Part shown: positions 1 through 64,000 of the stretch, piece by piece | Layout of the letters: every line of letters starts with the position of its first letter | Numbering within the stretch: the stretch's first letter is position 1 | NCBI RefSeq assembly: GCF_010731875.1 | Contig: NZ_AP022595.1 | Location: 2,294,001-2,358,000 of the forward strand | DNA length: 64,000 nt | Origin: Mycolicibacterium sarraceniae | GTDB taxonomy: Bacteria; Actinomycetota; Actinomycetes; Mycobacteriales; Mycobacteriaceae | Reading direction: 5' to 3' | Program-made: the position numbers and the translations under genes | Notes under the pieces: model-generated | Told to the model about the DNA's origin: nothing | Databases searched by the model: none | The model's input: the letters and a program-made list of their open reading frames with translations, nothing else

Positions 1-56
1 TGGCAGCGATGAATCATCCCGCGGGACAAGACTATTCGAGCCGCCGTAGGCGATGT

Positions 57-590
57 CTAAGACGCGCGGTAGATCACCTCGTCGAGTGTCACCTTGTCGT
101 ATGGCGCACGCACGGCACCCGCGTCGATGTTCGACATCTCGAACAGGTCATCGACCATTTCGGAGAGTCGGATTGGTTCGTGCTCAATGTGTTTCGCTTG
201 TATTCGGATCTCGTCACCCCTGACCAGCCCATCGACGATGGCCTCGGACAATGCCTGGATGCCCGCCAGGGGGGTGCGAAGGTTATGGCTGACGAACGCA
301 ACCGGCTGTCGTCGGGACTCTTCGGCCATCCGCTCAGACTCCCGAATCTCCCTTTCCCATACCGTCCGTCGTGCTTGGTGGCGCGCCAACATCACCGCTG
401 CCGGCAGCGTCACGATCGCCACGATGACCAACACGAGGGCGGTCGACGCGAACGTGCTGGTGATCATGAAGCCGCTGGTGCCCAGCACTCCGGTCAGTGT
501 GGCCAGGGTCGGGATCAACACCAGCACCGCCATCGTGACGGCTCGATCCTCAAGACGTTCACGCTCGGCGAGCTCGCGGCAATGCGGCAA
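57..590 (-). pseudogene. Truncated sensor histidine kinase (N-terminal part only)
   Basis: About 177 codons remain. Two hydrophobic membrane segments lie near residues 20-40 and 48-68, followed by a cytoplasmic linker and a HisKA dimerisation domain with the phospho-acceptor His at about residue 102 in the motif SHNLRTPL. Family members usually have SHDLRTPL, so the Asp after His is Asn here. The reading frame stops about 70 residues after the H-box, and the whole ATP-binding HATPase_c domain (N, G1 and G2 boxes) is missing, so it cannot autophosphorylate. The left-hand sequence (1-56) shows no continuation of the kinase. The upstream end overlaps another gene remnant (546-914), so both ends look like deletion junctions. 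Function is inferred from the family. Confidence 0.7.
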
Positions 591-914
591 ACCACCTACC
601 GGCTACCCATTGCGTGTGTCGAGGGTTGGAGCGTCACCGCTGGTTGGACCGGTGTTGTGCTGGCTGATCTGCTCGGGGAGGTTGGCGGTGCGCGCGAGTC
701 CGACGTGCAGATAATCTCACTGGAGCCGCCGGGGCCGTACTCCTGGACGGTGTTGCCGGCGCGCCACGCTCGCGATTCGCAGATGCTGATCGTACTCACA
801 CTCAATGGTCAAACCCTGGATAGCGATCACGGCTACCCAGGTAGGCTGGTCGCGCCGACGAGACCCGGTGTGCTGCAGACCAAATGGTTGTCCAGAATCG
901 AGGTGGTGGCGTGA
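546..914 (+). pseudogene. C-terminal remnant of a molybdopterin-dependent (sulfite-oxidase-type) oxidoreductase
   Basis: The last 120 or so residues match the C-terminal part of the oxidoreductase molybdopterin-binding domain: a FTLGELAAM segment, the TTYRLPIACVEGWS core, and an ending with LVAPTRPGVLQTKWLSRIE. Actinobacterial homologues are usually 400-550 residues with a membrane N-terminus; here that part is missing. The open frame continues leftwards only as the antisense of the truncated histidine kinase, so no genuine N-terminus exists. The stop codon overlaps the GTG start of the next gene (GTGA), suggesting an original operon with the small membrane protein. It is not expected to be a functional enzyme. 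Confidence 0.7.
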
Positions 915-1429
915 CGTCGACCAGAGTGTTTCTGGTTGCTCTGGGGCTGGCGCTGGGCGCCTACGGTGTCGTGCTGGTGGCGGACAACTCCTCGCAGGTC
1001 ATCGTCCGCATCGTGGTCTGGGCGTTGATCGGGGTGCTGCTGCACGATGCGGTGTTCGCGCCGGTGTGCGTCGCCCTCGGTTTCGCCGCACGGCGGATCC
1101 TTCCGCACAGGTGGTGGACGCCGGTGCTGGTGGCCGCGCTGATGACGGTAGTCCTGGTGCTGCTCGCCATTCCCGTGTACGACAAGCCTGGAGTGCGCCT
1201 GGACAACCTCAGTGTGCTCGACCGCAACTATGAAGCGGGTTTCTGGATCGCCCTCGGGGTGGTGTGGGGTTCCGCGCTGCTCTATCTGGTCGGTGACCGG
1301 GTGTTACCAGTTGGTCAAGATGAAGTCGTTGAGCGCCAGAGCGCCGATGACGTTCAGGGCCAGCCACCAACGCTGGGCCCGGATGGGCAGCAGAGCGCCG
1401 GCGGCGGTGAGCCACACCTCGAACGGTAA
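911..1429 (+). CDS. Small integral membrane protein
   Basis: A GTG start at 911 overlaps the TGA of the preceding molybdopterin oxidoreductase remnant. The first 130 residues hold about four hydrophobic segments (residues 4-22, 27-45, 66-86, 108-126) with a cluster of basic residues after segment two. Membrane proteins of this kind are commonly paired with molybdopterin oxidoreductases in actinobacteria, so it may have been its partner or anchor (inference). The last 40 codons are not hydrophobic and run antisense to the membrane-protein remnant at 1304-1656, so the original C-terminus may have been replaced at a junction. No specific function can be assigned. Confidence 0.55.
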   Translation: MTSTRVFLVALGLALGAYGVVLVADNSSQVIVRIVVWALIGVLLHDAVFAPVCVALGFAARRILPHRWWTPVLVAALMTVVLVLLAIPVYDKPGVRLDNLSVLDRNYEAGFWIALGVVWGSALLYLVGDRVLPVGQDEVVERQSADDVQGQPPTLGPDGQQSAGGGEPHLER

Positions 1430-1656
1430 CCAGATACGTTCGGTTGCGGCCTTCGACAACATCGACAGGTCGGCGAAGGCAATCGCACACCACCGCCAGT
1501 GCGCCCAGCGCCGCGGGAACCAGTGCGGCCGCCGCACAGATCAACGCTGCCGCTGCGAGGATGGCGATCAGCGCCAGGCCGTAGGCGAGGGCGCCGACGG
1601 TGGCCGCGATCGCCTCCCTGCGACCGACGCTTACAAGCTTCCAGCGTCCGGTGTGT
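1304..1656 (-). pseudogene. C-terminal remnant of Rv0541c-type integral membrane protein, frameshifted
   Basis: Read on the minus strand, the segment begins with a hydrophobic stretch (GALAYGLALIAILAAAAL) and continues in a second frame with the signature LSMLSKAATERIWLPFEVWL and a final hydrophobic segment ending in LALNDFILTNW. The two parts lie in different frames; the switch is near 1484-1492, consistent with one extra base. The ERIWLPF motif is typical of a family of mycobacterial polytopic membrane proteins. Position after menE fits Rv0541c of M. tuberculosis (449 residues). Only about 115 residues survive; the N-terminal three quarters are gone and the PPOX and hydrolase genes occupy the space towards menE. 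Confidence 0.6.
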
Positions 1657-2058
1657 TCAGCCGCCCCAGGACGACCACTGCCCGACTTCCACCGCGATCA
1701 CCGGGCCGTCCAGCGCAACATATTGGTATTGAGGATATTTCGCGTGTAGCAGCTCGTATCCGCGGTCACACGCCGGACCGCTGTGATGGATCGTCGCGAT
1801 CCCGTCAGCCCGCACCCACCACAGTTGCGACCAGTCGTCGTCGTAGTGGTCGACCAGGATGCTCACCCCGGGGTTGGCTTCGATATTGGCCAGGCGCCGC
1901 AGCCGTTGGCTGCTTTTCGGCTTACCGTCCACAGCGGTGTACACGGTCGATTCCGCTACCGCGAACACGATCGGCACCAGGTGCGGGGGGCCGTCGGGAG
2001 TAACCGTGGCCAGTCTGGCGACCTTGGCGGCCGCGAAGCGGTCGGCGGGACTGGTCAC
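1657..2058 (-). CDS. PPOX-class F420-dependent oxidoreductase (TIGR03668-like)
   Basis: This 133-residue single-domain protein has the split-barrel flavin/deazaflavin fold of the pyridoxamine-phosphate-oxidase-like family: an N-terminal [13 protein letters not shown] strand, the PHLVPIVFA strand, the [18 protein letters not shown] turn and a LVDHYDDDW segment. The length suits the TIGR03668 subfamily (Rv0121c type). Such proteins use F420H2 to reduce small substrates; the substrate is unknown. The start is GTG at 2058, overlapping the TGA of the upstream hydrolase (GTGA), so the two are translationally coupled. C-terminal WSSWGG is complete. Confidence 0.8.
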
Positions 2059-2927
2059 GCCTGAGTGGCGGGCTGCTCGATATCGGCGCCGGTGGTGGTG
2101 CTGATGAAATCGTCGATCAGGTCGACCACCTCGATGGGCCGCTCAACCTGCGGGAAGTGCCCGACTCCGGTGAGCACTTCGAGCCGGACATCGGGGCGCG
2201 CCTCGTAGGCGGCGTAGGCGTGTTCGACCGGGATGATGGCGTCCTGATCGCCCCAGATGACCATGACCGGCACATTGGCGACGTTGAGTCGATTCAATGC
2301 GCTGACGGCCTGTCCGCGATAGTCGACCACCGAGCGCAGTGTGCGGATGAACGCCTGCCGGGTCTCGGCATCGGCGAAGGAACTGTACGCATTCCAGATC
2401 TCCCCGCCACGCGGCGACGAGATGCCCAGCTTGCCGAACAAGGAACGCACCTTCTCGCCGGCGCTGACCACCGGCGGAGGGGCGATGATCGGCATGATCA
2501 GCTCGGCGCCGGGCGCCGACAGCAGCCGAAGCGTCCAGCCGACGTCCGGGCCTAGCCCGCCGCTGTTCATCAGAATCAGCCGCCGGCAGTAGTCGGGATG
2601 CTGGTAGACGAATTGCATCGCGATGCCGCCGCCCAGGGACTGCCCCACGACAGTGGCATGGGTGACCCCGAGTTCGTCGAGGAGATCCCGCAACGACACC
2701 GCGAACGCACCCAGCGAGTAGTCGCTGCGCGGTTTGGCCGAGCTGCCGTGACCGAGCAGGTCGGGGGCGATCACCCGGTACTTGCGTGCCAGCGGGCGCA
2801 CGATCGAACGCCACGTCTGCGAACTGCCGGCCATGCCGTGTAGCAGCAGAATCACTTCGTCGCCGTGGCCTTCGTCCAGGTAGGCCACCCGGTTGCCGTG
2901 GAAGTCGAGAAACTTGAGCTCTTCCAT
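2055..2927 (-). CDS. Alpha/beta-fold hydrolase
   Basis: This 290-residue protein has the alpha/beta hydrolase elements: an oxyanion [10 protein letters not shown] loop near residue 30, the nucleophile elbow VVGQSLGGG near residue 96, an acid loop WGDQDAIIP and the catalytic His in GVGHFPQVE near the end. ATG at 2927 was chosen because AGGA lies seven bases upstream and the family match begins there (MEELKFLDF). It is most like epoxide hydrolase or esterase type enzymes with a cap domain. It forms a coupled pair with the F420-dependent oxidoreductase and sits downstream of menE, a position not occupied in M. tuberculosis. The substrate is unknown. Confidence 0.8.
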
Positions 2928-2967
2928 AATCTTCCTGTCCCCGTTAGTTGGGTGTGCCAACCATTGT

Positions 2968-4113
2968 TCACCAGCCGGAGCCGCCGGGGAGGTCACCGCC
3001 ATTAGCGAATCGCTCGCGCAGCGCACGGCGGTCCAGTTTGCCGATGCCGCGGCGGGGCAGCTCATCGACTATGTGCAGCTCACGGGGGGTGGCCGTCGGG
3101 TCCAAGGACTGTGTCAGAAACTCCCGGATATCGGCGAGTGTCGGTTCGGCCATACCGCCGACGAGGACCACTGCGGCGGCCACTCGCTCGCCGAGCCGAT
3201 CGTCCTGGAGACCGAACACCGCGCAGTCGGCGATCGCGGGATGCCGTGACAGCACCGTTTCCACCGGCGCGGGCATCACCGTCAGCCCGCCGGTGGAGAT
3301 CGCTTCGTCCGCCCGGCCCAGCATCCTCAGCGTGCCCGCCTCGTCGACGGTGCCGAGATCGTCGGTGTGAAACCAGCCGGGTTCGGCGAACGGATCCGGC
3401 TCGGACGGGTTGCGGTAGCCCAGCGCCAGCGTCGGCCCGCCGATCACGATGCGCCCCTCGCCCGCCTCGGTGCTGTCGTCGAGCCGGATCGTGACGCCGT
3501 CGAGCGGCACACCGTCGTAGACGCACCCGCCGGCTGTCTCACTGGAGCCGTAGGTGCGCACCACCGCGATCCCCGCGGCGGCCGCTCCCTCCAGCACGGG
3601 TCGGGGAGCGGGGCCACCACCCAACAGAACCGCGTCGAGTTCGGCCAGTGCCGCGGCGGCCTCGGGGTCGAGCAGGGCCTTGGCGAGTTGAGTGGCGACC
3701 AGCGAGGTGTAGCGGCGGCCGGACCCGAGTTGTGCTATGGCCATTGGCAATTCGCTGGTATCGAAGCCGGCGGAGATATCCAGCTCTACCGGTACCGTGC
3801 CTGCTTGCAAGCTGCGCACGAGTACCTGGATGCCGGCGATGTGGTGGCTCGGCAGGGCCAGTAGCCACGTGCCCGGGCCGCCGAGGCGGTCGTGGGTGGC
3901 CGCCGCGCTGGCGATCAGCGCCGCGGGCGTGAGCATCGCCCCTTTGGGAGTGCCGGTGGTGCCCGATGTCGGTACCACCAGGGCGACGTCGTCGTCGATC
4001 TCCTCACCAACGCGCAACGAGGTTGTCAGCATCTCGCTTTCCCGCAAGTCGCCGCCGGGGATGGGAACCAGGGGTGCGTCGCGTCCATCGAGCACGCCAG
4101 CCATGGCGGCCAT
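2968..4113 (-). CDS. menE: o-Succinylbenzoate-CoA ligase
   Basis: MenE activates o-succinylbenzoate with ATP and CoA in menaquinone head-group synthesis. The adenylate-forming domain shows the P-loop TSGTTGTPKGAM, the YGSSETAGGCVYDG motif, the GWFHTDDLG motif and the hinge GRADEAISTGG, with the C-terminal catalytic lysine in RRGIGKLDRRAL. It is shorter than other acyl-CoA synthetases, as is normal for mycobacterial MenE (362 residues in M. tuberculosis). The first ATG in frame is 4113. Upstream codons still read like family sequence (TTLRALAIPSGPSAQSL) back to an ATA codon at 4165-4167, exactly where an ATGA overlap with the preceding gene would be expected. The true start is therefore uncertain. 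It lies downstream of a DUF3349 gene. Confidence 0.9.
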   Translation of the reverse strand: MAAMAGVLDGRDAPLVPIPGGDLRESEMLTTSLRVGEEIDDDVALVVPTSGTTGTPKGAMLTPAALIASAAATHDRLGGPGTWLLALPSHHIAGIQVLVRSLQAGTVPVELDISAGFDTSELPMAIAQLGSGRRYTSLVATQLAKALLDPEAAAALAELDAVLLGGGPAPRPVLEGAAAAGIAVVRTYGSSETAGGCVYDGVPLDGVTIRLDDSTEAGEGRIVIGGPTLALGYRNPSEPDPFAEPGWFHTDDLGTVDEAGTLRMLGRADEAISTGGLTVMPAPVETVLSRHPAIADCAVFGLQDDRLGERVAAAVVLVGGMAEPTLADIREFLTQSLDPTATPRELHIVDELPRRGIGKLDRRALRERFANGGDLPGGSGW

Positions 4114-4163
4114 CAGAGACTGCGCTGACGGGCCGGACGGGATGGCGAGAGCTCGCAGCGTGG

Positions 4164-4466
4164 TTATTCGACGTCCTCACTGTCTCGCGGATCATCCAGC
4201 GGCCAGCCGAACGCGGCGAGCTTGTCATGAACCCGGTCGATGTCCTCGGGGGTGGGCAACGCATCGGTGATCTCGGTGACCAATACCCCGATATCCACGT
4301 GGTCGAACGCGCCGCGCTCGAGTAGGCCCTGGGCGACGACGATCACCTCGTCCTCGCTGAGCCGCCTGCGGAGCAGGGCGAATAGTGGCACCTGGTCGGG
4401 GTCTGGAACCCCGTCCGGGTAGCCGGTTTTGATCCAGGCCACGATCTTGGTGAGAAATTTGGTCAC
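4164..4466 (-). CDS. DUF3349 family protein (Rv0543c-like)
   Basis: This 100-residue soluble protein matches the actinobacterial DUF3349 family (Rv0543c is also 100 residues and also sits beside menE). Features are an N-terminal helix with WIKTGYPDGVP, a LLRRRLSEDEV segment and a C-terminal FGWPLDDP. Family structures are small helical bundles; no biochemical role is established. Its stop TAA overlaps the putative original start of menE. A paralogue lies at 6264-6572 on the other side of pitA with the same GYP(D/E)GVP and GWPL motifs. Confidence 0.85.
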   Translation of the reverse strand: MTKFLTKIVAWIKTGYPDGVPDPDQVPLFALLRRRLSEDEVIVVAQGLLERGAFDHVDIGVLVTEITDALPTPEDIDRVHDKLAAFGWPLDDPRDSEDVE

Positions 4467-4696
4467 CGCGGCATCTCCCTGGCGGGGGCGTTTGGACGCC
4501 CAGTGGAATTTACGAATCCTAAACGGCGCACACTCGCCGCGCCTCTACCCTGTACCTCAGATCGACCGGCCGACGCGAACCAGGGACGGCCGTTAGGTTA
4601 ACGGTCGATGAACAGCTGCGGGACGTTCGCAAATATGCAGTTCGGGGACTATTGGCCGCTGGTCAAAGGGCCCCATCAACCATCACAATCTGATGT

Positions 4697-5974
4697 ATGA
4701 GCACGGAGATGATCATCCTGGTGTTGCTGATCGCCACCGCACTGGCTTTCGACTTCACCAATGGATTCCACGACACCGGCAATGCCATGGCGACATCGAT
4801 CGCCACGGGCGCGCTGAAGCCCAAGACTGCCGTGCTGCTGGCCGGCATCCTCAACTTGGTTGGCGCGTTCCTCTCGGTCGAGGTCGCTGTCACCGTGACG
4901 ACGTCGGTCCTTAAGGTGCAGGACAGTAAGACCGGCCATCTGCTGCCAGGGATCGACGCGTCAACGGGGTTGACGATTATCTTCGCCGGCCTGATCGGCG
5001 GCATCCTGTGGAACCTGCTGACCTGGTTGTTCGGCATTCCGTCCAGCTCCTCGCATGCCCTGTTCGGCGGCCTGATCGGCGCCGGCCTGGCCGCGCTGGG
5101 CACCAGCGGCGTCAACTGGACCGGCGTCACCCAGAAGGTGCTGATGCCGGCCGTTGCCGCGCCCGTGATCGCCGGCCTCGTGGCCGCGTGCGGCACCTGG
5201 CTGGTGTACCGGATCACCCGCAAGGTGCTGGCCCGCCGCCGTGAAGAAGGATTCCGCTGGGGTCAGATCGCCACCGCCTCTCTCGTGGCGCTCTCGCACG
5301 GAACCAACGACGCGCAGAAGACCATGGGTGTCATTGCACTCGCCCTGATCACCACCGGGCATCTCACCGGCGACGTGAAGAAGGACGGCCTGCCGTTCTG
5401 GGTCATCCTCAGCTGCGCGCTGGCGATCGGGCTTGGTACCTACATCGGCGGCTGGCGTGTCATCCGCACGCTGGGCAAGGGCCTCGTCGAGATCGAGTCG
5501 CCTCAGGGCCTGGCCGCCGAAGCTTCTTCTGCCGCAATCATTCTGAGCTCAAGCGCCGCCGGTATGGCACTGTCGACCACCCACGTCGCCACCGGGTCGA
5601 TCCTCGGCAGCGGCGTTGGCAAGCCCGGTGCCGAGGTGCGCTGGGCAGTCGCCGGCCGCATGGCGGTGGCCTGGCTGGTCACCCTGCCGGCCGCGGCTCT
5701 GGTCGGCGCGTTGTCCTACTGGCTGTCCGACATCGTCAAGGGCGTCACCAACTCCCAGCTGATGGGCGATGGTCTGATCTTCATCGTCCTGGTCGGCTTG
5801 TCCGGCTTCATGTGGTGGCGCGCCCAGCAAGCAGAAGGTGGACTCCTCGAACGTCAACGCCGATTGGGATTCCTCGACCAACTCCGTGGTGCCCGCAGAG
5901 GTTCGCGCGGCCACCAAGTCGGCCGAGCCCTCCGCCACGGTCTGATCCCCCGCTACAAGCAAAAGGACACGTAG
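4697..5974 (+). CDS. pitA: Low-affinity inorganic phosphate transporter PitA, C-terminal frameshift suspected
   Basis: PitA imports metal-phosphate with protons across the cell membrane. The PHO4 signatures are present twice: FDFTNGFHDTGNAMATS near residue 13 and LSHGTNDAQKTMGVIAL near residue 195, with about ten membrane segments. Residues up to FMWWRAQQ near 375 are normal. After that the frame gives a basic tail unlike the family, whereas the +1 frame from about 5830 reads KVDSSNVNADWDSSTNS and ends at a TGA at 5943-5945, which resembles a PitA C-terminus. One extra base near 5825-5835 explains both. The core transporter should be intact. It is followed directly by a small membrane protein gene. 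Confidence 0.85.
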   Translation: MSTEMIILVLLIATALAFDFTNGFHDTGNAMATSIATGALKPKTAVLLAGILNLVGAFLSVEVAVTVTTSVLKVQDSKTGHLLPGIDASTGLTIIFAGLIGGILWNLLTWLFGIPSSSSHALFGGLIGAGLAALGTSGVNWTGVTQKVLMPAVAAPVIAGLVAACGTWLVYRITRKVLARRREEGFRWGQIATASLVALSHGTNDAQKTMGVIALALITTGHLTGDVKKDGLPFWVILSCALAIGLGTYIGGWRVIRTLGKGLVEIESPQGLAAEASSAAIILSSSAAGMALSTTHVATGSILGSGVGKPGAEVRWAVAGRMAVAWLVTLPAAALVGALSYWLSDIVKGVTNSQLMGDGLIFIVLVGLSGFMWWRAQQAEGGLLERQRRLGFLDQLRGARRGSRGHQVGRALRHGLIPRYKQKDT

Positions 5975-6256
5975 ATGCATTACTTCGAAGCCCTCGCGAA
6001 AGTGCTGGTGGTCGGGCTGGTTCTCGGTGCTGGCCTGCCGGCGATCTTCGCGAGCGGAATGGTGGCCTACTCCTTCGGTGCCGGCGGTGAGGAAGCCGAT
6101 GGCGTAGTGCACAAGGGCAACCCGGCGCTGAAGTACCTGGGTATTGCGCTCTTCCTCTTCGTCACGCTGGTGATCCTGACGGCCGTCGCCTGGATCACCA
6201 GGACGACGATCATCCACCACTTCGGTATCGACCTCTTCCCGGGCATCTCTAAGTAA
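5975..6256 (+). CDS. Small membrane protein (Rv0544c-like)
   Basis: This 93-residue protein has two hydrophobic segments (residues 8-31 and 52-74) and a polar loop containing GGEEADGVVHKGNPALKY. It corresponds in size and position to Rv0544c beside pitA in M. tuberculosis. The ATG at 5975 lies one base after the annotated pitA stop and is preceded by AAAGGA at 5962-5967. Co-occurrence with pitA suggests an accessory role in phosphate transport, but this is inference from neighbourhood only. Confidence 0.8.
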   Translation: MHYFEALAKVLVVGLVLGAGLPAIFASGMVAYSFGAGGEEADGVVHKGNPALKYLGIALFLFVTLVILTAVAWITRTTIIHHFGIDLFPGISK

Positions 6257-6263
6257 GGTTGAG

Positions 6264-6572
6264 ATGACTGCCGAACAGCCCCGCGCCTTTCTCGAGAACG
6301 TGCTCAGTTGGTTGCACAAGGGTTATCCAGAAGGTGTTCCGCCCAAGGATTACTACCCGCTGCTGGCCCTGCTGAAGAGGTCGCTTTCGGACGATGAGAT
6401 CGTCCAGACAGCCCAATCAATTCTGCGGGTAGCCGATTTCGACGCACCGGTGACCGAAGACCAGATCCGTGACGCGGTCCGCGAGGTCATCGCCACGGAG
6501 CCCAATCCCGAAGAGCTGCACCAGGTTGCGGGTCGGCTGGCCGGGGTGGGCTGGCCGCTCGAAACGCACTAG
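6264..6572 (+). CDS. DUF3349 family protein, paralogue downstream of pitA
   Basis: This 102-residue protein has the same architecture as the DUF3349 protein at 4164-4466: WLHKGYPEGVP near residue 17, LLKRSLSDDEI near 36 and a terminal GVGWPLETH. It is the last gene of a three-gene run (pitA, small membrane protein, DUF3349) with eight bases or less between genes. Its TAG stop and the stop of the convergent VOC gene share the palindrome CTAG. Function is unknown; the conserved association with pitA and with the menE side paralogue is the main clue. Confidence 0.8.
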   Translation: MTAEQPRAFLENVLSWLHKGYPEGVPPKDYYPLLALLKRSLSDDEIVQTAQSILRVADFDAPVTEDQIRDAVREVIATEPNPEELHQVAGRLAGVGWPLETH

Positions 6573-6955
6573 CAGCGGGAGTCGCGGCGCAGCGGGTGAT
6601 CCTCGGGGACCTCGACGAAGATCAGCGTCATCCCGTCGGGATCGCTGACGTGCATCTCGTGCAGGCCCCACGGTTCGCGGCGGGCCGCCCTGGCGATATC
6701 CACGCCGCGGCCGTGTAAATCCTGTTGGGTCGCGTAGAGATCGCGGACCTGCAGCCAGAGCGATACCGGAAACGGAGCGCCGGGATGTTCGGGTGTGCCG
6801 TGGCCGGCGAGCTCGAGCAGCGTCTGGCCGGCGTAGAACACCGTGCCGCCGCTGTATTCACGGGCGATGGCCAGGCCGAGGGCGTCTCGGTAGAAGGCCA
6901 CCGAGCGTGCGTAATCCGCTGGCCGGACCAACATCCGGCTCGCAAGGATCTCCAT
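6569..6955 (-). CDS. VOC (glyoxalase/bleomycin-resistance) family protein
   Basis: This 128-residue protein has one vicinal-oxygen-chelate domain with paired beta-alpha-beta-beta-beta modules: VRPADYARSVAFYRDALGL at the N-terminus and HEMHVSDPDGMTLIFVEV near the C-terminus. Size and position match Rv0546c. Possible metal ligands include the His in HEMHV and the Glu in FVEV; the enzyme reaction is unknown. It is on the minus strand with the SDR gene 10 bases upstream, so probably cotranscribed with it and menB. Confidence 0.85.
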   Translation of the reverse strand: MEILASRMLVRPADYARSVAFYRDALGLAIAREYSGGTVFYAGQTLLELAGHGTPEHPGAPFPVSLWLQVRDLYATQQDLHGRGVDIARAARREPWGLHEMHVSDPDGMTLIFVEVPEDHPLRRDSRC

Positions 6956-6965
6956 GTCGTTGTGT

Positions 6966-7817
6966 TTACCTCAGTTGGGCTGCAGGCGCTGACGCTTCAT
7001 CACTCGGCTGATGACACCGGGGGCCACCACGTCCAGCGCGCGCGGTGACGGCGATACGGGGCGCGATTCGCACAGGGCGGTGCCGGGCGGCGTCGATCAT
7101 CCACTGCCCGGCTTCCTCGGGGGCCAGGGCGGCCAGGCCGTCGTAGGCCTTGGTCGGCGCGATCATCGGCGTGGCCACCAGCGGGTAGTACAGCGTCGTG
7201 GAATGCACACCGTGGCCGGACCATTCGGTTTCGATGACCCGGCTGACCGCGCTGAGAGCAGACTTCGATGCGTTGTAGACGCCGAACAGCGGGGAGGCTT
7301 CGCTGAATACACCCCAGGTCGCGACATTGATGATGTGGCCGTCGCCGCGCTCGATCATGGCGGGCGCCAGCCCCCGGATGAGCCGCAGCGGCGAGAAGTA
7401 GTTCAGCGTCATCGTGCGCTCGACGTCATGCCAGCGGTCCAGCGATTCGGCCAGGGGTCGACGGATCGACCGGCCCGCGTTGTTCACCAAGATGTCGACC
7501 TCGCCGACGTCATTGGCCAGGGCGTCGACGGCGTCTAGATCCGCCAGATCGCATGCGATCGCGGTCGCTGATCCGCCCGCGGCGGTGATGCGGTCCACGA
7601 CCTCACCGAGCAGGTCGGCCCGCCGCGCGACGATGACCACATCGCACCCCTGCGCGGCGAACAACTCGGAACCGGCCGCGCCGATACCCGAGGACGCGCC
7701 GGTCACCAGCACGCGCTTGCCGCGCAGGTCGATGTTGATACCGGTCGGCAGGCTCAGCGGCGGGCGCATCCCGGTCAGGGCGATGGCATCGGTCAGTCTG
7801 CGGCGCAGGGGATTCAC
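6966..7817 (-). CDS. Short-chain dehydrogenase/reductase (Rv0547c-like), C-terminus frameshifted
   Basis: The Rossmann motif TGASSGIG is near residue 41, NNAG near residue 113 and the catalytic YNASK (Tyr and Lys) near residue 180, with the catalytic Ser replaced by the ATWGVFSEAS region. The first 255 residues look like a normal SDR of the Rv0547c type. The last 30 residues in this frame are unlike the family. From the alternating CG run at 7036-7045 the other frame reads ALDVVAPGVISRVMKRQRL and stops at 6971-6973, as expected for the family. A missing CG dinucleotide, or one extra base, would explain it. Substrate unknown. Confidence 0.8.
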   Translation of the reverse strand: MNPLRRRLTDAIALTGMRPPLSLPTGINIDLRGKRVLVTGASSGIGAAGSELFAAQGCDVVIVARRADLLGEVVDRITAAGGSATAIACDLADLDAVDALANDVGEVDILVNNAGRSIRRPLAESLDRWHDVERTMTLNYFSPLRLIRGLAPAMIERGDGHIINVATWGVFSEASPLFGVYNASKSALSAVSRVIETEWSGHGVHSTTLYYPLVATPMIAPTKAYDGLAALAPEEAGQWMIDAARHRPVRIAPRIAVTARAGRGGPRCHQPSDEASAPAAQLR

Positions 7818-7889
7818 GGTTGCTGAGTCTATGTCGGCGAAGTGGGCGCGGTTTCGTGCGCTGTGCGCACGTGAGCGCGCCGAAGCCGT

Positions 7890-8792
7890 TTAGAAGTAGC
7901 GGGGGAACGGGCTCCAGTCGGGGTCGCGCTTCTCCAGGAACGCATCGCGACCCTCGACGGCCTCGTCGGTCATGTACGCCAGCCGGGTGGCCTCCCCGGC
8001 GAACAGCTGCTGGCCTACCAGGCCGTCGTCGAGCAGGTTGAAGGCGAACTTCAGCATGCGCTGGGCTTGAGGCGATTTGCCGTTGATCTCCTTGGCCCAC
8101 TGCACGGCCACGTTTTCCAGTTCGGCGTGGTCGACGATCTCATTGACCGCACCCATCTGGTGCATCTGTTCGGCGGTGTAGGGCCGGCCCAAGAAGAAGA
8201 TCTCGCGGGCGAACTTCTGCCCGACCTGGCGGGCCAGATAGGCACTGCCGTATCCGCCGTCGAAGCTGCCCACGTCGGCGTCGGTCTGTTTGAACCGGGC
8301 ATGCTCGCGGCTGGCCAGAGTCAGGTCGCAGACCACGTGCAGGCTGTGCCCGCCACCGGCGGCCCACCCGTTGACCACGCAGATGACGACCTTGGGCATG
8401 AAGCGGATGAGCCGCTGCACTTCCAGGATGTGCAGTCGGCCGGCGCGCGCCGGGTCGACGGTCTCGGCGGTTTCACCCGCGGCGTACTGGTAGCCGCTGC
8501 GGCCGCGGATACGCTGATCGCCGCCCGAGCAGAAGGCCCATCCGCCGTCCTTGGGGGATGGGCCGTTCCCGGTCAGCAACACCACGCCGACATCGGGCGA
8601 CATCCGGGCGTGGTCGAGAGCGCGGTAGAGCTCGTCGACGGTGTGTGGACGAAAAGCGTTGCGCACCTCGGGCCGGTCGAATGCCACCCGCACCGTTCCG
8701 TCGGAGACGTGGCGGTGGTAGGTGATATCGGTCAGGTCCTCGAAGCCGTCGATAGTGCGCCATTGCGACGGGTCAAACGGGTTATCGCTCAA
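7890..8792 (-). CDS. menB: 1,4-Dihydroxy-2-naphthoyl-CoA synthase
   Basis: MenB is the crotonase-fold enzyme that cyclises o-succinylbenzoyl-CoA to the bicyclic naphthoyl-CoA in menaquinone synthesis. Visible features are the oxyanion-hole segment AFCSGGDQRIRGRSGYQYA near residue 88, the VVNGWAAGGGHSLHVVCDLTLA helix-hole segment near 141, and the SFDGGYGSAYLARQVG segment carrying the active-site Asp. The C-terminal FLEKRDPDWSPFPRYF is the characteristic MenB ending. At 300 residues it is slightly shorter than the M. tuberculosis protein (314). It lies in the same order as in M. tuberculosis. Confidence 0.95.
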   Translation of the reverse strand: MSDNPFDPSQWRTIDGFEDLTDITYHRHVSDGTVRVAFDRPEVRNAFRPHTVDELYRALDHARMSPDVGVVLLTGNGPSPKDGGWAFCSGGDQRIRGRSGYQYAAGETAETVDPARAGRLHILEVQRLIRFMPKVVICVVNGWAAGGGHSLHVVCDLTLASREHARFKQTDADVGSFDGGYGSAYLARQVGQKFAREIFFLGRPYTAEQMHQMGAVNEIVDHAELENVAVQWAKEINGKSPQAQRMLKFAFNLLDDGLVGQQLFAGEATRLAYMTDEAVEGRDAFLEKRDPDWSPFPRYF

Positions 8793-8819
8793 GGCTTTTG
8801 AACTCCATCTGCTAGGGGG

Positions 8820-9062
8820 TCAAAACGGAAGACTGCGCACCCAGTCGGCGTCGGGAAATCCGCCGACGACATAGCGCTTCTCGTCGGCGGTGAACGGGGT
8901 GATCGGAGTGGACCGTGGCTTGCCCGACATCCGGCCGGGAACAGTCAGCACCATCGGGCCTTCGGTCCCGCCGACCGGGATACCGAGGCGCATCGCGGTC
9001 ATGAAGATCTTGTTCATCGGCTTGAGCCACCAGGGCGGTCGAATGCGCTCGGTGTCGGCCAT
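8820..9062 (-). pseudogene. Truncated deazaflavin-dependent nitroreductase-family protein
   Basis: The 80 remaining residues carry the N-terminal half of the F420-binding split-barrel family (Ddn/DUF385): an amphipathic WWLKPMNKIFMTAMRLG helix, the LTVPGRMSGKPRSTPI strand pair and YVVGGFPDADWVR. The family normally continues with a further 50-70 residues after the last motif; here the frame ends in SLPF and a stop only 27 bases before menB. Either a deletion or a frameshift removed the C-terminal half. ATG 9062 is preferred because MADTER fits a normal start. Confidence 0.6.
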
Positions 9063-9161
9063 GCCCACGAAATTACGCCTACCCGAGAATGCCCCGCCAA
9101 ACGGTCACCTTGCCTTTAACAACAGCCACACCGTTCACGCTCGAATCATGTGTCGCACCAC

Positions 9162-9405
9162 ATGAGTGCGTCGGAGGCTGACAGTGGTCAGGCGCAGTAT
9201 TTCCGGTGCATCCTCGCCGAGCGACGGGCCGAGCTCGACGCCCGGCTGGCCGGTGATGCGCGACGATTGGCGGCCCGGCACTGATCTTGGAGCACCTGCG
9301 GGGTGAAGTCGATCCGGTATCGGATCGCGAATGGAGCGTCAACGCAGCGAACTGGACCGGTTGTCGAGCGGCTTGGACGGATTGGTCGGCGCGGTCAGCA
9401 CCTGA
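9162..9405 (+). pseudogene. Degraded small coiled-coil protein gene
   Basis: Two short frames read like pieces of one small helical protein. ATG 9162 to TGA 9284 gives 40 residues including LAERRAELDARLAGDARRL. A second frame from ATG 9331 to TGA 9405 gives ERQRSELDRLSSGLDGLVG. Both are charged, heptad-like, and in different frames; the segment between (about 9285-9330) has stops in each frame. Small proteins with ERR-EL-R patterns are common in mycobacteria. I cannot name the family. The 3' end overlaps the end of the convergent HAD gene by 11 bases. Confidence 0.3.
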
Positions 9406-10084
9406 TCCCGCGCTCGCGCAGTGGCGCGATGAGCCCGGTCGGGCGTTCGGCCACCGGCAGCGGGTCCACCAGGATGAAGTCGCAGCCGATGTTTGCGGCG
9501 GCGCCGTCGTTCTCGCGGCTGTCGCCGACCATCACCGCCTCGTCCGCAGCGACGCCGAGTCGCTGCAGTGCGATCTCAAAGATTCCCGGATTAGGTTTGA
9601 CCACACCGACTTCGAAGGACAGGACGAACTCGTCGGCGTCGGCACCGGCGGCGCGGAACGCCGGTCGAATGTCGAACGCGATATTGGAGACGATGGCAGT
9701 GGGTACGCTGTTCGCTTTCAGCGACCGCAACACCTCGACGGTGTCCGGGTACGGCACCCAGGACGCCGGATCGATCGCCTGTCGATACAGCTCGTTGGCG
9801 TGGTGGTCGGGCAGGCCGGCGTCGCGCAACGCGTGCAGGTAGGCCTCACGGTGCAGGACCGGGGCTAGGTCGCGGTTGACCCAGGCTCGGTGGGCCTCCT
9901 CGGTTCTGGTCACCGAACCCCCGGTGGGGTGGGTGAGGCGTTCCATCAGCTCGGCCTGGACGTGCGCGTCCACGGCGTGGCGGCCGTCGTCGTCGATCAC
10001 TTCCATCCCGTCGAACCAGCTGTCGTCCTCCTCGAGGCGAAACAGGGTGCCGGAGAAGTCGAACAGGACCGCGCGAAGAGGCAT
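9395..10084 (-). CDS. HAD-superfamily hydrolase
   Basis: This 229-residue protein has the haloacid-dehalogenase motifs: motif I FDFSGTLF at residue 8-15, motif II VSNIAF near residue 135, the motif III Lys in VGVVKPNPGIF near 158, and motif IV VMVGDSRENDG near 184. In motif I the second Asp (general acid in phosphatases, DxDxT) is Ser, as in several uncharacterised mycobacterial members, so the reaction may not be ordinary phosphate hydrolysis. A helical cap lies between motifs I and II. The substrate is unknown. Convergent with the small remnant at 9162-9405. Confidence 0.85.
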   Translation of the reverse strand: MPLRAVLFDFSGTLFRLEEDDSWFDGMEVIDDDGRHAVDAHVQAELMERLTHPTGGSVTRTEEAHRAWVNRDLAPVLHREAYLHALRDAGLPDHHANELYRQAIDPASWVPYPDTVEVLRSLKANSVPTAIVSNIAFDIRPAFRAAGADADEFVLSFEVGVVKPNPGIFEIALQRLGVAADEAVMVGDSRENDGAAANIGCDFILVDPLPVAERPTGLIAPLRERGIRC

Positions 10085-10104
10085 TGCCCCATCCTTGCAC
10101 CGGT

Positions 10105-10419
10105 CTAGTCTGCGACAAGGTCAAGATGCCGACCGTTCCCCGTGCGGTGGCGATCGCGTTGAGGGACCCTCGCAGCGATCCGTTCCGACCGTGGGATCGC
10201 CGGCTGGTCCTTGGTACGCAGCAACAGCATCAGCACATCGACGGCCTTGTTGTACTGCTCGCGATCCACGTAGAGCTGCTTACCCGACGCGGCGGCACCC
10301 CTGCGACCGCTCGGCTTGGCCTAGTAGGCACCAATGTCGTTGTCGCCCAAGAGGTCGAGTACCGGCCGGGCGTCAGCGTCTTCTAGCTCGGCGATGATCA
10401 CCCAGGTATCGGCCGACAC
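10105..10419 (-). pseudogene. Small conserved hypothetical gene interrupted by an in-frame amber codon
   Basis: From GTG 10419 the frame reads MSADTWVIIAELEDADARPV and reaches NDIGAY, then a TAG at 10321-10323, and continues without another stop for 71 codons (QLYVDREQYNKAVDVLMLLL and onward) to TAG at 10105-10107. Both halves read as one protein of about 104 residues with a small alpha/beta character, similar to short actinobacterial proteins with a LYVD...YNKAVDVLMLFL ending. The downstream half has no start of its own. A single base change is enough to explain the interruption. No function is known. Confidence 0.55.
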
Positions 10420-10645
10420 GTCGTTGTCCAGGCCACCGGGCGGCAGCCACTACATGAGGTCGCGCTCTTTGAGGTACTCGAGCAAGATCACCCGGGACAA
10501 CATCACTCGAGTATGTGCGTCGGGGCTTGCCGAGGGCACGCGATGGCAGCTCTGCGCTCCCGTAGGGTCGACCGTAAACTTGCTTATCCGGAAGTATTGC
10601 TGGCAGTCAAGGGCTGCCCGCAGTTGCAGCCCGGGAAGGGAGTTG

Positions 10646-11914
10646 ATGTCGGACACAGGCGCGCCCGACGGTGCTTATCGGCTCCGGCAACTCATCGACC
10701 GACTGCCGGCGATGGTGGCGTACTGGGACGGCGACCTCCGCAACGTTGTCGCCAATGAGGCCCACAGGCAGTTCTTCGGCAAAACTCCGGCCGAGATTGC
10801 CGGCATGCACATCACTGAGTTGCTGGTCGGCGAGCTCGGTGAAGCAAGCCTGCCGTATGTGTACGCGGCGATGGCGGGCCAGGATCAGGTCTTCGAGAAG
10901 ACCTTGACCGATCACAACGGCGTCACCCGCCATGTGCAGGCGGCCTATCTACCCGACCTGGTCGACGGGCAGGTGCGCGGCCTCTACGTGCAAGTGGCCG
11001 ACGTGACCGAGAGGGTCGAGGCCGAGCGAGCCCGCGACGACGCGCAGCGGTTGTTCCAGATCAGTATGGACAATGCGCCGTTCGGGGAGGCGGTGTTCAC
11101 CCCAGCCGGGCAGGCCCTGTACGCCAACCCGGCACTGCGTCAGCTGGTGGGTCACCGACCGCACGACGAGGTCGTGCTCAGTTGTCGCGACGGCGTGCAC
11201 CCGGACGATCTCGCTGTGGCCGAACGAGATTGGTGCGAGTTGCTCGGTGGTTCGGTGCCAAAGGTCTCCACCGAGATGCGCTACGTCCGGCGCGACGGTG
11301 CCACGATCTGGGTGCAGCGCATCGCCGTGCTGGTGCCCGCGGCGCACAGCGGCACCGACATCGTGGTGGCGCAATTCCGGGACGTCACCGCCCGCCGAAA
11401 TGCTGAGGCTTGTCTTGCCCGGCTCGCGGAGACCGACCCGCTCACCGGGCTGTACAACCGGCACTCGCTGGTCGGCCGAATCACCGAATACCGCACGACC
11501 CGCACCGGCGCGTGGGTGGGTGCCGTGTTCATCGACCTCGATGGCTTCAAGCAGGTGAACGACGCCCATGGCCACGTCGCGGGCGATGCTGTGCTGGAAG
11601 CCGCGGCGCGCCGACTCAGAGCGGCGGTCACGCCCCACTCGGTCTACCGCTTCGGCGGCGACGAGTTCGTCGTCCTGCTGGTCGACGACGTCACTGAGTC
11701 TGCGGTGCAGCGGGTGGCCTACAACGTGCGGGCCGTTCTGAACGGCACATACCCCGTCGACGGCGGCGAGGTGACACTCACCGCGTCGGTGGGGTGGGCG
11801 TGTAGCCGAACCGGGGACGCCGCCGCACTGATCCGCGAGGCCGACATTGATATGTATCGGCACAAGGCGCGATCGAGAGGCGCGGCGGGTGCGTTACCCG
11901 ATGGCGCGCGCTGA
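10646..11914 (+). CDS. PAS-PAS-GGDEF diguanylate cyclase
   Basis: This 422-residue soluble signalling protein makes cyclic di-GMP if active. Two PAS domains lie at about residues 8-130 (IDRLPAMVAYWDGDLRNVVA) and 135-260 (NAPFGEAVFTPAGQALYA), then a GGDEF domain from LTGLYNRHSL to the end. The catalytic loop RFGGDEFVVLL is intact and the metal/substrate residues FIDLDGFKQVND are present. No RxxD inhibitory site precedes the GGDEF loop. No EAL domain is fused. ATG 10646 is chosen for the GGGAAGGGAG ribosome site upstream and because the first PAS domain starts directly after it. The 3' end overlaps fadD8 convergently by 21 bases. Confidence 0.9.
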   Translation: MSDTGAPDGAYRLRQLIDRLPAMVAYWDGDLRNVVANEAHRQFFGKTPAEIAGMHITELLVGELGEASLPYVYAAMAGQDQVFEKTLTDHNGVTRHVQAAYLPDLVDGQVRGLYVQVADVTERVEAERARDDAQRLFQISMDNAPFGEAVFTPAGQALYANPALRQLVGHRPHDEVVLSCRDGVHPDDLAVAERDWCELLGGSVPKVSTEMRYVRRDGATIWVQRIAVLVPAAHSGTDIVVAQFRDVTARRNAEACLARLAETDPLTGLYNRHSLVGRITEYRTTRTGAWVGAVFIDLDGFKQVNDAHGHVAGDAVLEAAARRLRAAVTPHSVYRFGGDEFVVLLVDDVTESAVQRVAYNVRAVLNGTYPVDGGEVTLTASVGWACSRTGDAAALIREADIDMYRHKARSRGAAGALPDGAR

Positions 11915-13495
11915 GCCTTCCCAGAACTGCGCCCGCACGGCCTTCTTGTCGGGCTTGCCCAGCGCGGTCACCGGCACCGAGTCGACGATGATCACCTGCT
12001 TGGGGGACTGCACCGAACCCTTGCGGTCCTTAACTGCTGCCTGAATCTCGGCGGTCAGCTTGGCCACCGACTCGTCGTCGCTGGGATGGTCGGGTCGCAG
12101 CACGACCACGGCGGTGACGGCCTCGCCCCACTTCTCGTCCGGTGTCCCGATCACACACACCTGCGCCACACCAGGATGCTCGGCGACGACGTCCTCGACC
12201 TCGCGGGGGAACACGTTGAACCCGCCGGTGACGATCATGTCCTTCACCCGGTCGACGATGAACCAGAAGCCGTCCTCGTCCTCGCGCGCCATATCACCGG
12301 TGTGCAGCCAGCCGTCCTTGAACGTCTTGGCCGTCTCCTCCGGCAAGTTCCAGTAGCCGCCGCTCAACAGCGGCCCCGAGACACAGATTTCGCCGACCTC
12401 GCCCTGGGCCACCTCGTTGCCGTCGGCGTCCAGCAGCGCGGTCCTGGCGAGGAGGGTGGGCCGCCCGCACGAGGTCAGCCGCTTCTCGTCGTGATCCTTC
12501 TTGGACAGGTACGAGATCGCCATCGGCGCCTCGGACTGCCCGTAGTACTGGGCGAAAATCGGGCCGAAGCGTCGGATCGCCTCGGCCAGCCGCACGGGGT
12601 TCATCGCCGAGGCACCGTAGTAGACGGTCTCCAGCGACGACAGGTCGCGGGTCTGCGAATCGGGATGATCCATCAGCGCGTAGATCATCGACGGCACCAG
12701 CATCGTCGCGGTGATCTTCTGCTCCTCGATCACCCGCAGCACATCGGCCGGATCGAACTTGGTCAGCACCACCAGTTCGCCGCCCTTGACCACGGTCGGC
12801 ACGAAGAAGGCCGCCCCGGCGTGCGACAGCGGGGTGCACATCAGGAATCGCGGGTTCTCTGGCCACTCCCACTCGGCGAGCTGGATGCTCGTCATCGAGG
12901 TGATCGACTGCGCGGTGCCCAGCACGCCCTTGGGCTTGCCGGTGGTGCCGCCGGTGTAGGCCATGCCGCCGACGTGATCGGGGGCAAGGTTGGCCGCCAC
13001 CAACGGCTGCGGCGCGTACTTGGCGGCCTCGGCGATCAGGTCCACCGCCGAATCGCCCAGTGCCTCCGGCGCCGGGCCGAGTGTCAGCACCTGCCTGAGG
13101 CCGGGCACCTTCTCCAGCAGACCCTGGGCCCGCTCGATGAAGGCCGGGGTGGGGTCGATGATCAGCGTCGTCACGCCGGCGTCGTTGAGCACGTATGCAT
13201 GATCATCGAGTGAGCCGAGAGGGTGTAGTGCCACGCGGCGGTAGCCCTGGGTCTGGCCGGCGCCGATGATCATCAGCACCTCGGGCCGGTTCAGCGACAG
13301 CAGCCCCGCCGTCGCACCGGATCCCGCGCCGAGCGCTTCGAAGGCCTGAATGTACTGGCTGATGCGGTCGGCGAGCTCGCCACCGGTCAGCGTGGTGTCA
13401 CCCAGGAACAGCACCGGCTTGTTCTTGTGGCGCTTCAGCGCGCCGACTGTGAGGTGGCCAGAATGCAGGGGATGGCGCAGCAGCTCGTCACTCAT
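11894..13495 (-). CDS. fadD8: Fatty-acid-CoA ligase FadD8
   Basis: This 533-residue member of the adenylate-forming enzymes would activate a carboxylic acid to its acyl-CoA via acyl-AMP. Motifs: the P-loop YTGGTTGKPKGVLG near residue 190, the YYGQSEAPMAI region near 300, the GWLHTGDMARED motif near 405 and the hinge VKDMIVTGGFNVFPREVE with the catalytic Lys in ALGKPDKKAVRAQFW at the C-terminus. ATG 13495 starts the family match. In M. tuberculosis, Rv0551c fadD8 has the same place upstream of the men genes. The acid substrate is unknown. Confidence 0.85.
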   Translation of the reverse strand: MSDELLRHPLHSGHLTVGALKRHKNKPVLFLGDTTLTGGELADRISQYIQAFEALGAGSGATAGLLSLNRPEVLMIIGAGQTQGYRRVALHPLGSLDDHAYVLNDAGVTTLIIDPTPAFIERAQGLLEKVPGLRQVLTLGPAPEALGDSAVDLIAEAAKYAPQPLVAANLAPDHVGGMAYTGGTTGKPKGVLGTAQSITSMTSIQLAEWEWPENPRFLMCTPLSHAGAAFFVPTVVKGGELVVLTKFDPADVLRVIEEQKITATMLVPSMIYALMDHPDSQTRDLSSLETVYYGASAMNPVRLAEAIRRFGPIFAQYYGQSEAPMAISYLSKKDHDEKRLTSCGRPTLLARTALLDADGNEVAQGEVGEICVSGPLLSGGYWNLPEETAKTFKDGWLHTGDMAREDEDGFWFIVDRVKDMIVTGGFNVFPREVEDVVAEHPGVAQVCVIGTPDEKWGEAVTAVVVLRPDHPSDDESVAKLTAEIQAAVKDRKGSVQSPKQVIIVDSVPVTALGKPDKKAVRAQFWEGSARAIG

Positions 13496-13682
13496 GGCGT
13501 CCACACTAGAACGTGTTCCAGTTAGGAAGGAAGGGCGGCTCGGTGAGTGACGTGAACACGCGGCTCCGTGACCGGCTGAGGTGCTCGACCCGGACGCCGA
13601 ATGGCGTGCACCCATCCGGTACGACGAACCCAACTTGATGATTCGCGGACATGTCCGTTTGCGCCGCGGCTAGCATCTGGCC

Positions 13683-15212
13683 ATGTCGGAGCAGCAGCAG
13701 GTCAGCGGCCTCGCCGCGACCATGACCATCGTGGCCATGGGGCTGGGCTACAGCATCACCGCCGCGGACCCGACGATCCTGTCGGCCAACCTCGCCGAGG
13801 TGCGCCACGGTCTGGGTTTCAGCCCCAGTACCGCCAGTTTCCTCGCCTGCTTGGCCACCCTCACGCTGGCCGCGGCGGTGCTCGGCGCGGGCGCGCTCGG
13901 CGACCTGTACGGCATGAAGCGGATGTTCGGGATCGGGTGTTACGGCTCGATCGGGTTCGGCGTGCTGGCGGCGGTGGCACCCAACGTGGCGGTGCTGACG
14001 TTCGCCCGGGCCGGCGTCGGCATTGCCTTCGCCTTCGTTCTGGGGTTGTCGCTGGCGATCATCAACGCGGTGTTCCCGGCGGGGCGCCGAGCCGCCGCTA
14101 TCGCCATGTACCTCGGCGTCGGCCACGCGCTCAGTGTGTTTCAGCCTGCGGTCGGAAGCTGGTTGGCGACTCATTTCGGTTGGCGCGCCTGCTTTCTGGT
14201 GACCCCCGTGCTCGCCGCGCTCACCCTGGTGCTGACCATTCGCTACGTGCCGGAGACGCTGCGCTGGCAGCGCAAGCTCGATGTGGTCGGGATCGTGTTG
14301 ATCGCGGTCGGGCTGATCCTGTTGATCCTGGGGCTTACTCAGCTGCAGGGCGGTTTCCACGTCAGCGCGCTGGTGCAGATCTTGGTCGGGATCGTGCTGG
14401 CGGTGCTGTTCGTGTTCTGGGAGTGGCGTACCGACCAGCCGGCGTTGGACATGCGCATCTTTGGATCCGGCCGGTTCAACGCCGCGGTGATCGCCGGTGC
14501 GACGTTCAACTTCCTGCAGGGCGGGGCCACCATCCTGTTCGCCTATTACCTGGTCACAATCCGCGGTGAGTCACCCGAGCTGCTGGGGCTGCTGCTTATC
14601 CCGGCGGTGCTGGTGGCCTCGCTGGCGGCCATGGTGGCGGGCCGCGCAGTGGGGCGGTTCGGCGAGCGTGGGGTGGTGATCGCGGGGCTGGCTATCCTGC
14701 TGGTGGGGATGGTGATGCTCGTCGTGCTCGACGCCCGCACCCCGGTCTGGGTCCTCGGTGTTGCGGTGGCGCTGAACGCGATTGGTGGTGCGGTGGTGCA
14801 GACCCCGCAATCCACAATCATGATGTCCAGTGCGCCGGCGGAGCTGGGTGGCGTCATCTCGGCGGTGAAACCTGCTGTCGGACAGGCCAGTTACTCGCTG
14901 GGGCCGGCGCTGTTCGCGCTGGTCGGTACTACGCTGTTCCTGCGCGACGGCCGGCACAAGCTGGAGGGGTCGGGGATCACCGAGGACCAGGCTCGCGACG
15001 CGTTGCGGGTCGCGCACGGGGGTGTGCCCGGTCCGGCGGCCGGTGCCGAGGTCTTGGACCCGGAGAAAGCCCGCTGGGTGGTGTCGGAGGCGACGCAGAG
15101 CTGGCTGACCGCCATCCACGATCTGAGCCTGATCATGGCAGTCGTGCCCGCTGTCGCAATCGTGGTCGCCTGGGTGCTGCTCCGGCCGAAAGCTGGCTCG
15201 TCCTCGGCCTGA
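13683..15212 (+). CDS. MFS transporter, 14-segment drug:H+ antiporter type
   Basis: This 509-residue protein has about fourteen hydrophobic segments. It shows MFS features: GALGDLYGMKRMFGIG (the loop 2-3 motif A) near residue 75, an ARAGVGIAFAF segment near 115 and GSWLATHFGWRACF near 158 typical of the DHA2 family. It probably exports a hydrophobic compound by proton antiport; the substrate cannot be deduced. It sits 18 bases upstream of an acyl-CoA synthetase gene and 187 bases from the divergent fadD8. In M. tuberculosis this interval carries Rv0552 (amidohydrolase), which I do not find. Confidence 0.85.
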   Translation: MSEQQQVSGLAATMTIVAMGLGYSITAADPTILSANLAEVRHGLGFSPSTASFLACLATLTLAAAVLGAGALGDLYGMKRMFGIGCYGSIGFGVLAAVAPNVAVLTFARAGVGIAFAFVLGLSLAIINAVFPAGRRAAAIAMYLGVGHALSVFQPAVGSWLATHFGWRACFLVTPVLAALTLVLTIRYVPETLRWQRKLDVVGIVLIAVGLILLILGLTQLQGGFHVSALVQILVGIVLAVLFVFWEWRTDQPALDMRIFGSGRFNAAVIAGATFNFLQGGATILFAYYLVTIRGESPELLGLLLIPAVLVASLAAMVAGRAVGRFGERGVVIAGLAILLVGMVMLVVLDARTPVWVLGVAVALNAIGGAVVQTPQSTIMMSSAPAELGGVISAVKPAVGQASYSLGPALFALVGTTLFLRDGRHKLEGSGITEDQARDALRVAHGGVPGPAAGAEVLDPEKARWVVSEATQSWLTAIHDLSLIMAVVPAVAIVVAWVLLRPKAGSSSA

Positions 15213-15230
15213 CGTGGCACTCTGGCCGGT

Positions 15231-16796
15231 ATGCAAGCACCGCAACCGCGCTTTCTCGACGACCGGCCGGCCTATTGGGCGCAACACAAGCCCGACGGTG
15301 AAGCGGTCAGCTACCTCGGCCGCCGCTGGACCTGGGCGCAGTGGGACGAGCGGATCCGCAGGCTGGCCGGTGCCCTGGCGGCCCGCGGTGTCGGGCGCGG
15401 TGACGTGGTGGCATTCCTGGACAAGAACCACCCGGCCTGTGTGGAGCTTCAACTGGCCGCGGCCTCGATCGGCGCGGCCACCGCGGTCATCAACTTCCGG
15501 CTGGCCGCCGACGAGATGGACTACGTCCTCAACGACTCGGGCGCCAAACTGCTGTTCGTCGGCACCGAACTGATCGGGGCCATCGACAAGATCCGCGACA
15601 AGCTGACCGACGTCGAGGACGTTATCGAGGTGACGCCCGAAGGTTCCGACGGTGACCAGTACGAGGCACTGCTGGCGGCGGCCACCCCGACCGGCCGCCC
15701 CGCCGAGGTCGACCCAGAGGACACCTGCCTGATCATGTATTCCTCGGGTACCACCGGCCGGCCCAAAGGTGTGGTGTTGTCGCAGCGAAACATTTTGGCG
15801 CACACGATCAACGCGGCCACCTTCGAGTTCGGCCCGGACGACAAGAACATGGTGGCGATGCCGCTGTTCCATGTCGGCGGGTCGGCGTATGTGCAGTACG
15901 GCATCCACGCCGGGATCCCGACGATCATGACGCGGGAGGCCGACGGCGCCTCGCTGGCCGGCGCGCTGCTGCAGGGCGCCAACCGCACCTTCCTGGTGCC
16001 GGCGGTGCTGGGCAAGGTGCTGGAATCCGGCGAGGATGCGGTCAAACTGTTCAGTGGCCTGCGCACGTTCGTCTACGGCGCCTCGCCGATGCCGCCGGCG
16101 CTGCTGAAGTCGGCGCTCAAGGCGTGGCCGGATACCGATTTCATCCAGGTGTACGGATTGACCGAGGTCTGTGGCGCGATCACCCAGCTGTCCCCGCAGG
16201 TGCACCGGGACGAGTCCCGCCCGGAGCGCATGGTCAGCGCCGGTCAGCCCTCCCGTGAGGTGGAGGTTCGGGTGGTGGACATCGACACTCTCGCCGAGGT
16301 GCCGACCGGCCAGCCGGGTGAATTGTGGTTCCGCACACCGCAGCTGATGAAGGGCTATCACAACAAGCCGGATGCCACTGCCGGGTCGATCACCGAGGAC
16401 GGCTGGTTCCGCAGCGGTGACATCGGCCGCGTCGACGAGGACGGCTTCATCTTTGTCGAAGACCGCCTCAAGGACATGATCATCTCCGGCGGCGAGAACA
16501 TCTACTCGGTCGAGGTCGAGCGGGCGCTGACCGATCACCCTGCGGTGCTCGACGCTGCGGTGTTCGGCGTCCCCGACGACAAATGGGGTGAGTCGGTCAA
16601 GGCGGTCGTCGAATTGTCCACTGGTGCTGAGACTTCCGAGGCCGAGCTGATCGCCTGGTGCCGGGAGCGGCTGGCGCACTACAAGTGCCCGCGCAGCGTC
16701 GAGATCACTCCGGTGCTGCCACGCAACCCCACCGGCAAGTTGCTCAAGCGCGACCTGCGCAACCCGTACTGGGAGAACCGCGACCGCGCGATCTGA
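15231..16796 (+). CDS. FadD-type acyl-CoA synthetase
   Basis: This 521-residue ligase contains the P-loop YSSGTTGRPKGVVLSQ near residue 171, the YGLTEVCGAI motif near 304, GWFRSGDIGRVDEDGF near 388 and DRLKDMIISGGENIYSVEVE near 409, ending with the catalytic Lys region PRNPTGKLLKRDLRNPYW. This corresponds to long-chain or medium-chain fatty acyl-CoA synthetases. Its TGA and the ATG of menC overlap by one base (TGATG), so it is coupled to menC. Its presence in the menC operon does not prove a role in menaquinone synthesis. Confidence 0.85.
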   Translation: MQAPQPRFLDDRPAYWAQHKPDGEAVSYLGRRWTWAQWDERIRRLAGALAARGVGRGDVVAFLDKNHPACVELQLAAASIGAATAVINFRLAADEMDYVLNDSGAKLLFVGTELIGAIDKIRDKLTDVEDVIEVTPEGSDGDQYEALLAAATPTGRPAEVDPEDTCLIMYSSGTTGRPKGVVLSQRNILAHTINAATFEFGPDDKNMVAMPLFHVGGSAYVQYGIHAGIPTIMTREADGASLAGALLQGANRTFLVPAVLGKVLESGEDAVKLFSGLRTFVYGASPMPPALLKSALKAWPDTDFIQVYGLTEVCGAITQLSPQVHRDESRPERMVSAGQPSREVEVRVVDIDTLAEVPTGQPGELWFRTPQLMKGYHNKPDATAGSITEDGWFRSGDIGRVDEDGFIFVEDRLKDMIISGGENIYSVEVERALTDHPAVLDAAVFGVPDDKWGESVKAVVELSTGAETSEAELIAWCRERLAHYKCPRSVEITPVLPRNPTGKLLKRDLRNPYWENRDRAI

Positions 16797-17767
16797 TGGT
16801 GGTAGCGCTGGACGATCTGCTGGAGCGCCTGCATGTGGTCGCGCTGCCGATGCGGGTGCGCTTCCGCGGCATCATGGTTCGCGAAGTGGCGCTGATCGAC
16901 GGGCCGACGGGCTGGGGTGAGTTCGGTGCGTTCGTCGAATACGAACCACCCGAGGCCGCGCACTGGCTGGCATCGGGCATCGAATCCGCTTACGGCACAA
17001 GACCGCCCGTCGTGCGTTCGGTGATTCCCATCAATGCAACGGTGCCTGCCGTGCCGGCCGAGCAGGTGCCCGAGGTGCTGGCCCGATTTCCGGGGGCGCG
17101 CACGGCCAAGGTGAAGGTGGCCGAGCCGGGGCAGACACTGGCCGACGACGTCGCCCGGGTGAATGCGGTACGGGCGCTGATCCCGACGGTGCGGGTGGAC
17201 GCCAACGGGGGGTGGACGGTTGAACAGGCGGTGGCCGCCGCGGCGGCATTAACTGCCGATGGTCCAATCGAATACCTCGAGCAGCCGTGCAAGACAGTGG
17301 ACGAACTGACCGAGGTGCGCCGCCGCGTCGCGGTCGCGGTGGCCGCCGACGAGAGCATCCGCAAGGCCGCCGACCCGTTGGCGGTGGTGCGAGCGCGCGC
17401 GGCGGACATTGCGGTGCTCAAGGTCGCACCGCTGGGTGGGGTCGCCGCCATGTTGGCCATCGCCGCCGAGATCGACATTCCGGTGGTGGTGTCGAGCGCG
17501 CTGGATTCCGCGGTCGGTATCGGGGCCGGGCTGGCCGCGGCGGCGGCGCTGCCCCGCTTGGGGCATGCGTGTGGGCTGGGCACCGGCGGGCTGTTCGTCG
17601 AAGACGTCGCCGATATCGCGCCCGTCGATGGCGGCCTGCCCGTCGGCGATGTGGCGCCCGATCCGGCGCGCCTCGCCACGCTCGCCGCCCCGGTCGAGCG
17701 CCGCGACTGGTGGATCACCCGCGTCCGCGAGTGCTACCCGCTGCTCAGCTCGCGGTCAATGCCCTGA
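16796..17767 (+). CDS. menC: o-Succinylbenzoate synthase
   Basis: MenC is an enolase-superfamily dehydratase that converts SHCHC to o-succinylbenzoate. The 323-residue protein shows the catalytic Lys pair (TAKVKVAEPG near residue 104 and VLKVAPLGGVAAM near 207) and metal ligands in VDANGGW (Asp), EYLEQPC (Glu) and AADESIR (Asp). Length agrees with the M. tuberculosis homologue (326). ATG 16796 overlaps the stop of the upstream acyl-CoA synthetase. The last 7 codons overlap the minus-strand TetR remnant, so the exact C-terminus may have been altered. Confidence 0.93.
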   Translation: MVVALDDLLERLHVVALPMRVRFRGIMVREVALIDGPTGWGEFGAFVEYEPPEAAHWLASGIESAYGTRPPVVRSVIPINATVPAVPAEQVPEVLARFPGARTAKVKVAEPGQTLADDVARVNAVRALIPTVRVDANGGWTVEQAVAAAAALTADGPIEYLEQPCKTVDELTEVRRRVAVAVAADESIRKAADPLAVVRARAADIAVLKVAPLGGVAAMLAIAAEIDIPVVVSSALDSAVGIGAGLAAAAALPRLGHACGLGTGGLFVEDVADIAPVDGGLPVGDVAPDPARLATLAAPVERRDWWITRVRECYPLLSSRSMP

Positions 17768-17885
17768 GTTCAGCGATCGCAGTGCGCATGAAATACGCCA
17801 GGTCGTGGTCGTCGGCGGCCAGCCACTGCTCGAATGCCAGCCCGAATACTGCTGCGGCGGTTTCCGCGGTCAGCCGCGCGGGTCG
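17745..17885 (-). pseudogene. C-terminal remnant of a TetR-family regulator
   Basis: The final 45 residues on the minus strand (LTAETAAAVFGLAFEQWL, then a helical tail ending LRALTAS) resemble the C-terminal ligand-binding helices of TetR regulators. The DNA-binding domain is missing: upstream of about 17885 the frame enters sequence that, on the plus strand, is an AraC/GlxA-type regulator. It thus abuts another truncated gene tail to tail, pointing to a deletion that removed the 5' part of both. Confidence 0.45.
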
Positions 17886-18296
17886 CCCAGACCGTCGCGC
17901 GCTACGTCGTCCTGCATCTGCGCCGCCCGGGCGGGCAAACCCAATTCGCCGCACCCGTGTGGGTGCCGCGGGCACGACGGCAGCCCGTCGGTGATGTGCA
18001 GGAAGCCATCGAGTCCGAACCCGGGTTCAGCCCATAGCATTTCGGATCTGGCTCGTCGTGCCGCGATGAGTCCGCGGCACTTCACCCGGGTGTTCACCTA
18101 CGAGGTCGGCGAGGCACCCGGCGCCTACGTCGAACGCGTGCGCACCGAAGCCGCGCGCCGTCAGCTGGAGGAGACCGACGACACCGTCGTCACCATCGCC
18201 GCCCGCTGCGGATTCGGAACGTCGGAAACCATGCGCCGCAACTTCATTCGGCGGGTCGGAGTATCGCCCGACCAATACCGCAAAACCTTTGCCTGA
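17886..18296 (+). pseudogene. GlxA-type AraC regulator remnant, N-terminally truncated and frameshifted
   Basis: The C-terminal DNA-binding domain is clear: ISDLARRAAMSPRHFTRVF (first helix-turn-helix), then CGFGTSETMRRNFIRRVGVS (second), ending PDQYRKTFA. Before it, a different frame reads VAQTVARYVVLHLRRPGGQT and PVWVPRARRQPVGDVQEAIE, the linker typical of GATase1-like (DJ-1/PfpI) AraC regulators. The frames switch near 18030. The entire N-terminal amidotransferase-like domain is absent. It is immediately upstream of a DJ-1/PfpI gene remnant, a common pairing for this regulator type. Confidence 0.6.
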
Positions 18297-18308
18297 CAGG
18301 AGCTTCCC

Positions 18309-18599
18309 ATGCAGATCGCGATCGACCTCGCGCTGTGGCTGGCCGGCCAGATCGGCGGTGAGCATCGCGCCAAGGTCATTCAGCTGTCGATCGAATACGA
18401 CCCGCAGCCGCCGTTCGATTCGGGGCATATGTCGAAGGCCTCGGCGGCCACCAAGGCCAGCGCTACCGCGCTGATGGCCAAGGATATGGCCAACCCCACC
18501 CAGCTCAAGGCCATGACGTCGCTGTTATGGACCGGTGCCATCGAAGCGGCCCGGTCGCGAGGCAGGCGCAAACGGGGGCGCGTAGCCTCTCCGAGGTGA
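18309..18599 (+). pseudogene. DJ-1/PfpI family protein with a large internal in-frame deletion
   Basis: The protein begins MQIAI, the normal start of this family, and then jumps straight to DLALWLAGQIGGEHRAKVIQ and FDSGHMSKASAATKASATAL, which normally lie near residue 150-200. The central 110-130 residues, including the nucleophile elbow with its Cys, are absent. The junction lies in gatcgcgatcgac at 18313-18325 with the repeated ATCG as possible microhomology. The reading frame is kept. It cannot retain the family activity. It overlaps the GTG of bpoC by four bases. Confidence 0.65.
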
Positions 18600-19387
18600 T
18601 CAACCTGGCCTACGAGGAAAACGGCTCCGGCGATCCGGTCCTGTTCATCGCTGGCACCGGAGGCGCAGGGCGCACCTGGCACATTCACCAGGTCCCGCCG
18701 TTCGTGGCGGCAGGCTATCGCTGCATCACCTTCGACAACCGGGGGATCGGGGCCACCGAGAACGCCGGCGGCTTCGGCACTGAGCAGATGGTCGCCGACA
18801 CCGCCGCCCTCATCGAGCAGGTCGCCGACGGCGGCCCGGCCCGGGTGGTGGCGATGTCGATGGGTGCCTACATCGCCCAGGAGCTGATGCTGGTCCGCCC
18901 CGAACTCGTCAGCCAGGCCGTGCTGATGGGCACCCGCGGACGCCTGGACCGCATCCGGAAATCGATCCGCGCCGCCGACGTCGAACTCACCAAGGCCGAA
19001 ATCCAGCTGCCAGCCGCTTATGCCGCGAAAGTGCGTGTGCTGGAGAACTTCTCGCCTAAGACGATCAATGACGAGAAGGCCATCGGGGACTGGATGGAGA
19101 TGTTCACCGCGTTCCCGATCAAACGCACCCCGGGCCTGGCCGCACAGCTCGAGGTGTATCCGAAGGACAACCGGCTGGCCGCCTACCGGTCGATCCCCAC
19201 CGAGGTGCTGGTGATCGGATTCGCCGACGATGTGCTCACCCCGGCGGTGCTGGGCCGCGAGGTCGCCGATGCCCTGCCCAACGGGCGCTATGTGCAGATC
19301 GGCCACACCGGTCACCTCGGATTCCTAGAGCGTCCAGACACCGTGAACAACGCCATGCTGGACTTTTTCGCAGGCACGCTGGTCTAA
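18596..19387 (+). CDS. bpoC: Alpha/beta hydrolase (BpoC-like)
   Basis: This 263-residue alpha/beta hydrolase matches Rv0554 in size (262) and position between menC and menD. Features are the oxyanion loop FIAGTGGAGRTWHIHQ near residue 18, the nucleophile in VVAMSMGAYIAQE near 89, the Asp in VIGFADDVLTP near 207 and the His in IGHTGHLGF near 236. In M. tuberculosis BpoC is called a putative bromoperoxidase or serine hydrolase without a proven substrate. GTG 18596 is chosen because the family match starts with INLAYEENGSG; it overlaps the end of the DJ-1 remnant. Confidence 0.85.
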   Translation: MINLAYEENGSGDPVLFIAGTGGAGRTWHIHQVPPFVAAGYRCITFDNRGIGATENAGGFGTEQMVADTAALIEQVADGGPARVVAMSMGAYIAQELMLVRPELVSQAVLMGTRGRLDRIRKSIRAADVELTKAEIQLPAAYAAKVRVLENFSPKTINDEKAIGDWMEMFTAFPIKRTPGLAAQLEVYPKDNRLAAYRSIPTEVLVIGFADDVLTPAVLGREVADALPNGRYVQIGHTGHLGFLERPDTVNNAMLDFFAGTLV

Positions 19388-19411
19388 ATCGACGTGTGAC
19401 ACGCTGTAGTG

Positions 19412-21037
19412 GTGAACCCATCGACGGCCCAGGCACGTGTCGTCGTCGACGAATTGATTCGCGGCGGCGTCCGCGACGTCGTTCTGTGCCCCGGTTCCCG
19501 TAACGCCCCGCTGGCCTTCGCGCTCTCCGACGCCGACGGTGCCGGCCGGCTTCGCCTGCACGTCCGCATCGACGAACGCACCGCGGGTTTTCTTGCCATC
19601 GGCCTGGCGGTCGCCGACCGCGCCCCGGTGTGTGTGGCGATGACGTCGGGCACCGCGGTGGCCAATCTGGGACCCGCCGTCGTCGAGGCGAACTACGCCC
19701 GCGTGCCGCTGATCGTGCTGTCGGCCAACCGGCCCTACGAGCTGCTGGGCACCGGCGCCAACCAGACCTTCGAGCAGCTCGGCTATTTCGGCACTCAGGT
19801 CCGTGCGGCGATCAGCCTGGGCCTGGCCGAAGGCGGGCCCGACAAGCTCGAGGCACTGAACGCGCAGTGGCGTTCGGCGACCTCCCGGGTGGTGGCCGCG
19901 GCCACCGGGGCCCGCACGGCCAACGCCGGCCCGGTGCAGTTCGACATCCCGCTGCGCGAGCCGCTGGTGCCAGATGCCAACGCGGGTGCCACCGACTACC
20001 CGTCTGGTCGCCCGGATGGAAAACCGTGGACCTACAACCCGCCGGTGAACTTCGATCAGCCCCTGACCATCGACGTCACACCCGACACCGTGGTGATCGC
20101 CGGGCACGGCGCCGGTGTGCACCCCAACCTTGCCGCGCTGCCCACGGTCGCCGAGCCGACCGCGCCGCACCCCGCCAACCCCCTGCATCCACTCGCACTG
20201 GCGCGGTTACGGCCCCGCCAGGTGATCATGTTGGGCCGGCCTACGCTGCACCGGCCGGTGTCGACGCTGCTGGCCAATCCGTCGCTGCCGGTGTTCGCCC
20301 TGACCACCGGGCCCCGCTGGCCGGATGTCTCGGGTAACTCGCAGGCCACCGGGACCCGGGCCGAAACCACCGGTGCGCCGGACCCAGCGTGGCTGCAGCA
20401 CTGTGCGGAGGCCAACCGGCTCGCGAACGACGCGGTGCGCCACCAGCTGGCGGCCCACCCGCTGACCACCGGCCTGCACGTCGCGGCCGCGGTCGCCGAC
20501 GCGGTGCGGCCGGGGGATCAGCTCGTGCTCGGTGCGTCCAACCCGGTGCGTGACGTGGCGCTGGTCGGGCTCAACGCCGAGCGAGTGAAGGTGCGTTCCA
20601 ACCGCGGAGTGGCCGGGATCGACGGGACGGTGTCGACGATCATCGGCGCGGCCTTGGCGCACCCGGGCCGGACCATCGGGCTCATCGGTGACCTGACATT
20701 CGTGCACGACAGCTCCGGGCTGCTGATCGGCCCCACCGAGCCAACGCCGAAGAACTTGACGATCGTGGTGTCCAACGACAACGGCGGCGGCATCTTCGAG
20801 CTGCTCGAGCAGGGCGACCCGCGGTTCTCCGACGTGTCGTCACGGATCTTTGGAACACCCCACGACGTCGATGTCGGCGCGTTGTGCCGCGCCTACCACA
20901 TCGATTCCCGTCAGATCGAAGTCGACCAGCTGGGTTCCGCGCTGGCCGAAAAGCACGAGGGCATGCGGGTGCTGGAGGTCAAGGCCGACCGGTCCTCGCT
21001 GCGGCAGCTGCACGCCGCGATCAGGGCGGCGCTGTGA
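19412..21037 (+). CDS. menD: SEPHCHC synthase
   Basis: MenD is the thiamine-diphosphate enzyme that joins 2-oxoglutarate to isochorismate, the committed step of menaquinone synthesis. The N-terminal Pyr domain starts [20 protein letters not shown] with [15 protein letters not shown] and the catalytic Glu in [11 protein letters not shown]. The C-terminal PP domain has the Mg/ThDP motif region with [13 protein letters not shown] and [13 protein letters not shown]. Length 541 is close to the M. tuberculosis protein (554). Two GTG codons in tandem (19409, 19412) could start; 19412 matches the family start. The TGA overlaps the GTG of the next gene. Confidence 0.95.
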
Positions 21038-21558
21038 TCTCCCGCCTGACCGCCTTGCTGAACCCAGCTCTGCCGAGGCGCAATCCCGACGTCGTCGACA
21101 CCACGCGACGCAGAGTGTTGCGCTGGAGCAAATGTGCGGTGTGGATCCTGGTGGGTCTGGTCACGTTGCAGTCGCTGCTGCTGGTGGCCGGCGCGTGGCG
21201 CAACGATCGCCAGATCGAACGAAATATGGGGGTGGCTCAGGCCGAGGTGCTCTCGGCCGGCCCGCGCCGTTCGACGATCGAGTTCGTCACCCCCGACCGC
21301 ATCACCTACCGTCCTGAGCTCGGGGTGCTTTATCCCTCGGAGCTGGCCGAGGGGATGCGCATCTACGTCGAATACGATCGCAACGAACCGGATCTGGTTC
21401 GGGTGCAACACCGTACGGCTGCGTTGGCGATCATCCCGGCCGGCTCGACCGCGGTGGTGGCGTGGCTGATCGCCGGGCTGGTACTCGCCGGATTGGTGTC
21501 GCTCGAGCGACGGCTGGATCAGGTCGACATCAACTTGGACAGCCAGTTGTTGTCGTAG
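21034..21558 (+). CDS. DUF3592 membrane protein (Rv0556-like)
   Basis: This 174-residue protein has two membrane segments (residues about 31-51 and 132-156) flanking an extracytoplasmic beta-rich region ([20 protein letters not shown]) typical of DUF3592. It matches Rv0556 (171 residues) located between menD and mgtA. The GTG at 21034 overlaps the menD stop (GTGA), so it is coupled to menD. The last 13 codons overlap the convergent thioredoxin-like lipoprotein gene. No function is known. Confidence 0.8.
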
Positions 21559-22181
21559 ATGTCCACGGTCTTGTTCTTGGTGAGGTCGAATACCGTTGGG
21601 GTGCCGGTGTTGATCGGGTCGATCTCGTAGAGATACTCGAAATTCGTATCTTCCATGTCGGCAAGGTTCAGGGCGGGTTTCCCCGCCCGCATCGCGTCGG
21701 CCGCCGGCGTCGGCACACCGCTGTCGTGGGCCATATCGGCGATCTCGGTGGCGGTGGGTCCTTTGCTCCCTCGGCTCTGATGGCCCCAAAGGTCTTGGAC
21801 GAACGCCTGAAACGCCTTGGCCGACGTCTGTGGTCCGGCCGCCAGGAACAACGCGTTGCTCACCCGGTCGGAATAGCCGCCGGGTTCGTCATCGAGGAAT
21901 GTCAACGGACGGTAGGTGACGAGGAGTTGACCGAGATTCGTATAGCGGCGCAACTCGTCGCCGAAATCCTTCTGCAGATCGGCACAGTGATCGCACTGCG
22001 GTTCGGTGTAGATCTCGATGTGTCTGCGCGCGTTCGGGTCGCCGACGTCAATACCGAAGCCGTCCTCGCTGATCGCGGTAGCCGGTCCGCGCGGATCCAC
22101 CTGTGCCACACCGGCGATGTCCTTGCTGCAGCCGGCAACCAGCATCACCAACGCCACCACGACCACAGACCAGTACCGCAT
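21519..22181 (-). CDS. Thioredoxin-fold (DsbA-like) lipoprotein
   Basis: This 220-residue exported protein starts with a signal peptide and lipobox (LVAGC, Cys at about residue 18), so it should be anchored to the outer face of the membrane. The mature part has a thioredoxin-like fold with an [19 protein letters not shown] active site (CxxC as CDHC) near residue 62-65, and a cis-Pro loop near TGTPTVFDL. This arrangement matches the DsbA/DsbG-like DSBA oxidoreductases of mycobacteria that oxidise or isomerise exported disulfides. It is convergent with the DUF3592 gene, which it overlaps by 40 bases, and divergent from mgtA. Confidence 0.85.
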
Positions 22182-22270
22182 GCTCGCACGCTACCCGGTT
22201 CCACTTGTTTTTCGTGTCGTGTATGCCTGGGCGCAACCTCGTTGACAGGCATCGCTGCAACCCTCGAGTC

Positions 22271-23410
22271 GTGCGCGTTGCGATTGTCGCCGAGTCCTTC
22301 CTGCCCAACGTCAACGGAGTCACCAACTCGGTGCTGCGGGTGCTGGAGCATCTCCGCCGCACGGGTCATGAAGCGCTCGTCATTGCCCCGGACAGCCCGC
22401 GTGGTGAGCCGGCGGCCGAGCGTGTCCATGACGGGATCCGGGTGCACCGAGTCCCGTCCAAGATGTTCCCCAAAGTGACGTCGTTGCCGCTGGGTGTCCC
22501 GCGGCCACGCATGGTGGGCGTGCTGCGCGGCTTCGATCCGCATGTGGTCCACCTGGCCTCCCCGGCCCTGCTGGGGTATGGGGGAGTGCAGGCCGCACGG
22601 TTCCTCGGTGTGCCGACGGTGGCCGTGTACCAGACCGATATCGCCGGATTCGCCCAGAGTTATGGCGTCGGGGCGGCTGCGCGAGCGGCGTGGGCCTGGA
22701 ACAGGCACCTGCATTCCCGCGTCGACCGCACCTTGGCGCCGTCCACCGCAGCGATGGAAGATCTTGCTGCCCATGGCATCCCGCGGGTGCATCAGTGGGC
22801 TCGGGGTGTCGACGTCACTGGTTTCGCCCCGTCGGCGCGCAGTGGCGAGTTGCGCGAGCGGTGGTCGCCGGACGGCAAGCCGATCGTTGGGTTCGTCGGA
22901 CGGCTCGCGCCGGAGAAGCATGTCGAACGGCTGGCAGTGCTGGCCCGCCGCGACGACCTGCAGCTGGTCATCGTCGGTGACGGTGTCGATAGCGACAAGC
23001 TGCAGGCGCTGCTGCCGTCGGCGGTGTTCACCGGCGCCCTCTACGGACAGCAGCTGGCCGCCGCCTACGCGAGCATGGACGTATTCGTCCATCCGGGTGA
23101 GCACGAAACCTTCTGTCAGGCGGTCCAGGAGGCGATGGCCTCCGGTCTGCCGGTCATCGCACCCAACGCCGGCGGCCCGCGCGACCTCGTTGCGTCCTAC
23201 CGCACCGGACTGTTGCTGGGGGTCGACGAATTCGAGGCGCGACTGTCACAGTCGGTCGATCATCTGCTCGACGAACGCGCCCGCTATTCGGTGGCCGCGC
23301 GCCGCAGCGTGCTCGGCCGGACGTGGCCGACGATTTGCGACGAGCTAATCGGTCACTACGAGGCCGTGCGAGTCGAGGGACGCCGCCGTCGGCGCACTCG
23401 GGCAGCCTGA
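22271..23410 (+). CDS. mgtA: GDP-mannose-dependent alpha-mannosyltransferase MgtA (formerly PimB)
   Basis: This GT4-family glycosyltransferase of 379 residues (378 in M. tuberculosis Rv0557) has the GT-B fold: the N-terminal [20 protein letters not shown] motif, the linker [16 protein letters not shown] near residue 205, the donor-binding [19 protein letters not shown] (EX7E type motif) near 280 and a basic C-terminal tail RRRRRTRAA. From the literature on Rv0557, it mannosylates a glucuronosyl-diacylglycerol acceptor in lipomannan-type glycolipid synthesis. GTG 22271 starts the family match. It lies between DUF3592 and menG, as in M. tuberculosis. Confidence 0.9.
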
Positions 23411-23422
23411 GGCTCGCCGTAC

Positions 23423-23675
23423 TCAACCCTTAATTGTTCCTGAGAAACCGTTCCATGCCGGCTGGTGCCCGCTGGGCACGAGGATCGGCTCCTTCACCTT
23501 CGAGGACGGACCGGACCAATCGGTGTCGAAGCCACCCGGCTCGATCAGCGTCACGTGAATGCCGAACGGTGATACCGCCGATCGACGACACCTGGATGAT
23601 GTGGCGGGCGCCGATCGCCCATTCCCGGCCGAACCCACGCGATGTGCCAGTGATGAACCAAACTTTTTCACTCAT
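23423..23675 (-). pseudogene. Short-chain dehydrogenase remnant with several internal deletions
   Basis: The minus strand starts with a normal SDR N-terminus [20 protein letters not shown], jumps directly to HIIQVSSIGGI (normally about 120 residues later), then switches frame to SPFGIHVTLIEPGGFDTDW (normally another 40 residues on). The active-site YxxxK region and most of the Rossmann fold are absent. At least two deletions and a frame change are required, all within 250 bases. Located between mgtA and menG, where M. tuberculosis has nothing comparable. Not functional. Confidence 0.65.
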
Positions 23676-23731
23676 CGCTTTGTCCAACGCGTGAGCTGTC
23701 CCACGATTCCCACTCGGGTAGCGTCGGCACC

Positions 23732-24418
23732 GTGAGCCGCGCGACGCTGGACAAAGATCCCCGCGAAGTGGCGTCGATGTTCGACGCCGTTGCGCGCCGC
23801 TACGACATCACCAACACGGTGCTCTCGCTGGGGCAGGACCGCTCCTGGCGGCGGGCGACCCGCGCGGCGCTGGGGATCGGGCCCGGCGATCGGGTGCTGG
23901 ACCTGGCGGCGGGCACGGCGGTGTCGACGGTCGAGTTGGCCAAATCGGGCGCGTGGTGTGTGGCCGCCGACTTCTCAGTCGGCATGCTGCAGGCCGGTGC
24001 CGCGCGGCCGGTGCCCAAGGTCGCCGGCGACGCGACGAAGCTACCGTTCGCCGACGAGGTGTTCGACGCGGTGACGATCAGCCTCGGCCTGCGCAATGTC
24101 GTCGACCACTCCGCCGGGCTGCGCGAGATGGCCCGTGTCACCAAGTCGGGTGGGCGGCTGGTGGTGTGCGAGTTCTCCACCCCGGTGGTGCCGGTGTTCT
24201 CGACTGTCTACAAGGAGTACCTGATGCAGGCGCTGCCGCGGGTGGCCCGCGCGGTGTCCAGTAATCCGGAGGCCTACGTGTATCTGGCCGAGTCCATTCG
24301 GGCCTGGCCCGACCAGGCGGCGCTGGCTGCCCAGATCCGCGATGCTGGCTGGTCAGATGTGCGCTGGCGCAACCTCACTGGTGGGATCGTCGCGCTGCAC
24401 GCGGCGGTCAAGGCCTAG
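23732..24418 (+). CDS. menG: Demethylmenaquinone C-methyltransferase
   Basis: This 228-residue SAM-dependent methyltransferase of the UbiE/COQ5 family methylates demethylmenaquinone at the last step before tail reduction. Motifs: [20 protein letters not shown] at the N-terminus (UbiE signature), the SAM-binding [17 protein letters not shown] near residue 50, [24 protein letters not shown] (UbiE signature 2) near 95 and [12 protein letters not shown] near 143. GTG 23732 is the start. Corresponds to Rv0558 (234 residues). Confidence 0.93.
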
Positions 24419-24475
24419 TACTGCCGAAGTCGGCGCGCTGACGAGCGCTGTGCGCACGGGAACGCGCCGAAATCG

Positions 24476-26041
24476 CTAGCGGCCGACGTCGGCCAGCACC
24501 TGATACCCGGCGTTGTAGCCCGGGACGAACGTAATGCCCGGTCCGCCGTGGCAGCCCGCACCGCCGAGATAGAGGCCCTCGATCGGGATCGGCTCGTCGA
24601 TGAAACCCTTGGGCCCCGGCCGGTTCACACCCATCAACTCGGGCTGCAGCAGGCCGTGGCAGAAGTCACCGTTGGGCGCGGCGAACATGGTGTTCATGTG
24701 ATACGGCGCGAAAGTGATATCGCGGATCAGGATGTCCTTGAAGTTCGGGGCGTAGCGGGTGATCTTGTCGACAACCCGTTGTGCCATCTCGGTTTTCAGC
24801 TGTCCGTGCTGATCGCGGGGCGCCTCGATCGGGAATCCATAGGCGTACACACTCGCCGCGTGCTTACCCTCCGGCGCCATCTCGGGATCGCCGACCGTCG
24901 GCATCTGGATCGACATGGCCGGGTTGTCCGGTACCTCGCCACCGCGGGCCTTCTCCCATTGGCGCTGTTGCTCTTCGGGTGAGCCGAACATGCCGACCGA
25001 CATCTGCATACCGGGTTCGTTGAGGAAGTCGTACGGCGCGGCATACTGCGGTAGCCCGTCGAGGGCGAAGTGAATCTGCATGAACGACGCTCGGTGGTCG
25101 CGACCGGCGAGGCGGGTCACCAGCGACGACGGAAGATGTTCGACGCCAACGAGATCCAGCAGCGTGGTCTCCGGCGCCAGGTTGGACACCACGACCGGCG
25201 CGGTGATCACCTCGCCGTCCTTGAGGCGCACCCCGGTGACACGGGAGTCCGCCACCAGAATCTGCTCGACCTTGGTGCGATAGCGCATCTCGCCGGCTGC
25301 CTCGGTGAACAGATCGCGCAGATGCTCGGCCAGGACTCCGATACCGCCCTTGAGTTTAGTGGTCATCTGGCCGCCCTCCGGGGGCATGGCCATCGCGAAC
25401 GCCAAACATGTTGCGCTGCCGGGGGTGTAGGGCCCGCGGTAGGTGGAGTTCACCGCCAGGAAGGCCAGCATGCCGCGAATCACGGAGTGTTTTTCCTTGT
25501 CGGGGAGAAACCGGTCGACGACGTCCATCGCCGAGCCGAACAGCATCTCGTGGATGGCGCGGCGCTCGCTTTCATCTGCGGCACAGGCATACATCTCGTC
25601 GATGGTCTTCGGCAGCGCCAATGCGTCGAAACGGCCGAGTGCCTTGCCGGGCCCGGTGCTCCACGCATACAGGTTGGCCATGGCCATCACGGCGTCCATG
25701 CCGTGCTTCTCGTTGAGATGGGTCATCATCGCCATCGGGTCGCTGTGGAAGATCATCGCTTCCTCGCCGTTTTCCCCGAGGTTGACCGACATGATCTCCG
25801 ACTCGATCGTCGGCAGGGTGTCCAAGCCCAGCTCGCTGTTGATCTTCTGCGCGGTCGGGAAGCGCACGGATCCGGCGATCTCGTACTTGAACCCGTCGAT
25901 CAGCTCGACGGTGGCCGACATGCCACCGCTGTAGGTGTTGGCCTCCAGGCACAGCGTGCGCAAGCCCGCTCGTTGCAGCACCACCGCCGCGGTCAGCCCG
26001 TTGTGCCCAGCCCCCACGATGATCGCGTCGTAATCCGTCAT
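24476..26041 (-). CDS. FAD-dependent phytoene-desaturase-family oxidoreductase
   Basis: This 521-residue flavoprotein begins with the dinucleotide-binding fingerprint DAIIVGAGHNGLTAAVVLQR and the downstream Glu (LEAN), and ends with the second FAD motif LYLGGAGCHGGPGITFVPGYN. This is the CrtI/PYROXD2-like amine-oxidoreductase superfamily. Substrates of mycobacterial members are unproven. In M. tuberculosis the interval between menG and menJ instead carries Rv0559c and Rv0560c. It is not adjacent to carotenoid genes here, so a carotenoid role is not supported. Confidence 0.75.
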   Translation of the reverse strand: MTDYDAIIVGAGHNGLTAAVVLQRAGLRTLCLEANTYSGGMSATVELIDGFKYEIAGSVRFPTAQKINSELGLDTLPTIESEIMSVNLGENGEEAMIFHSDPMAMMTHLNEKHGMDAVMAMANLYAWSTGPGKALGRFDALALPKTIDEMYACAADESERRAIHEMLFGSAMDVVDRFLPDKEKHSVIRGMLAFLAVNSTYRGPYTPGSATCLAFAMAMPPEGGQMTTKLKGGIGVLAEHLRDLFTEAAGEMRYRTKVEQILVADSRVTGVRLKDGEVITAPVVVSNLAPETTLLDLVGVEHLPSSLVTRLAGRDHRASFMQIHFALDGLPQYAAPYDFLNEPGMQMSVGMFGSPEEQQRQWEKARGGEVPDNPAMSIQMPTVGDPEMAPEGKHAASVYAYGFPIEAPRDQHGQLKTEMAQRVVDKITRYAPNFKDILIRDITFAPYHMNTMFAAPNGDFCHGLLQPELMGVNRPGPKGFIDEPIPIEGLYLGGAGCHGGPGITFVPGYNAGYQVLADVGR

Positions 26042-26142
26042 GCGGCGGAGCTTATGACGGCCGAGGCCAGATTTGACGAAGTTTTGTCAAATTTGCCATT
26101 TCTGGGAAGCGGCAGGCTCGCGCCCACGCGACGCGACAGCCC

Positions 26143-27390
26143 TCAGGTGAACGGCTTGCGCCGGTCCACGACCCGCGACCCGCGCCCCGCCACCCGCCAC
26201 GCCCGTGCCACCAGGTCCGCGTCGTCGTCGGTCACCAAGTTGCCCATCACCCGCACGGCGACGCCCATCATCGCCTTCGAGCGCATCGCGACAGGCCCGG
26301 TCAACGGCAGGAACCACGGCAGCGTCAGCAACAGCCCCAGCCGGCGAGCCACCGAGAAGCCCAGCCCATAGCGCGCTCGCAACATCGCAGGCCACGCAAG
26401 CGACAGATCGCCGGAGCCGATCATCTCGGCGGCCAGCCGTCCGGTCTCGAGTCCGTAGTCGATGCCCTCGCCGTTGAGCGGGTTCACGCATGCGGCGGCG
26501 TCACCGATGAGCACCCAGTTCGGTCCGGCCACTCCGGAGACCGCCCCGCCCATCGGCAACAGCGCCGACGACACCGCGCGCGGCGCACCCTCGAACCCCC
26601 ATGAGTCCCGCTTCAGGTCGGTGTAGTGCTTGATCAGCGGCCGCAACGCCACATCGGCGGGCCGTTTGGCGGTGGCCAGGGCACCGACGCCAATGTTCAC
26701 CTCGCCGTTGCCCAGCGGGAAGATCCAGCCGTAACCGGGCAACACCTGCCCGGCTCCGGCTCGATTGCCGGCACCGCCGGCGGGCGAGCGTAGCTCCAGA
26801 TCCGAGGAGATCCACGGCTCCGAGGCCCGCGGCGAGGCCAGATATCCGCGTACCGCCACGCCGTACACCGTCTCCTGATGCCACTGCCGGCCCAGCACCC
26901 TGCCGAAGGGGGAGCGGGCGCCGTCGGCCACGATCAGCCATTGGCAGGCCACCCGTGACCCGTCGGCCAACACGACCGCATCCACGGCGCCGCGCGAATC
27001 AACCGATACATCAACGGCTTTCACGCCCAGCAGCATCAATGCCCCGGCATTTTCTGCGACCTTGCGGATCCTGTCGTCGAGTTCGGTGCGCGGTACGGCC
27101 GAGCCGCCAGAAGGGAACGACGGGCCGGGCCACGGCACCTCGACCTCGGCACCGAACCCGGACAGCCGCAGCCCGTGGTGTCGGATATGGCCGTCGAGCC
27201 AGTCACCGAGTCCGAGGCGCTGCAGCTCCAGCACCGCGCGCGGAGTCAGCCCGTCCCCGCAGGGCTTGTCCCGGGGAAATTCGGCGGCGTCGATGACGAG
27301 CACGTCATGGCCGTGCCGGGCGGCCCACGCAGCCGCCGCCGAACCAGCTGGTCCAGCCCCGACGACGACCACATCAGACCGCAAGTCCAT
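26143..27390 (-). CDS. menJ: Menaquinone beta-isoprenyl reductase MenJ
   Basis: MenJ is a geranylgeranyl-reductase-family flavoprotein that saturates the beta-isoprene unit of MK-9, giving MK-9(II-H2) in M. tuberculosis (Rv0561c, 408 residues). Here 415 residues carry the FAD motif DVVVVGAGPAGSAAAAWAAR, the RDKPCGDGLTPRA motif specific for geranylgeranyl reductases near residue 40, and the second FAD site VLIGDAAACVNPLNGEGIDYG near 292. It is divergent from grcC1, with only 20 bases between the two start codons. Confidence 0.9.
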   Translation of the reverse strand: MDLRSDVVVVGAGPAGSAAAAWAARHGHDVLVIDAAEFPRDKPCGDGLTPRAVLELQRLGLGDWLDGHIRHHGLRLSGFGAEVEVPWPGPSFPSGGSAVPRTELDDRIRKVAENAGALMLLGVKAVDVSVDSRGAVDAVVLADGSRVACQWLIVADGARSPFGRVLGRQWHQETVYGVAVRGYLASPRASEPWISSDLELRSPAGGAGNRAGAGQVLPGYGWIFPLGNGEVNIGVGALATAKRPADVALRPLIKHYTDLKRDSWGFEGAPRAVSSALLPMGGAVSGVAGPNWVLIGDAAACVNPLNGEGIDYGLETGRLAAEMIGSGDLSLAWPAMLRARYGLGFSVARRLGLLLTLPWFLPLTGPVAMRSKAMMGVAVRVMGNLVTDDDADLVARAWRVAGRGSRVVDRRKPFT

Positions 27391-27410
27391 GCCCCCAGTA
27401 TGTTGGCAGG
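27391..27410. promoter_or_regulatory. Very short divergent promoter gap between menJ and grcC1
   Basis: The start codons of menJ (27390, minus) and grcC1 (27411, plus) are separated by 20 bases. A -10-like TATGTT lies at 27399-27404, placing a start point at or next to the GTG of grcC1, so a leaderless mRNA is expected. Neither gene has a Shine-Dalgarno sequence in the gap. The -35 regions must fall inside the opposite coding sequence. This is inference from spacing and the hexamer. Confidence 0.35.
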
Positions 27411-28418
27411 GTGAGTACTCCGGCGACGGTGGTAGCAGGGGTCGACTTCGGTGACCCCGCGTTCGCGCAGAGCGTCCGCGACGGGGTAGCCCGCATCGAA
27501 GAGCTGATGAGCACCGAACTACGCGGTGGCGACGAGCTGATGACTGAAGCCGTCGTGCATCTCTTCGAGGCGGGTGGCAAGCGGTTCCGACCGCTGTTCA
27601 CCGTGCTGTCCGCGCAGCTGGGCCCCGATCCGGACGCCTGGCAGGTCACGGTGGCCGGTGCGGTGATCGAGCTGGTCCACTTGGCTACGCTCTATCACGA
27701 CGACGTGATGGACGAGGCGCAGATGCGTCGTGGGGCACCCAGCGCCAACGCCCGCTGGGGCAACAACATCGCGATCCTGGCCGGTGACTACCTGTTCGCG
27801 ACGGCGTCGCGGTTGGTGAGCCGGCTCGGGCCGGACGCGGTGCGTATCATCGCCGAGACGTTCGCCGAGCTGGTCACGGGCCAGATGCGGGAGACGAAGG
27901 GCAACACCGGGGGCGTGGATCCGGTCGAGCACTACCTGAAGGTGGTCTACGAGAAGACCGCCTGTCTGATCGCGGCGTCGGGCCGCTTTGGTGCCACGTT
28001 CTCCGGCGCCACCGAGGATCAGGTCGAGCGGCTGAGCCGGCTCGGCGGGATCGTGGGCACCGCATTCCAGATCTCCGACGACATCATCGACATCGACAGC
28101 GACCCCGACGAGTCGGGCAAGCTGCCGGGCACCGACCTGCGGGAAGGCGTGCACACCCTGCCGGTGCTCTATGCGCTGCAGGGAACCGGCCCCGACGTCG
28201 ACCGGCTGCGTGAACTGGTCAAGGGGCCGATCGACAACGACGATGCCCTGGCCGAGGCGCTGGCGCTGCTGCGGTCCGGCGATGGCCTCGCCAAAGCCAA
28301 GGCCACCGTCCAGCGGTACGCCGAACAGGCCGGTGAGGAACTGGCCGGGTTGCCCGACGGCCCGGGCCGTAGGGCGCTGGCTTCACTGATGGATTACACA
28401 ATCAACCGACACGGGTAA
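27411..28418 (+). CDS. grcC1: Trans-polyprenyl diphosphate synthase GrcC1
   Basis: This 335-residue isoprenyl diphosphate synthase has the same length as Rv0562. The first aspartate-rich motif is HDDVMDEAQMRRGAPSAN near residue 100 (DDxxD) and the second is QISDDIIDIDSDPDESGK near 221. A GGKRFRP substrate-binding motif lies at about residue 54. It would elongate isoprenyl diphosphate, probably to supply the menaquinone side chain given the neighbours (menG, menJ). The residue before the first motif is Leu-Tyr-His, compatible with long products. Confidence 0.9.
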   Translation: MSTPATVVAGVDFGDPAFAQSVRDGVARIEELMSTELRGGDELMTEAVVHLFEAGGKRFRPLFTVLSAQLGPDPDAWQVTVAGAVIELVHLATLYHDDVMDEAQMRRGAPSANARWGNNIAILAGDYLFATASRLVSRLGPDAVRIIAETFAELVTGQMRETKGNTGGVDPVEHYLKVVYEKTACLIAASGRFGATFSGATEDQVERLSRLGGIVGTAFQISDDIIDIDSDPDESGKLPGTDLREGVHTLPVLYALQGTGPDVDRLRELVKGPIDNDDALAEALALLRSGDGLAKAKATVQRYAEQAGEELAGLPDGPGRRALASLMDYTINRHG

Positions 28419-28493
28419 GCGATTCGCGGAACCTCGCAGTCAGTGCGAGGCGTTAATCTCCGCAGAGAGTGCGTTTGCTCGTAGGAGGAATTC

Positions 28494-29363
28494 ATGACCT
28501 GGCACCCTGCCGCCAACTCGTTGAAGACGTTCATGCTGCTTGTCGGGATGTCGACGTTGATCGTCTTCATGGGTTCGCTGTTTGGTCGCAACGTCATGTT
28601 CTTGGCCCTGGTGTTCGCCATCGGCATGAACGCCTACGTGTACTTCAACTCCGACAAGCTGGCGCTGCGCGCGATGCACGCCCAGCCGATCACCGAGGTG
28701 CAGGCCCCGCAGATCTATTCGATGGTGCGGGAGCTGGCCACCACCGCGCACCAGCCGATGCCGCGGCTCTACATCAGCGACACCGCCAACCCGAACGCCT
28801 TCGCCACCGGTCGCAACCCGCGCAACGCCGCGGTGTGTGTGACCACCGGCATCCTGGACCTGCTTAGCGAGCGTGAACTGCGCGCGGTGCTGGGCCACGA
28901 ACTGTCGCACGTCTACAACCGCGACATCCTGATCTCATGCGTGGCAGGTGCGCTGGCGTCGGTGATCACCGCCCTGGCCAATATCGCGATGTTCGCCGGA
29001 ATGTTCGGCGGCGGTAACCGCGAAGGCGGTGCCAATCCCTTTGCTCTGTTGCTGGTTTCGCTGCTCGGTCCGATCGCCGCGACGGTCATTCGGATGGCGG
29101 TGTCCCGCTCGAGGGAGTACCAAGCCGACGCGTCGGGTGCGGAGCTCTCCGGTGACCCGCTGGCGCTGGCGTCGGCGCTGCGCAAGATCAGCGGCGGGGT
29201 GGAGAATGCTCCCCTTCCGCCGGAGCCGCAGCTGGCCGATCAAGCCCACCTGATGATCGCCAGCCCGTTCCGCGCCAGCGAGAAGATCGGCAAGCTGTTC
29301 TCCACCCATCCGCCGATTACGGATCGGATCGCCCGGCTCGAGAAGATGGCCGGGTACAAATAA
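28494..29363 (+). CDS. htpX: Membrane zinc metalloprotease HtpX
   Basis: This 289-residue M48B protease degrades misfolded membrane proteins. It has N-terminal membrane segments (residues 9-28 and 32-49), the zinc motif in [14 protein letters not shown] near residue 130 (HExxH), two further hydrophobic segments and the third zinc ligand Glu in [20 protein letters not shown] near 204. It matches Rv0563 (286 residues). A strong ribosome site AGGAGG lies eight bases before ATG 28494. Directly after its stop is a remnant of another gene on the opposite strand. Confidence 0.93.
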
Positions 29364-29630
29364 GTCGCGATCGGCAGGCCGAGTTGGTCGAAGACATCGA
29401 CAGAAACCACCACGTACAAGATGGCGATGGCCACCGATGAGATCACGGAGGCGACGGCGGCGCGGTGCTTGGCGCTCTCCGAGCGCACCAGCTCGTGGCC
29501 GGCATCGAGGCGCTGGGCGATTACCAGCACGATGCGCAAGCCCTTGGTGCGCAGCCACTCGCCGAGTTTTCCGGCCCAGAAGTCCTGCCATTTTCCGGTT
29601 GCGTTTCCCGAACCGTCGACTCCTACACCT
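29364..29630 (-). pseudogene. MscS-type mechanosensitive channel remnant
   Basis: On the minus strand, WQDFWAGKLGEWLRTKGLRI is followed by IAQRLDAGHELVRSESAKHR and AVASVISSVAIAILYVVV, then FDQLGLPI. This is the N-terminal membrane part of a mycobacterial MscS-family channel, but with an internal deletion between GLRIVLV and IAQRLDAG and with the pore helix and the whole cytoplasmic vestibule missing. The 3' boundary coincides with the htpX stop codon; beyond it the frame is antisense to htpX. No convincing start codon is visible. Confidence 0.6.
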
Positions 29631-29744
29631 GACGGATGGCGATCAGCACTATTCGTGATCCGGTAACGAATCGGGGTGGTGCGGCCGAAGGACGAAATGA
29701 ATGGGCAGGCTGCGCCGCGTGCGGCGCTTACGTAGGGTGTGGTG

Positions 29745-30296
29745 ATGCTGAGCAGATTCCTGATCGGCCTGGTGAGCGCGGCGGGTGCCGCTGCGATCGG
29801 TGTGCCGGGCGTGGCCGCCGCTGACCCCGACCCCGCGCCGGCCCCGGTCCTTCCCAACGTCAACGCCTATGCGCCGCTGAGCCCGGTGGCCTACACGGCG
29901 ATGGGCGGCAACTGGTACGCGTTCGCCGGCCCGCCCGGTGTGGTCTGCGTTCTAGACAAGGGGAATGGCAGCTACGGCTGCAGCGGCGCGCTCCCCGGCG
30001 CACCGGATGGCGCGAACCTGGTGAGTGCGGGCCCTTCTGGCCAGCCGGGGTTCTCCAGCACGGGCGCGTCGATCTACGCCGCAGCCGGTGATGTCAAGCC
30101 GTTGCCACCGAACACCCGGCTGAGCTTTCGCGACGTCAGCTGTGGCGTCGACGGCGGCGGTACGGTGACCTGCGTGAACAACCGCGAACAGGTCGGCTTC
30201 GTCGTCGGGCCGGGTGCGACGTTCACCTCAGGACCCAGCCCGATGCTGGACCGGCCGAAGAACTCGAACCCGCTGTTCCCGTCGTTTCCGGGCTGA
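29745..30296 (+). CDS. Exported protein of unknown function
   Basis: This 183-residue protein has an N-terminal signal peptide (LSRFLIGLVSAAGAAAIGVP, cleavage after GVAAA near residue 26) and a Pro/Ala-rich start of the mature part (DPDPAPAPVLPN). Four Cys residues (in VVCVLD, YGCSG, SCGVDGG and TCVNN) could form two disulfides. It resembles secreted mycobacterial proteins of about 160-190 residues with a conserved AYAPLSPVAYTAMGG-type region. ATG 29745 is chosen over the GTG two codons upstream. No known function. It lies between htpX and gpsA. Confidence 0.7.
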   Translation: MLSRFLIGLVSAAGAAAIGVPGVAAADPDPAPAPVLPNVNAYAPLSPVAYTAMGGNWYAFAGPPGVVCVLDKGNGSYGCSGALPGAPDGANLVSAGPSGQPGFSSTGASIYAAAGDVKPLPPNTRLSFRDVSCGVDGGGTVTCVNNREQVGFVVGPGATFTSGPSPMLDRPKNSNPLFPSFPG

Positions 30297-30305
30297 GCTA
30301 TCTGC

Positions 30306-31331
30306 TCAGAAGTGTGAATCGTTGACCTCGTGGCCGGGCTTCTCGGCCATCAGTCCGCGGTAGGCCTGCTCGACGTTGGCGCCGTGGTTGACGACGGCGT
30401 CGACCTCGCGGGCGATCGGCATGTTCAGTCCGTACTTCTCGGCGAACTCCATGATCACGCTGGCGGCCTTGACGCCCTCGGCGACCTGGTTCATCGAGGC
30501 GATGATCTCCTCGATGGTCTTGCCTGAGCCCAATTCTTCGCCGACGTGGCGGTTGCGGCTGCGCTTGGACGTGCAGGTGACGATGAGGTCGCCCATACCG
30601 GCCAGGCCGGAGAAGGTGTCGCGGTGGCCGCCGATGGCCTCGCCGAGCCGCGACATCTCGCGCACGGCACGTGCCATCACCAGCGCGCGGGTGTTCTCAC
30701 CGATGCTGAGCGAGTAACCCATCCCGACGGCGATGGCGTAGACGTTCTTCAGCGCGCCGGCGATCTCGACGCCGACGACATCGTCGGTGGTGTAGACGCG
30801 GAACCGCTTGGTGCGGAACATCTTTGCCAGGTTGGCGGCCAGGTGCTGATCCGGCATGGCCAGTACCGCGGCGGCCGCATAACCGTCGGCGACCTCGCGC
30901 GCGATGTTGGGCCCGGCGAGGATACCGGCCGGGTGACCGGGCAGAACCTCATCGATGATCTGGCTCATCCGCATGTTGGTGCCCTGTTCGAGGCCTTTGA
31001 CGAGGCTGACGACGGGCACCCAGGGGCGCAGTTCCTTGCTCAGTTCGGCGAGCACACCGCGGAAGCCGTGGGAGGGAACCCCCATGACGACGACGTCCGC
31101 GCATTCGGCGGCTTCGCTGAAATCGGTGGTGGCGCGCAGGGTTTCCGAGAGTTCGACATCGTCGCCCAGGTAGCGGGAGTTGCGGTGGTTCTCGTTGATG
31201 TCCTTGGCGGTCTCCTGCGAGCGCACCCACTGCAGCGTCGGTCCGCGACGAGAGCAGATGGAAGCGACAGTGGTACCCCAGGATCCGCCACCGAGGACGA
31301 CAACTTTGGGTTCGCGGCGTTCAGACGTCAT
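30306..31331 (-). CDS. gpsA: NAD(P)-dependent glycerol-3-phosphate dehydrogenase
   Basis: The enzyme reduces dihydroxyacetone phosphate to sn-glycerol-3-phosphate for phospholipid synthesis. At 341 residues it equals Rv0564c (gpdA1) in size. Motifs: the NAD site VVVLGGGSWGTTVASICSRR at the N-terminus, LVKGLEQGTNMRMSQ near residue 114, the catalytic Lys region IAGALKNVYAIAVGMGYS near 188 and GLAGMGDLIVTCTSKRSRNR near 243. The gene keeps its M. tuberculosis position after htpX. Confidence 0.93.
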   Translation of the reverse strand: MTSERREPKVVVLGGGSWGTTVASICSRRGPTLQWVRSQETAKDINENHRNSRYLGDDVELSETLRATTDFSEAAECADVVVMGVPSHGFRGVLAELSKELRPWVPVVSLVKGLEQGTNMRMSQIIDEVLPGHPAGILAGPNIAREVADGYAAAAVLAMPDQHLAANLAKMFRTKRFRVYTTDDVVGVEIAGALKNVYAIAVGMGYSLSIGENTRALVMARAVREMSRLGEAIGGHRDTFSGLAGMGDLIVTCTSKRSRNRHVGEELGSGKTIEEIIASMNQVAEGVKAASVIMEFAEKYGLNMPIAREVDAVVNHGANVEQAYRGLMAEKPGHEVNDSHF

Positions 31332-31362
31332 GGGGATCAGGGTATGGCGAAGACCCCGTTGT

Positions 31363-31683
31363 TCACGTGGAGTTGGGCAACTGCGATGCGATCTCTCGCA
31401 GTTCGTCGCCGCTTTGCTGCTCGTTGGTGGTGAAGCCGGTGGCGCTGGTGTGCATGCCCTGGGCGTGGTCGCCGATGTTGGTGACGAGTTCGGTGGTGCG
31501 GGTGTTCCACTTGGCGACGCGGTTGGCCAAGGCTTCGCCGGAGGCGCCTGCCCAGCCGCCTTCGGCGCCGGAGATCCGAGTGCTGGCCGTCGTGTGGCTG
31601 GCGTGGAGATTGTCGCCGTGGCGGGTGACCTTGGTGGCCGATTGAGTTAGCGCGTCGGTGTCGACGGAGAGTTTGTCTGGCAT
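31363..31683 (-). CDS. WXG100-family (ESAT-6-like) protein
   Basis: This 106-residue helical protein has a central WAG turn in EGGWAGASGEALANRVAKW (WxG) near residue 46, flanked by two long helices, as in WXG100 proteins secreted by type VII systems. A classical YxxxD/E export signal is not obvious at the C-terminus (TTNEQQSGDEL). ATG 31683 is preceded by GGAGGAAACCC. It is the last gene of a minus-strand run with a lipoprotein and a TPR-region-like protein (32562-33779). Similar trios, such as Rv2078 to Rv2080, occur in M. tuberculosis outside the ESX loci. Function unknown. Confidence 0.65.
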   Translation of the reverse strand: MPDKLSVDTDALTQSATKVTRHGDNLHASHTTASTRISGAEGGWAGASGEALANRVAKWNTRTTELVTNIGDHAQGMHTSATGFTTNEQQSGDELREIASQLPNST

Positions 31684-31746
31684 GGGTTTCCTCCGGAATG
31701 AGCTATCACCCGTGATATCAGGTTTCGGGTGGTGGTGGCACGTCAC

Positions 31747-32565
31747 CTAGGGCGGTCCTGCTTCGGGCCAACCGGGGTAGGGCGCCAGGGTGGGATAGTC
31801 CGATAGCGGGTGCTTGCCCTGGAGTAGGAACTTTCGTCGCTCTATGGGGTCCGGGGCCCGGTCGCGGCAGTCTTGTATATCCGCTTCCCGGGTCGGCCAC
31901 TGCGGAGTATCTGACTGATCGCCGACTACACGCGATTCAATTCGAAGGCCGCTGAAAACACTGGCGATTGGCGCGGCCGACGGGCCACGTTGGGGCGGAA
32001 GTGGTTGCCCTGGTTGTGGATTGCCAGCCATCTGTATCCGAACTGCACCGACGCCGTCGTATGCCGAACCGGAGTTGTGGCTGTCCACGCCGTCGCCCCG
32101 TTTGACTCCGTATCCGTAGTCGAAGCCACAGACGATCGCGACGGTGGTTTGACCCGAATTGTCAAGTCGCAGAACGTGTTCTTTGATTGTACCTACCACC
32201 GGATACGGAGCAGGATGTTGGGTGCCGGGCCAGGGCTCGTCGGCGAGAGCGCCCCCATCGGCAGGCCGGGGAGGAAGCGACTGTTGAAAGCCCGGGTACG
32301 TCACGTCGACAGTGCCCATCGCGAGAGCAAGAAAGTACGACTCGATGTACGCGCGGGCAACAACCGCCCGTCCTGTCGTCAGATCAATTCCCGGCTCGGC
32401 GCTCCACACCGCCCTTACGTCGGCCGTCAGGCCCGTCCACGGTGCTGGAGGTGGTGGTACAGCGGGATCGCCCACGGTGTGATGAGTGCAGGAGATGAGA
32501 GCGGCTCCGCTGAGGAGAGTCAAAGTCAAGCGCGTCAAACGAGCCAATCGAGTGGCCACCGTCAA
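31747..32565 (-). CDS. Lipoprotein of WXG100-linked cassette
   Basis: This 272-residue protein starts with an LTRLTLTLLSGAALISC signal and lipobox (Cys near residue 26). The mature part is rich in Pro and has an internal domain with VGTIKEHVLRLDNSGQTTVA near residue 125, typical of mycobacterial lipoproteins encoded next to TPR-region and WXG100 genes. A TTG start overlaps the TGA of the upstream gene (TTGA), so translation is coupled; GTG two codons later is an alternative. No enzymatic motif is visible. Confidence 0.65.
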   Translation of the reverse strand: MTVATRLARLTRLTLTLLSGAALISCTHHTVGDPAVPPPPAPWTGLTADVRAVWSAEPGIDLTTGRAVVARAYIESYFLALAMGTVDVTYPGFQQSLPPRPADGGALADEPWPGTQHPAPYPVVGTIKEHVLRLDNSGQTTVAIVCGFDYGYGVKRGDGVDSHNSGSAYDGVGAVRIQMAGNPQPGQPLPPQRGPSAAPIASVFSGLRIESRVVGDQSDTPQWPTREADIQDCRDRAPDPIERRKFLLQGKHPLSDYPTLAPYPGWPEAGPP

Positions 32566-33779
32566 CTCCAGGGGTGTGGGTTTTTGGTGATGTTGTTGTA
32601 GGTGTCTTTCTCCATACCGATGGGCGCGACGTTGTTGGTGCCGACGATCGATGCGAGTGCGTCGCGGACCGCAGTGTTGTAGTGAGTTTCAGCCAACGTG
32701 TTGGCGGTCGGATGTTGGGAGTACTCGGCGAATCCTTTAATGTCGGAGCCGCCGTCCCCTTGGCCGAAGAAGTCAGCCGGCAGGTTCACGTGGGTGCCAT
32801 TGGCAATCAATCCATTGAGAACTGCTCTGTCAGCTTCGTATTCAGTCATGTTCGAATACAGAGCAGGATGCGCTGAGGGCACCGGCGGGGTGCCGATGAT
32901 GTCAGACTTCAGTGCCGATCCCAGGGTGTCGGCGCCGAGCGCCGCGACTGGCCCGCCCGGGCTGGCGTCTGCTCCAGCGCTCAATGTCTTTACAGCCAAA
33001 TCGTATGCGGACGATTTCGAGGCGTATGCGTCGGCGGCTTGCAGATCCGCGTTGACGCCTTTCGCATCGAGAGCGTTATTGGTCCCGACGTCGATCAACG
33101 CACGAAGGGTGTCGGCCTGCTGCATTCGTGCATTGTCCAGAACAGCATTGGGGACGTTTTCGGCGATGCCCTTCGCATAGCTGTTCTGATCGCGCAAGAT
33201 CTCCTCGTACGCCTTGCCGTCGAATAACTGCGCTGCTTGGGGATCAGTGTTCAGCACGGAAAACACGCCCTTGGACGTTGACATGAAGTCGTTGTCTTGT
33301 GTTGCGCCGGTATCGAACGCGCCGAAACTTCCGGTCAGCGCATTGTGTTCGCCGGCAATGTTGGTCACGTACGGAGTCAGGCCGTGTGCCATGCCTTGCG
33401 TCAAATCCGGATTCACCTGGCCGAGTGTGTGATTGCCCGGGAGCTTCAGCAATTCGTCCGGGTGCGATCCGATGTAGCTGGAATAAGCATGGGCGGTCTC
33501 GCCAGCAATTTGGCCTTCTGGCCCCTGGGCGGCCGGCCCGGTCCAGTCAAACAGTGACGCAACGGATTTCCCATTATCAGCCCAGAAATGATGGGTGACG
33601 TTGTGCAGGAACCGGTCTCCGGCGCCGCCAGGCGCGGTCACCGCGTCATGAACAACTTGGTGCTCAGGTGCGGCCGCAGAGAGAATGTTGGAAACCGCCG
33701 GATCGAGCGCCGGGTCTCTGCCGAAGCCCTCACGCCCATTACTGGCCGGATCATGTTGCCACAAAGGTGTGTCGGACAC
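32562..33779 (-). CDS. TPR-repeat-region-like protein of WXG100 cassette, probably N-terminally truncated
   Basis: The 405-residue protein lacks a signal peptide and is helical, with segments such as FLHNVTHHFWADNGKSVASL near residue 56 and NTDPQAAQLFDGKAYEEILR near 180. These resemble the C-terminal half of the large mycobacterial proteins annotated as TPR repeat region-containing, which are usually 500-700 residues and often start with a WXG/LXG-like part. Here translation begins at GTG 33779, immediately after the TAA of the upstream monooxygenase, and the family-like sequence is already mid-domain, so the 5' end was probably lost at this junction. It is coupled to the lipoprotein gene. 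Confidence 0.55.
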   Translation of the reverse strand: MSDTPLWQHDPASNGREGFGRDPALDPAVSNILSAAAPEHQVVHDAVTAPGGAGDRFLHNVTHHFWADNGKSVASLFDWTGPAAQGPEGQIAGETAHAYSSYIGSHPDELLKLPGNHTLGQVNPDLTQGMAHGLTPYVTNIAGEHNALTGSFGAFDTGATQDNDFMSTSKGVFSVLNTDPQAAQLFDGKAYEEILRDQNSYAKGIAENVPNAVLDNARMQQADTLRALIDVGTNNALDAKGVNADLQAADAYASKSSAYDLAVKTLSAGADASPGGPVAALGADTLGSALKSDIIGTPPVPSAHPALYSNMTEYEADRAVLNGLIANGTHVNLPADFFGQGDGGSDIKGFAEYSQHPTANTLAETHYNTAVRDALASIVGTNNVAPIGMEKDTYNNITKNPHPWS

Positions 33780-35294
33780 TTAACCCGCGACGCCCACCGG
33801 CGACGCCACCCGTCCGAACGTCATGTTCTCGTCGACCTTGTCGATGAAGTGGTGGTCGAAGGCATCGGCGAGGTAGTTCTGCCGCACCACCCACGGCCGC
33901 TTCAGACCTGATTTGGGCAGCGCGTGCAGGTTGCGCAGCACGTAGCCGGCCTGGATGTCCCATGCCGGCTTCTCGGCCAACGGCTCCCCACCCAGGTGGG
34001 GGAAGGCGTGGGTGTAACCGTGAGACTTCATGTGCGCGATCAGCTTTGCCGCCGCGCGGGCGGTCATGTCGGCCCGCAGCGTCCACGACGCATTGGTGTA
34101 GCCGATGCACCAGATCAGGTTCGGCACGTCCTCGAGCATGTGCGCCTTGTAGGAGAGCCGCTCTTGTGGCTTGATCTCGTTGCCGTCCAACGTGATTCGA
34201 ACGCCGCCCAGGGCATGCAGTTGTAGGCCGGTGGCGGTGACGATGATGTCGGCATCCAGGTGCTCGCCGGACTGCAGCGCGATTCCGGTTTCGTCGAAGT
34301 GGTCGATGTGGTCGGTGACCACCTCGGCCCGGCCGTCTCTGATGGCCTCGAACATGTCGCCGTCGGCGACCAGACACAGCCGCTGATCCCACACGTTGTA
34401 GCGCGGGTTGAAGTGCACGTCGACCGGATAGCCGGGGGGCAATTCCTTGATGTTCTGGGCCCGGACCATCTTTCTGGCCGTGCTGGGGGAGACCCGGGAC
34501 AGGAACCAGACGAAACTTTCGAATGCCACCGCGAAGTAGCGCCCGAAAGCATGAGAGAGCTTGCGGGGGGTGATCTTTCGGACGAACTCGATGATCGGAT
34601 TGACCCGGGATCCGGCCATCAGGTAGGTCGGCGAACGCTGCAGCATGGTGACCTTGGAAGCCTTCTGCGCCAGCGCGGGAACCAGTGACACGGCGGTGGC
34701 CCCGCTGCCGATGACGATCACCTTCTTGCCGGCGTAGTCGAGGTCTTCGGGCCAGAACTGCGGGTGCACTAGCGCGCCCGTGAACGTCGAAAGGCCGGGG
34801 AAGTCGGGGGTGTAGCCCTCGTCGTAGTTGTAGTAGCCGGACCCGAAGAAGACGAAGCGACCACGGTAGGTCTTGCGTGCGCCGTTCTCGGTGACGTGCA
34901 CCGTCCAGGTGTCAGTGGCCGAATCCCAGTCCGCAGAGTCCACGTGCGTACCGAAGCGGATGTGGCCGAAGATCCCGCGCTTGTGGGCGGTGTCCTCCAT
35001 GTACTCGCGGATGTGGTCGCCGTCGGCGACGCCCTCCTTGCGGAGCCATGGTTCCCACGGCCACGACAGCGAGAAGATGCTGCTGTCGGAGCGGACGCCG
35101 GGGTACCGGAACAGGTCCCAGGTGCCGCCGATGCGCTCTCGGCGCTCCAGGACGACATAGCGCGTCCCGGGGTTGCGTTCGGTGATCCGGTAGGCCGCCC
35201 CGAGCCCGGAGAACCCGGCGCCGATGATCACGACGTCATAGGACCCGCAGTCCTGCTCGGCGGGTACGGACTCGGTGTCCGGGGTAGCGGTCAT
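33780..35294 (-). CDS. Flavin-containing (Baeyer-Villiger type) monooxygenase, Rv0565c-like
   Basis: This 504-residue FAD/NADPH monooxygenase has the FAD site VVIIGAGFSGLGAAYRI near residue 20, the BVMO fingerprint FTGALVHPQFWPE near residue 158, the NADPH site VIVIGSGATAVSLVPALA near 176 and a late ATG motif (IIVTATGLQLH). It belongs to the EthA-like group and equals Rv0565c in place. The natural substrate is unknown; EthA-type enzymes oxidise ketones and thioamides. ATG 35294 has GAGGA six bases upstream. Its stop directly abuts the truncated cassette gene. Confidence 0.88.
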   Translation of the reverse strand: MTATPDTESVPAEQDCGSYDVVIIGAGFSGLGAAYRITERNPGTRYVVLERRERIGGTWDLFRYPGVRSDSSIFSLSWPWEPWLRKEGVADGDHIREYMEDTAHKRGIFGHIRFGTHVDSADWDSATDTWTVHVTENGARKTYRGRFVFFGSGYYNYDEGYTPDFPGLSTFTGALVHPQFWPEDLDYAGKKVIVIGSGATAVSLVPALAQKASKVTMLQRSPTYLMAGSRVNPIIEFVRKITPRKLSHAFGRYFAVAFESFVWFLSRVSPSTARKMVRAQNIKELPPGYPVDVHFNPRYNVWDQRLCLVADGDMFEAIRDGRAEVVTDHIDHFDETGIALQSGEHLDADIIVTATGLQLHALGGVRITLDGNEIKPQERLSYKAHMLEDVPNLIWCIGYTNASWTLRADMTARAAAKLIAHMKSHGYTHAFPHLGGEPLAEKPAWDIQAGYVLRNLHALPKSGLKRPWVVRQNYLADAFDHHFIDKVDENMTFGRVASPVGVAG

Positions 35295-35362
35295 CGCGGT
35301 CCTCACTTCGTGAGTGTGGTGATGGTCACCACACTAAGCACTGACCGCTGGCGGGGCGAGGA

Positions 35363-35854
35363 CTACCGGTAGTTGACGAACTGCAGCGCGACGTCCAGGT
35401 CGGCGCCGCGCAATAACGACTGCACGGCCTGCAGGTCGTCGCGCTTTTTGGAGCTGACCCGGATCTCCTCGCCCTGGATCTGAGTCTTGACACCTTTGGG
35501 GCCCTCGTCGCGGATCAGCTTGTTGATCTTCTTGGCGTGCTCCTGATCGATGCCCTGCTTCAGGCCGCCGGTGATCCGGTAGGTCTTGCCGCTGGCCTGC
35601 GGATCTCCAGCGTCGAAGGCCTTCATGGAGATGTCGCGGCGCACCAGTTTTTCCTGGAAGACGTCGAGCGCGGCCTTGACCCGCTCCTCGGTGGAGCTGA
35701 CGAGTTCGATGGCCTCGTCGCCCTTCCAGGCGATGGTGGTGTCGGTGCCGCGAAAGTCGAACCGGGTGCTCAGCTCTTTGGCCGCCTGGTTCAGCGCGTT
35801 GTCGACCTCTTGGCGGTCGACCTTGCTCACGATGTCGAACGATGAATCCGCCAT
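35363..35854 (-). CDS. yajQ: YajQ family nucleotide-binding protein
   Basis: This 163-residue protein has the same length as Rv0566c. It has two ferredoxin-like repeats, with [20 protein letters not shown] at the start, [16 protein letters not shown] near residue 28 and [19 protein letters not shown] near 124. YajQ proteins bind nucleotides (cyclic di-GMP in some bacteria). There is a diguanylate cyclase in this window (10646-11914), but binding of cyclic di-GMP by the mycobacterial protein is not established. It lies upstream of and divergent from tRNA-Tyr. Confidence 0.9.
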
Positions 35855-35960
35855 TGGACTCGTTCCCTTCCCTGACGTGATCGGCCGGTTTGTGTCTGGG
35901 GTACATGGTCGTTGTACCCTGCTAGTCGCACCAAACCGGATCTCCGGTGCGGCGTACCCA

Positions 35961-36043
35961 GGCAGGTTGCCCGAGCGGCCAATGGGAGCGGACTGTAAAT
36001 CCGTCGGCGAAAGCCTACACAGGTTCGAATCCTGTACCTGCCA
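35961..36043 (+). tRNA. tyrT: tRNA-Tyr (anticodon GTA)
   Basis: The acceptor stem GGCAGGT (35961-35967) pairs with ACCTGCC (36036-36042), with discriminator A at 36043. The anticodon loop CTGTAAA between GCGGA and TCCGT gives GTA. A long variable arm (GGCGAAAGCC region) marks a class II tRNA, as expected for bacterial tRNA-Tyr, and the T arm contains ACAGGTTCGAATCCTGT. The CCA is not encoded. The following sequence departs from the syntenic M. tuberculosis order. Confidence 0.95.
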
Positions 36044-36192
36044 CTTCGAGTATTTGCAGCTCAGAGCGCGTTTCTGGGTGCCGGTGAAGGTGCGTGCATC
36101 CCTGCCGCATCTCATCGTTGGCAGTTGCTGGAGCTCCAGGCTGTCCACGACCAGTAAGTGTCGGTTTGCCCAGCTGCGATTTGTCGGTACCC

Positions 36193-36297
36193 ATGTGCAT
36201 CATGGACGACATGACGACCAATGTCCGACACAGACGACACACCGAATGCAACACTGGTGGCATCGTGTCCCGGCTGACGGGTGGAGAAGTCAGATGA
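36193..36297 (+). CDS. Short upstream ORF coupled to the tRNA-Tyr cassette
   Basis: A 34-codon frame ([20 protein letters not shown] and onward) ends with TGA at 36295-36297, overlapping the ATG of the next gene (ATGA). Three in-frame ATGs (36193, 36202, 36211) precede the basic, Cys-containing stretch. The stop-start overlap suggests it is translated and coupled, but no homologue is known to me and its coding nature is unproven. Confidence 0.3.
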
Positions 36298-36482
36298 CGA
36301 ACACTGCAACCCTGTCCGACGACGAACTACGAGCACGACGCCGCGCGATCCTCGACAAGCTGGGTCTCACGATTGAGGAACTCCGCTCCCGCGCTAAGAG
36401 CTACGCTCTCGTCGGGGAGGAACACGAGGCGTGGGAACAGCTCGAATCGATCGCGTTCCTACTCGGAGAGACCCGCGCCTAG
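36294..36482 (+). CDS. Small helical protein of unknown function in tRNA-Tyr cassette
   Basis: This 62-residue acidic/basic helical protein begins [20 protein letters not shown] and continues KLGLTIEELRSRAKSYALVG, ending EAWEQLESIAFLLGETRA. Size and composition are like phage or plasmid regulators and antitoxins, but no defined DNA-binding motif is clear. Its stop is seven bases before the next gene, so they form an operon. The location behind a tRNA gene, where the M. tuberculosis gene order breaks, suggests an acquired cassette. Confidence 0.6.
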   Translation: MTNTATLSDDELRARRRAILDKLGLTIEELRSRAKSYALVGEEHEAWEQLESIAFLLGETRA

Positions 36483-36489
36483 TACGCGA

Positions 36490-37191
36490 ATGCCGCTGAC
36501 GCACGACGAGTTCAACGATGAGGTTGACGCGTTTGTCCGCGATGTGGTCAGCGCTGCAATATGCCTGAGCACCCAAGGGTGGAGACTCGATGTCACGATG
36601 GCGTCGGCGGATCGCCTCAGGTCCGTTGTCGACATGACAGTGCCCTTGACTGGTGGCCCAAACTGTAAATCTGACGACACCTTGGCGGTGCTCACCGCGA
36701 ACTACAAGCTGTGCGTCGACTCGTACGGGACGCACATCGCCGTCGAACACTCGTCCTTCGTACTGAAAGCCAAGGTCGACAGGACGCCGGTCATCCGCTG
36801 GGACTATGACCGAGACGCCAACCGCAAACCCCGCTCCCATGTGCAGGTCACGGCACACCGAGGTGCGCTCTCGCACATCCTGTCCCGGCTCGACCATCCG
36901 ACACCACACAGCATCGAATCACTTCACATTCCGCTGGGTGGGGAGCGATTCAGGCCTTGCCTGGAAGACGTTGTGGAGTTCCTGATCCGAGACTGCGGAT
37001 TTGAGGGGCAAAAGAACTGGAAGCAGTCAGTCCGCGAGGGCCGCGCCAGATGGCGTCGCATTCAAACCCGTGCCGTTGTACGTGACTCGCCGGAATGTGC
37101 TGTGACAGAGCTTGAATCGCTCGGATACACGGTGACGCCGCCCGCTGACGGCGCACGGAGCGAAAGAACTGATCGCCTCACGGCCTGGTGA
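36490..37191 (+). CDS. Protein of unknown function in tRNA-Tyr cassette
   Basis: This 233-residue soluble protein shows no signal peptide or membrane segment. Notable stretches are FNDEVDAFVRDVVSAAICLS near residue 8, HSSFVLKAKVDRTPVIRWDY near 90, SHVQVTAHRGALSHILSRLD near 116 and LEDVVEFLIRDCGFEGQKNW near 157. I do not recognise the family. It is preceded by a coupled 62-residue gene and followed by an inverted repeat (37212-37231). The codon use is less GC-biased than its neighbours, with many A/T third positions, suggesting transfer. Function not assigned. Confidence 0.65.
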   Translation: MPLTHDEFNDEVDAFVRDVVSAAICLSTQGWRLDVTMASADRLRSVVDMTVPLTGGPNCKSDDTLAVLTANYKLCVDSYGTHIAVEHSSFVLKAKVDRTPVIRWDYDRDANRKPRSHVQVTAHRGALSHILSRLDHPTPHSIESLHIPLGGERFRPCLEDVVEFLIRDCGFEGQKNWKQSVREGRARWRRIQTRAVVRDSPECAVTELESLGYTVTPPADGARSERTDRLTAW

Positions 37192-37211
37192 ACATCGAGC
37201 GAGATCGCCAC

Positions 37212-37231
37212 GTGTCCGGATTTCCGGACAC
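37212..37231. promoter_or_regulatory. Perfect inverted repeat downstream of the tRNA-Tyr cassette
   Basis: The arms GTGTCCGGA and TCCGGACAC are perfect 9-base complements separated by TT. It lies 20 bases after the stop of the 36490-37191 gene and upstream of an AT-rich stretch (37232-37330). It could be an intrinsic-type terminator hairpin without a T run, or an operator for a downstream promoter. A two-base loop is short for a stable RNA hairpin, which slightly favours a protein-binding palindrome. Confidence 0.4.
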
Positions 37232-37330
37232 TTTGTACACAAAACACCAGGAACTCAACACAAATTGTCCAGAAATCCTCACTGCTACAACCCTTTTCAT
37301 CCTGTTGCACACCGAGTGAGGTGTTCCGTT

Positions 37331-37482
37331 ATGGCAACGCATGGCCTAGACCACGCCGCCAACCTGTTTCGGCAGAGCGTCGACCAGCTCGACGCGGCAA
37401 CCGATCTAGATGGCCTGACCACCGCACGTACCGCGTTGGTCACCGGCGTGCTGGCATTGCTCGACGCAGCACACCAGGGGTG
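37331..37482 (+). pseudogene. 5' part of a hypothetical gene interrupted by an IS1380-type fragment
   Basis: ATG 37331 opens a frame reading ATHGLDHAANLFRQSVDQLD and then TTARTALVTGVLALLDAA, a short helical protein. From about 37482 the frame runs antisense to transposase sequence, so the natural 3' part is gone or lies beyond the element. The preceding 130 bases are AT-rich for this genome and probably hold its promoter. Family unknown. Confidence 0.4.
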
Positions 37483-38020
37483 CCGGGTAGCAACTCGAGC
37501 CGCTGACACAATGCCACCAGGTGCTCGCGTAGCACCGATTCCAACTGGCGGGCGTGCCCGAAGGTGAACTCCCGCAACAACGTTGCGACCGTCGACGGTG
37601 CGTACACCCCGCCGAAGGGGGTCTTCATACCGCCCGACCGGACCACGTCGAGGTCGTCGATGCAGTCCGCGCCCGCGCACATGACCGCCACCACGGTGGC
37701 CAGTTTCGGGGCGGGGTTTGCCGACCCGGACTTGATCCGCGGCGTCGTGATCTGGACCTTCTCATCAAACAACCTGCCCAGCCCGGTCTGCTCGGCCAAC
37801 GTCATGACCGGCACAAGTCCGGCGCACGACACGAGATTGTCCTCGTCGAACACCGCTGACTCCGCGGCGAACCCATGCGAAACTTGCACTGGAAGTGCCT
37901 TTCCGAACTGGACCCGATTGCTGCCTGAGAACACCAATCATCCCAGTTCAGAGGGCACTTTCTTCATTCCGACACTCGGCTAACCCCACCGCCCGTCGGT
38001 GGATTCAGGCTAAACCCGCA
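37482..38020 (-). mobile_element. IS1380-family insertion sequence fragment (5' part of transposase)
   Basis: The minus strand carries the N-terminal 140 residues of an IS1380-type transposase: LVSCAGLVPVMTLAEQTGLG, the GSANPAPKLATVVAVMCAGA segment, CIDDLDVVRSGGMKTPFGGV and STVATLLREFTFGHARQLES, ending at LLPG near 37482. The rest (about 300 residues with the DDE catalytic residues) is missing, so it cannot transpose. The 5' flank up to about 38020, with GGTTTAGCCTGAATCCACCG near 38010, probably includes the left terminal repeat. The truncated end joins directly to a host gene. Confidence 0.7.
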
Positions 38021-38064
38021 ACGTGCTGACAGCCCCTCAACAATGCGAGATTGCGTTGTATTCG

Positions 38065-39210
38065 TTACCCAGCTACACCCAATGCCAGCACCGCAGTGTC
38101 GTCCTCGACGCCTGACCCGAAACCGCTGAGCAACTTCTGTATTTCGTCGATCAGCACATCCACGGTTGCCGGGGCGAGGTCGGTGGCGAACCTACGCAGG
38201 GCACCGTCATCGTCGAATCGGCGGGTCCCGTCGCCGATGAGTGCCTCGGTCAAGCCGTCGCTGTAGAGCAGCATGGTGTCACCGGGGGTCAGTCGCAGGG
38301 AGGCGGCGACGAAGTTCGGCTGGTCGGTCAGACCGACTGCCATGCCGCCGGTGATGTCTAGATAGCTGGCCTCGCTGTTGTGTTCGAGCAGCAGCGGTGG
38401 CGGATGCCCGCCACTGGCCAACCGCACCACGAATTTGCCGTCACTTTGGGTCAGCGTGCCGAACACCACCGTGCAGAAGCTGGGTGTCTCGGCACGGATT
38501 TCTTGACGCAGAACGGAATTCAGCCGATGCAGCACGGTGATGGGGTCTGGGTTGACGACGGCGGCGGTGCGCATCGTGTACCGCATCAACGAGGTGACCG
38601 CCGCGGCTTCGGGGCCCTTGCCGCACACGTCCCCAAGGAAGAATCCAGACATTTTGGGGGACAACGGGAACAGGTCGTAGAAGTCGCCGCCGATGTCTTG
38701 TACCGAGGGTTGATAGTAGGTGGCGGCGGTGAGTCCCTCGGGCACCGACAGTGCCGGAGGCAGGAGCGAGCGCCGCAAGGTGTTCGCCAGCGCTTGTGCT
38801 CTGGCCTGCTCGGATTCAGCCCGTTGGCGCTCATCGAGCAGGGCACGTTCGTACGAGCGCCGTTGGCGAGCATCTTGGATGGCAATCCGGAACAACGCCG
38901 GGCTACCGTCCTCGTCGTTCTTGAAATTGGCGCTCACGAACACCGGCCGACGCGAACCGTCAGCGGTGAGCAACTCCATGCTGATTTCGTCCAGTTGCCC
39001 GCTCATCGTCAGCAACGGCGCGAACTGGGTTTCGTAGGGTATCCGGCCGCCGACGGTGAAGAGGTCGGCAATCTGCTTGCCACGCAGCGTATTCGGTATG
39101 TGACCTAGCCAGGAGGCCAGGGTGGTGTTGACCCGGACGATTTCCCCGTCGACCGTCGCGGCCAGCAGCCCGATGGGTCCGTTCTCCCAAAGTTCCTCGA
39201 CGTCGGTCAT
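38065..39210 (-). CDS. PAS-PP2C (SpoIIE-type) phosphatase, RsbP-like
   Basis: This 381-residue serine phosphatase has an N-terminal PAS domain (IGLLAATVDGEIVRVNTTLA, residues about 12-125), a coiled-coil linker (QRRSYERALLDERQRAESEQ) and a C-terminal PPM/SpoIIE domain from about residue 160. Metal-binding residues are present in DIGGDFYDLF, FFLGDVCGKGPEAA, LLYSDGLTEA and VEDDTAVLALG. In Bacillus subtilis, RsbP of the same architecture dephosphorylates an anti-anti-sigma factor under energy stress and is activated by RsbQ. Here an RsbQ-like gene is directly upstream and overlaps by one base (TGATG). No anti-sigma pair lies in the window. Confidence 0.85.
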   Translation of the reverse strand: MTDVEELWENGPIGLLAATVDGEIVRVNTTLASWLGHIPNTLRGKQIADLFTVGGRIPYETQFAPLLTMSGQLDEISMELLTADGSRRPVFVSANFKNDEDGSPALFRIAIQDARQRRSYERALLDERQRAESEQARAQALANTLRRSLLPPALSVPEGLTAATYYQPSVQDIGGDFYDLFPLSPKMSGFFLGDVCGKGPEAAAVTSLMRYTMRTAAVVNPDPITVLHRLNSVLRQEIRAETPSFCTVVFGTLTQSDGKFVVRLASGGHPPPLLLEHNSEASYLDITGGMAVGLTDQPNFVAASLRLTPGDTMLLYSDGLTEALIGDGTRRFDDDGALRRFATDLAPATVDVLIDEIQKLLSGFGSGVEDDTAVLALGVAG

Positions 39211-39959
39211 CAGCCGGCGAATGCGGCGACGACTTCAGCGGTGGCGTCAGGCGCGCTGACGTGCGGGCAGTGGCCGGTGGCATCCAGGGTGGACAAGCGG
39301 GCACTGGGGATGTGATCGCGCACGTAGGCACCTACTTCGGGCGGCGCGATGGCGTCCTGGCGGCAGTCGACGACCAGCGTCGGGATCGGGACGCTCTCCA
39401 GGTCGGCCCGGTTGTCCGACAGAAACGTGGCCCGGGCGAAGACCTTGGCGGCCGCGGGATCGGTGCGACAGAACGTGGCCGCGAGGTCCTCGGCGAGTTC
39501 TGGTCGGTCGGCGTTGCCCATGATCGTTGGGGCCATCGCCTGCGGCCAGCCCACGTAGTTGCTCTCTAGTGAGTCGAGCAATTCGTCGATGTGGCGGGGC
39601 GACGGGGTGATCATCACGAGCTTGGCGAAGCGGGCCGGTGCAGAAGCCACCGCCAGGGCCCCGATCATCGCGGCTACGCAGTGCCCGACGAGCACCACGT
39701 CGCTGAGGTCGAGTGCCTCGACGAGTTCCACGACATCGTCGGCGTAGCCCGTCAGGGCGTACTTGTCTGGGTTCCAGGCCGCGGGTGCGGCGTTTCCCGA
39801 GCCGACGTGGTCGAACAGGACGAGGTCGAACTGCTCGCGAAGCCGCGCCGCCACCGGATGCCACAGCTGCTGGTCGCAGCCGAAGCCATGGGCCAGCATT
39901 ACTGTCGGTCCGCCCGCGTTGCCCACGCGAGTGACGTTGTTGAGGGTCGCGACGTCCAT
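39210..39959 (-). CDS. Alpha/beta hydrolase, RsbQ/KAI2-type signalling protein
   Basis: This 249-residue protein matches the RsbQ family: the start NNVTRVGNAGGPTVMLAHGF, the GCDQQLWHPVAARLREQFDL segment, the FDHVGSGNA loop and LVMITPSPRHIDELLDSLES. The nucleophile elbow reads VGHCVAAMIG, where RsbQ and KAI2 have Ser; the codon is TGC. Asp in VVDCRQDAIAP and His in DATGHCPHVSAP complete the triad. RsbQ activates RsbP in B. subtilis, where the genes have the same order. ATG 39959 was chosen because the family match starts at MDVATLNNV. Translation is coupled to the phosphatase. Confidence 0.85.
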   Translation of the reverse strand: MDVATLNNVTRVGNAGGPTVMLAHGFGCDQQLWHPVAARLREQFDLVLFDHVGSGNAAPAAWNPDKYALTGYADDVVELVEALDLSDVVLVGHCVAAMIGALAVASAPARFAKLVMITPSPRHIDELLDSLESNYVGWPQAMAPTIMGNADRPELAEDLAATFCRTDPAAAKVFARATFLSDNRADLESVPIPTLVVDCRQDAIAPPEVGAYVRDHIPSARLSTLDATGHCPHVSAPDATAEVVAAFAG

Positions 39960-40101
39960 ACGATTCAGTGTGTCAGGGGCTTCGTGTTGGCGGCACAAAC
40001 AAAGTTCGCGTGCCCTACTTGGCCTGTACAGGCTCGCGTCACCACGGCCGTGTGCTATAGCCCTAGCAAACAGCGTGCACGTCAACGTCGGGGTAGGTTT
40101 C

Positions 40102-42279
40102 ATGGGTCAGCAGGGTCGTTACAGCGTTGGTCGGGTCGGGGCTTTGGCCCTGGCGCTTGGTATCGGCGGGGTGATCCTCGCGCTGCCGGCGGTGGCCGAC
40201 GCTGAGACCGGCGCGGGGAATTCGGGCAAGACGACGTCGTCGGCCGGTAAGCCCGCTCCCCGGAATGCGACCACGACTGCCAACCGTGCGCCGAAGCCGG
40301 CAGCCGCCAAGACCGCCGGTGCGCTCTCGGCGGCCAGCCGTGCGCCGCTGGACAAGCTGGGCTCGGGCGCCGACCCGCTGGCTCCGGTGACTGAGCCGCT
40401 GTCGTTCGCGGTGCTGGCGGCGGCCCGCCGCGAGAAGATCGGCACCGCGCGTCTGATCGACGTGTCGAATCGTAAAGTCGCCAGCACCGCAACCGCTTTG
40501 GTGCCCAGCGCTGGTGCAGCCGCTCCGCTCGCGGCCTCGGCAACGGCGGGTAATGCCCTCAACGCCGCGGTGCTCAACTTCATCAACACCCGGCTGCCGG
40601 GGTTAACGCCGATCGCCGGCCAGTTGACGCCGATCGTCGCCGATGGCATCCAGGACTTGGTGAGCAACGGCACCATCAGCGCCGAGGTGGCCCGGTTGGC
40701 CGCCAATGACACGATCCTGCAGTTTGTTTCGACGAAGGTCTCCTCGGCGCTGGGTTCCTACCTCGGGGTCCCCCCGCAGGTGGGCACCGTCATCGGTAAC
40801 GCCACGGCCAACCTGATTCGCAACACGTTGGGCAATACGGCTGTGCAGAGCGCCCTTGATGTGCTTGCCAACGCGGTGCGGCCGACGTCGGCCCAGCACG
40901 ACCTGATCAGCGCCGGCCTGACCGCCAATGACCTTGCGCCCCTGTCGGCTTACGTCAAGTCGGTCATTACTGGCTCGTCGGACGAGATCGTCACGTTCCT
41001 CAGCACCGCAACGGTTCGCGCCGCGCTGGGCTCGGCCACCACCCAGGCCGTCATCGACCTCTCCGCTGGTTCGACCGTGGCCACCTGGCTCGGGAACGTC
41101 ACCGCAGGTTGGGTATCGGAGGCGCTGGGCGGCGACGCTATTGCTGTCGGTGTCGGTAATGCGTTGGGCAACGCGGTCAAGAACCTGCTGAGCAACACCA
41201 ACGGGATTCAGGGTCTGGCCACGGTGGCCGGCGCCGCGGTCACGAACATCTTGGCGGCACCGGGCGTCCCGGCCGCATTGGCCGACGCCATCACCGAGTT
41301 CGCCACCGGTGTCGTGGGCGGCACCAACTGGATCGCCGCGCTGGACGTCGCATGGCAAGGGCTGGTTGCCGATTCGGCGTTCAAGGCGGCCCTGGGCCCG
41401 GCCGCGGGCAGCGCGGTGTACTCGTTGGCCACCAACTCCGGTGTGGTGTCGGCACTGTCGTCGACTGTCACGGGTCTCGTCAACGACATCGCCGGAAACG
41501 CGGCGGTCCGCACGGCCCTTGGCGAGGCGTTCGGACCCACCTACGGCCCGACCGTCGTCAGCACATTGGCCGATCCGACATCCGCGGCTCAGCTGGCCGC
41601 GACGGCCGGCGCGGTGATCACGAGCTTCCTCGGCCAGCCCGGGGTGGCCACGGCGCTCTCGGTCACCGCGAACCAGATAGTCACCGCTTTGGTGGCGGGG
41701 GCCGAGTTCTCCGACGCCCTGAAGTACGGTGTCCAGTCGCTGGTGGCCAATGCCGACGTGGTGGCCGCGTTCAACGCCACCGTCCCGGATGCTCTGCAGG
41801 GTGTGCTGAAGGCGCCCGCAGTGCGGCAGGTGGTCAGCGACGTCGCACGAGGTGTCGTCGCCGACCTGCTGGATAAGACCCCGCTGAACAACACCCCGCT
41901 GGCCCCAGCGCTGAGCTCGGTGACTAAGGCCGCGGTGGATGCCTTGGTCGCCAACCCGGCCGCTCAGAACCTGATCGGCGATCTGGCCGGCGACCTCCTC
42001 AACGGCACGCCGACGGTAGAGCTGGTGAACAGCGTGGTCCAGGCGGTCGTGAAGAGCCAGGCGCTGCAGGTCGCGCTGGGCCAAGCTATCGGCCAGGGGT
42101 TCGGCGCGCTGCTCGGCGATAACCCGGTCGCGTACGCCGTGGGCCAGCTGGCCGGTATCGGCACGGCGGTGTTCCTGGTGTTTGCCTTCGGCGCAGCCAA
42201 TGCCTTCGGCCTGACCGGTGGTGCGGGCGCATCCGCGGTGGCGAACGGCAGCTCGTATCTCCTGATTTCTGTCGTCTGA
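40102..42279 (+). CDS. Exported helical-repeat protein
   Basis: This 725-residue protein starts with a signal peptide (GRVGALALALGIGGVILALP, cleavage after VADA near residue 33), then a Lys/Ala/Pro-rich linker to about residue 90. From about residue 150 to 690 it consists of degenerate helical units of roughly 24 residues with the pattern V..ALG.A...AV..L, for example VRAALGSATTQAVIDLSAGS and VQSALDVLANAV. Near the C-terminus lies a hydrophobic stretch GIGTAVFLVFAFGAANAFGL that might anchor it. It is Ala/Val-rich and has no Cys. No known family name; probably cell-envelope located. It precedes a second exported repeat protein by 97 bases. Confidence 0.75.
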   Translation: MGQQGRYSVGRVGALALALGIGGVILALPAVADAETGAGNSGKTTSSAGKPAPRNATTTANRAPKPAAAKTAGALSAASRAPLDKLGSGADPLAPVTEPLSFAVLAAARREKIGTARLIDVSNRKVASTATALVPSAGAAAPLAASATAGNALNAAVLNFINTRLPGLTPIAGQLTPIVADGIQDLVSNGTISAEVARLAANDTILQFVSTKVSSALGSYLGVPPQVGTVIGNATANLIRNTLGNTAVQSALDVLANAVRPTSAQHDLISAGLTANDLAPLSAYVKSVITGSSDEIVTFLSTATVRAALGSATTQAVIDLSAGSTVATWLGNVTAGWVSEALGGDAIAVGVGNALGNAVKNLLSNTNGIQGLATVAGAAVTNILAAPGVPAALADAITEFATGVVGGTNWIAALDVAWQGLVADSAFKAALGPAAGSAVYSLATNSGVVSALSSTVTGLVNDIAGNAAVRTALGEAFGPTYGPTVVSTLADPTSAAQLAATAGAVITSFLGQPGVATALSVTANQIVTALVAGAEFSDALKYGVQSLVANADVVAAFNATVPDALQGVLKAPAVRQVVSDVARGVVADLLDKTPLNNTPLAPALSSVTKAAVDALVANPAAQNLIGDLAGDLLNGTPTVELVNSVVQAVVKSQALQVALGQAIGQGFGALLGDNPVAYAVGQLAGIGTAVFLVFAFGAANAFGLTGGAGASAVANGSSYLLISVV

Positions 42280-42376
42280 CCGCGAAAGTGGTGCCTAAGG
42301 GCTAGCCGTGGTCCATACTGACGGCTGCGATACATCTAATTGCCAAGGGCGGTCTTGGCCTGATCGGGGGAGTGTC

Positions 42377-43816
42377 ATGTATTCATCCGCAAAGTCCCGT
42401 GGTGCGGTTGCCGGGGTTCTTGCTGCCGGTGCGACCGCAGGCGTGGTTCTCGCCGGAGCCGCTTTGGGATCGGCGCCCGCCGCGAACGCGAGCTGCGCGT
42501 CGTTCTTCGGGCTCGGTAACAGCGCCAACTGCACCAGCACGCCGTTGAGCATCGCCATCGCGGTCGGCAACGGCGCGACCGCTCATGCCAACGGGTTGTT
42601 CGGCGCGGCCTTCGCGGTCGGCACCAATTCCGCGGCGACGACGGGTGACGCGTTCACCTTCGCCACGGCTCTCGGTAACGGATCGGCGGCGACCGCCAAC
42701 GGGGTGTTAGGCATCGCCACCCAACTCGGCCCGAACGGCTCTGCCAAAACCGCAGGCTCGGGTCTGCTCGGCAACCTCGGGGTCAACATCGCCCTGAACG
42801 TCACTACTCCTAACGCGGGGACGACCAGCAGCTCTGTTACGGCCGGCGGCACCGGCGGCGGCGGGAACATCGCCCTCAATCTCTTCGGCACCGGGACGGC
42901 CGGGGATCCGAACAGCATGCGGGTTGTCTCCAACGGCCTGTTGGACATCGCCTCGAACTGGGGTGGCCGCAACAACATTGTCGAGTCGGGCTCCTCATCC
43001 GCGGGTTCGATACTCAATCTGACCACCAACATCTTTGGCAGCGGCAACGCCGTCACCGCACAGGGCGGCATCTTCAACTGGGCCACCAACCTGCTCGGCG
43101 ACACCAACACTGTTGAGACGAACGGCAGTCTCGTGAACACCGCGAGCAACTTGTTCGGCAGCGGCAATACCGTCACGACGACGGGTGGCTATGCGAACTG
43201 GGCCCGCAATACTCTCGGTAATGGCAACGAGGTCACGATCACCGGCGGCTATCAGAATGTGGTGCGAAACCTGCTCGGCAGCGGCAATACGGTGTCGTCA
43301 TCGGGCGGCGGCTACGGAAACACGGCGCAGAACTGGTTCGGCACCAGTAATGACGTGAAGATCATAGCGGGTATCTACAACACCGCCGATAATCTATTGG
43401 GCGGCAACCACAATCAGCTGATCTCGCTGGGCGGCTACCAGAATTCGGTGCTCAACCTTATCGGCAGCACCAACGTGCTGACCGTCGGCGGTGCCGGGAG
43501 TAACTGGAATCTGACGGTCAATGCGCTGAGCGGCGGCAACCACGTGACCGCAGGCGGCTCCGCCGGCAACTTCACTGCCGGATTCAATGTCTTCGGTGGC
43601 ACCAACACGGTGTCAGCGGGACCGGGACCGCTCGCCCTGGCGGGCACCATCTTCACGAACAGTCAAAACGTGACGAAGACGGGAACGGGTATCGCGATCA
43701 ACAACTTCCGCATCGGTGGGGCTTCGGCGACGGCCGGATCGAGCAGCAAGGCTCCCGCTCCGTCCAGCAAGAAGGCCCCGCAGACCTCAAAGAAGGCCGG
43801 GGCCTACCGGAGGTAA
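42377..43816 (+). CDS. Exported beta-solenoid repeat protein
   Basis: This 479-residue protein has a signal peptide (GAVAGVLAAGATAGVVLAGA, cleavage after ANA near residue 38) and a body of 20-22-residue repeats of the form N.A.N.LG.GN.V...GG, clearest between residues 210 and 440 (for example NTASNLFGSGNTVTTTGGYA). Such Asn/Gly ladder repeats predict a right-handed parallel beta-helix. The tail is Lys/Ser/Pro-rich (APAPSSKKAPQTSKKAGAYR), suited to binding an anionic wall polymer. It has no PE or PPE domain although the NxGxGN look recalls PPE-MPTR repeats. ATG 42377 follows GGGGGAG. Confidence 0.75.
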   Translation: MYSSAKSRGAVAGVLAAGATAGVVLAGAALGSAPAANASCASFFGLGNSANCTSTPLSIAIAVGNGATAHANGLFGAAFAVGTNSAATTGDAFTFATALGNGSAATANGVLGIATQLGPNGSAKTAGSGLLGNLGVNIALNVTTPNAGTTSSSVTAGGTGGGGNIALNLFGTGTAGDPNSMRVVSNGLLDIASNWGGRNNIVESGSSSAGSILNLTTNIFGSGNAVTAQGGIFNWATNLLGDTNTVETNGSLVNTASNLFGSGNTVTTTGGYANWARNTLGNGNEVTITGGYQNVVRNLLGSGNTVSSSGGGYGNTAQNWFGTSNDVKIIAGIYNTADNLLGGNHNQLISLGGYQNSVLNLIGSTNVLTVGGAGSNWNLTVNALSGGNHVTAGGSAGNFTAGFNVFGGTNTVSAGPGPLALAGTIFTNSQNVTKTGTGIAINNFRIGGASATAGSSSKAPAPSSKKAPQTSKKAGAYRR

Positions 43817-43821
43817 GCGCG

Positions 43822-44115
43822 CTACTCGCTAGCGGGAGTCGGCTGGGGGCGGGCATAGGGTCGGTGCCGCCTTCGAGCGACAACCACATCGGGGACGCCC
43901 CCGAGATTGAAGTCACGCAGATAAAGTGCGAGTGCAGGTCTGCGCCAGTTCAATCTGGCGGGCTGAACCCGCCTCCCGCGATTGTCGCCCTGGGCGCAGA
44001 CCGTGGCCGCTGCTGCATTGGTGCAATCGGCGACGGCGGGAGTCGCGGTGACCAGGGTGGTGGGACCCGTCGCGACGATCAGTGCTAAAGCTGGATGGCG
44101 CAGGTCTTTCGCATT
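43822..44115 (-). pseudogene. Probable small secreted protein gene with damaged start
   Basis: On the minus strand an open frame without a usable start reads LRHPALALIVATGPTTLVTA, then VADCTNAAAATVCAQGDNRG, to a TAG at 43822-43824. This looks like a signal peptide followed by a mature protein with a DC...VCAQGD pattern seen in small mycobacterial secreted proteins. An ATG at about 44111 (MRK) is in a different frame, two bases off, so a small indel would have separated start and body. Evidence is moderate; it might be non-coding. Confidence 0.3.
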
Positions 44116-44307
44116 GCGAGTGCGCGTCGCGGGCGGCTTCGAGGTGGGGGTCTACTGCCATGGGGATCGGGCTAACGGTAGCCCAGGTGATGGCGATAAA
44201 CGGGCTGAGCAGGTCGGGTCGGCGATGGTTTACGTGGGCTCACGCTGCCGGTTCGTGGAATGTCTGCATACTGTTGACAGTCGTCGACCGTTGGTAAGGG
44301 GTTGTTC

Positions 44308-44727
44308 ATGCGCGTGGGCCGGGTCTTGGTGGGTGCCGTCGTGGGGTGCCTTGCGTTGGCGGCCGCGCCGGTGGCTTCGGCGTCGACCGATCTGCTCAAC
44401 GGGACTTTCGAGGTGAAGGGCCCCAATACGCTCATCGACACCTGGACCATCTCGAACCTGTGCGACACGATCGAGCCGGGCTGTCTGGCCAACGTGACCT
44501 CGCCGCTGATCGAGGGGCAAGCCGTCTACCAAGGTGCGCACAGCTGGATGATGAGGGTCATCGGCCAGGTGCCGGTGTGCCCCGACAGGTCAAAGACCAA
44601 GGGCGCGATGGTTTTCGTATGGAATAGCCAGACCCTGCAGGGTCAGGTGAAGGAGATTCAGCAGGGTGTGTGCCAGATGACCCGGCCGGGGCAGTCGCAG
44701 GTTCCGTTTACGTTGGTGCCGGCGTAG
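44308..44727 (+). CDS. Small exported protein
   Basis: This 139-residue protein has a signal peptide (MRVGRVLVGAVVGCLALAAA, cleavage after ASA near residue 26). The mature protein contains LLNGTFEVKGPNTLIDTWTI and has four Cys residues (NLC, PGC, PVC, GVC) that could form two disulfides. Comparable exported proteins with a TWTI-C pattern are common in mycobacteria. ATG 44308 is preferred to the TTG two codons upstream. No function known. Confidence 0.65.
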   Translation: MRVGRVLVGAVVGCLALAAAPVASASTDLLNGTFEVKGPNTLIDTWTISNLCDTIEPGCLANVTSPLIEGQAVYQGAHSWMMRVIGQVPVCPDRSKTKGAMVFVWNSQTLQGQVKEIQQGVCQMTRPGQSQVPFTLVPA

Positions 44728-45132
44728 GGATTGGGGCCCCGCGGCTCCCCCCGTCCAGTGCGGGCGTGCGAGCCGGACTGCCGATGTGCTAACGGCGCAC
44801 CCGCCGCGATTTCAAGAGTCCTTGCTCTAGCGCGTTCTGCTGCGTGTGGTCGGCACGAGCCACTTTGAATGTGCCTGCCGTCCATTGCATGCGGCGTTGG
44901 GACTGCCCGCGCTCGGTTGACTCGCAAAGTTTGAGTTCAGGCCGCGGCAGTGTGACGGCGCAGGTGGGTGCCGGGTAGCTTCCAAACTCGATTGACATGT
45001 CGGCCGGAGCTGTTTCACACCAAGCGATGACGCGCGAGAGGGGGCTTGCCGACGTCACAATTCCCTCGTGTTTGACCCATGAAATACCTGCTCGCCTTCG
45101 GCGCAGCCAAGGGCTGCCGCTAGCCTCGACCA
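44728..45132. other. 405-base interval without a confident gene
   Basis: The only candidate is a minus-strand frame, 44789 to about 44998, giving 69 residues from an ATG (MSIEFGSYPAPTCAVTLPRP, then RRMQWTAGTFKVARADHTQQ). It has a plausible amino-acid composition but no ribosome site or recognisable family. I see no repeat, RNA gene or mobile element here. The plus-strand promoter for the transporter at 45133 should lie in the last 100 bases. Confidence 0.3.
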
Positions 45133-46053
45133 ATGATGATCGGCATCGCGGCGGCACTCCTGGCGTGCTTGGGCTACGGGGTCTCCTCGGTGTTGCAGGC
45201 CGACGGGGCGCGCCGATCAGCCGCCGCGGCGCGCGACCGCGGCGCCACCGGACACGTCACCGCCACCGGCGGGCCAACCCTCCTCTCGACCATCCACGCC
45301 GCACTCACCGCCGCGTTCATCGTCGGCATTGTCCTGGACGTCGTCGGCTTCGTCGGAAGTGCGGTCTCCGCCCGCCTCATTCCGCTCTTCTTGTCCCAGA
45401 CCATCATCAGCGCCAACCTGATCGTCACCGCCGTCCTCGGCATCACCGTCCTCGGCATCGGCCTGCACACCCGGGACTGGATCGCCATCGTCGCGGTCAT
45501 CGCCTCGCTGTTCGTGCTCGGCCTCGGCGCCGGCGAACGCGGCCACCACGACAATCCAGACCGGTTCATCCACTGGGTCGTGCTGGCGGTGTCCGTCCTC
45601 ATCCTGCTCGGCGGCATTGCCCTCACTCGCTTCCTCGGCTCCCGCAGCGCCGTCATGGCCGGGCTGATCGCCGGCGTGCTGTTCGGCATGCTCGCGATCG
45701 GTGTCCGGATTCTTCACGGCGTCGACCACTTCCAGCCCTGGGTCATCGTTGCTGACCCGGCCGCATATGTCGTCGTCATCGCGGGAATCGGCGGCTTCTA
45801 CCTGCACACCGTGGCCCTGCAACTCGGCTCGGTGAACGGGGCCACCGCCGCCCTCGTTGTCGGCGAGACCGTGGTGCCCGGGGTGATCGGCGTGGTGTTC
45901 CTCGGTGACAGCGCCCGGCCCGGCATGGGCTGGGTGGTGGTCCTCGGGTTCATCGGTGCCGTCGCCGGAGCCGTAGCGGTCGCCGTCTTCGGCGCGGCTG
46001 GCCACCCGGCGCCCCAGCCGGAGCCCAAGGCCGAAGTCCCCGACAACGCGTGA
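45133..46053 (+). CDS. DMT-superfamily (EamA/NIPA-like) membrane transporter
   Basis: This 306-residue protein has nine to ten hydrophobic segments spread evenly over its length, beginning MIGIAAALLACLGYGVSSVL and ending with GFIGAVAGAVAVAVFGAAGH, with a short Pro-rich cytoplasmic tail. The two-fold organisation and the late GATAALVVGETVVPGVIGVV segment fit the drug/metabolite transporter superfamily; the substrate is unknown. Directly after its stop is an IS5-type fragment. Confidence 0.75.
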   Translation: MMIGIAAALLACLGYGVSSVLQADGARRSAAAARDRGATGHVTATGGPTLLSTIHAALTAAFIVGIVLDVVGFVGSAVSARLIPLFLSQTIISANLIVTAVLGITVLGIGLHTRDWIAIVAVIASLFVLGLGAGERGHHDNPDRFIHWVVLAVSVLILLGGIALTRFLGSRSAVMAGLIAGVLFGMLAIGVRILHGVDHFQPWVIVADPAAYVVVIAGIGGFYLHTVALQLGSVNGATAALVVGETVVPGVIGVVFLGDSARPGMGWVVVLGFIGAVAGAVAVAVFGAAGHPAPQPEPKAEVPDNA

Positions 46054-46062
46054 CAGCCTTAC

Positions 46063-46440
46063 CAGGTCGTGTCTGCTAATTGCGGACACGGTGGAAGGTG
46101 ATGATTGCGGCTAGGGTGACTCCGCCGAGGTAGCTCAGAGCGTACTTGTCGTAGCGAGTGGCGATCGCGCGCCAGTGTTTGAGGCGGTTGAAGCATCGCT
46201 CAATGGTGTTGCGATGCTTGTAGATTGGTCCGGAGAATGCGGGTGGCCGTCCACCTTTGCTGCCTTTGGCTTTGCGGCGGTTGATCTGATCGCTGCGTTC
46301 GGGGATGGTGTGGGAGATCTTGCGCTGCCGTAGTCGAGCGCGGGTCGAATCGTGGGAATAGGCCTTGTCGGCCAGGAGGAGGAACGTGTCGATATCGGTG
46401 TCACTGAGCAGGTCCAGCAGTGGCCACAGCATCAGAATGT
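46063..46440 (-). mobile_element. IS5-family transposase 3' fragment
   Basis: The 118 codons correspond to the C-terminal half of an IS5-type transposase: LADKAYSHDSTRARLRQRKI, IPERSDQINRRKAKGSKGGR and IYKHRNTIERCFNRLKHWRA, with the catalytic Glu in NTIERCFN (DDE, third residue). The N-terminal half and the upstream end are missing. The short inverted repeat with GTGTCTGCTAATTGCGGACAC at 46069-46089 probably marks the retained terminus near 46063. It cannot transpose by itself and is fused to unrelated remnants on its right. Confidence 0.7.
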
Positions 46441-46448
46441 CTGGCGGA

Positions 46449-46673
46449 TCAGTCTGGGGCAGCGCAATGAACTACTGCACCCCAAGGAGTCACTGAACCA
46501 TAAGCGCAAGCCCTCCAGCGCAACGCAACGAGCGGATCGATCGTGCGGATCGCGAGGTCCAAGCGCTGAGACAGGCTGCCGGTCAACAACACCCACGAAT
46601 GGCCCGCCCGGGTGAGCGCGTCGATGAACCACCCCGTCATCGCCGCGCGAATCTCCAAATCGCCCTCCCGCAT
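46449..46673 (-). pseudogene. Remnant of an AAA/NadR-like ATP-binding protein
   Basis: On the minus strand the sequence REGDLEIRAAMTGWFIDALT is followed by HSWVLLTGSLSQRLDLAIRT, which resembles the C-terminal part of AAA-type ATP-binding proteins of the NadR-like kinase group in mycobacteria. No P-loop is present. The frame then runs on without similarity to 46449. It lies between an IS5 fragment and a 5'-truncated gene, so this 250-base stretch is a patchwork. Family assignment is tentative. Confidence 0.35.
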
Positions 46674-46684
46674 CCCGTCGTCGT

Positions 46685-47094
46685 CCCCCGAGCAGGTGAC
46701 CGCGATGCGCGAATCGTGCCAGTGGTTCAACGCTCAATACGACACGCTCATCAGTCAGCTCTTCGGATTCCAGCACTTCCTTGACGGCCACCACGACGTC
46801 TGGACCGCCCCCGGCGTGCAGTCCGCGGCGAACACGATCGAAGCTAACCTGGACCAGTCCGCGGCCTTCCTCGACCCCCGCGTGCACACCCTGTTCATCG
46901 TGAATTACCCCGATCAGAGCGAGTATTCGCCTGTCTACAATGGAGATTCGATACTCCATCTCTGGTATCAGCTCACCCAGATCAGCGATAACCTGAAGCA
47001 CCAGTTGCCGTCGGGTCAGCTCAACGCGCACATCGCCACCGCCAACGTTTACGGCACCACGATCCACGACTCGCAGGTGTGCGCCGGAGCCTAA
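46685..47094 (+). pseudogene. N-terminally truncated mycobacterial secreted-type hypothetical protein
   Basis: From about 46685 the plus strand encodes SPEQVTAMRESCQWFNAQYD and continues AAFLDPRVHTLFIVNYPDQS, LWYQLTQISDNLKHQLPSGQ and ends IHDSQVCAGA. The sequence is intact and protein-like through to the stop at 47094, and resembles exported mycobacterial proteins of about 170-200 residues, but no signal peptide is left: upstream of 46685 the frame is antisense to another remnant. Translation could still start at ATG 46612 or 46702. Function unknown. Confidence 0.5.
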
Positions 47095-47105
47095 CGAGCG
47101 CATGG

Positions 47106-47135
47106 TAGAAATCTACCTTAGAAGGTAGACTTCTA
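47106..47135. promoter_or_regulatory. vapBC operator (13-base inverted repeat)
   Basis: TAGAAATCTACCT (47106-47118) and AGGTAGACTTCTA (47123-47135) form an inverted repeat with one mismatch and a four-base centre. It ends two bases before the vapB ATG at 47138, so it covers the promoter or the leader. VapB antitoxins with ribbon-helix-helix folds bind such palindromes to autorepress the operon. The assignment is by position and symmetry. Confidence 0.65.
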
Positions 47136-47137
47136 TC

Positions 47138-47401
47138 ATGAGTCTGAACATCAAGAACGAGCGGACTGTCGCGTTGGTGCGGGAACTTGCGCGCCGTACC
47201 GGGCTCAGCCAGACGAGTGCTGTCGAAGAGGCGGTGCGCGCCAAGCTCGCGGAACTTACCGGTGCGGAGAGCCCGAACACTCGCCGCGGCAAGGTGAATG
47301 AGTTGCTCTCCGAATTGGATCGGTCGATGACTGCGCGGCAGCGCAAGCGGATCCGCGCAGAGGAAACCGAGTTGTACGACGAGAGCGGGTTGCCTGCATG
47401 A
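47138..47401 (+). CDS. vapB: VapB antitoxin (VapB30-like)
   Basis: This 87-residue antitoxin has an N-terminal ribbon-helix-helix type DNA-binding part, SLNIKNERTVALVRELARRT followed by LSQTSAVEEAVRAKL, and a charged C-terminal part (RQRKRIRAEETELYDESG) that should wrap the toxin. It resembles VapB30 (Rv0623) but is longer. It overlaps vapC by four bases (ATGA). The palindrome at 47106-47135 is probably its operator. Confidence 0.88.
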   Translation: MSLNIKNERTVALVRELARRTGLSQTSAVEEAVRAKLAELTGAESPNTRRGKVNELLSELDRSMTARQRKRIRAEETELYDESGLPA

Positions 47402-47796
47402 TCGTCGATACTTCGGCGATCGTGGCGATCGCGCTCAATGAGTCTGGTCGCGATCGATTGGTCGACGCACTACTGGGCGCACCCGCGCCCAAGATTTCCG
47501 CGGCCACGCTCGTCGAGGTCGGGGCCGTGCTGACGAGGCGACTGGCGCCCGAAGATCTGAGGCGTGTCGAGCGCCTCATCGGCCAGCTGGGCATCGCAAC
47601 AGTGCCTTTCGACGCCGAGCAGGCCGCAAGTGCTACCCGCGCCTACCGCGAGTTTGGTCGTGGCAGCGGCCATCCCGCCAGCCTGAACCTCGGCGACTGC
47701 TACTCCTACGCCCTTGCCGCGGTCACTGGCGAACCATTGCTGTACGTCGGCGACGACTTCGCGCATACCGACATCGCTTCTGCCGCAACCGATTGA
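47398..47796 (+). CDS. vapC: VapC toxin, PIN-domain ribonuclease
   Basis: This 132-residue PIN-domain nuclease is related to VapC30 (Rv0624). The acidic metal-binding residues are present: Asp4 in IVDTSAIVA, Glu40 in ATLVEVGAV, Asp100 in LNLGDCYSYAL, and Asp119/Asp120 in YVGDDFAHTDI. VapC toxins cut tRNA or rRNA at specific sites when not bound by VapB; the target here is unknown. The full active site suggests a functional toxin held by the intact antitoxin. Confidence 0.9.
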   Translation: MIVDTSAIVAIALNESGRDRLVDALLGAPAPKISAATLVEVGAVLTRRLAPEDLRRVERLIGQLGIATVPFDAEQAASATRAYREFGRGSGHPASLNLGDCYSYALAAVTGEPLLYVGDDFAHTDIASAATD

Positions 47797-47803
47797 CCGA
47801 GTC

Positions 47804-48286
47804 CTAAGCCGGCGTAAACCGGATCGCCGCCAGCTTGTTCACCTCGATCGCGTCGGTGAACTCCGCCAGCGTCGGCACCCGGTTATCGCGGAACCGCAGC
47901 CCCATCATCCGTTGCGCCCGCTTCACGCCATACGACTGAGCACACCGATGAAACAGCGAAGCCGTCGCGGCCTGATCCTCGACCAGCTCGCCCCGCATCG
48001 AACGCTCAACACCGTCGTGCAGCACCCTAACCGAAGCCCCGCCGCGGAAGTTCACCTTCCACACACTCCCGATCAACGCGTACAAATCGCCGTCGATGTG
48101 GCGCGCACTCACCGGCACGGCGAACTCCCGGCCGGTCTTGCGTCCCCGGAAGCTCAACACCATGAATTGCTGACGCAGCCCGCCCACGAGCGGGGTGCGC
48201 AACAGATACCGCATGATCGGGTTGACGGCCCGCATGACCGCATCCGGTGGAGGCGCGGGTGTGATCGCCGCTGTCTGATCCGCCAC
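47804..48286 (-). CDS. Deazaflavin (F420)-dependent nitroreductase-family protein
   Basis: This 160-residue protein resembles the DUF385/Ddn split-barrel family: a short N-terminal helix (MRAVNPIMRYLLRTPLVGGL), then FMVLSFRGRKTGREFAVPVS and ALIGSVWKVNFRGGASVRVL, where the Ser/Thr-rich GRKTG loop contacts the F420 phosphate in known members. A GTG at 48286 is a likely start; ATG 48334 is an alternative. The C-terminal helical part (FHRCAQSYGVKRAQRMMGLR) is longer than in Ddn. Substrate unknown. Convergent with vapC, divergent from the GH16 gene. Confidence 0.7.
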   Translation of the reverse strand: MADQTAAITPAPPPDAVMRAVNPIMRYLLRTPLVGGLRQQFMVLSFRGRKTGREFAVPVSARHIDGDLYALIGSVWKVNFRGGASVRVLHDGVERSMRGELVEDQAATASLFHRCAQSYGVKRAQRMMGLRFRDNRVPTLAEFTDAIEVNKLAAIRFTPA

Positions 48287-48386
48287 CGATTCACCGGACG
48301 ACCGCGACCGGCATAACGTGAGGTCATTGCCCATACCGGGGTCTCCAAGGTTGCGGCCCGCAGTCCGATCCGGCTTGTATGGGGTC

Positions 48387-49205
48387 ATGGATCGACGCCA
48401 GATGCTCATGACCACGGGTCTCGGCCTGCTGGTCGCTGCCACTAAGGTCCCGCAGGCCAACGCCGCACCAACCACATCCGCCCCACAAGCTCCGGCGCCC
48501 ACGACCTACCTCTTCCACGACGAGTTCGACGGGCCCGCCGGCTCGGCGCCCGACCCCTCGAAGTGGACCACCGCGCTGGCCCGCGAAACCATGGAGGACC
48601 CCACCGAGTGGGAGCTTCCCCAGAACGTCGGGCAATACCGCGACGACCGTCGCAACGTGTACCTCGACGGCAACTCCAACCTGGTGTTCCATGCCGCCAA
48701 GGACGGCCCCACCTACTACAGCGGCAAGATTTTCGGGAAGTGGCAGGGCGGCATCGGCCATACCTGGGAAGCCCGGATGAAAATGGACTGCCTCACCCCC
48801 GGCTGCTGGCCCGCCTTCTACCTTTCCAACGAAAGCCCGGTCAACGGCGGCGAAGTCGACGTCATGGAGTGGTACGGCAACGGAAAATGGGCACCCGGAA
48901 CCGCCGTTCACGCCAAGCTCAACGGTGGTGAACATGCCAGCCAGACCATCGCCGTCGATAGTGCCTGGCATACCTGGCGTGTGGTGTGGGACGACGCCGG
49001 TATGCGGTTCCACAAGGATTACGTCGACGGCGCCGCGCCCTACTTCAACGTGCCAGCCCGCTCGCTACCCGATTGGCAGTTCAATGATGCTGGCTACCAG
49101 ATGTTTCCGGTGTTCGACCTTGCGGTCGCGGGCTCCGGTGGCGGCGACCCCCGCGGCGGCACCTACCCGGCGAACATGCTGATCGACTACATCCGCGTCT
49201 GGTAG
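48387..49205 (+). CDS. Secreted GH16 family glucanase with Tat-type signal
   Basis: This 272-residue endo-beta-1,3(4)-glucanase-like enzyme has the twin-arginine start MDRRQMLMTTGLGLLVAATK (Tat-like), a Pro/Ala linker, and the GH16 jelly-roll with the catalytic motif GGEVDVMEWYG (Glu156 nucleophile, Asp158, Glu161 acid/base). Upstream strands FHDEFDGPAG and YRDDRRNVYLDGNSNLVFHA are typical. M. tuberculosis Rv0315 is a related GH16 protein. It would cut beta-1,3-glucans outside the cell, such as fungal, plant or algal polymers. Confidence 0.88.
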   Translation: MDRRQMLMTTGLGLLVAATKVPQANAAPTTSAPQAPAPTTYLFHDEFDGPAGSAPDPSKWTTALARETMEDPTEWELPQNVGQYRDDRRNVYLDGNSNLVFHAAKDGPTYYSGKIFGKWQGGIGHTWEARMKMDCLTPGCWPAFYLSNESPVNGGEVDVMEWYGNGKWAPGTAVHAKLNGGEHASQTIAVDSAWHTWRVVWDDAGMRFHKDYVDGAAPYFNVPARSLPDWQFNDAGYQMFPVFDLAVAGSGGGDPRGGTYPANMLIDYIRVW

Positions 49206-49274
49206 CAACTGCCGAGCGTGCGGCTCGTCGTTGACGGATCGACCGTCCAACACCGAGATCTCCCACGTTCGGCG

Positions 49275-50132
49275 TCAGAGTGGGCAGCTAGCAGCACGGA
49301 GTTTGGCCGTGACGCGCTGAATGATCACCTCGGGCCGCCTCAGCATGTCAGCGCTCACCCGAACCACCATCCATCCCAGTAATTCGAGAATGGCAATACG
49401 GTCGATATCCCAGGACCGCTGTTTGCCGTCGGTCCAGTGCTGGATGCCGTCGTATTCGACGGCGACTTTCCATTTCCGCCAGCCCATGTCGACTCGGATG
49501 ATGGCTTCGCCATAGTCGTCGAAGAACTCGATCTGCGTCTCCGGTGCCGGCTGGCCCGCGCCGATCAAGAGCAGCCGGACCCGTGTCTCGCGAGGCGATT
49601 CGGCACCGCCGTCGGCGAGTTTCATTGCAGCCCTTAGCTGACGGACTCCTCGCACGCCGGGGCTCGCCTCGGCGATGGCCAAGACGGTGGTGGGTTTGAG
49701 GCGGGTGGCGTTCATCAACGCGTCGAGCAGCGGGACAGCTTTCGGCAGCGGAAGGGTGCGTCCGATATCGAACGCGGTGCGGGCCGCAGTAGTGATTCGC
49801 ATACCGCGCCGCGTGCACACCTGGTCATCGGCGATCGCGTACGACCGCGCCACAAGGCCCGGCGGGGCGTGGCGATCGGTACGAACGATCTCCGCTGGCG
49901 CGGCACCGTCCAACCACTTCGTGCCGTGAACGGCCGCCGCCGATATCCCGGCCAGTACGACGTCGGGTCCGGCGAACAACCACGCCGCCCGTGCTCGTCG
50001 TGCTGCCGTCAACGACACCTCATTGGCGAGGTACACGTTGCGGTATACGGCTCGATAGCGGGTCCGCAGCTGGTAGCCGGTCACTAGTCCGCTCTCCATC
50101 GCCGACGTCCCGAGGAACGGCTCGTCCCGCAC
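49275..50132 (-). CDS. AbiEi-like/DUF559 protein with PD-(D/E)xK nuclease fold
   Basis: This 285-residue protein has an N-terminal AbiEi-antitoxin-like part (GYQLRTRYRAVYRNVYLA, then VVLAGISAAAVHGTKWLDG) and a C-terminal DUF559/Vsr-like domain with acidic residues spaced as in PD-(D/E)xK enzymes: Asp in IIRVDMGWRKWKVAVEYDG with the following Glu and Lys, and the AILELLGWMVVRVSADMLRR ending. Many copies exist in actinobacteria without an adjacent AbiEii nucleotidyltransferase, and none is visible here. GTG 50132 starts the domain. It might be a nuclease; no activity is proven. Confidence 0.75.
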   Translation of the reverse strand: MRDEPFLGTSAMESGLVTGYQLRTRYRAVYRNVYLANEVSLTAARRARAAWLFAGPDVVLAGISAAAVHGTKWLDGAAPAEIVRTDRHAPPGLVARSYAIADDQVCTRRGMRITTAARTAFDIGRTLPLPKAVPLLDALMNATRLKPTTVLAIAEASPGVRGVRQLRAAMKLADGGAESPRETRVRLLLIGAGQPAPETQIEFFDDYGEAIIRVDMGWRKWKVAVEYDGIQHWTDGKQRSWDIDRIAILELLGWMVVRVSADMLRRPEVIIQRVTAKLRAASCPL

Positions 50133-50264
50133 ACCCCAACCTTGCGTGGTGTGCTTGTCACGCGAATACCGCGATCCCCAGGTGCGTCGAGCGTGCGGGT
50201 TACGGTCGACACCACCGCGAGAAATCGACAAGAAGCCGCACGTTCGGCAAAGCGGCGCAAATAA

Positions 50265-51503
50265 CTACCGCCGCCGCTTCACCGGCCGGCCCAGCAGCGT
50301 GACTTCCATCAGCCGACGGATCGTCGCGACGGACTCGGGGCCGGCCTCGCGATTGAGCAGCTGGCCAAAGTCCACCGTCAGCGAGAATGCCGCGGCCACC
50401 GCGTACCGGGCGGCGCCAATCTTCATTTCGGGCCGCGCCGCGGTCACCAACCGGGCCCACGCGTCCATCGTTGAATGCTCGATGGTCTCGAGCACCCGCA
50501 GATCCGGCTCCGGGATGTTCTGCCGCTCCGTGTAGTAGACGTAGGGCAGATCCGGTGACTCCGTCACGCGCCCGAGATAGTCATCGATCAACTCATCAAG
50601 GGCGGCTTCAGGATCGGCGGTACGCGACAGCGCATCGGCGACATCACTGGAATGCCGATCGGCCGCGCGCCGATACGCCAGCGCTAAGATTTCGGCCTTG
50701 CCGGTGAAGGATCGGTACAGCCCGGACGCCTGGATGCCGACGGCTGAGGCGATGTCCTCCATGCTGGTGTTGCGGTAGCCGTTCTCGTAGAACAACCGCA
50801 CCGACTCGTAGAGCACATGCTCGTACATCCCGGCTTCGGCACCGACGGTGATCGGCTTGGGTTGCGGCACGCCGCTGCGGCGCCGGGTCGCGGGCAGCTC
50901 GGCGGCGAGCACATCAGCCGCCATCGTGATGAGGCACGCGCGGATCTCGCCCACCGCAAGCTGATTGGAGTGATCGGTGATGCTGCCGATGACGCTGAGG
51001 GTGGCCGTCAACAGTGTCCGCAATTGATGCGGTGTCAGTTTGGGCCGCAGCAGCGCCAGCGGAATCTGCAGCCGGTGGCTCACCACCTTGAGTTGCGCGA
51101 CCAGGACGGCGCGGTCAGGATCGCGCAGGTAGCGCGCTTCCCACCGGTACAGCCCACCTGCTGTGCGGCATCTGATCGTGGTGTCGATCAAGGCGGAGGT
51201 CAAGGCGCGCAACGTGATCACCGGATCGTCATCGGTCTGCGCGTCGGCGAATGCGGTGGCGTCCACCAGCAATTGCCCCAGCCCCAGCACGGCGTCGCGG
51301 AACAAGTCGTACTTGCTGGGGGAGTGGCGATACAGCGCGGCGGGCGTGATGCCCACCCGCGCGGCGATGTCCTCCATGCTGACCGCGTGATAGCCCTGCG
51401 AGCCGAACGCATCAGCCGAGGCGCGGGCGATCTGCGCCTTACGGTCCTTGGGCCGCCGCCGCACGGCGGGTTCGCCATCTGATACGGACTCCACGTTGGT
51501 CAC
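50265..51503 (-). CDS. Tandem-domain TetR regulator (Mce3R-like), last gene of the mce operon
   Basis: This 412-residue protein contains two complete TetR units. The first HTH is SMEDIAARVGITPAALYRHS near residue 48, and the second is SMEDIASAVGIQASGLYRSF near residue 247; each is followed by a helical ligand-binding domain. Mce3R of M. tuberculosis, a repressor of the mce3 operon and other genes, has the same double architecture and a similar RRRPKDRK start. GTG 51503 overlaps the TGA of the preceding gene (GTGA), so the regulator is coupled to the operon it probably represses (inference). Each domain likely forms half a pseudo-symmetric DNA-binding unit. Confidence 0.85.
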   Translation of the reverse strand: MTNVESVSDGEPAVRRRPKDRKAQIARASADAFGSQGYHAVSMEDIAARVGITPAALYRHSPSKYDLFRDAVLGLGQLLVDATAFADAQTDDDPVITLRALTSALIDTTIRCRTAGGLYRWEARYLRDPDRAVLVAQLKVVSHRLQIPLALLRPKLTPHQLRTLLTATLSVIGSITDHSNQLAVGEIRACLITMAADVLAAELPATRRRSGVPQPKPITVGAEAGMYEHVLYESVRLFYENGYRNTSMEDIASAVGIQASGLYRSFTGKAEILALAYRRAADRHSSDVADALSRTADPEAALDELIDDYLGRVTESPDLPYVYYTERQNIPEPDLRVLETIEHSTMDAWARLVTAARPEMKIGAARYAVAAAFSLTVDFGQLLNREAGPESVATIRRLMEVTLLGRPVKRRR

Positions 51504-52276
51504 GCTCCGCCGAACTGCGGGCGCAGCACCGAACTCAGTGCCGCTAAAGGGATGTGTGCCTGAACCGTGCCGCCATCCAGGTACCACTGCATGATTCCGG
51601 GCGTGTAGTCCAATGGAGTGTCGCGTCCCACTGGATAGTCCGGCAAATACAGGATCAGCTCGTCGCCGGACAGCGCCCACGCCTTGTAGCCACCCGAATA
51701 CACCTTGTCCGGCCCCCACCGATCCGCGATGAACGGATAGCTGCCCGCCTGGTGCGGTGGGGGCGCCTGGTCCAGTGCGTCGGAGATGAACGGCTCCCCC
51801 AGCGCCGCGACGGCGCCGAAGTCGGTGCCCGGCTTCAGCACATCGGCCAGCCCCAGCCGAACGCCGCGGCCCATATCCCAGGTGAATGTCCGGTATGCGT
51901 TGTTGAATTGAGGCCCATCGGCGTGATAGTCCTCGTGGAACACCACCGTCAGCACGTCACCGCGCTGCAGCACCTGGAAGTTCTCCTCGCCGAAGCTGTC
52001 GGCCGCCATGTGCACGCCGACGTTGCGCCAGTTGGTGACCAGCTGCGTCAGATAGTCGCGAATGGTTGGGCCGGTCACCGGATTGTCGATCAGATCCACG
52101 GGGACGGCCACCTTGATATCGCGGACCGCCTTGCGTTCCGACGGCACCAAGGTATGGCAGTACTTGCCGTCCCACTGCGTTCCGACGCTTGAGCAGAAAT
52201 CCGGCGCCGACGCACCGGCCACCGGCGCCACCGCCAACGACGCTGCTGTGAGAGCCCCACACAGTCGGATTCGCAT
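51500..52276 (-). CDS. Exported DUF3298-like protein of the mce operon
   Basis: This 258-residue protein starts with a signal peptide (MRIRLCGALTAASLAVAPVA, cleavage near residue 22). The mature part has two Cys (DFCSSVG, KYCHTLV) near its N-terminus and a beta-rich body with VLTVVFHEDYHADGPQFNNA and FTWDMGRGVRLGLADVLKPG resembling the DUF3298/RsiV-type C-terminal domain seen in Rv1975 at the end of mce3. ATG 52276 is used because the signal peptide starts there. The role in Mce transport is unknown. Confidence 0.75.
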   Translation of the reverse strand: MRIRLCGALTAASLAVAPVAGASAPDFCSSVGTQWDGKYCHTLVPSERKAVRDIKVAVPVDLIDNPVTGPTIRDYLTQLVTNWRNVGVHMAADSFGEENFQVLQRGDVLTVVFHEDYHADGPQFNNAYRTFTWDMGRGVRLGLADVLKPGTDFGAVAALGEPFISDALDQAPPPHQAGSYPFIADRWGPDKVYSGGYKAWALSGDELILYLPDYPVGRDTPLDYTPGIMQWYLDGGTVQAHIPLAALSSVLRPQFGGA

Positions 52277-52281
52277 ATGAA

Positions 52282-52890
52282 TCAGGGAAGTTCGACTTTG
52301 CTTGCCCGCCATACACCGTCGACCTTATCCATGGTCATCTTGACCCGGCTGCGATCGATGCGGGGATCCGGCGCGGCGGAATTGGCCACCGTCTGGTCGA
52401 CGAACATGAGCACGACAACCTGGTTCTTCGTGGCCGACTTCACCGCGGAGTCGATCACGATGCCGCGCGCGGTGGCCTTGTTGTCCACCAACAACTGGCG
52501 CAGCTGAGCACTGGATTGCGAATACATATCCTTGAATTCGCCGGTCGCGCCGTTGAGTACGTCAGTGAAATTCTGGTCCACGTTATTGGAGTCGATGCTC
52601 GTCAGCACCTGCGCGTAGCGCACGGCGGCCTGCTGGGCATCCCGCGATGCGGTCGCGATCTGCCGCTCCTGTAACACCTGCCAACCCAGGATGCCGGTTG
52701 CCCCGAGCAGCCCAACAATCAACGCCCACAACAACCCACGGCGGACCAGCGTCGGCCACCGTCGGACCGATGGCTTCTCGACGGCCTCGGTCTGCGACGC
52801 ATCGGCGGCATCGGCAGTATCGGCCTCGACGTCGGCAGTATCGGCCTCGGCGTCGGCAGTCTCGACTTCGGTCTCACTGGTAACGGTCAC
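52282..52890 (-). CDS. MCE-associated membrane protein (Mas)
   Basis: This 202-residue single-pass protein has an acidic cytoplasmic N-terminus (about 38 residues, with the 7-residue repeat VEADTAD), a basic stretch, a membrane segment near residues 50-72 (RRGLLWALIVGLLGATGILG) and an outside domain with YAQVLTSIDSNNVDQNFTDV typical of Mas proteins. Mas proteins stabilise or connect Mce complexes in mycobacteria. The repeat is also visible in DNA (52810-52865). It follows mceF with 12 bases between. Confidence 0.85.
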   Translation of the reverse strand: MTVTSETEVETADAEADTADVEADTADAADASQTEAVEKPSVRRWPTLVRRGLLWALIVGLLGATGILGWQVLQERQIATASRDAQQAAVRYAQVLTSIDSNNVDQNFTDVLNGATGEFKDMYSQSSAQLRQLLVDNKATARGIVIDSAVKSATKNQVVVLMFVDQTVANSAAPDPRIDRSRVKMTMDKVDGVWRASKVELP

Positions 52891-52902
52891 CGCAATCTCC
52901 TT

Positions 52903-54153
52903 CTAGCTCGGCGGTTCGATCGGCAGCACCGGGCCGCCATAGGGGGTCGGAATGGTGTAGCGGCCCTTGGGTGTTGGGTCCGTGGTCGCACCCAGGTCGG
53001 CGCCGGGCGGGGGACCGGCGGTGTCATCGCCGGCCGGCCGCGGCGCGTTCTTGGCGCCGCGAATCAACACTGCCGGATCGTCATCGCGGCAGTAGGTGTA
53101 CAGGTAGGGCTCGGGGTAGTCGGCGGAGGCCGCTGGCCGCCGCGGTGTCCCGTAATCGCAGGCGTAGCGCGGGTAGATATCGGCGGTCGCCCACAAGCCG
53201 TGGTCGTGCATCACGGTGCCCCACGCATCGAGCAGCGACCCGCGGTAGTCCGGGAACAGCGCGTTGAGCGCCGGCACCCGGACATACAACAGTTGCGATG
53301 CGGTGGCCATGCTGGTCAGCAGTCCCACCATGGTGTCGGAGTTGTCCGTGAACAGATTATCGGTGGCAGAGAGGGTGTGCGGTGTCTGGTCGACGAGCCG
53401 GCGATACCCGTCGACCATCTTGTCCACCCCGGTGAACGTGCGGCCGAGATTTCCGGTGGTCACCTTCAGCCCCGCGTTCTTGTCGGCGGCCATCGTCAAC
53501 ACGATGCGGCTGGTTCGCAGCATGCTTGTGGTCTGCGGCAGAACCGAATCCAGGGTGGACAACAGGAAGGTGCCGCCGTCGATGATGTCGGCCAGCTTCT
53601 GCGGGCCCTCCGTGCTCAGGCTCAGCTCTTTCTTGATCAGCTCGAGCTTGGCCGGATCGACCTGCTTTAGCATCCCGTCCGCGTTGGCCAGCAGTTGCGC
53701 AAGACTGACCGGCACCGAGGTGTTGGTCTGCGCGACAACGCTGCCGTCCTTGAGGTACGGGCCAGCATCGGAATCCGGCACGAATTCGATGTACTGCTCA
53801 CCGGCCGGGGACAGCCCCGACACCCGCACCGGACTGGCCGCCGGGATCCGCACATCGGAGCGCACCGTGGCCACCGCGGCGACACCATCGGGGGTGATCG
53901 CCAGTGATTGCACCCGCCCGATCGGCACCCCGCGCAGCGTGACGTCCTGATTGGGCAGGAGCCCACCGGATTCCGCCAACTTGATCGTCACGCGGTACGC
54001 CGAGTCGAACGGTGTCACCCGCAGCGCACCGACCAACACATAGGCGGCCGCGAGCACCATCGTCAGCACCAAACCCGCTGTCGACAACCACAAGCGGTGC
54101 CGATGCCCGTACCTGACTGCGCGCACCAGCCCATCGGCTGTCTTGTCGATCAT
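52903..54153 (-). CDS. mceF: MceF family protein
   Basis: This 416-residue mammalian-cell-entry-family protein has a membrane anchor (residues 21-45, LWLSTAGLVLTMVLAAAYVL), one MCE beta-barrel domain (RVTIKLAESGGLLPNQDVTL to IPAASPVRVSGLSPAGEQYI) and a helical tunnel-forming stretch, then a Pro/Gly-rich tail. The Mce proteins A to F form a hexameric tunnel carrying lipids across the mycobacterial envelope. It overlaps mceE by four bases (ATGA). Confidence 0.92.
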   Translation of the reverse strand: MIDKTADGLVRAVRYGHRHRLWLSTAGLVLTMVLAAAYVLVGALRVTPFDSAYRVTIKLAESGGLLPNQDVTLRGVPIGRVQSLAITPDGVAAVATVRSDVRIPAASPVRVSGLSPAGEQYIEFVPDSDAGPYLKDGSVVAQTNTSVPVSLAQLLANADGMLKQVDPAKLELIKKELSLSTEGPQKLADIIDGGTFLLSTLDSVLPQTTSMLRTSRIVLTMAADKNAGLKVTTGNLGRTFTGVDKMVDGYRRLVDQTPHTLSATDNLFTDNSDTMVGLLTSMATASQLLYVRVPALNALFPDYRGSLLDAWGTVMHDHGLWATADIYPRYACDYGTPRRPAASADYPEPYLYTYCRDDDPAVLIRGAKNAPRPAGDDTAGPPPGADLGATTDPTPKGRYTIPTPYGGPVLPIEPPS

Positions 54154-55364
54154 GGCGGCGGCTCCGACGCAGGCGGCCCTGGCGGCGGGCCCGGTGGTGG
54201 ACCCTGTGGCGCGACGATCAGCTCGCCGGGATCAGTGGGACTGGGCAGTACCGGAACCTGCGGCACGCCGGGACCGGACCCGACGACCCGCTGCTGTAGC
54301 CGCCACAGCGTGTACTTGAACGTGCCCGCCATCTGGGCCCAGTTGTAGCGCTTGGGTCCGTGGAAACCGGGGTCGCCGAGGTACCCGGCATCGGGCATTG
54401 ACCCGAGCACCAGGCGGTCGATACTGGCCCGCACCGAAAACGCATTGCTGGCCGTCACTTTGATGATCGGCGGCATCAGCCGGTTCAGTGCGGCCAGATT
54501 CGCGTCCGGAGCCAGGACCACGTCATTCCAGGATCGCGCGACGGTGTTGGCGTCACCGATCACGCTGCGCCCGCTGGTGTCGGTGCCCGCGATCGACGGG
54601 AATTTCTCCAGCTGCCTGCTGGTGTCACCGACCTGCTGGACGACGTCGGCCACGGTGTCGGCGTTGGCGGCCAGGGTGTCGCTCGCCGGACCTGCCGCGG
54701 CCATCACCTCGGCTAGCGCCTGGTTCTTGGCGTCGAGATTCTTGGCCAATTGCGATGTCTCGGTGAGTGCCTGGGAGATCTCGTCGGAGCGCGCCGTCAG
54801 CTTGGACAGGGTGCTGTTGGTCTTGGCGATGATGTCGCCGAATGCCTGGCCCTGATCGCCGGTCGCCTTGCCCATGCCGTTGATGACATTGGTGAGATTG
54901 CGGACCGCACCGCCGTTGACCATGATCGCCGCGGAGCTGAGCACCGACTCGACCGTGGCCGCTGCCGTCGTGGAATCCAGGCCGATGGTGTCGCCGTCCT
55001 TCAACAGCGGGGCGGTCGCGGGGGCGTCTGACGGTGGTTTCAGCGCGATGAACACATCACCCAGTGGGGTGGCCGACCGGAGCTCGACGGTGGTGCCCTG
55101 CGGGAGGCGGACGCCGTCCATGACCCGAATCGTGGTGACCGCGGTGTAGTTACGCGCCACCATGGTCTCCATCTGCCCGACGTCGGCGCCAGCGAGCTTC
55201 ACCTTGGCATTGGCGGGCAGGTTCAGCGCATTGGAGAAGATTGCGGTCAGCCGGTATCCGCCACTGCCGACGGTCGGGGCGGGCAGCGGCAGGCTTGACA
55301 GCCCGTTGGGCGCGCATGCTGTCGCACCGACCGCGACCACGAGAACCGCTACGAGGCGCTTCAT
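54150..55364 (-). CDS. mceE: MceE family lipoprotein
   Basis: This 404-residue MCE protein has a lipoprotein signal (MKRLVAVLVVAVGATACAPN; lipobox ATAC, Cys17), an MCE domain (GGYRLTAIFSNALNLPANAK to TTVELRSATPLGDVFIALKP), a helical region with coiled coil (ITAKTNSTLSK type segment near residue 185) and a Pro-rich C-terminus ending in PPGPPASEPPP. MceE is the lipid-anchored subunit in all characterised systems. Its ATG overlaps the TGA of mceD. Confidence 0.92.
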   Translation of the reverse strand: MKRLVAVLVVAVGATACAPNGLSSLPLPAPTVGSGGYRLTAIFSNALNLPANAKVKLAGADVGQMETMVARNYTAVTTIRVMDGVRLPQGTTVELRSATPLGDVFIALKPPSDAPATAPLLKDGDTIGLDSTTAAATVESVLSSAAIMVNGGAVRNLTNVINGMGKATGDQGQAFGDIIAKTNSTLSKLTARSDEISQALTETSQLAKNLDAKNQALAEVMAAAGPASDTLAANADTVADVVQQVGDTSRQLEKFPSIAGTDTSGRSVIGDANTVARSWNDVVLAPDANLAALNRLMPPIIKVTASNAFSVRASIDRLVLGSMPDAGYLGDPGFHGPKRYNWAQMAGTFKYTLWRLQQRVVGSGPGVPQVPVLPSPTDPGELIVAPQGPPPGPPPGPPASEPPP

Positions 55365-56476
55365 TTCTGTCCCATCGCAGCCATACCGTCCAGCACATAT
55401 GTGAGCCCGAAGTCTGGTCCGAAGTCCTGCAATGTTCCTGTGCTGCAGCCCAGTTGGCGTAAGCCCATCATGTTGCAGATCTCTTTGGCGCCCTGATTGT
55501 CGAACAAGATCCGGTCGGTGAGAACCCGGGCCCTTGCCGCGCCGTTGTTCTGGTCGACGACGTTGTACATGTTGTCCAGCGTCAACGGGGCCACGTCAAG
55601 GAACTCGGCGAGATCCCGCCGGCGTTCGACGAAGGTGTTGGCCGTCGTACTGCCGTTATTGGCAACGGCTTTGATGTTATCGCGGTTCTTCTCCAGGAAG
55701 TCACCGACCTGTGTCAGCAGAGTGTTCATCGTCTTGCCGGTGGTGCCGCTGCCGAAGTTCTGGTCGTTGACAATCTGGCTCAACTGACGCACGGTGGTCC
55801 CGAAATCGCGCAGCTTCGCGTCATTGTCGGCGGCGGCCTGTAGTAGTGAACTGAGGTTGCGCACGATCGTGGTCAGCTGGTCTCGGGTCTGCGCGCCGCC
55901 GTCGGCGGACAGGCGCAACGCGTTCGACAGCTGACCGAGTGCGTCCTTAATCTTCTGGCCGTTACCGTCGGCGATCGCCGCACCCGAGTTCACGACGTCG
56001 GCTACCGGACCGTTGCCGTTGCCGTCGCCTTTGAGTGACACCGAGATCTTGTCGAGAACACCGAGCACTCTGGCGAATTCGACGGGCGTCTTCGTCCTCG
56101 GCAGCCCGATGGTGTCGTGGTCCTTGAGGACCGCGCCGCCCCTATACGGCGGGGTGAGTTCGATCTGGCGGTCGGTCAGAATCGACGTCGAGATCGTCAC
56201 CGCCTGAGCGTCCGCGGGAATCGTGACGTCACGGTCCACGGTGAACTGGACCTCGACGTAGCCGGTCTTGGGGGTGATCGCGGTGACCTTGCCGACCGGC
56301 ATACCCAGCACGGCGACCGTGTTGTCGACATAAAGCCCGGCAGCGCTCTCGAATTGGGCGGTCAGCGTGATGTGATCGGTGCTCGATTTGAAGTACACCC
56401 ACGCGACGGTGACCACCGATGCGACCGTCACCACGACCACCGTCAGAAGCGCCAGCAGCCTGGCCCTGGCGCTCAC
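55361..56476 (-). CDS. mceD: MceD family protein
   Basis: This 371-residue MCE protein has an N-terminal membrane anchor (ARLLALLTVVVVTVASVVTV, residues 3-28), an MCE domain (TLTAQFESAAGLYVDNTVAV to DAQAVTISTSILTDRQIELT) and a long helical region. A GTG at 56476 overlaps the mceC stop (GTGA). C-terminal residues YVLDGMAAMGQK are complete and lack the long Pro-rich tail seen in some MceD proteins. Confidence 0.92.
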   Translation of the reverse strand: MSARARLLALLTVVVVTVASVVTVAWVYFKSSTDHITLTAQFESAAGLYVDNTVAVLGMPVGKVTAITPKTGYVEVQFTVDRDVTIPADAQAVTISTSILTDRQIELTPPYRGGAVLKDHDTIGLPRTKTPVEFARVLGVLDKISVSLKGDGNGNGPVADVVNSGAAIADGNGQKIKDALGQLSNALRLSADGGAQTRDQLTTIVRNLSSLLQAAADNDAKLRDFGTTVRQLSQIVNDQNFGSGTTGKTMNTLLTQVGDFLEKNRDNIKAVANNGSTTANTFVERRRDLAEFLDVAPLTLDNMYNVVDQNNGAARARVLTDRILFDNQGAKEICNMMGLRQLGCSTGTLQDFGPDFGLTYVLDGMAAMGQK

Positions 56477-57492
56477 TTGCAGTCCTTGTAGTACTGGATC
56501 AGGCCGAACTGCTTGGCCCGCCCGCTGATCGCGCACATCCAGGAGTCGATTGCCGGGACGTTCGGCGTGTTGAAGTCGACGGCGTTGCCCGTGCCGCTGG
56601 CGTTGGCGAAACCGCGCAGTGCCACCGGGCCGGCCTGCAGGGTGCTGCGCAGCAGATCGTCATGCTGGGCCAGCAGATCGGAGAGCTGTCTCAGATTCGT
56701 CAGCGTCTGGTCCAGCTCAGCCCGATTGGTCACCACGGTGGTGCTCAGCATGTTCACCACATTGGTTAACGCCGTTATCATCGCGCGGAACGTCGCGCTG
56801 CGATCCACGAACCGGCCGATCAGCTCCTGCCCCTGATTGATCATCGCGGCGATATTGGCGTGCTGGCGTTCCAGGGTGCTGCTGATCATGTCCGTGCTCT
56901 TCAGCAGCGAGCCCAATTGATCTCGGCGGTCGGCGATCACCGTCGACAGCGTTTGGATGTTCCTCATGGCCTGCGGCACCACGGCGGGCAGGCCCTGCAT
57001 CTGCGTGCCCAGGATTCCCAGCGATTTCGCGAAGGCATCGGTGTCGACCTGCTCATAGGTGGTCGTCAGGTCGGACAGCGCCTCCTGCAGGTCGTAGGGC
57101 ACCTCGGTGTGGGACAGATCGAAGGTGTTGTCGGGCAGCGTCCCACCGTCTTCGGGCTCCAGCGCCAGGTAGCGCGAACCCAGGATGGTGGCAACCTTGA
57201 TCACCGCCCGCGAGTTCTTGCCCAGCACGATGTCATCGCGCACCTCCAGGCCGGCTTCGACGTAGTCGCCGGCCAGTTTCATGCTGGTGACCTTGCCGAC
57301 CTGGATACCGCCGATGGTGATCGGATTCCCGGTCTGCAGGGCGGCGGCCTGGAGGAACTTCGCGGTGTAGTGCCGATGACCGACGTTGGCCGCGTTGGCA
57401 ATCAGCATCGCCCCGACGATGACGCCGACCACGGTGACGGCGATCAGACCTAGCCAGGTCTTGTTGTAACTTTCCAGCTTGCCCCTAGCCAT
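56473..57492 (-). CDS. mceC: MceC family protein
   Basis: This 339-residue MCE protein starts MARGKLESYNKTWLGLIAVT with a membrane segment to about residue 34, followed by the MCE domain (YTAKFLQAAALQTGNPITIG to AVIKVATILGSRYLALEPED) and tunnel helices. The C-terminus has MCAISGRAKQFGLIQYYKDC with paired Cys. ATG 57492 overlaps the end of mceB by eight bases. Confidence 0.92.
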   Translation of the reverse strand: MARGKLESYNKTWLGLIAVTVVGVIVGAMLIANAANVGHRHYTAKFLQAAALQTGNPITIGGIQVGKVTSMKLAGDYVEAGLEVRDDIVLGKNSRAVIKVATILGSRYLALEPEDGGTLPDNTFDLSHTEVPYDLQEALSDLTTTYEQVDTDAFAKSLGILGTQMQGLPAVVPQAMRNIQTLSTVIADRRDQLGSLLKSTDMISSTLERQHANIAAMINQGQELIGRFVDRSATFRAMITALTNVVNMLSTTVVTNRAELDQTLTNLRQLSDLLAQHDDLLRSTLQAGPVALRGFANASGTGNAVDFNTPNVPAIDSWMCAISGRAKQFGLIQYYKDCK

Positions 57493-58540
57493 TGGCCATA
57501 TTCCTGCATCGCGGGGTGTACGCGGCCTTGTCACCCGGTGTCGCGTGGTCGACGATGATCGGCACCACATCGTTGAGGCCGGGGAAGAAGCCGGTGACGT
57601 TCAGGTCGCAGGCGTACGCGTTGGCGAAGGCGCCTTCGTTGGTGATCCGGGCCAGGCCTTTGAGCATCAACGGCAGGTTGTCACCGGTGAACGCCAGCTG
57701 CGGTTCGATGCTGACCAGGTGGCCGGTGAAACCTGGCTGGCGGGTAACCATCTCGTTGAGCTGGGGGGTGACGGTGTCGGAGATGGTGGACAGCTGGCGG
57801 GTCACCCGCGCCATCGTGCCCGTCGAGTCCACCAGCTCGTCACGTCGCCCATTGAAGTCGCTCACCACCTTGTTGGTCTGGGCGAGCACCTGATCGAGGC
57901 TCTCGTTCTGCGCCGAGAGGCTCGTCATCACCGTGTTCAGCTGGGTGATGACGCTGCCGAGAGTCTGGTCGCGCCCAGCGAAAGTGTCGGTGAGCGTAGA
58001 GGTTTGGCTGACCAGGTCCACGATCGAGGCGTTGTCGCCCTGCAGCGACTGGATCACGCCCTTGGTCAGGTTGTCGGCGTCGCGGGGGTTTAGCACGCTG
58101 AACAGCGGTTCGTAACCGTTGAGCAAGGTACCGACGTCGAATGACGGGTCGGTGCGCTCGAGCGGGATCGTGGAGTGCGGGGCGAGTGGAGCCGGATCGC
58201 CGATCTTGCCCAGCGACAATCCCACATAGCGCTGACCGACCATGTTCTGATAGGTCACCGAGGCGACGGTGTTGCCGAAGAGGTGTTGATCGTTCTGGAC
58301 GACGAACGACACCTTGGCCAATTTGCCACTCAGTTCGATTTTTTCGACCCGGCCGACCCGGACGCCGGCCATCCGGACGTCGTCACCCTCGCGCAGTCCG
58401 TAGACGTCGGTGAACATCGCGGCGTACGGCGTAGTGGGGCCGGCTACGTCACGGCGCAGCGTCACGTACACCAGCCAGGTCAGTGTGATGGTCACAATCA
58501 TGAACAGCGACAGCCCGATCAGTGGGGCGCGAAATTTCAT
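57485..58540 (-). CDS. mceB: MceB family protein
   Basis: This 351-residue MCE protein has an N-terminal anchor (LIGLSLFMIVTITLTWLVYV, residues 7-27), an MCE domain (PYAAMFTDVYGLREGDDVRM to HLFGNTVASVTYQNMVGQRY) and helical repeats. The MceB-specific YACDLNVTGFFPGLNDVVPI with one Cys and a final Cys in CRNMANG are present, consistent with a disulfide. It lies two bases after mceA. Confidence 0.92.
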   Translation of the reverse strand: MKFRAPLIGLSLFMIVTITLTWLVYVTLRRDVAGPTTPYAAMFTDVYGLREGDDVRMAGVRVGRVEKIELSGKLAKVSFVVQNDQHLFGNTVASVTYQNMVGQRYVGLSLGKIGDPAPLAPHSTIPLERTDPSFDVGTLLNGYEPLFSVLNPRDADNLTKGVIQSLQGDNASIVDLVSQTSTLTDTFAGRDQTLGSVITQLNTVMTSLSAQNESLDQVLAQTNKVVSDFNGRRDELVDSTGTMARVTRQLSTISDTVTPQLNEMVTRQPGFTGHLVSIEPQLAFTGDNLPLMLKGLARITNEGAFANAYACDLNVTGFFPGLNDVVPIIVDHATPGDKAAYTPRCRNMANG

Positions 58541-58542
58541 TC

Positions 58543-59916
58543 TCAGCCTCCCGGCGCTTCGGCGGGCAGCGGTGGTGGGGCTACCGGGGGTGCCGGCGGT
58601 GGTAGTGCGTCATCAGGGTCGGAGGTGCCCGGCACGCGGGGGAACGGTGGTGCCCACCACGGAGTCGGCGGATTCTGGTCCGCAAGATTCGGGTTGGGGT
58701 TGATCAGGGGCGGGCCTACGGCGACCAGGTTGCCGTCGGGCCCGACGACGGTGCCCGGCGTCGGCGCGAGGTCCTTGGGCGGCTGGTAATTCTGCGGCAG
58801 CAGCATTTCGGGAAGGTCGGGGCGCACGATGATCTGCGGTGCGGTGTGACAACTGTTGCCCAACAGCTGGCCGTAGCGGGGGCAGTCAGCCCTGGTGTAG
58901 GTGGAGCTCGGTGTCAGCGACAGATTGACGCGCATGTTGCCGGTGTCCAGCTCGGGAATCCACACCTCTTCGAAGAACTTGCGAGACAGGTTATTCAGTT
59001 TCGTGAACGCCGGCACGAACTTGCCCGCGTTCATCGCGAGGCTGCCCAGCACCGGAGTGAGATGGTTGGTGATCCCGGTGAGCTGGTCGATGTGGTTGTC
59101 GATCGCCGTCCGAGTGGTGCCCACGGTGTGGGCGCTGCCGGTGAGCAATGTGGTCAGCGCTGAGCGCTTTTCGGCCAGCACCTGCATGGGTTCGACCGCT
59201 TGGTGCAGGGCGTCGACCAGATCAGGTGCGGTGGCGGCCAATCCGTGCGTGGCATCGATCAGCGCGGACACCGTGGAGGGTCCCGCATCGGTGCTAATGA
59301 TCGAGTTCAGCTGATCGAGTAGCCGGTTGAGCTGGGCGCCACTGGCGAGCAGCTTGTCCCGGCGGTTCTCGGTGGCGGCGTTGACCGCCGCCAGGATCCC
59401 CACGCTGCGGTCCTCACCCCCGCGCCCGCTGGCGGCGAGCACGTCGCGCAGCTTGCTGATGGTGGTCTGGAACAGCACTGTCGGCAGCGCGGTGTCCTCG
59501 GGAATGTGTTCGCCGGCCTGGATCGCCGGGCCCGCACCGGTGGCGACCAGTTGCAGCGATGACACCGCGAACACATTGGACGGAACCACCCGCGCGGTCA
59601 CCGAAGCCGGGATGGAGCCGGCGTATTCGGGTTTGAGGTCGATGTGGACGAAATTGGGATGACCGTTGGCGGCCGGGGTCACGCTGTCGACCGCGCCGAC
59701 CAGCACCCCGCGATACTTCACATCCGACTTCTGCGGCAACCCGTCACCGACGTTGAGCAGATCGGCGACCACCCGGACGTACTCGGTGAGCTTGCCGTTG
59801 GACTTGGCCAGCAGCAGCGTGGTCACCAGCGCCGCCACCAGGACCACGGCCAGGCCGCAGAGAAGCAGCTGACGGTCCGAGGGGCCGCGCCCATCCGTGT
59901 CAAACGAATTCGCCAT
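58543..59916 (-). CDS. mceA: MceA family protein
   Basis: This 457-residue MCE protein is the first Mce subunit of the operon. It has a membrane anchor (residues 17-39, LLLCGLAVVLVAALVTTLLL), the MCE domain (LTEYVRVVADLLNVGDGLPQ to ASVTARVVPSNVFAVSSLQL), tunnel helices and a Pro-rich C-terminal tail (PPPAPPVAPPPLPAEAPGG). It directly follows yrbEB with no gap. Confidence 0.92.
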   Translation of the reverse strand: MANSFDTDGRGPSDRQLLLCGLAVVLVAALVTTLLLAKSNGKLTEYVRVVADLLNVGDGLPQKSDVKYRGVLVGAVDSVTPAANGHPNFVHIDLKPEYAGSIPASVTARVVPSNVFAVSSLQLVATGAGPAIQAGEHIPEDTALPTVLFQTTISKLRDVLAASGRGGEDRSVGILAAVNAATENRRDKLLASGAQLNRLLDQLNSIISTDAGPSTVSALIDATHGLAATAPDLVDALHQAVEPMQVLAEKRSALTTLLTGSAHTVGTTRTAIDNHIDQLTGITNHLTPVLGSLAMNAGKFVPAFTKLNNLSRKFFEEVWIPELDTGNMRVNLSLTPSSTYTRADCPRYGQLLGNSCHTAPQIIVRPDLPEMLLPQNYQPPKDLAPTPGTVVGPDGNLVAVGPPLINPNPNLADQNPPTPWWAPPFPRVPGTSDPDDALPPPAPPVAPPPLPAEAPGG

Positions 59917-60771
59917 CTATCCGCCGAATCTCGCTCCGGCGTCGACGCTCCACAGCGCCATCGTCATCAGCATGTTCACGATGATCGTCACGGTGATCGC
60001 CGCGCGCATGGCGTGCCCGGCGGCGATCCCGACACCTTCGGGTCCGCCGCTGGCGTAGAAGCCGTAGTAGCACTGGATCGTCGAGGCGATCCAGACGAAG
60101 ATGACCGCCTTCAGCAGCGAGTACAAGATGTCGGTGCCGGACAGCATCAGCGTGAAGTAGTGCAGATAGGCCCCGTTGGATCCGCCGCTGATGACCTCGA
60201 CCACGATCTGGGTGGTCAGGTAGCTCACCGCCAAACACAAGACATAGAGCGGAATTACGGCGACGACCGAGGCCATCAGCCGGGTGGTGACCAGATAGGG
60301 GATGGGCCGGATGGCCAATGAATCCAGCGCGTCGATCTCCTCGGCGATCCGCATGGAGCCCAGTTGCGCGGTGAACCGGCAGCCGCCCTGGGTCGCGAAC
60401 GCCAGTGAGGCCGCGATCGGTGCGAGCTCGCGGGTGTTGACCAATGACGAGATGATGCCGGTGGCCGGGCCCAGGCCCAGCAGGTTCAGGAAGTTGTAGC
60501 CTTCGATGCCGACGATCGCGCCGACCGTCACGCCGAGGACGAGCGCGACGCCGGCGGTGCCACCGCCGACCACGAGTGAGCCGTTGCCCCAGGCGATATC
60601 GGAGAGCAGCCGGGCGAATTCAGTGCGGTAGTGCCGCAACGCAATCGGCACCGCGGCGATCGCGCGGATGAAGAACCACAGCATGTGGCCCAGCCGAATG
60701 AGCGGTGCGGACAGCGCCCGCAGGAACTGCGCCCACGGGAGGCGAAACGGGCTGTACGCCGATACCGTCAC
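59917..60771 (-). CDS. yrbEB: YrbEB permease of the Mce transporter
   Basis: This 284-residue MlaE-type permease has about five membrane segments. Characteristic parts are the EARL-like IYNFL/amphipathic N-terminus (PLIRLGHMLWFFIRAIAAVP) and AFATQGGCRFTAQLGSMRIA, then EEIDALDSLAIRPIPYLVTT, which is the cytoplasmic coupling region (EExDAL) to the MceG ATPase. A GTG start at 60771 follows the yrbEA stop by one base. It forms the inner-membrane core with YrbEA. Confidence 0.92.
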   Translation of the reverse strand: MTVSAYSPFRLPWAQFLRALSAPLIRLGHMLWFFIRAIAAVPIALRHYRTEFARLLSDIAWGNGSLVVGGGTAGVALVLGVTVGAIVGIEGYNFLNLLGLGPATGIISSLVNTRELAPIAASLAFATQGGCRFTAQLGSMRIAEEIDALDSLAIRPIPYLVTTRLMASVVAVIPLYVLCLAVSYLTTQIVVEVISGGSNGAYLHYFTLMLSGTDILYSLLKAVIFVWIASTIQCYYGFYASGGPEGVGIAAGHAMRAAITVTIIVNMLMTMALWSVDAGARFGG

Positions 60772-60772
60772 C

Positions 60773-61645
60773 TCAGAGACCCACCCTCGGGAACAGCATG
60801 TTGTAGAGCTGGCTGATCGCGACGTTGACGATCATCAGGATCAGGATCGATTCGACGACAGCGGCATTGACCGAGTTGGCCACCCCGGTCGGACCGCCCT
60901 GGGTGGACAGGCCCTTCTGGCTCGACACGATCGCGACGATCGCGCCGAACACCACGGCCTTGAGCAGGGCCAGCACCATATCGCCGGGCGTGGTGAACGA
61001 CGCGAAGGTAGCCACGAAACTGCCCGGGGCGCCGTTCTGGAAGTAGACGTTGAACAGATAGCTCGCCAGGAACCCAACGAAACACACCACTCCGGTGAGT
61101 GCGACGCCGATCATGATCGCGGCGGCGAACCGCGGAACGACCAGTCGGCGGATCACCGAGACCCCCATAACCTCCATTGCGTCGATCTCTTCGCGCATGG
61201 TGCGCGAGCCGAGATCGGCGGTGATCGCCGAACCGACGGCGGCCGCCATCAGGATCGCCGCCACCAGCGACGCGGCCTGTCTGATCACGGCCAGACCACT
61301 GGCCGCACCGGCCAGCGAGGTGGCGCCGACCTGCCCGGCGAGCAGGGCGAATTGAATCGAGAGAGTGACGCCGACGGGCAGTGCGACCAGCACGGTGGGG
61401 ACCACGGCTGTCCCCGCCATGAAGGCGCCCTGCCGGACGAACTCCTTCAACGGGAAGCGGCCGGTGACGAGGTCGAGGAACAAGTACTGAAGCGTTCTCA
61501 CCCCGAGGACGGACTGGTCACCGACCGTCGCCAGCGATGCGAGCGGGTGTCGCTTCACATACCCGACGGTCCAGTCTTCGATGGCCCGCACCCCGCTGGG
61601 GCTACTAGCAGTGACCGGGGACGGCTCGCGCTCAGCGATCGTCAC
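60773..61645 (-). CDS. yrbEA: YrbEA permease of the Mce transporter
   Basis: This 290-residue MlaE-type permease is the first gene of the mce operon. Key segments are LQYLFLDLVTGRFPLKEFVR, AAAVGSAITADLGSRTMREE and EIDAMEVMGVSVIRRLVVPR (EExDAM coupling motif) and STQGGPTGVANSVNAAVVES near the end. A GTG at 61645 is the start. The operon has no adjacent mceG ATPase, which in mycobacteria is encoded elsewhere. Confidence 0.92.
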   Translation of the reverse strand: MTIAEREPSPVTASSPSGVRAIEDWTVGYVKRHPLASLATVGDQSVLGVRTLQYLFLDLVTGRFPLKEFVRQGAFMAGTAVVPTVLVALPVGVTLSIQFALLAGQVGATSLAGAASGLAVIRQAASLVAAILMAAAVGSAITADLGSRTMREEIDAMEVMGVSVIRRLVVPRFAAAIMIGVALTGVVCFVGFLASYLFNVYFQNGAPGSFVATFASFTTPGDMVLALLKAVVFGAIVAIVSSQKGLSTQGGPTGVANSVNAAVVESILILMIVNVAISQLYNMLFPRVGL

Positions 61646-61993
61646 GGTCTGGCACTGTCATCGTTGTTCCAAATGGGTGATCCCTATGCACTTTGGCGAG
61701 CAGAGCGCGACGCATTCGATGGTGGTTGCGCTAGCCCATTGTCGCGTTGAGTCCGAAACTCGCGTTGTCGACGTCCCCCGACTGGCCGTCACCGTAAGGC
61801 GAGTGTGCTCCACCCGTCAAGAAAATGGAGAATATTCATTAACATAATGGCCGCTAGCGTGCTCGCGATGTAAACCGCAGATCCGACCTTGACCGGTCGT
61901 GAGACCGTCGTAACTTAGCTTATGTACGGCGATCTTGGGTCCGTTCGCGGTGGCCAGGGGCTATACATGTAGCTGTCGCCAAAGGAGACAGCC
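61646..61993 (-). promoter_or_regulatory. Upstream region of the mce operon and the divergent lipoprotein
   Basis: This 348-base gap holds no convincing gene. For the mce operon, a minus-strand TTGACG (61815-61820) and TACGGT (61791-61796) are 18 bases apart, a plausible sigma-A-type promoter with a leader of about 140 bases. The block 61822-61856 is unusually AT-rich (AATATTCATTAACATAATGG) and may contain regulator sites. For the plus-strand lipoprotein, AAAGGAGA at 61981-61988 is a clear ribosome site. Promoter calls are by eye only. Confidence 0.4.
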
Positions 61994-62614
61994 ATGCATC
62001 GTCGCGCCTCCGCGGCAGTTGCGGCCGCCGCTTTCGTGGCCCTCGCTGCTGCTGGATGCGGTGGTTCCGATCAATCATCGGCTGGTACAACGGAATCCGT
62101 TATCTCGCCGTCATCGGCGGCGACGAGTGCGCCGAGTGCCCAGGCCAGCGCGCCCAGCACCACGGCGGCCGCAGGCGACTACAGCGCGCTGCTGATCAAG
62201 CCCGGCGATATCGGACCTGACGTCACCGCGGACGGCCCGCCGAATGCCAATCCCGGTGACCTACCTGGTACCGGTCAGGCGTTCCGGACGGCGGACGGCC
62301 GCGCCGTCGTCATCTCGATCGCGGTGTTTCCCGACGCGGCCGCGGCCGCCGCGTTGATCCAGCCGATGAAGGACGAGCTCACCGCCAAGATCGACGGCCC
62401 ACAGAAGCCGGTCGATATCGGGTCGACCGGGTTCCTGGCCGAAGGCCCGGCGAAGAAGAAGTCCATGGACATGTCCGAGGTGGTCTTCACCCAGGGCCGT
62501 GCCCTGGTCGACCTGGAGATCGACAGCCCAACGGGCAACCCGGCTTCGTCGGAGATGTTGCTCGATGTGGCGCGCAAACAGGCTGCCGCCGTCGCGTCGG
62601 GGTTGCCCGGCTAG
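61994..62614 (+). CDS. Lipoprotein of unknown function
   Basis: This 206-residue protein has a lipoprotein signal (MHRRASAAVAAAAFVALAAA, lipobox AAGC with Cys22), a Ser/Thr/Ala-rich linker (residues 25-60) and a globular domain from LLIKPGDIGPDVTADGPPNA to ASGLPG. Similar mycobacterial lipoproteins have a FPDAAAAAALIQPMKDE helix. No enzyme motif. The TAG stop shares CTAG with the convergent desaturase stop. Confidence 0.75.
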   Translation: MHRRASAAVAAAAFVALAAAGCGGSDQSSAGTTESVISPSSAATSAPSAQASAPSTTAAAGDYSALLIKPGDIGPDVTADGPPNANPGDLPGTGQAFRTADGRAVVISIAVFPDAAAAAALIQPMKDELTAKIDGPQKPVDIGSTGFLAEGPAKKKSMDMSEVVFTQGRALVDLEIDSPTGNPASSEMLLDVARKQAAAVASGLPG

Positions 62615-63705
62615 ATCCGGGCGTCGACCTTGGTTGCCGAGCGATCCGGCAGCGCCAACTTCCAGATGGTTCGCTGGGTCTGCAGAAACTGCCGAAGCAG
62701 TGGTCCGGTGATGTACGGCAGGCGGTGGGCGTCGCACAGCGCCCGCACTCGGGGCGCGATGGCCGCATAGCGGTTGCTCGGAAGATCAGGGAACAGGTGG
62801 TGCTCGATCTGGTAGCACAGGTTCCCGCTCATAAACGCGAGCACCCGCCCGGCCGTGAAGTTGGCGCTCCCCAGCATTTGGCGCAGATACCACTCGCCCT
62901 TGCTTTCCTGCTCCACCGCTTCGCGCGTGAAAGTCGAAACGCCGTCGGGAAAATGCCCGCAGAAAATCACCGTGTAGGCCCAGAGGTTCCGCAAGATGTT
63001 AGCCGCGACATTCGCCGTCAGCGCCCGCCGCCAGCGAGGTCCGTTGAGCGCCGGTATCAGCAGGTAATCCTTGATCACCTGACGCTTGATTTTGGCCTTG
63101 AATGCTTTTGTTGACGCGGCGCGTTCCTCGGCGTTCGCCGCGCGTTCATGCTCGGAATGTAGACCGTGCAGGGCGATGCCCCACTCGAAGATGACGGCCA
63201 GCAGTGCGTTGCGCAACGGCTGCATCAGGTTGCGCGGTCGCCATGGGACGTCGCGGGTCACCCGCATGATGCCGAAGCCCAGGTCGTCGTCGAGGTCGAC
63301 GACGTTGGCGTACACATGGTGGCGATAGTTGTGCGAGTACCGCCATTGCGACATGACTCCCGCCATGTCCCACTCCCAGGTGGTCGAGTGGATTTCCGGG
63401 TCGTTCATCCAATCCCATTGCCCGTGAACAACATTGTGGCTGATTTCCATGTTCTCGATGCTCTTGGCGACCGCCAGCGACACCATGCCCACCGCCCATC
63501 CACTCCGTGATCGGCTGCCGAAGATCAGCAGACGCGCGCCGGCATCCAGTGCGCGTTGGAACATGATCGTTCGGCGGATGTAGGCGGCGTCGCGCGCACC
63601 GCGGGAATCCTCGACCTCGGTGCGGATTGCATCGAGAGCGGTCCCGAGCGCGTCGATTTCCTGCGGGCTCAGGTGGGCGTAGTCGGCGACATCTGTAATA
63701 GCGAT
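62611..63705 (-). CDS. Membrane fatty-acid (acyl-CoA) desaturase, DesA3-like; no ordinary start codon at the expected place
   Basis: The three His boxes of membrane desaturases are present: HNVVHGQWDW, SHNYRHHVY and NLCYQIEHHLFPDLPSNR, which bind two irons for oxygen-dependent desaturation. Downstream of the last box the end is shorter than in DesA3 (Rv3229c). The first ATG/GTG/TTG in frame is 63564, but the family sequence extends upstream (AITDVADYAHLSPQEIDALG and DSRGARDAAYIRRTI) to codon ATC at 63703-63705, exactly where DesA3 has its ATG (MAITDV). GAGGA lies nine bases before the ATC. Translation may use ATC or a later ATG, lacking 47 residues. It is likely an enzyme of membrane lipid desaturation. 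Confidence 0.8.
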   Translation of the reverse strand: MAITDVADYAHLSPQEIDALGTALDAIRTEVEDSRGARDAAYIRRTIMFQRALDAGARLLIFGSRSRSGWAVGMVSLAVAKSIENMEISHNVVHGQWDWMNDPEIHSTTWEWDMAGVMSQWRYSHNYRHHVYANVVDLDDDLGFGIMRVTRDVPWRPRNLMQPLRNALLAVIFEWGIALHGLHSEHERAANAEERAASTKAFKAKIKRQVIKDYLLIPALNGPRWRRALTANVAANILRNLWAYTVIFCGHFPDGVSTFTREAVEQESKGEWYLRQMLGSANFTAGRVLAFMSGNLCYQIEHHLFPDLPSNRYAAIAPRVRALCDAHRLPYITGPLLRQFLQTQRTIWKLALPDRSATKVDARI

Positions 63706-63765
63706 GAGCGTGAGTCCTCGAAGAAGCGGCCGTTGTGTGGTTGTACGGCAACGGCATTGGAGGAA

Positions 63766-64000
63766 GTGCCCGACTGTGAGCGGATGCTCTCGGAGCCGCG
63801 AAAGCGGGGCGCCGATTCGGGCCGGCTGCAGGTGTCAGCCACCCAAGCTTACCCGCCCAGCGGCAGTGGTGCCACGCCGCCGGGGTTGGTTGGACGGGCC
63901 ATGCTCGAGCATCGGATCCGGGGGGTATTCGCCATGCCGGTCCTGGCCGCCGGCGAGTACGTCGGTGCTCTGGATTTGTTCCGAGTTGAGCCCGGTCCAC
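63766..64000 (+). CDS. GAF-domain protein, partial at the window end
   Basis: The plus strand encodes LVGRAMLEHRIRGVFAMPVL and AAGEYVGALDLFRVEPGP, the core strands of a GAF sensor domain as found in mycobacterial GAF-ANTAR or GAF-phosphatase proteins, running off the window end. GTG 63766 or ATG 63784 are possible starts; the N-terminal part of the GAF domain is not recognisable upstream, so the 5' end may be damaged. It is divergent from the desaturase, with about 60 bases between them. Confidence 0.45.
   Translation, partial: MPDCERMLSEPRKRGADSGRLQVSATQAYPPSGSGATPPGLVGRAMLEHRIRGVFAMPVLAAGEYVGALDLFRVEPGP

What the first reader, a model, noticed from the sequence alone, without database searches (positions are those of the whole stretch)
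38065..39959. RsbQ/RsbP-like energy-stress module in a mycobacterium, with Cys at the hydrolase nucleophile
An RsbQ-like alpha/beta hydrolase and a PAS-PP2C phosphatase overlap by one base, in the same order as the B. subtilis rsbQ-rsbP operon. The phosphatase retains all metal-binding motifs. In the hydrolase the nucleophile elbow is VGHCVAAMIG (codon TGC) where RsbQ and KAI2 have Ser, while Asp and His of the triad are retained. RsbQ needs its triad to activate RsbP, so a Cys version might bind or turn over a different small signal, or hold a stable thioester. No anti-sigma partners are nearby, so the target is open.
Basis: partly seen in the sequence, partly recalled or inferred. Interest (0 to 1): 0.7.

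Follow-up and report, generated by a model that had tools for sequence, protein, structure and literature searches.

The report
RsbQ-RsbP stress switch, apparently uncoupled
In one environmental mycobacterium, both proteins of a known bacterial stress-sensing pair have lost the parts thought to let them talk to each other, while the output enzyme looks intact; this offers natural evidence for where the two proteins touch.

Summary
Window 39210-39959(-) encodes an RsbQ homologue with Cys94 at the nucleophile, overlapping a PAS-PP2C (RsbP) gene, 38065-39210(-), by one base. Cys is unique here: 213 of 214 tabulated near proteins have Ser, as do 160 of 164 distinct locus ORFs, the other four being gapped, truncated or frameshifted.

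The hydrolase lacks a 14-residue lid stretch containing GGF. Its B. subtilis counterpart (L126-G135 plus F136) was reported as a speculated RsbP contact (PMC3183031, Fig. S2 legend). The partner's PAS domain has Pro58 and Gln62 at the positions matching RsbP F55 and Y59, whose alanine mutants are null and disturb RsbQ binding. Position 62 is His in all 156 other partners compared. Conserved PP2C positions are kept except Gly279.

Averaged over the branch, both genes are under purifying selection (omega 0.07 and 0.10), so any loss is recent or the pair has been re-matched. I favour recent uncoupling of the RsbQ input with the phosphatase kept. A novel Cys hydrolase is possible but weaker. This is a new variant of a known module, in a single genome.

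The parts
39210..39959 (-). RsbQ-homologous alpha/beta hydrolase, 249 aa, Cys94-Asp202-His230
39678..39680 (-). codon of Cys94 (nucleophile elbow VGHCVA); Ser in every readable relative tabulated
39582..39599 (-). codons 121-126, holding the junction where relatives carry 14 more lid residues (18 aa between SP and ELL; 4 here)
   Evidence: 18 aa in 160 of 164 ORFs; 18 aa in 207 of 214 proteins, 4 aa only in P0001 and P0020
38065..39210 (-). RsbP-like PAS-PP2C phosphatase, 381 aa
38875..39210 (-). PAS domain (about residues 1-112)
   Evidence: Pfam PAS_9 19-113 (26.7 bits, cut-off 27) and PAS_4 8-118 (23.8 bits, cut-off 23.1)
39037..39039 (-). codon of Pro58; matches B. subtilis RsbP F55 (relatives: 94 His, 53 Tyr, 7 Leu, 1 Phe, 1 Asn of 156)
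39025..39027 (-). codon of Gln62; matches B. subtilis RsbP Y59 (His in 156 of 156 other partners)
38065..38760 (-). PP2C/SpoIIE domain (about residues 151-381); highly conserved columns intact except G279S
39960..40026 (-). short leader of the operon; 8 of 12 closest-clade loci carry a GAF-GGDEF gene on the same strand upstream of rsbQ (directly upstream in 7); absent in the window and in the other 4

Best explanation
This is a genuine RsbQ-RsbP module by descent whose RsbQ-to-PAS signalling link was lost recently in this lineage, while the phosphatase output was kept. [quoted passage not shown] Here the hydrolase has Cys for Ser, lacks the lid loop speculated to be the RsbP contact, and its partner has lost both F-alpha residues whose counterparts are needed for RsbQ binding. 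The PP2C domain keeps its highly conserved positions except Gly279. It probably still dephosphorylates an unlinked STAS-type anti-anti-sigma protein, at a basal level or under another control. The hydrolase ORF stays open because the loss is recent and perhaps because rsbP translation is coupled to it. Shown: sequence changes, uniqueness among tabulated relatives, conservation, omega. Inferred: loss of contact, phosphatase activity, target, coupling.
For: Cys94 is unique: 213 of 214 proteins have Ser; 160 of 164 locus ORFs have Ser and 4 are gapped, truncated or frameshifted. Of 80 hydrolase columns at least 97% conserved among 157 pairs, the window deviates at 10; the next highest has 5, and 117 have none. 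The missing stretch covers RsbQ L126-G135/F136, reported as a speculated RsbP contact (alignment). RsbP F55A and Y59A are null and disturb RsbQ binding; the matching window residues are Pro58 and Gln62. The closest phosphatase found, P0216 (331 of 381 identical), keeps His at both, so these changes came late. AlphaFold confidence for window residues 121-180 is 62-74, against 91/90/84/76 for M. sphagni residues 121-160 (67 for its 161-180). Triad substitutions in RsbQ are stated to be null. No second RsbQ was found in the genome.
Against: Omega on the window branch is 0.072 for the hydrolase (roughly 0.04-0.13) and 0.10 for the phosphatase, not different from background. Both hydrolase indels are in frame and there is no stop. 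Damage to RsbQ elsewhere did not bring the PAS change: of the broken, gapped or cut RsbQ loci whose F-alpha can be read, L053, L099, L116, L241 and L091 all keep His62 (5 of 5; the phosphatase itself is intact only in L053 and L099), and orphan phosphatase L239 keeps it too; L039 lacks that stretch and orphan L240 has it gapped. Y59A RsbP was present at only 50-60% of wild-type level, which may add to its null phenotype.
Confidence: 0.58

Rival explanations
1. Re-matched pair: the hydrolase is still a working partner, now with a Cys nucleophile or as a non-catalytic receptor with an open pocket, and the PAS changes compensate for the missing loop so that the two still interact, possibly with a different ligand or a longer-lived thioester.
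Against: No relative tabulated shares the Cys or the PAS changes; the changes sit at near-invariant positions; Pro58 and Gln62 lack the aromatic or H/Y side chains of the class; the lid is modelled with low confidence.
Confidence: 0.22
2. The whole operon is dying, in a neighbourhood that has been rearranged next to a possible insertion-sequence remnant; the phosphatase will follow.
For: The upstream GGDEF gene present in 8 of 12 clade loci is absent; flank downstream differs; genome 4.8 Mb against 5.4-6.8 Mb in G312, G183, G301 and G093.
Against: The phosphatase shows no relaxed selection (omega 0.10 against 0.09) and keeps its conserved PP2C columns but one.
Confidence: 0.08
3. Sequencing or assembly error produced the unusual residues.
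For: Only one genome; a metagenome protein (P0020) with a similar 14-residue gap is otherwise identical to P0058, which may be an artefact of a repeat-prone spot.
Against: Several independent unusual sites in two genes, all in frame; the Cys codon differs from the Ser codon of the five relatives compared at two bases; single-contig genome reported 100% complete.
Confidence: 0.05

Closest known systems
RsbQ-RsbP module of Bacillus subtilis (PMC3183031; RsbQ PDB 1wom)
   Same: Gene order, overall fold, PAS-linker-PP2C layout, Asp and His of the triad
   Different: Cys for Ser96, lid loop L126-G135/F136 missing, PAS F55 and Y59 positions occupied by Pro and Gln, target unknown
RsbQ-RsbP homologues of Mycolicibacterium sphagni and relatives
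   Same: Orthologous operon: P0004 is 88% identical to the window hydrolase; the G312 phosphatase is 83% identical
   Different: They keep Ser, the full lid loop and both PAS His residues and, in 8 of 12 clade loci, an upstream GAF-GGDEF gene
KAI2 / D14 plant receptor hydrolases, including crystallised KAI2 S95C (8u33, 8u2l)
   Same: Fold and triad layout; a Ser-to-Cys version exists as a laboratory mutant, and ShHTL7 S95C was used as a test mutant (passages)
   Different: About 30% identical, plant proteins with other partners; the window protein also lacks the lid loop and the Phe after GG

Membership tests
RsbQ | Closest by sequence and fold to RsbQ among solved structures | tested here: met
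RsbQ | Ser-Asp-His catalytic triad | tested here: not met
   Cys94-Asp202-His230
RsbQ | Lid loop and Phe (L126-G135, F136 in B. subtilis) | tested here: not met
   14 residues absent; numbering read from the alignment
RsbQ | Encoded immediately upstream of an RsbP-PAS protein | tested here: met
   One-base overlap; 164 of 164 distinct relatives also have a same-strand PP2C match in the locus
RsbQ | Activates RsbP | not testable with these tools
   Needs biochemistry or genetics
RsbP (RsbP-PAS class) | N-terminal PAS and C-terminal PP2C | tested here: met
   Pfam
RsbP (RsbP-PAS class) | Central coiled-coil | not tested
   No coiled-coil computation was run
RsbP (RsbP-PAS class) | Aromatic at F55 and His/Tyr at Y59 in F-alpha | tested here: not met
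   Pro58 and Gln62; class consensus
RsbP (RsbP-PAS class) | Conserved PP2C residues | tested here: met
   Of 61 columns at least 97% conserved over the whole protein only H62 (PAS) and G279 deviate; SpoIIE 135.7 bits
KAI2/D14 | Orthology to plant strigolactone/karrikin receptors | tested here: not met
   RsbQ scores far higher (228.9 against 135.6 bits or less)

The most novel reading that the evidence does not exclude
A natural double change maps the RsbQ-RsbP interface: the RsbQ lid loop docks on the PAS F-alpha helix. In this lineage both faces were replaced together, yielding a lid-less Cys hydrolase still matched to its own altered PAS domain and answering a different signal.
Probability: 0.2. 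Interest if true: 0.65.

Novelty: new variant of a known kind. Interest (0 to 1): 0.42.

Why it matters
The signal and the contact surface of the RsbQ-PAS module, a bacterial cousin of the plant karrikin and strigolactone receptors, were described as unsolved in the paper read here (PMC3183031, 2011). A lineage in which the suspected RsbQ contact loop and the suspected PAS contact residues are both gone, while the rest stays under selection, is independent evolutionary evidence for a loop to F-alpha contact. The idea can be tested directly in B. subtilis. If the pair still works, it would be a naturally Cys-based, lid-less version of this receptor family.

Tried and rejected
A Cys subfamily of RsbQ: rejected as far as tabulated; Cys was found nowhere else. 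A lid-less subfamily: not supported; P0020 lacks nearly the same stretch but P0058 and P0052, otherwise identical or nearly so, have it, and no other of the 214 proteins lacks it. A simple old pseudogene: rejected by omega. A second RsbQ that could replace this one: none found in the genome. IS transposase identity of window 37440-37937: no Pfam match; the IS1380-like label is recalled. Looking for a published Ser-to-Cys D14 mutant by the term S97C gave 0 papers. I found no report of RsbQ with Cys or of this loss in the listings; these cover open-licence papers only, and most were seen as listings. The original RsbQ structure paper is not held, so its loop proposal is cited second-hand from PMC3183031. 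Which organism this is was not settled; the window's own records may be left out of the named collection.

Full report
What is there. The window holds two minus-strand genes sharing one base: an alpha/beta hydrolase of 249 aa (39210-39959) and a PAS-PP2C phosphatase of 381 aa (38065-39210). The hydrolase is closest to B. subtilis RsbQ among solved structures (1wom, E 8e-67), then to Oleispira olei00960 and plant KAI2/D14. The phosphatase matches SpoIIE and PAS families. The nucleophile elbow reads VGHCVA, with Asp202 and His230 kept.

Is the pairing real? In 396 genomes of the genus (a sample drawn from a larger group, own genome included), 102 have a hydrolase match at E<=1e-15, of which 99 are at 1.1e-45 or better. 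98 have the PAS-PP2C at E<=1e-60, and all 98 are among the 102 (the lists were compared by eye). All 164 distinct hydrolase ORFs collected from this sample and from the named genome collection lie in a locus with a PP2C match on the same strand. The second copies in G168 and G055 (L239, L240) have no match to the hydrolase above 30 bits in the 6 kb read around each.

Is the Cys shared? Not in what was tabulated. Among 214 proteins from the listings of two searches of 5.8 billion sequences, 213 have Ser and one, the window, has Cys (120 rows listed per search, of 7981 and 7950 hits, so only the nearest were tabulated). Among the 164 locus ORFs, 160 have Ser; three have a gap there and one has Arg in a frameshifted piece. 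The window protein is a cluster of one sequence.

More than a Cys. The window hydrolase lacks 14 residues that relatives carry between SPRY and DELL, including a GGF motif, and one residue earlier in the protein. The segment between SP and ELL is 18 aa in 160 of 164 ORFs and 20 aa in 2; the remaining two are a gapped and a frameshifted piece. A short direct repeat flanks the missing stretch in relatives, as expected for a slippage deletion (sequence; inference). By the alignment the missing stretch covers RsbQ L126-G135 and F136. The figure legend in PMC3183031 reports that Kaneko et al. speculated this loop to be a direct contact with RsbP and a gate of the cavity (section read). The Tyr before it is His123 here; the matching KAI2 Tyr124 lines the pocket (passages; residue matching by position).

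The partner changed too. PMC3183031 (abstract and sections 5, 6, 7, 11 and 19 read, section 11 part 1 only) defines class residues of RsbQ-linked PAS domains in the F-alpha helix: aromatic at F55 and His or Tyr at Y59. F55A and Y59A are null, and both are said to disturb RsbQ binding in two-hybrid tests; F55A kept a normal protein level, while Y59A stood at 50-60% of wild type. An ungapped offset of three residues places these at window Pro58 and Gln62. The C10, L13, L48, P62 and P86 positions fit the same offset among relatives (115 Cys, 106 Leu, 137 Leu, 142 Pro and 147 Pro of 156), whereas E72 does not (144 Gly of 156). I had no verified B. subtilis RsbP sequence, so the register rests on these published positions. 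Position 62 is His in 156 of 156 other partners; position 58 is His, Tyr or Phe in 148 of 156. These 156 are what remained after 8 of 164 entries were dropped, seven of them short or broken and one (L143) for lack of a partner that passed the filter. The closest phosphatase found, metagenome protein P0216 (331 of 381 identical), keeps His at both, so the PAS changes came after that split. Its hydrolase was not seen.

Conservation test. Among 157 pairs, 80 hydrolase columns are at least 97% conserved. The window deviates at 10, six of them inside the missing loop; three sequences deviate at 5, and 117 at none. In the phosphatase 61 such columns exist; the window deviates at 2 (H62Q, G279S), and five sequences deviate at more, up to 15 in one cut by its contig end. 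So the hydrolase is a clear outlier. The phosphatase is not, except that one of its two deviations is the RsbQ-binding position.

Selection. A codon branch model on 10 taxa (chosen from 14 aligned, on a tree with moderate support of 64-95 at most inner nodes) gives omega 0.072 on the window branch for the hydrolase, against 0.052 elsewhere, with about 0.04-0.13 as the 95% range. For the phosphatase it is 0.101 against 0.090; omega of 1 is strongly rejected for both. If neutral time simply averages in, at most about 8% of the hydrolase branch was neutral (my arithmetic). By parts, five of six regions look constrained; in the last 67 codons of the hydrolase the estimate ran to the limit (2dlnL 9.6 against one ratio; not distinguishable from neutral). 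Raw counts there are 16 synonymous and 8 nonsynonymous codon differences from M. sphagni, against 23 and 1 between M. sphagni and G301. I treat this as suggestive only. The indels were not part of the model.

Neighbourhood. In 8 of 12 loci of the closest clade a GAF-GGDEF gene lies on the same strand upstream of the hydrolase (directly upstream in 7; about 3 kb away in L036). The other four (L038, L039, L042, L123) show none in the 2.3 kb or more held upstream. The window genome has no close match (best 35% identity), and only about 67 bases separate the hydrolase from the sequence that in relatives lies beyond the GGDEF gene. The gene was probably lost here, but its absence is not special to this genome.

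Targets. The genome has three SpoIIE phosphatases including this one (a fourth, partial match is below the cut-off), five STAS matches and 15 HATPase_c_2 matches, 8 over the cut-off, none of the STAS or HATPase_c_2 matches in the window. In M. smegmatis the SigF system uses the STAS protein RsfB (passages), so an RsfB-like protein is a plausible but untested substrate.

Conclusion. The module is RsbQ-RsbP by descent, but it fails two defining features of RsbQ (Ser in the triad, lid loop) and one of the RsbP-PAS class (F-alpha residues). The simplest account is a recent loss of the RsbQ input with the phosphatase kept. A re-matched pair cannot be excluded and would be the more exciting outcome. 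Counter-examples: five loci with a broken, gapped or cut RsbQ (L053, L099, L116, L241, L091) and orphan L239 keep the PAS His; L039 lacks that stretch and orphan L240 has it gapped. The co-loss is seen in one genome and carries limited statistical weight.

Noticed in passing
window 37440-37937: ORF resembling the N-terminal part of an IS1380-type transposase (recalled; no Pfam match), just downstream of the phosphatase.
   Followed up: partly
L035:9316-10353: GAF-GGDEF gene upstream of rsbQ in 8 of 12 clade loci (directly upstream in 7), suggesting a c-di-GMP link to this module; absent from the window genome and from 4 of the 12 loci.
   Followed up: partly
L240 (G055 second copy): Orphan PAS-PP2C without RsbQ whose PAS F-alpha stretch is gapped, whereas orphan L239 (G168) keeps it.
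   Followed up: partly
P0020 (metagenome protein): RsbQ lacking nearly the same 14-residue stretch but with Ser, otherwise identical to P0058; a deletion hot spot or an assembly artefact.
   Followed up: partly
L099 (G392): RsbQ ORF with an in-frame gap covering the nucleophile and lid, beside an intact PAS-PP2C.
   Followed up: partly
L035:12320-14241: Downstream of rsbP in M. sphagni lie a DUF2855 gene and another alpha/beta hydrolase; the DNA comparison shows no match to this stretch in the window.
   Followed up: no
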